Shown here piece after piece: positions 1-20,285 of a DNA stretch of 20,285 bases. This DNA comes from a virus: positions 1-20,285 of IMG/VR virus record IMGVR_UViG_3300014887_000009. The stretch is one strand, 5' to 3'. Below the pieces are notes generated by a model. It was not told the origin of the DNA. It searched no databases and saw only the letters and a list, made by a program, of their open reading frames with translations. Within the stretch, counting starts at the first letter, position 1. Every line of letters begins with the position of its first letter. Made by a program: the position numbers and the translations under genes.

Positions 1-165
1 ATCTACTCCCGCTTCTGCCCATCCTATGCTGTACTCTATGTCTGGAATAACGGATTTCAAGGCTTGAGTTAATGCTTGTCCAACTTTTTCTCCACATTTT
101 TCTGTTCTGGAAATGGCTTTTAGGTAATTATTGAATAGTTCTGTTATAGAAGTTTTCTTTTCCAT
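1..165 (-). CDS. Hypothetical protein, partial (runs off left edge)
   Basis: This reading frame enters from the left edge with its N-terminus inside the window, giving 55 residues beginning MEKKTSITELFNNYLKAISR. The ATG at 165 has a strong Shine-Dalgarno site just upstream on the minus strand (AGGAGGG). It overlaps the 3' end of the sigma-factor gene by 22 bases, which suggests translational coupling and shared transcription. The visible part looks helical and mixed-charge, with no signal peptide or membrane segment. I do not recognise a family. It is probably the third gene of a leftward regulatory or early operon. Confidence 0.6.
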   Translation of the reverse strand, partial: MEKKTSITELFNNYLKAISRTEKCGEKVGQALTQALKSVIPDIEYSIGWAEAGVD

Positions 166-851
166 ATTTCCCTCCTGTCAGCATTGATGTTATTTTTTTG
201 GAGTTGATTTTGAATTGCTCTTATGACACGATGGTAAATTTGCGATACTCGTTGCCCAGAGATTGACCATTCTTTGGCGATAGTGCGAAGACTTTTTTGT
301 TCTAGGAGACCTTCCAGAATTTTCCTCTCCCTACCATGTACAAGAGACAGAATCTTGGTGAGATCCAGTTGATTTTCAAGCATTGTGTCGAAATCACTGT
401 CAATTAAATCATCAAACGTCCCGTGTGGTATTTCTTCTACTGCTTCAGTTCCTGTGAGGAGATCCATTATCGTTTCAACTGATTCACAGTCAGGCGATTG
501 GTGAGAGTGGATAAAGCGGGTGATGAATCCATAAATCCACCAGGCAGCATAGGTCGTGAAAGAGAACCCCAGTTCAGGACGAAATTTTTCGATTGCTCGC
601 ATTATGCCAAAGATGCCTTCGGTGACCAGATCATCAATATCGTAAGGTGGAGGAGGGTCGAAGCGCACTGCAATCAGAATGGCCATTGGGACACATTTGA
701 GGATAATCTTTTCCTTAGCTTTCTCATCACCTTTCCGGTATTGCTCATGCAGTTCGTTACAGCTTTCTTCTATGGTTGGTACTTGCCAGTGGAATCCCTG
801 TACTTTTGCACTATGGGAGGCAGGAAAGAATAGAGTAATGGGGTTCTTCAT
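144..851 (-). CDS. Phage-encoded sigma-70 family RNA polymerase sigma factor
   Basis: The 235-residue product resembles a sigma-70 family factor that would redirect host RNA polymerase. Region 2 spans about residues 32-118. Its core (DIDDLVTEGIFGIMRAIEKF and FSFTTYAAWWIYGFITRFI) matches the 2.2-2.4 helices that bind the beta' clamp and open the -10 element. Region 4 spans about 165-218 and has a helix-turn-helix (LRTIAKEWSISGQRVSQIYH) for a -35 element. Regions 1.1 and 3 are absent; a short acidic linker (about 120-165) joins the two domains. This resembles alternative sigma factors more than a housekeeping one. The ATG overlaps the stop of the upstream gene as ATGA, with GGAGG upstream, so translation is coupled. 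It is transcribed away from the virion genes. The regulon is inferred only; it may drive middle or late phage genes. Confidence 0.88.
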   Translation of the reverse strand: MKNPITLFFPASHSAKVQGFHWQVPTIEESCNELHEQYRKGDEKAKEKIILKCVPMAILIAVRFDPPPPYDIDDLVTEGIFGIMRAIEKFRPELGFSFTTYAAWWIYGFITRFIHSHQSPDCESVETIMDLLTGTEAVEEIPHGTFDDLIDSDFDTMLENQLDLTKILSLVHGRERKILEGLLEQKSLRTIAKEWSISGQRVSQIYHRVIRAIQNQLQKNNINADRREIWKRKLL

Positions 852-1117
852 TCTTCATCCTCCACTCGCTGTACCTTCTGGAAATCCCAGTCTCCATCTT
901 TGACAAGAGCGGGTAGGTCTTTGTCTGTCCACTGTTTATGCCTTTCAATACCTACCCGGATACACTCCCATTCCAAGCGTTCAAAAATTTGATTCGTTAT
1001 CTCTTCTGCTTTGGAAGAATCAATTCCAGCGTCAAGGAGAATAGCAAAGATTAGACCCTTTGGTGTGAACCTATAAACTTTATCTTCTGGAGAGTTCATT
1101 TGGTTTTTCTTGGCCAT
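848..1117 (-). CDS. Small hypothetical protein, first gene of leftward operon
   Basis: This 89-residue protein begins MAKKNQMNSPEDKVYRFTPK. I chose the ATG at 1117 over an in-frame GTG at 1126 because the Shine-Dalgarno site GGAGGTGATC lies at the proper distance from the ATG and overlaps the GTG. The central part (VYRFTPKGLIFAILLDAGI, then a helix rich in E, I and R) looks like a small winged-helix or helical domain, but I recognise no family. The C-terminus is acidic. It is first behind a strong leftward promoter (1148-1176) and is translationally coupled to the sigma factor, so it may regulate or modify that factor. That role is inference from position. Confidence 0.7.
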   Translation of the reverse strand: MAKKNQMNSPEDKVYRFTPKGLIFAILLDAGIDSSKAEEITNQIFERLEWECIRVGIERHKQWTDKDLPALVKDGDWDFQKVQRVEDEE

Positions 1118-1147
1118 TGCGATCACCTCCGGATCTTGGTCTGCTTC

Positions 1148-1176
1148 CTTATAACATACCCAATAGTGAAAGTCAA
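1148..1176 (-). promoter_or_regulatory. Leftward sigma-70-type promoter for the sigma-factor operon
   Basis: On the minus strand, TTGACT (1171-1176) is separated by 17 bases from TATAAG (1148-1153). An extended -10 TATG element precedes it, reading TATGTTATAAG. Transcription would start about 25-30 bases upstream of the ATG at 1117. Confidence 0.75.
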
Positions 1177-1187
1177 GCCCTCCCTCC

Positions 1188-1216
1188 TTGTGAATATTGG
1201 TAAAATGTGTTACAAT
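1188..1216 (+). promoter_or_regulatory. Rightward promoter for the endolysin gene
   Basis: TTGTGA (1188-1193), a 17-base spacer and TACAAT (1211-1216) form a housekeeping-type promoter with an extended -10 (TGTGTTACAAT). It is back to back with the leftward promoter. A strong ribosome binding site (GGGAGGTGA, 1222-1230) follows, six bases before the TTG start of the endolysin gene. Confidence 0.7.
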
Positions 1217-1236
1217 AAATAGGGAGGTGAGTTGAT

Positions 1237-1770
1237 TTGTACTCGCCGAAGTTTGAAAGAGCAGTTGATCTTGTTCTGAAGCATGAAGGGGGATATGTTT
1301 ATGACCCCGATGATCCCGGAGGGGAGACCAAATTCGGGATCAGTAAGAGATCTTATCCAGATGAGGATATTAAGGAATTGACTGTTGAGCGTGCCAAGGA
1401 GATTTACTGGAAAGATTTCTGGGTACCAAACCGCTATGAGGAAATTGAGTATGAGCCTCTTGCTGTAAAAGTTTTTGACGTTGCTGTCAATCTTGGTTCT
1501 CGACGGGCGAATATGCTCTTACAGGAAGCTCTGTGTGACATTGGCCAATTGGTGGATATTGATGGGATAATTGGGCCGCAGACCCTTACAGCTACCAATT
1601 CTATCAGTGGCGATTTTCTCTTGCGGGCATTTGTTGTTGAGGTTGGAAGCTATTACATTGATACCGCTTTACGGGTACCTAAATTGAGAAAGTTTTTATA
1701 TGGTTGGCTTTTCAGACTATTTGATGGATTGGAGTTGAAAACATGGGAAAAAAGGCGAAGGAAAAAGTGA
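1237..1770 (+). CDS. Endolysin-like N-acetylmuramidase (glycoside hydrolase 108 type) with C-terminal peptidoglycan-binding domain
   Basis: The 177-residue product should cleave the peptidoglycan glycan backbone at the end of infection. The N-terminal domain (about 1-70) has KHEGGYVYDPDDPGGETKFG, the signature of the GH108 (secretion activator or ZliS-like) family, with E17 as the expected catalytic acid. The C-terminal part (about 75-170) resembles the peptidoglycan-binding-3 domain, including the VDIDGIIGPQT segment. There is no signal peptide or membrane helix, so release would need a holin or another route, and no holin is visible here. Translation starts at a TTG placed six bases after GGGAGGTGA; no other start fits. 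The gene ends in a basic tail and overlaps the next gene by 28 bases. It could instead be a virion-associated lysin. Confidence 0.88.
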   Translation: MYSPKFERAVDLVLKHEGGYVYDPDDPGGETKFGISKRSYPDEDIKELTVERAKEIYWKDFWVPNRYEEIEYEPLAVKVFDVAVNLGSRRANMLLQEALCDIGQLVDIDGIIGPQTLTATNSISGDFLLRAFVVEVGSYYIDTALRVPKLRKFLYGWLFRLFDGLELKTWEKRRRKK

Positions 1771-2147
1771 AGAAGCAGTATGAGGAGGAATTGAAAGAAT
1801 ACATCAACACAGTTATCTCTGAGTACGTTGATCTGGTTCCGATAATTCGGTTGTATCTTGTCCACTGGATGGAACAGGAACACAACGATAAGGGAAGCTC
1901 TTTCTCCATGACTTACAATCCAGAGATTTTCTCTGCTTCTTTTTACATCTATCGAGGGGTATTTCAGGAAATTCCAGAAGAAGGTCTTACTCCAGGGTTT
2001 AAAGATTATATCCGCTACTGTCTTGCTCATGAGTTTGGGCATTGTTTGATCTGGGAGCTTGATGGCAAGAGTTCTTCAGTTGAGAAGGCGGCAACGCTTA
2101 TTGGAGTGTTGCTTATGCGTTTACATGAATATATTACAGGAGGTTAG
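1743..2147 (+). CDS. Putative small zinc metallopeptidase (HExxH protein)
   Basis: This 134-residue protein has a zincin signature, LAHEFGHCLIWEL, with H96 and H100 as expected zinc ligands and E97 as the catalytic base. A candidate third ligand is E114 in the helix EKAATLIGVLLMR. The layout HExxH, a short gap, then E-x-A resembles ImmA/IrrE-type peptidases, but the protein is short and lacks the HTH partner of phage ImmA genes. The N-terminus is a basic, helical, coiled-coil-like stretch (about 1-25). It overlaps the endolysin gene by 28 bases, so it belongs to the same transcript. It could trim a phage protein, act on host peptidoglycan stems, or be a catalytically dead relative. The fold call rests on the motif alone. 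Confidence 0.6.
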   Translation: MGKKAKEKVKKQYEEELKEYINTVISEYVDLVPIIRLYLVHWMEQEHNDKGSSFSMTYNPEIFSASFYIYRGVFQEIPEEGLTPGFKDYIRYCLAHEFGHCLIWELDGKSSSVEKAATLIGVLLMRLHEYITGG

Positions 2148-2148
2148 G

Positions 2149-2436
2149 ATGGCTTACGCAAGATGGTCATGGAGTGATTGGTATATATTCTGGCATGCTT
2201 CAGATGCGAAGAGAAAAGAGGATGAGATTTTAGCAGTATGGCATATAGGGTCAAAGGATTACCCTACTTACAACTATAGGGAGGTTAAAGAAATGCTTAG
2301 GAATAATGATTTTTCAAGAATTGAAGGGTATTCACCTCAAGATCACATTTTCCTTCGGGAAATTTTTGAAATATGGATAAGCGACATTGATAAGTGGTAT
2401 CAGGAGCGTGGTGATGAGTGCACATCCACTACATAA
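2149..2436 (+). CDS. Hypothetical protein rich in Trp and Asp
   Basis: This 95-residue protein begins MAYARWSWSDWYIFWHASDA. The ATG at 2149 follows the previous stop by one base and has an AGGAGGTTAGG ribosome binding site, so longer in-frame starts upstream were rejected. It is unusually rich in aromatic residues at the N-terminus and at EIWISDIDKWY, and appears soluble. I recognise no family. Its end overlaps the first glycosyltransferase gene by 19 bases, so it may serve the same pathway. Confidence 0.6.
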   Translation: MAYARWSWSDWYIFWHASDAKRKEDEILAVWHIGSKDYPTYNYREVKEMLRNNDFSRIEGYSPQDHIFLREIFEIWISDIDKWYQERGDECTSTT

Positions 2437-3428
2437 CAGGGAGTATTGATGGCTGTAGCCTTGTCCAGTGCTATATTCCTGCCAAATATTTATCCCGCCT
2501 TCCTGATGTAAAAGCAACTATATCCTCTTACCCTGAATACATAGAAGATCCAGATCTTCATAAAGCTGATCTCGTAGTTTTACAACGCCAGATAAAGAAT
2601 TCTGTTTTCCAGTACATGAAAAAGAATAAATCCAATCAGCTATTTATCTATGATCTTGATGATGACCTCTGGGCAATTCCGCCCGATTTTCCTACCAAAC
2701 CGCTCTGGCCAGACAAGAAGCTGGGGATTGTGAAAATTTTCATTGAGGAATGTGGCATTTTAACTGTCCATTCAGAAGGAGCTTATAAGAATTTGAAAGA
2801 GAGATTTCCCGGAGCAAAGATTTATTTACTTCCTCCTCTTGTTGATTTTGAAAGAGCTGTATCAAAAAGAAGACCGAATCGCTCTGAGATCAGAGTGGGA
2901 TGGCAGGGATCGTCTTCTCATATGAAGATAGCTGAACATGTAGCTCATGCAGTGGTTCAGGTAATACGAGGAGATCCTGATATACGAACTGTCTGGTTGG
3001 GGTTTCTTCCTACTCCAGTGAAGCGTCTTCCTTGGTGGCAGTGGGAATACTATGACTGGGTTGACATTGACCATTTTTATGAAGTACTTGGAGCACTGGA
3101 TATTGATATTGGATTAGCGCCTTTACCTTCAATTCCTTTTACTGCAACTCGTACAATTAGAAAGCTTTTGGATTATGGTATGTTCAAGATTCCGGTAATA
3201 GCTACAGATATTAAACCTTTTTCTTCTTATCCTGATCTCTATTATCCCGTTGATGCATCAAATAAATTGAACAAATGGCGGAGGGCAATTATTGATATGG
3301 TGGAAAATAAAGATTTGCGAGAAGAGTACGCTGAACGTCTTTATACATTCACGAAGAAATATGATGCAAAGGAGCGGGTAAAGGAATGGCTCGACGTATA
3401 CAAAGAAATACTCGCATTGTGTTCTTAA
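2418..3428 (+). CDS. Glycosyltransferase-like protein (GT-B fold, GT1/GT4-like)
   Basis: The 336-residue product has the shape of a GT-B retaining glycosyltransferase that moves a sugar from a nucleotide donor. The N-terminal Rossmann half contains the acidic loop FIYDLDDDLWAIP (77-89). The C-terminal half starts near 158 with RVGWQGSSSHMK, the usual glycine-rich opening of the donor-binding domain. It continues with DIDIGLAPLPSIPFTATRTI and LLDYGMFKIPVIATDIKPF (about 228-268). These match the pattern in which a single-domain GT4 enzyme binds the nucleotide sugar and recycles it. The start is GTG at 2418, inside the end of the preceding gene, and the gene overlaps the next one by 43 bases. 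The acceptor cannot be read from the sequence. Candidates are a virion protein, host surface glycan or modified DNA. Confidence 0.8.
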   Translation: MHIHYITGSIDGCSLVQCYIPAKYLSRLPDVKATISSYPEYIEDPDLHKADLVVLQRQIKNSVFQYMKKNKSNQLFIYDLDDDLWAIPPDFPTKPLWPDKKLGIVKIFIEECGILTVHSEGAYKNLKERFPGAKIYLLPPLVDFERAVSKRRPNRSEIRVGWQGSSSHMKIAEHVAHAVVQVIRGDPDIRTVWLGFLPTPVKRLPWWQWEYYDWVDIDHFYEVLGALDIDIGLAPLPSIPFTATRTIRKLLDYGMFKIPVIATDIKPFSSYPDLYYPVDASNKLNKWRRAIIDMVENKDLREEYAERLYTFTKKYDAKERVKEWLDVYKEILALCS

Positions 3429-4459
3429 GTGAAGCTGATGATTGTTGCTTATGGAAAATATGTGATGAGCTGGCTCCAGCTACTCCAAAGAATCTCATTT
3501 TTCATAAGGTCTGCGGAGTACAGAATTTTGTACAGTTTGGGAAGGAAAAGTTTTTTATTCTGAATCGGATTGGTGGGCGTCTTAATAGTCTTGTTCATAA
3601 CTGGTTGTTGAGCTTGATGGAAGATCCATCCAAGCGTTTCGTCTACTTTATTGATGATGCGATTGATTATCGAAATGATAATTTGCCTTGGAAGTTTATG
3701 GAAAAGGCAACTGCCATCCTCGTTCCGACAAAGTCAATGAAGGAATATCTGATTGAAAAGAATAGTGATATAGCAAACAAGATTGCAGTGGTACGCACTC
3801 ATATCAACCTTAAACTGCTTGCTCATGTTGCTCCACTGGCCAGAATAGATGACCGTATCCAGATTATGTGGGGAGGTGGCGGATTGACTGGATTGCCAAT
3901 CATCAAAGACATAATAACTTATCTTGACCAGAAGAGAAAGGATGTAAGATTATTCTGTGTTGGTGCGAAAATAGGATTGGTACGGACATATCTCGAACCA
4001 GTACGGAATATTGATATTCGCTATTTTGAATTTCTTCCATACAAGGACTTTGTGAGTATTTGCAAGGCTTCGTTGATTCATCTCAATCCATTGTGCCCAG
4101 AAGAGGCAAACATTCTTGTTCATGATTTGAAAGATCCAGAAGCTTTTATAAGAGTTAAAGCACCGATTAAATTCATACATGCTGGGGAAGCTCAAAAAGT
4201 TTTGATTACTACTGCTATTCCTTCTTATGAAGAAGTAGTGGTGCATGGGGAGAATGGATTTTTAGCTCGGAAAAAAGATGAGTGGATTGATCTCATTGAT
4301 TATCTTCTGGATAATCCTGATCGAATAGAGGATATAGGGAAGAAAGCTCGGCAGACAGTAGAGGAGAAGTTTGATACTTCTTTGCTTGTTGATCAATATC
4401 TTCAAGTGTATCTGGGTGATGAATATGAGAAGATCGTCATGGAGCCGGGAATTTCTTGA
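3386..4459 (+). CDS. Second glycosyltransferase-like protein (GT4-like)
   Basis: This 357-residue protein shows the same GT-B plan as its neighbour but is clearly a different gene. The N-terminal half includes RFVYFIDDAIDYRND (84-98) and ILVPTKSMKEYLIEK. The donor half begins with IQIMWGGGGLTGLPIIKDI (158-176). A region typical of GT4 proteins (KAPIKFIHAGEAQKVLITT and YEEVVVHGENGFLARKKDEW) lies at about 258-300. The last 60 residues form the usual closing helices. The start ATG lies inside the previous glycosyltransferase gene, so the two are almost certainly co-translated and may act in sequence on one glycan. The gene overlaps the downstream HTH gene by 35 bases. Donor and acceptor are unknown. 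Confidence 0.8.
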   Translation: MARRIQRNTRIVFLSEADDCCLWKICDELAPATPKNLIFHKVCGVQNFVQFGKEKFFILNRIGGRLNSLVHNWLLSLMEDPSKRFVYFIDDAIDYRNDNLPWKFMEKATAILVPTKSMKEYLIEKNSDIANKIAVVRTHINLKLLAHVAPLARIDDRIQIMWGGGGLTGLPIIKDIITYLDQKRKDVRLFCVGAKIGLVRTYLEPVRNIDIRYFEFLPYKDFVSICKASLIHLNPLCPEEANILVHDLKDPEAFIRVKAPIKFIHAGEAQKVLITTAIPSYEEVVVHGENGFLARKKDEWIDLIDYLLDNPDRIEDIGKKARQTVEEKFDTSLLVDQYLQVYLGDEYEKIVMEPGIS

Positions 4460-4781
4460 TGAGGTTATCAGAAAATATCTCTCTCATTTTGATCCAATTG
4501 AAGAGTGTATTAACTTCCAACTCTCTTCAATTGCTGGGATGTATGATGTAAAACTGTCTTCAATTGGTGCTCGTGCAAAAGAATATGTAACTCCTCTTGA
4601 AGATGCGTTTGTAGAGGCGATTGACAAGAAATACCGCTGGGCTTCCTCTCCAGAAGGAGTGATGTGGGCTCTTTATATCAATGGTCACAGTTACAAGGAA
4701 ATTGCTGAGATTTTTGGGTGTGCCGTTGGGACAGTGTGGAATATGATTGTTGATTTTCAGAAAAAATTGAAGAATTTATGA
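4425..4781 (+). CDS. HTH-domain protein upstream of the terminase genes
   Basis: This 118-residue protein begins MRRSSWSREFLDEVIRKYLS. I prefer ATG 4425 because GGGTGAT sits just before it; ATG 4419, two codons earlier, is also possible. Residues 86-112 (GHSYKEIAEIFGCAVGTVWN) form a helix-turn-helix of the sigma region-4 or homeodomain-like type. No sigma region 2 is present. The rest is helical. It could be a DNA-binding regulator of late genes or an extra packaging protein that binds the pac or cos site, since terminase genes follow. It ends exactly where the next promoter begins, with its TGA stop inside the extended -10 element. Confidence 0.65.
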   Translation: MRRSSWSREFLDEVIRKYLSHFDPIEECINFQLSSIAGMYDVKLSSIGARAKEYVTPLEDAFVEAIDKKYRWASSPEGVMWALYINGHSYKEIAEIFGCAVGTVWNMIVDFQKKLKNL

Positions 4782-4787
4782 TATAAT
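4777..4787 (+). promoter_or_regulatory. Extended -10 promoter for the terminase genes
   Basis: TATGATATAAT is a perfect TRTGN extended -10 with a consensus TATAAT hexamer (4782-4787). The -35 match is poor (CAGAAA at 4758-4763, 18-base spacer), which is common when the extended -10 is strong. The expected start point near 4794 leaves a leader of about 70 bases before the GTG of the small terminase gene. Confidence 0.65.
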
Positions 4788-4863
4788 ACTAATGAGATGG
4801 ATGCGTTGTCCACATTTGACGTTCTACCACAGAGGTTGAAACGAGATTTAGGAGGGCGGAGGA

Positions 4864-5352
4864 GTGGTAAGAAAAGCAAAAAGAAAAGGAAGAATAGAAA
4901 GAGAAATAGAAAGAAAACTTCTCACTCCTGAAGAGAAGACTTATATCAAATTACGTGCTGCTGGAGTTTCCAAGGATGATGCCTATGCAATGGCCTTTGA
5001 GGAAGATGGAGGAAGCTGGGAACTGACTCAGAAGGCAACTGCACTTGAGAAACGTGAGGATATCGTTGCTGAGCTTCAGCGACTCAAAGAAGAGCTGAAG
5101 AAGAAGATTGTTGAGGAAGCTCCTAATGCCTTTGAACGTCTTGTTGAGCTTTCCAAATACGCTCGCAGTGAAAAAGTCCGTCTTGACGCCAATAAGAATA
5201 TCCTTGATCGAGCTGGTTTCAATGAGCCAGTGAAACTTCAGACGCTTGCCATTTTTTCTTTTATGACTCCTGAACAGCTCAAAGAAATGCTTCGAGCACA
5301 TATGTTGAGGTCTCTGGAGATGATGGAGAGTGCCCGGAAGGAAGAAGAATAA
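4864..5352 (+). CDS. Terminase small subunit-like protein
   Basis: This 162-residue protein sits directly before the large terminase gene. A very basic N-terminus (VRKAKRKGRIEREIERK) leads into a predicted helix-turn-helix (about 20-45, TPEEKTYIKLRAAGVSKDDAY), as in phage small terminases that recognise the packaging site. A helical, coiled-coil-like segment (66-85) could form the oligomerisation core. The stretch RLDANKNILDRAGF (106-119) is typical of this protein class. Start is GTG, with GGAGGGCGGAGGA before it. It overlaps the large-subunit gene by 23 bases. Similarity is by pattern and position, so the family call is likely but not certain. Confidence 0.75.
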   Translation: MVRKAKRKGRIEREIERKLLTPEEKTYIKLRAAGVSKDDAYAMAFEEDGGSWELTQKATALEKREDIVAELQRLKEELKKKIVEEAPNAFERLVELSKYARSEKVRLDANKNILDRAGFNEPVKLQTLAIFSFMTPEQLKEMLRAHMLRSLEMMESARKEEE

Positions 5353-6706
5353 TCCTTTTGAATTAAATATTCCAGACTTTGCAGAATATTCTAAGTTATT
5401 CAGTTATGTACCTCACCGTAAACAGTTAGAATTTCATCAGCTCCCTCAGAGAATAAGAGTATTCAGCGGCGGAAATCGAAGTGGAAAGACGACCGCCGCA
5501 CTTTATGACTTTATTTATGCTGCTCTTGGTATCCATCCTTGGCAGGATTGGCCACCTCCTCCACTGCGCCTCCGTGTAGTGGGTCCCGATTTTAATGTTG
5601 TTATAAATGAGATCCACCTTCCTCGTTTTCGGGAGATCCTTCCAGAGGGTTCTTATGTTTGGCACGCGGAAATGCGGACTCTTGAACTGTTTAATGGTAG
5701 TACAATCAATTTTCGTAGTTATGATCAGGATGTAAGCAAGTTTTCTGGTAGTTCTCTTCATGGTGTTTGGTTTGATGAGGAACCTCCTCAGCGAATTTAC
5801 AATGAAAATCTCATGCGGGTGCTTGATACAGGTGGAAAAATATTGATGACATTTACACCTTTGAGCGGAATAAACTGGCTTTATGATCTTGTTTTCTCAG
5901 ATAAGAAAGATCCATTGACAGGTGAACCGCTTGTAGGGGTAGTTTTCGTCAGCACTTATGATAATCCCTATATCAAAGAATCGGACATTGAAGCGGTCAA
6001 AGCTTTATGCCGAGATGAGGATGAAATTGCAGCCCGTTTTGAAGGTAAATTCTTTACAAGGAGTGGTCTTGTATATAAAGAGTTTGATCCTCGAATTCAT
6101 GTTGTTGATCCTTTCCCCATTCCTGACGACTGGATGATCTGTATTTCTATTGATCACCACACAAGAAATCCACAAGCTGTTGTTTTTACTGCTATTGATC
6201 CAGATGATAATGTTTGGCAATATGATGAGTTTTATGAACCCACCCTTGTACCAGAGGTTTGCAAAGCGATAAAGGAAAAGACAATGGGAAGAAAGATTTC
6301 AATTGCATTGATTGATGTCAATGCTGCTACTCCAGATGCCGTTACTGGACGATCTGCAAAGAATGAGTACTGGCAGAATGGAATTTATGTTCAGCCAGCT
6401 AAGAAAGGAAAGCATTCGGTGCTTGAGGGAATTGGAGTTGTGAGAGAATACCTTGCTAATCAAAAACTCAAGATCTTTCGTTGCTGTCAAAATACTATTC
6501 GGCAAATAGAGATGTATCGCTGGGCAGAATGGACTCATCGGTTGAGGGATAAACGAGATCCCAAGGAGGTGCCACTCAAGAAGGAATCCCATTTGCTGGA
6601 CGCACTCCGCTACTTAGTTCATATGCGTCCTAAATATCGTCCTCCTGCTTTGACTTCAGTACGTCCGCCACGTTATGAACCTCTTTTCAGGAAGACGGGA
6701 TACTGA
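5330..6706 (+). CDS. terL: Terminase large subunit (packaging ATPase and nuclease)
   Basis: The 458-residue product is the DNA-packaging motor. The N-terminal ATPase has Walker A GGNRSGKT (47-54), Walker B VWFDEE (146-151) and a coupling motif MTFTP (173-177). The C-terminal RNase H-like nuclease has the expected acidic residues: D275 in SIDHHTRNP, D329 in ALIDVNAAT and D424 in HLLDALRYLV. Together these would cut concatemeric DNA and dock on the portal. The length is normal for the family. The start is a GTG (MPGRKKNNPF) within the end of the small-subunit gene, preceded by GGAGATGATGGAGA. A basic, proline-rich C-terminus (about 430-458) may contact the portal. Confidence 0.96.
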   Translation: MPGRKKNNPFELNIPDFAEYSKLFSYVPHRKQLEFHQLPQRIRVFSGGNRSGKTTAALYDFIYAALGIHPWQDWPPPPLRLRVVGPDFNVVINEIHLPRFREILPEGSYVWHAEMRTLELFNGSTINFRSYDQDVSKFSGSSLHGVWFDEEPPQRIYNENLMRVLDTGGKILMTFTPLSGINWLYDLVFSDKKDPLTGEPLVGVVFVSTYDNPYIKESDIEAVKALCRDEDEIAARFEGKFFTRSGLVYKEFDPRIHVVDPFPIPDDWMICISIDHHTRNPQAVVFTAIDPDDNVWQYDEFYEPTLVPEVCKAIKEKTMGRKISIALIDVNAATPDAVTGRSAKNEYWQNGIYVQPAKKGKHSVLEGIGVVREYLANQKLKIFRCCQNTIRQIEMYRWAEWTHRLRDKRDPKEVPLKKESHLLDALRYLVHMRPKYRPPALTSVRPPRYEPLFRKTGY

Positions 6707-6712
6707 GTCTTT

Positions 6713-6742
6713 CTGAAAAAGAGACACATTTTATGGTATAAT
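6713..6742 (+). promoter_or_regulatory. Extended -10 promoter upstream of the portal cluster
   Basis: TATGGTATAAT (6732-6742) is a TRTGN extended -10 with consensus TATAAT. A weak -35, CTGAAA (6713-6718), lies 18 bases upstream. It sits in the short gap after the large terminase stop and drives the gene at 6773 and the portal. Confidence 0.65.
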
Positions 6743-6772
6743 TGAAATAGAAAAAGAGAGGAGTTGATTTTT

Positions 6773-7150
6773 ATGCCTGATCCCAAGTATCAAGGATCTG
6801 ATATCCGTATCGCCCGCCGAATAGCTCGAAAGCATGGCCCTGATATTGAGAGACGGAGAATCAGGGTTGAGCAGTTTCTAAGTAAAGTTCAATCTGCTGC
6901 TCGTCGTACTGCCAAAAAGAGAAATGCTGCTCAGGCTGAGATGGAGCAGTTGCGCCGTCAGATAGCTTCTTCCTTTGAAGCTCAGCTTGAAAGAGAACAG
7001 CGAGTGCTTTCTGATTGGGCTCAGAGACAGCTTTCTCGGATGCAGGATCGCTTACTTTCCTCTGTTTCTCCAGAAGACATTGCTTCCATTGAGAGAGCGC
7101 AGAGAAAGTATAATAGTTTTGCTGAACTTATCAAAGATTTGGAAGGGTGA
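6773..7150 (+). CDS. Coiled-coil basic protein between terminase and portal
   Basis: This 125-residue protein is almost entirely helical and rich in R, Q, E and A. Residues 11-55 are strongly basic (IRIARRIARK, RTAKKRNAAQ). Residues 50-95 form a heptad-like coiled coil (AEMEQLRRQIASSFEAQLER). I chose ATG 6773 over an upstream in-frame TTG because GAGAGGAG lies nine bases before the ATG and abuts the TTG. No family is recognised. Its place suggests a virion or head-assembly helper, perhaps DNA-binding or a portal cofactor. Confidence 0.7.
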   Translation: MPDPKYQGSDIRIARRIARKHGPDIERRRIRVEQFLSKVQSAARRTAKKRNAAQAEMEQLRRQIASSFEAQLEREQRVLSDWAQRQLSRMQDRLLSSVSPEDIASIERAQRKYNSFAELIKDLEG

Positions 7151-7155
7151 GTACG

Positions 7156-7338
7156 ATGGCAAAGAAAAAGATTGGAGGGCATCCTTTTGAGGTCGAGGAT
7201 CGAGAGCCTCTGGAAGTGGATCGCAGGGAAGTGGATGTATCTGATATCATCATTTCGGAACTTCAGCAGATCCCTATTCCTGAAGGTTTTTACATTTTTT
7301 CCGTCCTTCCTCGACCGACTGTACTAAAAGACGAATAA
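7156..7338 (+). CDS. Small hypothetical protein upstream of portal
   Basis: The 60-residue protein begins MAKKKIGGHPFEVEDREPLE. The ATG at 7156 has GGAAGGGTGA before it; an in-frame GTG three codons earlier overlaps that site and is less likely. The middle is acidic (VDRREVDVSDIIISELQQ) and the end is short and hydrophobic (GFYIFSVLPRPTVLKDE). No family is recognised. It is tightly packed between the coiled-coil gene and the portal gene, so it is co-expressed with head proteins. Confidence 0.6.
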   Translation: MAKKKIGGHPFEVEDREPLEVDRREVDVSDIIISELQQIPIPEGFYIFSVLPRPTVLKDE

Positions 7339-7348
7339 AGGTGATAGT

Positions 7349-9175
7349 ATGGCGAAATTCAAAACTCCTGCTGGGAAGGAGATAGATGCGAGTTATATTC
7401 GCAATCTGTACAATGAGGTAAAAGTTTGGCGACAGCCTTATTATCAGCGCTGGATTAACTACTACAAGCAATACCGCAGTTATCGTGAAGAAGCTAATTA
7501 TCCCTTCCGAAGCTCACTCTTTATCCCTTATACATTTTCACTTGTCGAGCACGTTGTTCCTTCCACTCTCTCATCTATCTTCTCTTCTGAACCAGTTATT
7601 TCTGTCTCTCCCAGAAAAGGTGCTGTCGCTGAGCTTGCTACATTGATTGAAGAGGTTCTCAACTATTTCATTGAGGATAATCGCCTCAAGCTTTATTTCC
7701 GTCTTGAAGATTTCTTCAAAGAAGCTGCTATCTATGGAACAAGTTTTGCCCGTATCCTGCCTTCTTTTACCAAGGAGAATTTTTACAATCCTATTACTGA
7801 GGAATTTGCTCCTTTTCTTGATTATATCAAGGTGGAGCCCATCGATCTCTTTCGTGTTTATCCTGACTGGCGAGCTTCTGATATTGACGATATGCGCTTC
7901 ATCATTATTGAACATGAGAAGTCTGAAGATGAATTGTATGAACTTGCAGCTCTCGGATTGATCAAGAAAGAGATAATTGATGAATTGGCTTCAACGGGTG
8001 AGATAGATAAAGCGAAGGCTGAGCGTTTAGGTGAGGTCGGTCTGAGCCATACTACCACAGGAAAAGAGAGGAAATTCTTCAAGGTACTTGAGTACTGGGA
8101 TCGCAATTGTGTGATCTGGGTTTGCGAGGATAGAGTAATCAAGGAAGTGGAGAATGTCCTTGGTGTATTTCCCTTTGTCATGATGCAGTATACTCGTGTT
8201 CCTCATGAGTTATACGGTATTGGCATTCCTGAAATGGTTGCTGATCTCCAGGAGGAATTGAATACTATACGAAATCAGAGGATTGATAATTTGAATCTTA
8301 TCATAAACCGTATGTTCATTGTAAACAAACTGGCAGATATAGATATGGATTCATTAGTTTCTTATTCGGGAAACTGTATCCTGACGAACGATATTGATGC
8401 TATCAAACCTCTGGATACACGTGATATAGTTCGCAGTTCTTATCTTGAGGAGGATATAATCAAGGCTGATATTGAAGAGACAACTGGAATTACACGTTAC
8501 ACAAGAGGATTACCGCCTACTCGCCGTGAGCCTGCAACCACTACCATTCGTCTCCAGCAGGCAGCTTTTGTCCGCTTTGATGCCATTATGAAAATGATGG
8601 AGTATGGCGTTATTCGGGAGATCGCTTCAATCTTCCTTAGCTATATTCGCAAATACCTTCCTCCTGAGAAGTTTGCTGAGATAGTGGGTTACAATGAATT
8701 TATTGAGCGTGGTGGGCCGCTTTTCTATATGATTCCTCTCAATGATATCCTGAAGAATTACCACTTCAGACCAGTTGGCTCAGCTATCACTGGAGTACGT
8801 GAATTGAGAACACAGCAGTTGCTGAATGCCTTTGCGATGTTTGCTAAATTCCCATTCACCAATGTTTATGAGTTTGCCAAACTCGTTCTTCGTGAAGGTT
8901 TTGGTATTAAAAACATTGATCAGCTCCTCCTCCCTCCTCAGTCGACCGGGGGACCTCCTGGACAACCTCAGCCAGAGGCCCAGCCCGCAGAAGCTGGACA
9001 ACCTCAGGAAATGGCTGGGGCCCAGGGGCAATCTCCCACTCAGCTTCCCGGCCAGGCTCTTGAACCAGTAGCTCTTGAAGAGCTTGCTACAAGGGGAAGC
9101 GAAAACGAGGGTGTAAATACAGAGTCTTTACTTCGTGGATTGGCAGGAATAGTTACTTCAGTAGAAGGGAGGTAA
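7349..9175 (+). CDS. Portal protein
   Basis: The 608-residue product should form the dodecameric ring at one head vertex, through which DNA enters and leaves. It begins with a basic, aromatic N-terminal segment and has the mixed alpha/beta body of large podovirus portals (P22- or SU10-like). Telling parts are FRSSLFIPYTFSLVEHVVPS near residue 55, the long central wing (about 150-300), and the segment IGIPEMVADLQEELNTIRNQRIDNLNL (near 290-316) followed by a helix with TTGITRYTRGLPPTRREPAT. These match portal crown and stem regions. The last 80 residues include a low-complexity tract rich in P, Q, G and A (about 529-573) that is probably disordered. Start is ATG with AAAGGTGA upstream. Location after the terminase supports the call. 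Confidence 0.9.
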   Translation: MAKFKTPAGKEIDASYIRNLYNEVKVWRQPYYQRWINYYKQYRSYREEANYPFRSSLFIPYTFSLVEHVVPSTLSSIFSSEPVISVSPRKGAVAELATLIEEVLNYFIEDNRLKLYFRLEDFFKEAAIYGTSFARILPSFTKENFYNPITEEFAPFLDYIKVEPIDLFRVYPDWRASDIDDMRFIIIEHEKSEDELYELAALGLIKKEIIDELASTGEIDKAKAERLGEVGLSHTTTGKERKFFKVLEYWDRNCVIWVCEDRVIKEVENVLGVFPFVMMQYTRVPHELYGIGIPEMVADLQEELNTIRNQRIDNLNLIINRMFIVNKLADIDMDSLVSYSGNCILTNDIDAIKPLDTRDIVRSSYLEEDIIKADIEETTGITRYTRGLPPTRREPATTTIRLQQAAFVRFDAIMKMMEYGVIREIASIFLSYIRKYLPPEKFAEIVGYNEFIERGGPLFYMIPLNDILKNYHFRPVGSAITGVRELRTQQLLNAFAMFAKFPFTNVYEFAKLVLREGFGIKNIDQLLLPPQSTGGPPGQPQPEAQPAEAGQPQEMAGAQGQSPTQLPGQALEPVALEELATRGSENEGVNTESLLRGLAGIVTSVEGR

Positions 9176-9178
9176 CTA

Positions 9179-9928
9179 ATGCCTGGAGTAAGTCGTTCTT
9201 TTGCAGGCCCAGTAAGATTGAGTGATCTTTTGGCAATGGAAGAAGCAAGGGGAACCATTCCCACTACTGATGAATTGATTGATATAGCTCTTAACTGGGT
9301 AACACCTTTTTCTTTGATAACTCGACCTCAGCTTCTTTCTTTTACAGCAAAAGAGTTAATTCCTGCTTTGCAAAAAGCGGGTCGTCCTTCTTATTTTATT
9401 GACCGTGTGAAAGCTATCTTGGAAGAGTTACCAGAAAGAATTTATGAACCGGTCAGTGAAATGACAACTCCAGCTTCTTTTCCTGAAAAATATTCTAAAC
9501 TTTTTGGAAGAAATTTAGGAGACATTGAATGGTATTTGCGTCATCTTCGTAAAGTACGAGGATCATCAATACGTCCTCTTGGGAAAGTCTCTCCATTTCT
9601 TATTGCACTTAATCCTGAGTTGATGCGTACTACGACTCCAGTCCATGAAATGATGCATTATTGGACTGCACTTGAACATCTCCCTTTGGGAGTACAAACT
9701 CTCCTCTTAGAGACTCATATGGATATACCCATTACTCAACGTGCACTTCACGAAGTTCTTACTTCAACTGCTTTATCTTCTCCTAGTGAATATGGTGCTG
9801 AATATGCAGCACGGTATCTTACTGCTTCACCTCCTGAAGTACGAGAGTTTTGGATGCGAAGAATAGAAGAATTGCCACCTGCTTACAGTAATTGGATTAA
9901 AGATATACTTCGCACATTGCTTGAATAA
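9179..9928 (+). CDS. Putative virion-region zinc metallopeptidase (HExxH protein) between portal and scaffold
   Basis: This 249-residue protein carries TTPVHEMMHYWTALEH, with H156, E157 and H160 forming an HExxH zinc site. A later segment, SPSEYGAEYAARYL (about 201-214), gives E204 or E208 as a third ligand. The ExxAExxxxY arrangement is typical of large zincins of the lethal-factor-like type found in phage virion proteins. The N-terminus (GTIPTTDELIDIALNWVTPF, about 26-45) resembles segments that introduce domains in phage internal virion proteins. The start is ATG right after the portal stop, with GGGAGGTAACTA before it. Roles to consider are proteolysis of scaffold or capsid during head maturation, or a virion-carried enzyme injected into the host. 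It could also be inactive. The metallopeptidase call rests on motifs only. Confidence 0.65.
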   Translation: MPGVSRSFAGPVRLSDLLAMEEARGTIPTTDELIDIALNWVTPFSLITRPQLLSFTAKELIPALQKAGRPSYFIDRVKAILEELPERIYEPVSEMTTPASFPEKYSKLFGRNLGDIEWYLRHLRKVRGSSIRPLGKVSPFLIALNPELMRTTTPVHEMMHYWTALEHLPLGVQTLLLETHMDIPITQRALHEVLTSTALSSPSEYGAEYAARYLTASPPEVREFWMRRIEELPPAYSNWIKDILRTLLE

Positions 9929-9947
9929 TTAAAGGGAGGAGGAGAAC

Positions 9948-10274
9948 ATGTATTTTGATGATGATCGTCGCAAGGCAGTAGAAGAACTCTCACGCCAAAC
10001 TCCAAATGAACAGGTTATCAGTAAATCACATGAAATTATTGATAAAGGTTCTGCTTATGCCAGTTTGAAAGACAATCGTGGCTGGAAGTTCCGCGTAGAA
10101 GAATTTATTCAACCTCGCCTCTCTATTGATCGTTTCCTGACTGCTGATAAAGAAGACCTTCCTTATGTCCAGCATGAAATGAAAATTCTTAGTGAGTTGT
10201 TGAATTTTGTGGATAACCGGATTGCGCAGGCTAATGCAGAGCAACGTTTGTTAGAGAAATTGAAAAAATCCTAA
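9948..10274 (+). CDS. Hypothetical helical protein before the scaffold gene
   Basis: The 108-residue protein begins MYFDDDRRKAVEELSRQTPN. A very strong ribosome binding site (AAAGGGAGGAGGAGA) precedes the ATG. The sequence looks helical, with a C-terminal amphipathic helix (LLNFVDNRIAQANAEQRLLEKL) that may mediate oligomerisation. No family is recognised. Position among head genes suggests a minor head or head-assembly protein. Confidence 0.65.
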   Translation: MYFDDDRRKAVEELSRQTPNEQVISKSHEIIDKGSAYASLKDNRGWKFRVEEFIQPRLSIDRFLTADKEDLPYVQHEMKILSELLNFVDNRIAQANAEQRLLEKLKKS

Positions 10275-10289
10275 ATTATATGTTATAAT
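10260..10289 (+). promoter_or_regulatory. Extended -10 promoter for scaffold and major capsid genes
   Basis: TTGAAA (10260-10265), an 18-base spacer and TATGTTATAAT (10279-10289) form the best match of the rightward late promoters. It overlaps the end of the preceding gene and lies about 55 bases ahead of the scaffold ATG. It would give extra expression to the most abundant virion proteins. Confidence 0.7.
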
Positions 10290-10313
10290 TGGATAGAATA
10301 GTGGAGGAAGTAA

Positions 10314-10333
10314 CTAAAATTTTAGACTGAGGA
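10314..10333 (+). promoter_or_regulatory. Leader element shared with 12965-12981
   Basis: CTAAAATTTTAGACTGAGGA in the scaffold leader recurs, minus three T bases, as CTAAAATAGACTGAGGA before the zinc-finger gene. The 3' end merges with the Shine-Dalgarno site. It may be an RNA-processing or translation-enhancing element, or simply duplicated leader DNA. Confidence 0.35.
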
Positions 10334-10343
10334 GGGATCATGT

Positions 10344-11306
10344 ATGGCAAGGAAGAAGCAGGAAAATCTGGAGGAAAAGATAATGGAGTCTGAGCTTGGC
10401 CCCACAGCGGATGATATAATGAAGCTGTGGAATGGGACAGGCTCGACTGAGGAAGAACCAGAGGTCACTGAGGAGGAGAAGGGAACGGAGGAGCCCACGG
10501 AGGAGGAGAAACCTCAGGCAGAAGAGGAAGGGTATGAGGATCTTCTGAAGCTTTTGCCTGAGAAGTTCCGGAGTCAAGACCCGAAAGAGGCTCTCAAGCG
10601 ATTTGTAGAGTCTTATCGGGATCTTGAGTCACGGCTAACGCAGACCTCTATGGAACTTACGGAAGCTACCAAACTGTTGCGCACACTTGCTGGCGCTTCC
10701 TCTGCGCAGCCTGTGCCTGAGTCACAGTCTCAGAAGGAAGGAGAGGATGTTAACATTAAATTTGATATTAAGCCGGACGAGTATTATCAGAATCTACCTG
10801 AAGCAGTTCAGAAAACTGTGGTTCAGGCAATTAAACAGGCAGTACAGCAGTATCGCCCTGACCAGTACGCTGCACAGGCAATGCAGCAGGTAATGGCGCA
10901 GATGGCTCTTGCGCAGTTGCGTTCTCGTGATCCGAAGACTTTTGAGCTGGTAAAGGGTGATCTCCTACAGGTGCTTCGTGAGAAGCCTCATCTTGATACC
11001 ATTGAAGGGCTTGAGATTGCGTACGAGGAAGCGAAACAGCGGTACAAAGCGCGGCAGGAGGAGCTCCGTAAGCAGCTCATAGATGAGAACTTTGTCAATT
11101 CCCTCAAGGAGGGAATCCTCAGAGAGATTGCTGCGAAGGTGGGATCTCAGGCAAGGGAAGCTACTGGTGTTCCCCAAGAAGCGACCGGTGGTGGATCTTC
11201 TGAGGTTGCCAAGAAGGAGGCAGAGAAGAAGTCTCCTTCCGAGGTACTCTCTGATATGATCATGTCAGTTGGAGCAAAGGCTCCACTTCTGACTGAAGAC
11301 TTCTAA
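10344..11306 (+). CDS. Scaffold-like head assembly protein
   Basis: This 320-residue protein has the composition and position of an internal scaffold that guides capsid assembly and is then removed. Residues 35-65 are highly acidic (runs of E with P and T). The middle is helical and coiled-coil-like (LKRFVESYRDLESRLTQTSM, about 83-102). A Q- and A-rich helix follows around 160-190. The C-terminus, about 230-320, is mixed-charge and helical, where scaffolds usually bind the capsid protein. It lies immediately before the major capsid gene. ATG 10344 follows GGAGGG by seven bases; an out-of-frame ATG at 10340 is ignored. No protease domain is visible inside it. Scaffolds vary greatly in sequence, so the call rests on context and composition. 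Confidence 0.78.
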   Translation: MARKKQENLEEKIMESELGPTADDIMKLWNGTGSTEEEPEVTEEEKGTEEPTEEEKPQAEEEGYEDLLKLLPEKFRSQDPKEALKRFVESYRDLESRLTQTSMELTEATKLLRTLAGASSAQPVPESQSQKEGEDVNIKFDIKPDEYYQNLPEAVQKTVVQAIKQAVQQYRPDQYAAQAMQQVMAQMALAQLRSRDPKTFELVKGDLLQVLREKPHLDTIEGLEIAYEEAKQRYKARQEELRKQLIDENFVNSLKEGILREIAAKVGSQAREATGVPQEATGGGSSEVAKKEAEKKSPSEVLSDMIMSVGAKAPLLTEDF

Positions 11307-11344
11307 CCTTCTAAGCAATCAAAATTTTACGGAGGTGAAAGAAA

Positions 11345-12520
11345 GTGGCTACCGTTATAAGTGGTGCTGCCGGGACTTTTGACGTTCTGGCTCAGAGGCT
11401 TGTTGTGGATATGTCTCCTAAGATCTATCTCCTTGAACCGGATTCGGCCCCGCTTACAGTTCTTCTCAACAAGCTTACCAAGGAGAAGGCTGAGAATCCT
11501 AGGTACGACTGGATGGAAGATGAATTGATGCCTAACTGGACTAACATTACCAACAATGCTGGCACTGGAACCACCATTACTCTTGGTGCTTCTGCTGGTG
11601 CGACCGGACATGCCAAGTATGTTACCAAGTATTCGCTGATCAAGGTGCCCTCCACTGGGGAAGTTATGCTGGTTACGGCTGTCAATGAGTCCACTGGGGA
11701 TATTACCGTGACTCGTGGTTATGGTACCGATGTATCTTCAGTGGATGGTTCTTCAACTCCTGAACCTGTGGTTATTATCGGTACTGCGTTTGCTGAGGGT
11801 GCTGCTGGTTCTGAGCTGACTCATCACACCACCAAGCAGACCGGTAATTACAATTATATCCAGATCTTCCGTGAGCCTGTGAAGGTTACCAGGACTGCTG
11901 CCCTCACCAATATGTATGGTGGGAAGCTGCGGGTTACCGAGCAGGCGAAGAAGGGTATTGAGATTCTGAGGAACATTGAAAACGCTTTCCTCTATGGCGT
12001 TCGGTACCTTGATTCCAGCGGTGAGCGGCGCACAACTGGTGGGGCTCTCTATTTTATCAGCACCAATTCTACCAATATAGGTGGGTCTCTTACCTACACT
12101 CAGCTTGAGAACTTCCTGCGTTCTGTTTTCAGGTATGGACGTCAGAGGAAGTTCTTGATTGCTTCACCGCTCGTAATGTCTGCTCTCAGCATTATAGCTG
12201 AGGCGAGAGGCTCTGTCCGTCTGGTACCGAAGGCCACTTCCTATGGTGTATCCATTCGCCAGTGGAGCTCTCCTCATGGAGACATTATGCTCCTGAAGGA
12301 TGTAAACCTGACTGGTTCTACCTATGGTGGGTATGGTATTTGCCTTGAGCTTGAAGAGTGTGGTTTCAGATACATGCAGGACGTGACTCTGGAGACCAAT
12401 GTACAGAACCCTGCTGATCTGTTCTATCTGGACGTGTACACTGCGATGGTGGGCTTTGAGCTGCACAACGAGCAGAAGCACGGAGTAATGTATGGAATTA
12501 GCGGTGGTAGTGGCAGCTAA
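11345..12520 (+). CDS. Major capsid protein (HK97 fold, SU10-like head protein)
   Basis: The 391-residue product should build the icosahedral head. The N-terminal arm (TFDVLAQRLVVDMSPKIYLL, 11-30) and the following EPDSAPLTVLL and DWMEDELMP segments resemble SU10-type major head proteins. An insertion domain lies at about 95-145 (LIKVPSTGEVMLVTAV, then DITVTRGYGT), a beta-rich surface module common in this class. The later half (about 165-390) gives the E-loop/P-domain/A-domain order, including FLIASPLVMSALSIIAEARG in the long helix region. Start is GTG after GGAGGTGAAAG. Codons are richer in C and G at third positions than in the neighbours, as expected of a highly expressed gene. It is followed by a strong terminator. 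Confidence 0.9.
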   Translation: MATVISGAAGTFDVLAQRLVVDMSPKIYLLEPDSAPLTVLLNKLTKEKAENPRYDWMEDELMPNWTNITNNAGTGTTITLGASAGATGHAKYVTKYSLIKVPSTGEVMLVTAVNESTGDITVTRGYGTDVSSVDGSSTPEPVVIIGTAFAEGAAGSELTHHTTKQTGNYNYIQIFREPVKVTRTAALTNMYGGKLRVTEQAKKGIEILRNIENAFLYGVRYLDSSGERRTTGGALYFISTNSTNIGGSLTYTQLENFLRSVFRYGRQRKFLIASPLVMSALSIIAEARGSVRLVPKATSYGVSIRQWSSPHGDIMLLKDVNLTGSTYGGYGICLELEECGFRYMQDVTLETNVQNPADLFYLDVYTAMVGFELHNEQKHGVMYGISGGSGS

Positions 12521-12558
12521 TAACAGCGAATGTTAGTTCGTTGTTTAAATTTTAGAAT

Positions 12559-12590
12559 GGGGAGGGAGTAAAATCCCTCCCCTTTTCTTT
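12559..12590 (+). terminator. Strong intrinsic terminator after the major capsid gene
   Basis: A perfect nine-base-pair stem, GGGGAGGGA (12559-12567) with TCCCTCCCC (12574-12582), encloses a six-base loop. TTTTCTTT follows directly. This is a textbook rho-independent terminator for the scaffold-capsid transcript. Confidence 0.92.
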
Positions 12591-12600
12591 ATGCTTTAAT
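12590..12600 (+). promoter_or_regulatory. Possible extended -10 promoter restarting transcription after the terminator
   Basis: TATGCTTTAAT begins within the U-tract of the terminator and matches the TRTGN extended -10 found at the other module borders, with one change in the hexamer. The -35 position falls inside the terminator stem and has no match, so this promoter is weaker evidence than the others. It would start close to the ribosome binding site of the gene at 12617. Confidence 0.4.
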
Positions 12601-12616
12601 TGTGAAGGAGGGTAAG

Positions 12617-12958
12617 ATGCCAGTAACGGGGAAAGGAAATGATGATCTGAAGGAAATAGAAAAAATACTGGAACGGAATAAGTCCAAACCATTTGTTAAA
12701 CGCATTTTACAGTATAGGCGATATCCGAAACTGAAGATAAATAATCGTGAGGCTACCCATTTAATGACATGGATGGAAGTAGGGAAGGGACGATATGCTG
12801 TATTTCCCACGGTTTTGTACGAAAAAGGTAAGTTAATCCGTTATTCTCCTAGAAAAGCATGGGAAAAAGTGCGTGAGAGCGGGAATTATATTCTTTTCCA
12901 TAGCCCGGAGAGGGCTGATTGGTTTTCAAAGAATTACAAAAAATATTGGCAAAGATAG
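12617..12958 (+). CDS. Hypothetical phage protein with ATHLM and FPT motifs
   Basis: The 113-residue protein starts at ATG 12617, five codons after an in-frame GTG that overlaps the GAAGGAGGG ribosome binding site. It contains NREATHLMTWMEVGKGRYAV and FPTVLYEKGKLIRYSPRKAW (about 45-85). The end reads NYILFHSPERADWFSKNYKK. The order (a polar HLM segment, a PT motif, then a glycine-led turn and an F-x-S-x-x-x-A helix) resembles a small domain that recurs in phage virion proteins, usually as part of larger internal proteins. Its function is unknown. Here it stands alone, right after the capsid terminator. Confidence 0.65.
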   Translation: MPVTGKGNDDLKEIEKILERNKSKPFVKRILQYRRYPKLKINNREATHLMTWMEVGKGRYAVFPTVLYEKGKLIRYSPRKAWEKVRESGNYILFHSPERADWFSKNYKKYWQR

Positions 12959-12964
12959 AGATTT

Positions 12965-12981
12965 CTAAAATAGACTGAGGA
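12965..12981 (+). promoter_or_regulatory. Leader element shared with 10314-10333
   Basis: CTAAAATAGACTGAGGA lies just before the AAGGAGGAGA ribosome binding site of the zinc-finger gene and repeats the scaffold leader element with a three-base deletion. Confidence 0.35.
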
Positions 12982-12996
12982 AGGAGGAGATGAGCA

Positions 12997-13515
12997 ATGG
13001 CTAATAAAACAAAAAGCTGGACGTTTTACAGCAGGCACAAAAACTTGCAGATCTGGTTACGGCAACCTGTGGAGACGTATGATACACGAGGAAAATTGCG
13101 TGTGGTTGATCCTGGAATACTTGTTGAATTTGAAGGAGGGCATTACAGTACAACTGATCCTGTGATTGCGGAAGGGCTTATGAAGCATCCAGATTTTGGC
13201 CGAACTTTTGAGTTATTCAAGGGTAATCCAATCTCTCCAGAAGAGATGAAAGAAAATGCCCTTACTGCAATCAAGAAATCAATTGAAGCAGGGCCTCCGC
13301 CGGGTGATATAATTCCCGGAACGAAGGTGAAAAGAGTTTATCGCTGTAAGGAATGTGGAGCAACCTTCACTTCTGTTTACCATTTGACAAAGCATAAGCG
13401 AGAGGCTCATCCAGTCATTGCTGAAGAGAAGATTGAGAAGATAGAGGAAAGTAAGGAGGTTGATTCAAATGGCCAAGAAGAAATCAAAGAAGAAACTTCC
13501 AGCCCAGCAGATTAA
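12997..13515 (+). CDS. Head-region protein with C-terminal C2H2 zinc finger
   Basis: This 172-residue protein has two parts. Residues 1-75 form a small globular domain (VDPGILVEFEGGHYSTTDPV, IAEGLMKHPDFG) of a kind I associate with small genes downstream of phage capsid genes; function unknown. After a proline- and glycine-rich linker (98-110), residues 115-139 form a classical C2H2 zinc finger: C117-x2-C120, twelve residues, H133-x4-H138, with the usual F124 and L130 core positions. The last 30 residues are acidic and probably disordered. The finger could bind packaged DNA, a capsid partner or host nucleic acid. C2H2 fingers are uncommon in bacterial virus structural genes. It has a strong AAGGAGGAGA site and overlaps the next gene by 47 bases. 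Confidence 0.75.
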   Translation: MANKTKSWTFYSRHKNLQIWLRQPVETYDTRGKLRVVDPGILVEFEGGHYSTTDPVIAEGLMKHPDFGRTFELFKGNPISPEEMKENALTAIKKSIEAGPPPGDIIPGTKVKRVYRCKECGATFTSVYHLTKHKREAHPVIAEEKIEKIEESKEVDSNGQEEIKEETSSPAD

Positions 13516-13708
13516 GGCTGCTATCCAGAAGCGAGGTACAGAAGGTACTTTCAGAGAATGGTGTAAGAGACATGGTTTCAGTGGAGGAAATGCAGCTTGC
13601 GCCAACTACGCTCTCAGGCAGTATAAGAAAGGCAAAGTGTCAAAAGATATCATGGAGAAAGCTCGTACTGCCAAGGCTTTTGCTTCAATGAGGAAGAAGA
13701 AAAAGTAG
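13469..13708 (+). CDS. Small, very basic protein
   Basis: The 79-residue protein begins MAKKKSKKKLPAQQIKAAIQ and ends in RKKKK. I chose ATG 13469 because AAGGAGGT lies eight bases before it; an in-frame TTG at 13460 abuts that site. The middle (GTFREWCKRHGFSGGNAACA, about 29-48) may be a compact helical domain with two cysteines. The strong positive charge at both ends suggests DNA or capsid-surface binding, possibly as an internal head protein. No family is recognised. It is translationally linked to the zinc-finger gene, and the two may act together. Confidence 0.7.
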   Translation: MAKKKSKKKLPAQQIKAAIQKRGTEGTFREWCKRHGFSGGNAACANYALRQYKKGKVSKDIMEKARTAKAFASMRKKKK

Positions 13709-13720
13709 GAGGTGTAAAGA

Positions 13721-14041
13721 ATGGCCTTCCGGCCTTACAATAGTGGTATATGGGAAGGTGGGAATAAGATTGCAACTGTTGATGGTGCTTCGAGTCCTGT
13801 TAGTTCCCCTCTTGCAGTAGATACTACTACAATCAAGACTCTTACCGTTCCCAGTAATGCTGTTTCTTTGATCATTTCGGGTTCGGTTGCACTGCGGATA
13901 AGCGAGGATGATGATATGAACTCTTATTTTGTGTTGCCTGCGGATACTCCTCTTCATCTTGATGTAGCTGATGAGGATTACGTCTACGTAAGGGGAGATA
14001 GTGCTTCGGGTGATTGCTATTTTGTATTTCAGCTAATATAG
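13721..14041 (+). CDS. Putative beta-rich decoration or minor virion protein
   Basis: The 106-residue protein has strong ribosome binding (GGAGGTGTAAAGA) and consists of short beta strands separated by glycine, serine and aspartate turns. Examples are IKTLTVPSNAVSLIISGSVA (about 38-57) and EDYVYVRGDSASGDCYFVFQ near the end. This pattern (a TVPSNA strand, then a central glycine, then YVYVRG) is seen in small single-domain phage proteins thought to decorate heads or cap tails. No catalytic motif is visible. The role is inferred from fold-like composition and place among head genes. Confidence 0.6.
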   Translation: MAFRPYNSGIWEGGNKIATVDGASSPVSSPLAVDTTTIKTLTVPSNAVSLIISGSVALRISEDDDMNSYFVLPADTPLHLDVADEDYVYVRGDSASGDCYFVFQLI

Positions 14042-14058
14042 GCTGAGGTGGAAAGTAA

Positions 14059-14364
14059 ATGCCGGAGCTTGAAAATTATCTCTCATTTGTTCCACAATGG
14101 CCTTACGGTATGGGATATAGTGACTTGTTTCCCCCAAACCGATATTTAGAATCACCGCTTTTTCGTAAATACCGTGCTTATCGTCCTCCAGCATTGCTTT
14201 TACCACCTTCTTATTTCTGGATGCCAGTAATGCCAATTCCTGATGTTTTATATCCGTCATTTGATCGTTATTTCCCGCCGTCTGGGGTTAATCCATTTTT
14301 TGATGGTGCTAATCTTCTTTTGATAACGAGAATAAGTCCGGTATTGGAGGAGATGCTGGGATGA
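14059..14364 (+). CDS. Hypothetical proline- and aromatic-rich protein
   Basis: The 101-residue protein contains 18 prolines and nearly as many Tyr, Phe and Trp residues, for example PQWPYGMGYSDLFPPNRYL and PPALLLPPSYFWMPVMPIPD. It has few Lys and almost no long helices, and is likely extended or disordered until bound to a partner. The ATG follows GAGGTGGAAAG. It lies between the small head genes and the adaptor, so it may be a minor structural linker. No family is recognised. Confidence 0.6.
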   Translation: MPELENYLSFVPQWPYGMGYSDLFPPNRYLESPLFRKYRAYRPPALLLPPSYFWMPVMPIPDVLYPSFDRYFPPSGVNPFFDGANLLLITRISPVLEEMLG

Positions 14365-14383
14365 GTGGAGGTGTAGACTAAAT

Positions 14384-15064
14384 ATGAACTTTGGGCAAGC
14401 AGTGCAAGAAGTACTTCGGTGGGTTGACTGGAATGGCAGTAATGCTGAAACTTTAGCTAAATCTTGGCTGAATCGGACACGAGAGGACATCGCCACAAAA
14501 TTCAACTTCGAATTCCTCTTTACAATAGCCACTGCCACTACTACCTCCTCCAATACTTATAACTTCCCAGATGATCTTCTTGATCATCTTATGATTTTCA
14601 TTGATGATGAGGATGGCAATCCTATTTTAATTTATGAAATGACGCCCGGTTACTGGGCTAATCTCGTAAAAGTACCTTCTCCTCTTGACCTTTCGGCAGA
14701 TACACCTCCTTATAGAGTCCTTCTTCAGGGGAATTATTTCCGCATCATCCCCGATCCTCCTTCAGGTCGCACCCTCACGCTCTGGTATTACCGCTGCCCA
14801 GAGACTCTTACAAATGATACCGATACTGATTACTTCCTAACCACTTACGGTGAGACAGTCGTATGGGGTGCTGCTTGGAGAGGAGCGGTTTACCTTGACG
14901 ATGAACAGAAAATTCCTAAATTCCGTGCTGCTTATGAGGATGGGATAAAGACGATGATAGCGAGGGAGAATAGAAAGAAAGCCGACCGAAAAGGAGTTGT
15001 GCGCTTCAAGACGTGGCGTGATTTTCCGCCAGCTACTATGAGAAGAATCTTTGGAGTTTTTTAA
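14384..15064 (+). CDS. Head-tail adaptor protein (podovirus type)
   Basis: The 226-residue product should form the ring below the portal that joins head to short tail, as gp4 does in P22. The N-terminal helices (FGQAVQEVLRWVDW, then WLNRTREDIATKFNFEFLF, about 28-46) lead into a beta-rich central domain containing TYNFPDDLLDHLMIFIDDED (58-77). The segment YFRIIPDPPSGRTLTLWYYR is the typical adaptor motif in which strands precede a YYR. The C-terminal helices (FRAAYEDGIKTMIARENRKK) and the tail ending RRIFGVF likely thread toward the portal. Start is ATG after GGAGGTGTAGACTAA. Place between head genes and nozzle gene supports the role. Confidence 0.82.
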   Translation: MNFGQAVQEVLRWVDWNGSNAETLAKSWLNRTREDIATKFNFEFLFTIATATTTSSNTYNFPDDLLDHLMIFIDDEDGNPILIYEMTPGYWANLVKVPSPLDLSADTPPYRVLLQGNYFRIIPDPPSGRTLTLWYYRCPETLTNDTDTDYFLTTYGETVVWGAAWRGAVYLDDEQKIPKFRAAYEDGIKTMIARENRKKADRKGVVRFKTWRDFPPATMRRIFGVF

Positions 15065-15077
15065 GAGGTGGTGAAGG

Positions 15078-17084
15078 ATGGCAACCTGGAATAAGAATAC
15101 TCCAACTGGTAATGATCCGGTAAGATTGGGTGACGATGAGATAAGGAATATGAAAGATTATCTTGAGGATGCTTTGTCAAGAGAGCATACCTTCCCAGGC
15201 ACTTATGGCGATGATGCAGGGAAACATTTACCGGGACGTGTAGGTGTGCTCTTCGTTGGGACTACCACTGAAATAAACAATTTGTCCTCACCACCTGAAG
15301 GAGCAATTGCTCTTGATACTGATACGGGAGAATTGAAACGTTATGATGGAAGCTCTTGGCAGGTAATTGGACAAATAGTTTATACAGGAACTGACCAAAC
15401 GGTTACAGGTACAAAGACTTTTAATCCCAGTGGTGCTCCTTTTGCGATTGGTTCAAATGCAGAAGGGCAACTGGTGAGCGGATTGAATGCAGATCTGGTT
15501 GACGGTCAGCATGCATCTGCTTTTGCCAAGACTGATTTGTCTAATGTTGATGATTCTACTGTCTTGAACAAGGTAAAAAGTGTCGATGGAGCGGATTCTG
15601 GTCTTGACGCAGATTTGTTGGATGGTCAACATGCTTCTGCTTTTGCCAAGACTGATTTGTCTAATGTTTCTGACTCCACTGTTTTGAACAAAGTAAAAAA
15701 TGTTGATGGTTCTGGATCTGGGTTAGATGCCGATCTGGTGGACGGTCAGCATGCATCTGCTTTCTTACGAAGGGATGGGTCTAATTCTCCTACCGCTAAT
15801 GTAAATTGGGGAGGATATAAAATCACTAATCTGGCTGATCCAGTTAATGCGCAGGATGCTGCTACCAAGAATTATGTCGACAGTCAAGGAGTAGGAGTTC
15901 ATGGTAATGCTGCTCACGATCCAGATTTTCTTGCTGTTGATGGAAGCAATTCCCCTTCGGCTGATATTAGCTGGGGAAATCACAAGATAACTAATTTGGC
16001 TGATCCAGTTAATGCGCAGGATGCTGCTACGAAGGCTTATGCTGATACCAAGGCCGATACTGATTTGAGTAATGTGAGTGATTCTACTGTCTTGAACAAA
16101 GTGAAAAACGTAGATGGAGCGGATTCTGGTCTTGATGCAGATTTGTTAGACGGTCAGCATGCATCTGCCTTCTTGCGAAGAGATGGAAGCAATTCTCCTT
16201 CAGCTAACATAAACTGGGGTGGATACAGGATTACCAACCTCGCTGACCCAAGTGACGCACAAGACGCTGCTACCAAGGCGTACGTTGATAGCCAAGCTGG
16301 CACCACCATCCCGGATGGTTCGGTAACACAGGCAAAACTGAAAACATCAGTAGGAAGTGTTTCAACAACAAGTGACTCGGGTGAGGATCTGACTCTTCCT
16401 GGAGGAGAGTATGGTTTTTATCCTCAATTGAAGAATGAAAGTAGTTCTTATGCCGCATATTGGGGGTATGATAGTTCCGCGAGTCAGGCTAGGTGGGCGG
16501 CACGACAGTATGGAACATCATACGCAACTCGTATTCAATTGTCTGCTGGTGGTGGCATAGCAGGTTATGCCCAGCAAAGGTATGTAACTTCTTCCGGTGA
16601 GGTTTTTTGGATCTTTCTTCTCAGAGATAAGCAAACAGGGCGCATAATTGCTGGTTATCAAGCTCCTGATCATCCCTGCTTCGGTAATGGTAACGACCCT
16701 GTCCTCGTTCCTCACCCGTTTGGGAATTATGACCCTGAGAAGCATGAGATTGTTGTCATCAACCCAACCATTGAGCAACTGAAGGAGATGAAAGCCTTGT
16801 GTCGGCCTCGACGGATAGGGCAACCTAAAAGGGATTTATTGGAACTTTTTCATGGATGGGATGAAGGTGGAAAGAGAGCTGATCCACTTTATGAAGTGGA
16901 CGACAGGTATGAACTTGAGTATCCTCATCGGGAGATCACAATTGGGATTGTGGAAGATGAAGATGAAAGACCTTTATGGTTACGACAAGAAGCAAAGATT
17001 ATTAAAGTTCCCATTCATAAATACCAGCCAGAGTTTGTAAAAGTGCGACCTTTGAAGCGGATTAATTATACAATATTGCGGTAA
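15078..17084 (+). CDS. Tail fibre or appendage protein with internal repeats
   Basis: This 668-residue protein begins MATWNKNTPTGNDPVRLGDD followed by EIRNMKDYLEDAL, an N-terminal module common in podovirus fibres. Residues 60-105 (EGAIALDTDTGELKRYDGSSW) are a short fibre beta motif. Residues about 130-410 hold repeats: DADLLDGQHASAF four times, and ITNLADPVNAQDAATKAYVD three times, both known phage tail-fibre repeat types that form trimeric shafts. The last 200 residues differ: GEVFWIFLLRDKQTGRIIAG, then a proline-rich stretch and an acidic and basic tail ending in NYTILR; I do not recognise that part. It lies between the adaptor and nozzle genes and has GAGGTGGTGAAGG before the ATG. It probably trimerises and contributes to host binding or to attaching other fibres. 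Confidence 0.82.
   Translation: MATWNKNTPTGNDPVRLGDDEIRNMKDYLEDALSREHTFPGTYGDDAGKHLPGRVGVLFVGTTTEINNLSSPPEGAIALDTDTGELKRYDGSSWQVIGQIVYTGTDQTVTGTKTFNPSGAPFAIGSNAEGQLVSGLNADLVDGQHASAFAKTDLSNVDDSTVLNKVKSVDGADSGLDADLLDGQHASAFAKTDLSNVSDSTVLNKVKNVDGSGSGLDADLVDGQHASAFLRRDGSNSPTANVNWGGYKITNLADPVNAQDAATKNYVDSQGVGVHGNAAHDPDFLAVDGSNSPSADISWGNHKITNLADPVNAQDAATKAYADTKADTDLSNVSDSTVLNKVKNVDGADSGLDADLLDGQHASAFLRRDGSNSPSANINWGGYRITNLADPSDAQDAATKAYVDSQAGTTIPDGSVTQAKLKTSVGSVSTTSDSGEDLTLPGGEYGFYPQLKNESSSYAAYWGYDSSASQARWAARQYGTSYATRIQLSAGGGIAGYAQQRYVTSSGEVFWIFLLRDKQTGRIIAGYQAPDHPCFGNGNDPVLVPHPFGNYDPEKHEIVVINPTIEQLKEMKALCRPRRIGQPKRDLLELFHGWDEGGKRADPLYEVDDRYELEYPHREITIGIVEDEDERPLWLRQEAKIIKVPIHKYQPEFVKVRPLKRINYTILR
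15483..15782 (+). repeat. Tandem 120-bp repeats in the tail fibre gene
   Basis: Three copies of the segment encoding DADL(L/V)DGQHASAF start exactly 120 bases apart (DGQH-coding segments near 15501, 15621 and 15741). A fourth, nearly identical copy lies at about 16065-16180. Each unit encodes 40 residues beginning near DLSNV-(S/D)-DSTVLNKVK. Confidence 0.85.
15776..16295 (+). repeat. Second repeat family in the tail fibre gene (ITNLADP units)
   Basis: Three units encode DGSNSP-(T/S)-A-x-(V/I)-x-WG-x-x-(K/R)-ITNLADP and then AQDAATK. The first two share the 31-base stretch from GCTGATCCAGTTAATGCGCA to GATGCTGCTAC (starting near 15835 and 16000, 165 bases apart). The third (about 16180-16295) is more diverged. 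One unit is directly preceded by a 120-bp-type repeat, making a mixed array. Confidence 0.8.
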
Positions 17085-17087
17085 AAG

Positions 17088-18692
17088 ATGGCAGAACAAG
17101 TTTTTATACTTGATGATTTTTCAGGCGGTCTTCGATATGGATTTGCTAATCAGGAAGTCAAAGTGACTGAAGGTGTACTCTTTGAAAATGTTCTCTCAAT
17201 GCCTCATAATTATTTACGCTCTCGCTCTGGTTATGTAAAAAAGAACACCGGAGGGAAGCCAGGCAAAGGCGCTTGGATAAATGGTATTTCTCAATTTTGG
17301 GATGCTGATGGTAACACTCACTTAGTTTGCACCACGTGTGAAGATCCAACCAATGGTGTTACTGGAGCAGGAATTTTTAAGTTTAATGACAATACAAAAG
17401 ATTTTACCGATCTTACTGGATCAACTATAACTTGGAACCCAGGGCCAGAAGATTTGACTTTCTTTGACTCTTTTAGTGGCTGTCTTGTTATGGTTAATGG
17501 AAAGAATTATCCTGTGATCTGGGATGGCAAATCATCTGAAGTACAACAATTTGGAGTCAATTTTTCTATTACCGGTACTAATTGTATTCCTAAATATATC
17601 CGAGCTTATAAACAGTTCTTGTTCTTTGGTTATACGATAGAAGATGATATCATATACAATTCTCGTATCCGTTGGTGTGAACCAGCAGATATTACTCAAT
17701 GGCCGGAGAACAACTACATTGATCTTGACGCAGATGACGGGGATATCATTACTGGGATGGAATTGATAAGTGATTGGTTAGCTGTCTTTAAGGAACGTAA
17801 GATATTCATTGTTGGTTACAGTGGTGGGGAGCAGGTGTTTGAAGCCCGGCTTGTGATAGATGGCCGTGGGTGTTCTTCTGGTGCTTCACTTACAGCTATT
17901 TACAATGACCTTATTTTCCTTGCTGAAGACGGAATTTACTCTTTTGATGGTACTGTCAATATTGAAGAGATCTCAGCTAAAATAAAACCGCTGATCCTTG
18001 AGATCAATCCGGATAAACGTCATCTTGTGCAATCTGCTCCTCTTGAGGAGCTGGATCAACTGTGGTTTGCCATTCCTCATCTTTCTTCTGAAAAGAATAA
18101 TCGTGTTCTTATTTTGAATTATACCAACCCTGACGAAGAGTGTTGGTATGTATATGATATACCATGTAGTACTCTGGGATTTTATTACCGTGTTGGAGAA
18201 CTTACTTGGGAGGATATGACTGAAGAATGGGATTCTTACGATTTCAAATGGGATGATCGGATGATGCTTTCTGCTACCAGTTTGCTCCTTTCAGCCGATT
18301 ATGAGGGGAACTTGTACGATCATAATTCGGGAAACAATGATGATGGCTCTGCTTTTACTTCCAGATGGCAGAGTAAATATATAGATTTTGGTGCTCCATA
18401 TCTCAATAAGAGACTCAAGAGGATAATTCTTTGGGTTGGGAAGGAAAGTGAAGGTAAGACACTTAAAGTTAAGCTATATAAAGATTATGATGAGCTCAAT
18501 CCGAGTGAATTTACAGTAAATCTTTATGATTCCACATTTCCGAATAGGAATATTCTGGAGAGAAGGATTGATATGTCTGAGCAAGCACGGGAGTTCAAAC
18601 TGGAGCTATATCAGGATGAGCTGAATGCATGCTGGTCAGTTTATAAAATTGCCTTCATATTTGACGTTAAGGGAAGGGTAATCAGGACATGA
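17088..18692 (+). CDS. Tail nozzle protein, P22 gp10-like (packaged DNA stabilisation)
   Basis: The 534-residue product should cap the adaptor and form the tail nozzle that keeps packaged DNA inside. It is beta-rich with many short strands, like propeller-type nozzle proteins. Residues 191-247 hold the hallmark: NSRIRWCEPADITQWPENNY, then IDLDADDGDIITGMELISDW and LAVFKERKIFIVGYSGG. After that come SGASLTAIYNDLIFLAEDGI and YSFDGT, another blade signature. The C-terminus (about 425-534) is a separate beta domain. Translation starts at ATG three bases after the fibre stop, without a strong Shine-Dalgarno site (weak GCGGTAAAAG), so it probably depends on coupling. Its stop overlaps the next ATG (ATGA). 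Length fits the family. Confidence 0.82.
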   Translation: MAEQVFILDDFSGGLRYGFANQEVKVTEGVLFENVLSMPHNYLRSRSGYVKKNTGGKPGKGAWINGISQFWDADGNTHLVCTTCEDPTNGVTGAGIFKFNDNTKDFTDLTGSTITWNPGPEDLTFFDSFSGCLVMVNGKNYPVIWDGKSSEVQQFGVNFSITGTNCIPKYIRAYKQFLFFGYTIEDDIIYNSRIRWCEPADITQWPENNYIDLDADDGDIITGMELISDWLAVFKERKIFIVGYSGGEQVFEARLVIDGRGCSSGASLTAIYNDLIFLAEDGIYSFDGTVNIEEISAKIKPLILEINPDKRHLVQSAPLEELDQLWFAIPHLSSEKNNRVLILNYTNPDEECWYVYDIPCSTLGFYYRVGELTWEDMTEEWDSYDFKWDDRMMLSATSLLLSADYEGNLYDHNSGNNDDGSAFTSRWQSKYIDFGAPYLNKRLKRIILWVGKESEGKTLKVKLYKDYDELNPSEFTVNLYDSTFPNRNILERRIDMSEQAREFKLELYQDELNACWSVYKIAFIFDVKGRVIRT

Positions 18693-19003
18693 TTCACCCA
18701 CGCTACTTAACATCATGGGAGAAGTCTCAGCTTCCTATTTTGAATAGTATTATCTCCGATCTGATTCGACATGTCAATCGCTGGATCTTCGGAAGTGGGT
18801 ATAAACACGACATTGAAGTTACAGATACTGGCCCAGCGGATACTGATTTTACTGTAAATCATAACCTTGGGTACCAGCCATCTGGTTGGATTTTGTATTA
18901 TCAAGATAAGGCTGGAAGTTTGTATGTGGTTAGCTGGAATGAAACACAAGCAACTTTTAGATTCAGTGCTGCGAATGCACATATAAAATTTAGGTTGTTT
19001 TAA
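18689..19003 (+). CDS. Small tail protein, hypothetical
   Basis: The 104-residue protein begins MIHPRYLTSWEKSQLPILNS and overlaps the nozzle gene by four bases (ATGA). The first 40 residues look helical. The C-terminal part (FTVNHNLGYQPSGWILYYQD, about 54-73, and a final YVVSWNETQATFRFS segment) is a small beta domain. Its H-NLG-x-x-P-x-G pattern recurs in short phage tail proteins. Such proteins usually sit on fibres or on the tail tip. The specific partner is not evident. Confidence 0.65.
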   Translation: MIHPRYLTSWEKSQLPILNSIISDLIRHVNRWIFGSGYKHDIEVTDTGPADTDFTVNHNLGYQPSGWILYYQDKAGSLYVVSWNETQATFRFSAANAHIKFRLF

Positions 19004-19013
19004 TAAAGTGATT

Positions 19014-19415
19014 ATGGCTTGGAGGAAGTATAATGAAAGCCTTCTTGGGTATGGATATCAGCCGTATGGGAATTCGTGGTTTGGTGGGCAATTGAGATGG
19101 ACTGGGGCTTCTCTAAGTGATATTATTTGGGCAAGTGGGCTTGGGGAGGATAGTGCTTGGCAAAAGTCTTCCGAAAATGAAATTTTGTGGGATAATGAAT
19201 CTTTTGATAAAAGTGGTTGGCTGAAAATCACTAACGATGGAGTCGAATGGAATGAAAGATCTTTCACTGTAAATGATTGGGAATGTTGTTCGGAGAAGGA
19301 AATTCAATGGAACAAGGAATTTTCTAATGAAGAAAATTGGAAAATACTATCTGGAAAGGAAACCCAATGGAATTATAACATTTCGGAGCAGATAGAATGG
19401 AAGAAGGAGGGGTAG
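19014..19415 (+). CDS. Tail-region protein made of 20-residue Trp repeats
   Basis: The 133-residue protein begins MAWRKYNESLLGYGYQPYGN. From residue 29 on, tryptophan occurs at 29, 39, 49, 59, 69, 79, 89, 99, 109, 119 and 129, every ten residues without a break. Units alternate. Odd ones read W-x3-(S/T)-x2-(E/D/G)-(I/V/T)-x-W; most of the even ones start W-N or W-D. So the true repeat is 20 residues, in just over five copies. This suggests a beta-solenoid or stacked hairpins with a Trp ladder. No transmembrane or catalytic segment is seen. ATG 19014 is preferred; GTG 19008 is two codons earlier, and neither has a strong ribosome binding site. I do not recognise a known family. Confidence 0.75.
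   Translation: MAWRKYNESLLGYGYQPYGNSWFGGQLRWTGASLSDIIWASGLGEDSAWQKSSENEILWDNESFDKSGWLKITNDGVEWNERSFTVNDWECCSEKEIQWNKEFSNEENWKILSGKETQWNYNISEQIEWKKEG
19098..19400 (+). repeat. 30-bp (60-bp) coding repeat with TGG at fixed spacing
   Basis: A TGG codon recurs every 30 bases eleven times from 19098 to 19400, in frame with the Trp-repeat protein. DNA between the TGG codons is diverged, so the periodicity is kept at the protein level rather than by recent DNA duplication. Confidence 0.9.
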
Positions 19416-19416
19416 A

Positions 19417-20285
19417 ATGCCTTCTCGTACTACTAATTACAACCTATACAAACCCGATCTTGGTCAAACTGATCCAGAATGGGGGACTGGATTAAATCAG
19501 AATTTTGATACGATTGATTCAGAATTAAAAAATGCTGAGGATCATCGTAATCTAACCCCTTCCTCTTCTATTAAACCACATAATATATCGGAGGTTGATG
19601 AAACCGATACTGATGTTACTAAAAATAAGGTAGTATCTAATTCCTTAGCTAAAGGATGGGAGGATCATAAGAACTCGGTCATTGGTTCCTCCACTCCTCA
19701 TAATATAGATCAGGTGAACGAAGCCGACACGGATACTACCAAGAACAGGCTCGTGAGTAATGCTCTTGCAAAGGGTTGGGAAGACCACAAGAACACCACC
19801 AGCGGCAATCCTCATGGGGTTGACTTTGTAGAGCTGGACGATGCCCCTTCGGATTACACAGACCAAGCGGGAAAAGCTGTTGTGGTGAAGTCGACGGAGG
19901 ATGGGGTAGAGTTTAGCAACCCCGCTCCTGCTGCTCATGGGCCAAGCCATGAGCTTAATGGTAGCGATCAGATAGATGTCCGTGGCCTCCAAGGAGGATG
20001 GCTTACTGCCGACACGGAAGCAAATAGGCCAGCAGCAGGGACAAAGGATCGTTACTTTTATGCAACGGACACTGGAAAACTTTACTATGATGATGGAACC
20101 TCTTGGATTGAGATCACTCCGACTCCTGCTTCTCACGCTCCTTCCCATCAACCGGAGGGTTCTGATGCCCTTCCTACTGCTATTCCGGGTAACATCACCG
20201 AAGGAGCTACTGCTTCCGAAGGCACCTCAACCTCCTTTGCCCGTGCGGATCATGTGCATGGGACGCCTTCTGAGTGGACTCCGAA
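19417..20285 (+). CDS. Second tail fibre protein, partial (runs off right edge)
   Basis: An open frame of 289 codons runs from ATG 19417 to the window edge. A strong AAGGAGGGG site lies six bases upstream. The N-terminus (TTNYNLYKPDLGQTDPEWGT, then GLNQNFDTIDSEL) is a common tail-fibre attachment module. Two 40-residue repeats follow (HNISEVDETDTDVTKNKVVS with LAKGWEDHKN), then a partial third. After that come KAVVVKSTEDGVEFSNP, a TADTEANRPAAGTKDRYFYA segment and DTGKLYYDDGTSWIEI. The last visible part, STSFARADHVHGTP, is a motif typical of phage fibre shafts. The receptor-binding tip is expected beyond the edge. GC content rises sharply after about 19700, unlike the AT-rich start of the gene. 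Confidence 0.85.
   Translation, partial: MPSRTTNYNLYKPDLGQTDPEWGTGLNQNFDTIDSELKNAEDHRNLTPSSSIKPHNISEVDETDTDVTKNKVVSNSLAKGWEDHKNSVIGSSTPHNIDQVNEADTDTTKNRLVSNALAKGWEDHKNTTSGNPHGVDFVELDDAPSDYTDQAGKAVVVKSTEDGVEFSNPAPAAHGPSHELNGSDQIDVRGLQGGWLTADTEANRPAAGTKDRYFYATDTGKLYYDDGTSWIEITPTPASHAPSHQPEGSDALPTAIPGNITEGATASEGTSTSFARADHVHGTPSEWTP
19579..19818 (+). repeat. 120-bp coding repeats in the second fibre gene
   Basis: Two units starting at CATAATATA (19579 and 19699) are 120 bases apart and encode near-identical 40-residue segments. A shortened third unit begins at 19813 (PHGVDFVEL). The first copy is AT-rich and the second GC-richer, with many synonymous differences. Confidence 0.8.

Follow-up and report, generated by a model that had tools for sequence, protein, structure and literature searches.

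The question raised by this locus is what a small protein, encoded among the tail genes of an uncultured podovirus, might do with eleven tryptophans placed at every tenth residue. The window—the whole stretch of DNA that was analysed, of 20,285 bases—is an IMG/VR record of a podovirus whose portal, adaptor and capsid protein are of SU10 type and which encodes a T7-type fibre domain. The ladder gene lies in the tail region, as the initial annotation had described: it follows a phrog_3287 protein and a 104-aa gene, and it precedes a fibre-like gene truncated by the contig end (Table 1). A GTG at 19008 is an alternative possible start of the ladder gene; the site upstream of the start at 19014 is only weak, and within the opening codons of the gene a strong ribosome-binding-like GGAGG precedes an out-of-frame ATG at 19033, which opens a 20-aa frame ending at 19095 (19021–19095 for site and frame together). 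Elsewhere in the window we noted a phage-encoded sigma-70-like factor with regions 2 and 4 (144–851, minus strand) and, between the lysis and terminase genes, two adjacent genes (2418–4459), of which the first to be named is assigned by Pfam to the group 1 glycosyltransferases, the other being of similar look without a match.

Table 1. Features at the ladder locus, in window coordinates.
Feature	Position	Strand	Basis or remark
Virion structural protein, 534 aa, probably of nozzle/stabilisation type	17088..18692	+	phrog_3287, E 1.3e-39; 87% identical in L121
104-aa gene directly upstream of the ladder gene	18689..19003	+	Conserved in L121
Trp-ladder protein, 133 aa plus stop	19014..19415	+	Open frame without internal stop
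Aromatic/Gly-rich N-terminal stretch GYGYQPYGNSWFGG, putative anchor	19047..19088	+	Sequence comparison
Trp ladder, residues 29–133: ten 10-residue units, then the last Trp and KKEG	19098..19412	+	
Start of fibre-like gene, cut by the window end	19417..20285	+	DNA similarity to the L121 fibre gene resumes at 19973

Translation of the ladder frame placed tryptophan at residues 3, 22, 29, 39, 49, 59, 69, 79, 89, 99, 109, 119 and 129, which confirms the exact ten-residue spacing from 29 through 129 that had been read from the sequence; against this run of eleven, the longest run of equally spaced Trp in 20,000 residue shuffles, over spacings of 3–24, was six. Adjacent units of the window ladder share 7% of their non-Trp residues and 36% of their DNA, while units two apart share 18% and 47%, respectively. 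The units have thus diverged in both protein and DNA; the earlier claim that selection keeps the spacing stands, and the homologues described below hold the period. The alternation of two unit types in a 20-residue repeat, likewise proposed in the initial annotation, proved significant in the window protein (unit-order permutation, p = 0.011) but in none of 11 other long ladders; for this reason we take the family unit to be 10 residues, and the 20-residue pairing was dropped as a family feature. We delimited the family as proteins with at least three Trp at spacing 10 that end within about 12 residues of the stop; in the window protein the last of the 11 Trp lies four residues from the end. 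By eye, without statistics, GYGYQPYGNSWFGG has the aromatic/Gly-rich character of the N-terminal anchors of the family, and it is taken as a putative anchor because other ladder and rope proteins start with YG or WG repeats.

A sequence search retrieved no close relatives of the window protein from viral contigs or cultured phages. Scans of viral contigs for TGG codons at 30-base intervals showed the motif to be widespread. The first scan, which used four TGGAC steps followed by filtering, yielded at least 108 loci and at least 51 distinct proteins. Among the matches listed, 46 of 51 distinct period-10 ladder proteins had exactly six Trp, the last of which lay 1–11 residues upstream of the stop, in most cases 3 or 4; since the first and sixth Trp usually fall outside the scanned pattern, their presence was not forced by the scan. 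The unit consensus of this six-Trp class is W-T-x-[VQI]-[ST]-x-x-S-[END]-T. The second scan, with eight TGG steps, returned mainly tandem DNA repeats and out-of-frame Trp strings, which we removed by requiring diverged units; what it added were ladders of 9–12 Trp, 12 being the commonest number, with an unbroken run of 12 in seven proteins. Two further ladder proteins, L306 and L343, have 12 Trp with one step of 9 residues, a rare slip of pitch. The bead-less ladders of this further set, most of them with 12 Trp (the 12-Trp class), directly adjoin fibre genes. The statement that no phage family bears this signature was accordingly mistaken, period-10 ladders being widespread in viral contigs; the check that had been set beforehand—that homologues should hold the Trp spacing while copy number varies—came out in its favour, with copy numbers of 3, 4, 5, 6 and 9–12. 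The ladder is a widespread protein ending found beside phage tail and side-fibre genes, is real, and is not unique to the window phage. Among the matches listed from bacterial and archaeal genomes, none of 117 stretches encoded a C-terminal diverged ladder, which makes it seem unlikely that the ladder came from a host.

A motif scan imposes the spacing that it detects, and for this reason we also surveyed the gene that follows the PF23140 bead family, a sample unselected for Trp. Among the 43 distinct downstream genes so collected, 22 carried a ladder, and within these 22 all the W–W steps were of 10 residues, except for one step of 20 that has Tyr in the missing slot; six Trp were present in 18 of the proteins and four in three. 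Cultured and named phages, found through the bead gene or through a search with L141, agree: Sinorhizobium phage phiM5 (bead gp17, ladder protein gp18) and ctjtQ328 have 3 Trp each, Ochrobactrum phage OH (bead p47, ladder protein p46) and C72C1 have 4, and ct2t2046 has 6. The bead-linked proteins share a common layout, in which an N-terminal aromatic/Gly-rich or LEQLD-type segment is followed by a repeat array and then by the ladder. In 65 of 67 proteins the array had a period of exactly 20; the first Trp of one sub-family is at index 241, 221 or 161, which values indicate that whole repeats are gained or lost. A bead gene lay upstream in 33 of 46 distinct array-bearing ladder proteins versus none of 11 array-less ones (Fisher p = 1.4e-5, uncorrected for kinship; PF23140 Pfam control). 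The ladder is a C-terminal motif of fixed spacing that is linked to bead genes; and since the array-less ladders have no upstream bead, the simplest explanation would be that the array is there for the beads and that the ladder has another role. A gene that follows a 12-Trp-type fibre in phage ctUtU524 (L364, 3188–3451) has the same aromatic/Gly-rich N-terminus and no ladder, which suggests that the anchor is a separate module.

The identity of the bead gene points to a known type of side fibre. In many loci the gene that precedes the ladder gene belongs to PF23140, named "Podophage GP4 fiber I protein gp80", and ten chains of that family are present in PDB 8jou. According to the GP4 abstract of Zheng et al. 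from 2023, each fibre reportedly has five gp80 dimers joined by an elongated rope protein. GP4 reportedly bears five copies of the fibre per virion. The gene order in Burkholderia phage BcepIL02 is bead gp55, gp56 and gp57, the last being of the gp77 fibre-tail adaptor family (PF23148); both the bead gene and gp56 are annotated as virion-associated, and gp56 contains repeats of about 20 residues, the same kind of array as in the ladder relatives. Given that gp56 sits between the bead and the gp77-family gene, we took the gene after the bead, by position, to be the rope, a presumed identity that rests on gene order and on the GP4 abstract; the rope gene of GP4 itself is predicted to be gp79. 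About ten repeats, counted by eye, in both gp56 and L141 would match the ten gp80 copies, at one repeat per bead. A profile search of the PDB recovered no rope-like chain, which chain could be unmodelled or deposited without sequence. The ladder relatives resemble GP4 fibre I, with its gp80 beads, rope and gp77 adaptor, in lying directly downstream of gp80-family genes; in contrast, the candidate ropes of the GP4/Lessievirus type have an R/V-rich tail and no Trp ladder, a difference that counts against reading the ladder proteins as ropes, and the window differs further from the GP4 fibre I locus in having neither bead nor array. The Lessievirus ropes end in a 9-residue tail of the R.L.V..E type. 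The candidate ropes of Roseobacter phage CRP-4 (L251, 2447–3205) and Methylophilales phage MEP401 (L258, 3397–4212) have three terminal Trp about 13 residues apart (13–15), not 10.

How the window protein relates to these full-length forms is best seen in its nearest relative, IMG/VR contig 3300014913_000015 (L121), whose structural genes, with the 104-aa gene as the last of the stretch, are 79–90% identical in DNA to those of the window. Beyond the 104-aa gene the two diverge until inside the fibre gene. At the locus of the window's ladder, L121 has a bead gene (Pfam PF23140, E 1.2e-8), followed by a string-position protein of five 20-residue Tyr-Gly repeats whose C-terminus has four Trp at spacing 10; the window, at the same place, has a single gene in which the anchor leads straight into 11 Trp without an array. 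There is accordingly a module swap between the two viruses at this locus. The L121 ladder weakly resembles that of the window (E 4e-4 for one pair). No PF23140 gene occurs within the 20-kb window, which is a fragment, so that a bead gene could sit elsewhere. L121 also contains, at 10762–13002, an ATP-grasp, GARS-like gene that appears to be split by a LAGLIDADG-containing intein.

The explanation that we prefer, and that in our judgement has an even chance of being correct, is that the window protein is a predicted virion tail accessory, namely the string ("rope") protein of a bead-on-rope side fibre in a variant form without beads. The full form would consist of an N-terminal anchor, a 20-residue beta-type repeat array that would carry gp80-type beads, and the C-terminal period-10 Trp ladder; the window has no bead gene and its protein no array, and the ladder would have been lengthened to 11. 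Each 10-residue unit may form one short beta strand and a turn, a pattern in which the six-Trp consensus can be read, so that every Trp would face the same side; and the ladder might act as a multivalent strip through which the string docks onto a neighbour, either a fibre or the tail ring. We regard docking to an adjacent protein of tail or fibre as the most likely role, to judge from the persistence of the ladder without beads and array and from its then adjoining fibre genes. Further points against the rope reading are that ladder and bead are separable, since the 12-Trp proteins follow fibre genes without a bead, and that the window ladder has little in common with the consensus beyond the Trp, at 10–23% identity.

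That same adjacency to fibre genes, in the 12-Trp class and in the window, would also suit a non-virion assembly chaperone of the neighbouring fibre, whose ladder would bind nascent fibre strands. We hold this to be very improbable, as the anchor–array–ladder layout of the bead-linked homologues is what a structural string should show, and in BcepIL02 both the bead gene and the gene in the rope position bear the virion-associated annotation. Copy number, for its part, brings up a different function: its strong clustering at 6 and at 12, the latter including L306 and L343 with their single 9-residue step, could mean that the ladder is a clamp round a 6- or 12-fold ring of the tail, in which each subunit takes one unit, and that it stands in for the gp77 fibre-tail adaptor that GP4-like phages have. 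Consistent with such a replacement, the gp77 family, which follows the rope in BcepIL02, was not found in nine ladder-phage records, most of which are nevertheless fragments and include no positive control; ladders of 3, 4, 9, 10 and 11 Trp occur too, however, that of the window among them, and five fibres per virion, as reported for GP4, do not suit one belt per ring. The ring clamp accordingly appears improbable to us. A broader proposal, which we regard as a long shot of the same order, is that the rigid 10-residue-pitch ladder is an apparently virus-specific, undescribed module, clustered in copy number at 6 and 12 as numbers of tail-neck symmetry, and serving as a general clamp that ties strings and fibres to the tail.

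The preferred reading, of a string that docks through its ladder, must also be weighed against one in which the ladder is a self-contained Trp-laddered fold, either a beta-solenoid or stacked hairpins whose Trp pair across strands, and would act as a rigid spike or putative glycan binder. Such a fold would fit the even period of both ladder and array, and the greater identity seen at even lags compared with odd ones, a pattern that suits beta strands. An AlphaFold2 model of the window protein contained just two local hairpins, at 48–60 and 68–81, the mean pLDDT of residues 71–80 being 81; the model as a whole reached a pLDDT of 50.9 and a pTM of 0.26, and the L141 ladder was modelled without secondary structure at a pLDDT of about 30–35. 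The beta-solenoid or hairpin stack suggested in the initial annotation is thus unsupported, though not contradicted, by the prediction, and the glycan binding and fibre capping proposed there are likewise hypothetical. The array profile weakly resembled two solved adhesin-type entries, 4opw (E 2.6e-4) and 3ljy (E 0.015), which we take to be beta-helices, whereas the ladder profile had no match among PDB sequences. Farnesyltransferase alpha, encountered in the PDB matches, was set aside as a chance spacing of Trp. On this evidence we consider the self-contained fold unlikely, though less so than the other alternatives.

With respect to known families, the ladder protein had no profile match in Pfam, PHROGs or NCBIfam at E up to 1, 1 and 0.1, respectively, and the open papers searched contain no description of such a ladder. 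The fibre is of a known type; the ladder module and the bead-less form appear to be undescribed. A comparable neck fibre, a flexible bead chain composed of gp82–gp81–gp80 and present in five copies per virion, occurs in the Anabaena myophage A-1(L) (PMC10966104); the beads of that fibre, however, are chains of globular trimers, neither a rope nor a Trp ladder is mentioned (PMC10966104), and its gp80 has the gene name in common with the GP4 bead. Strict Trp periodicity in viral proteins is found also in WxxGx pentapeptide arrays, which have a Trp at each fifth residue, with as many as about 54 in succession, in viral contigs L074, L075, L103, L107, L108 and L110; these arrays of large phages differ from the period-10 ladder in their period of 5, their near-tandem units and their length, and constitute a separate family.

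The ladder offers a signature by which to search for string proteins of a type of side fibre that is common in uncultured viruses and named in none of the family libraries searched. The pitch, which does not slip while the intervening sequence changes, bespeaks a strong structural constraint; and the natural series of array plus bead, array plus short ladder, and ladder alone means that experiments can tell apart what the array does and what the ladder does.
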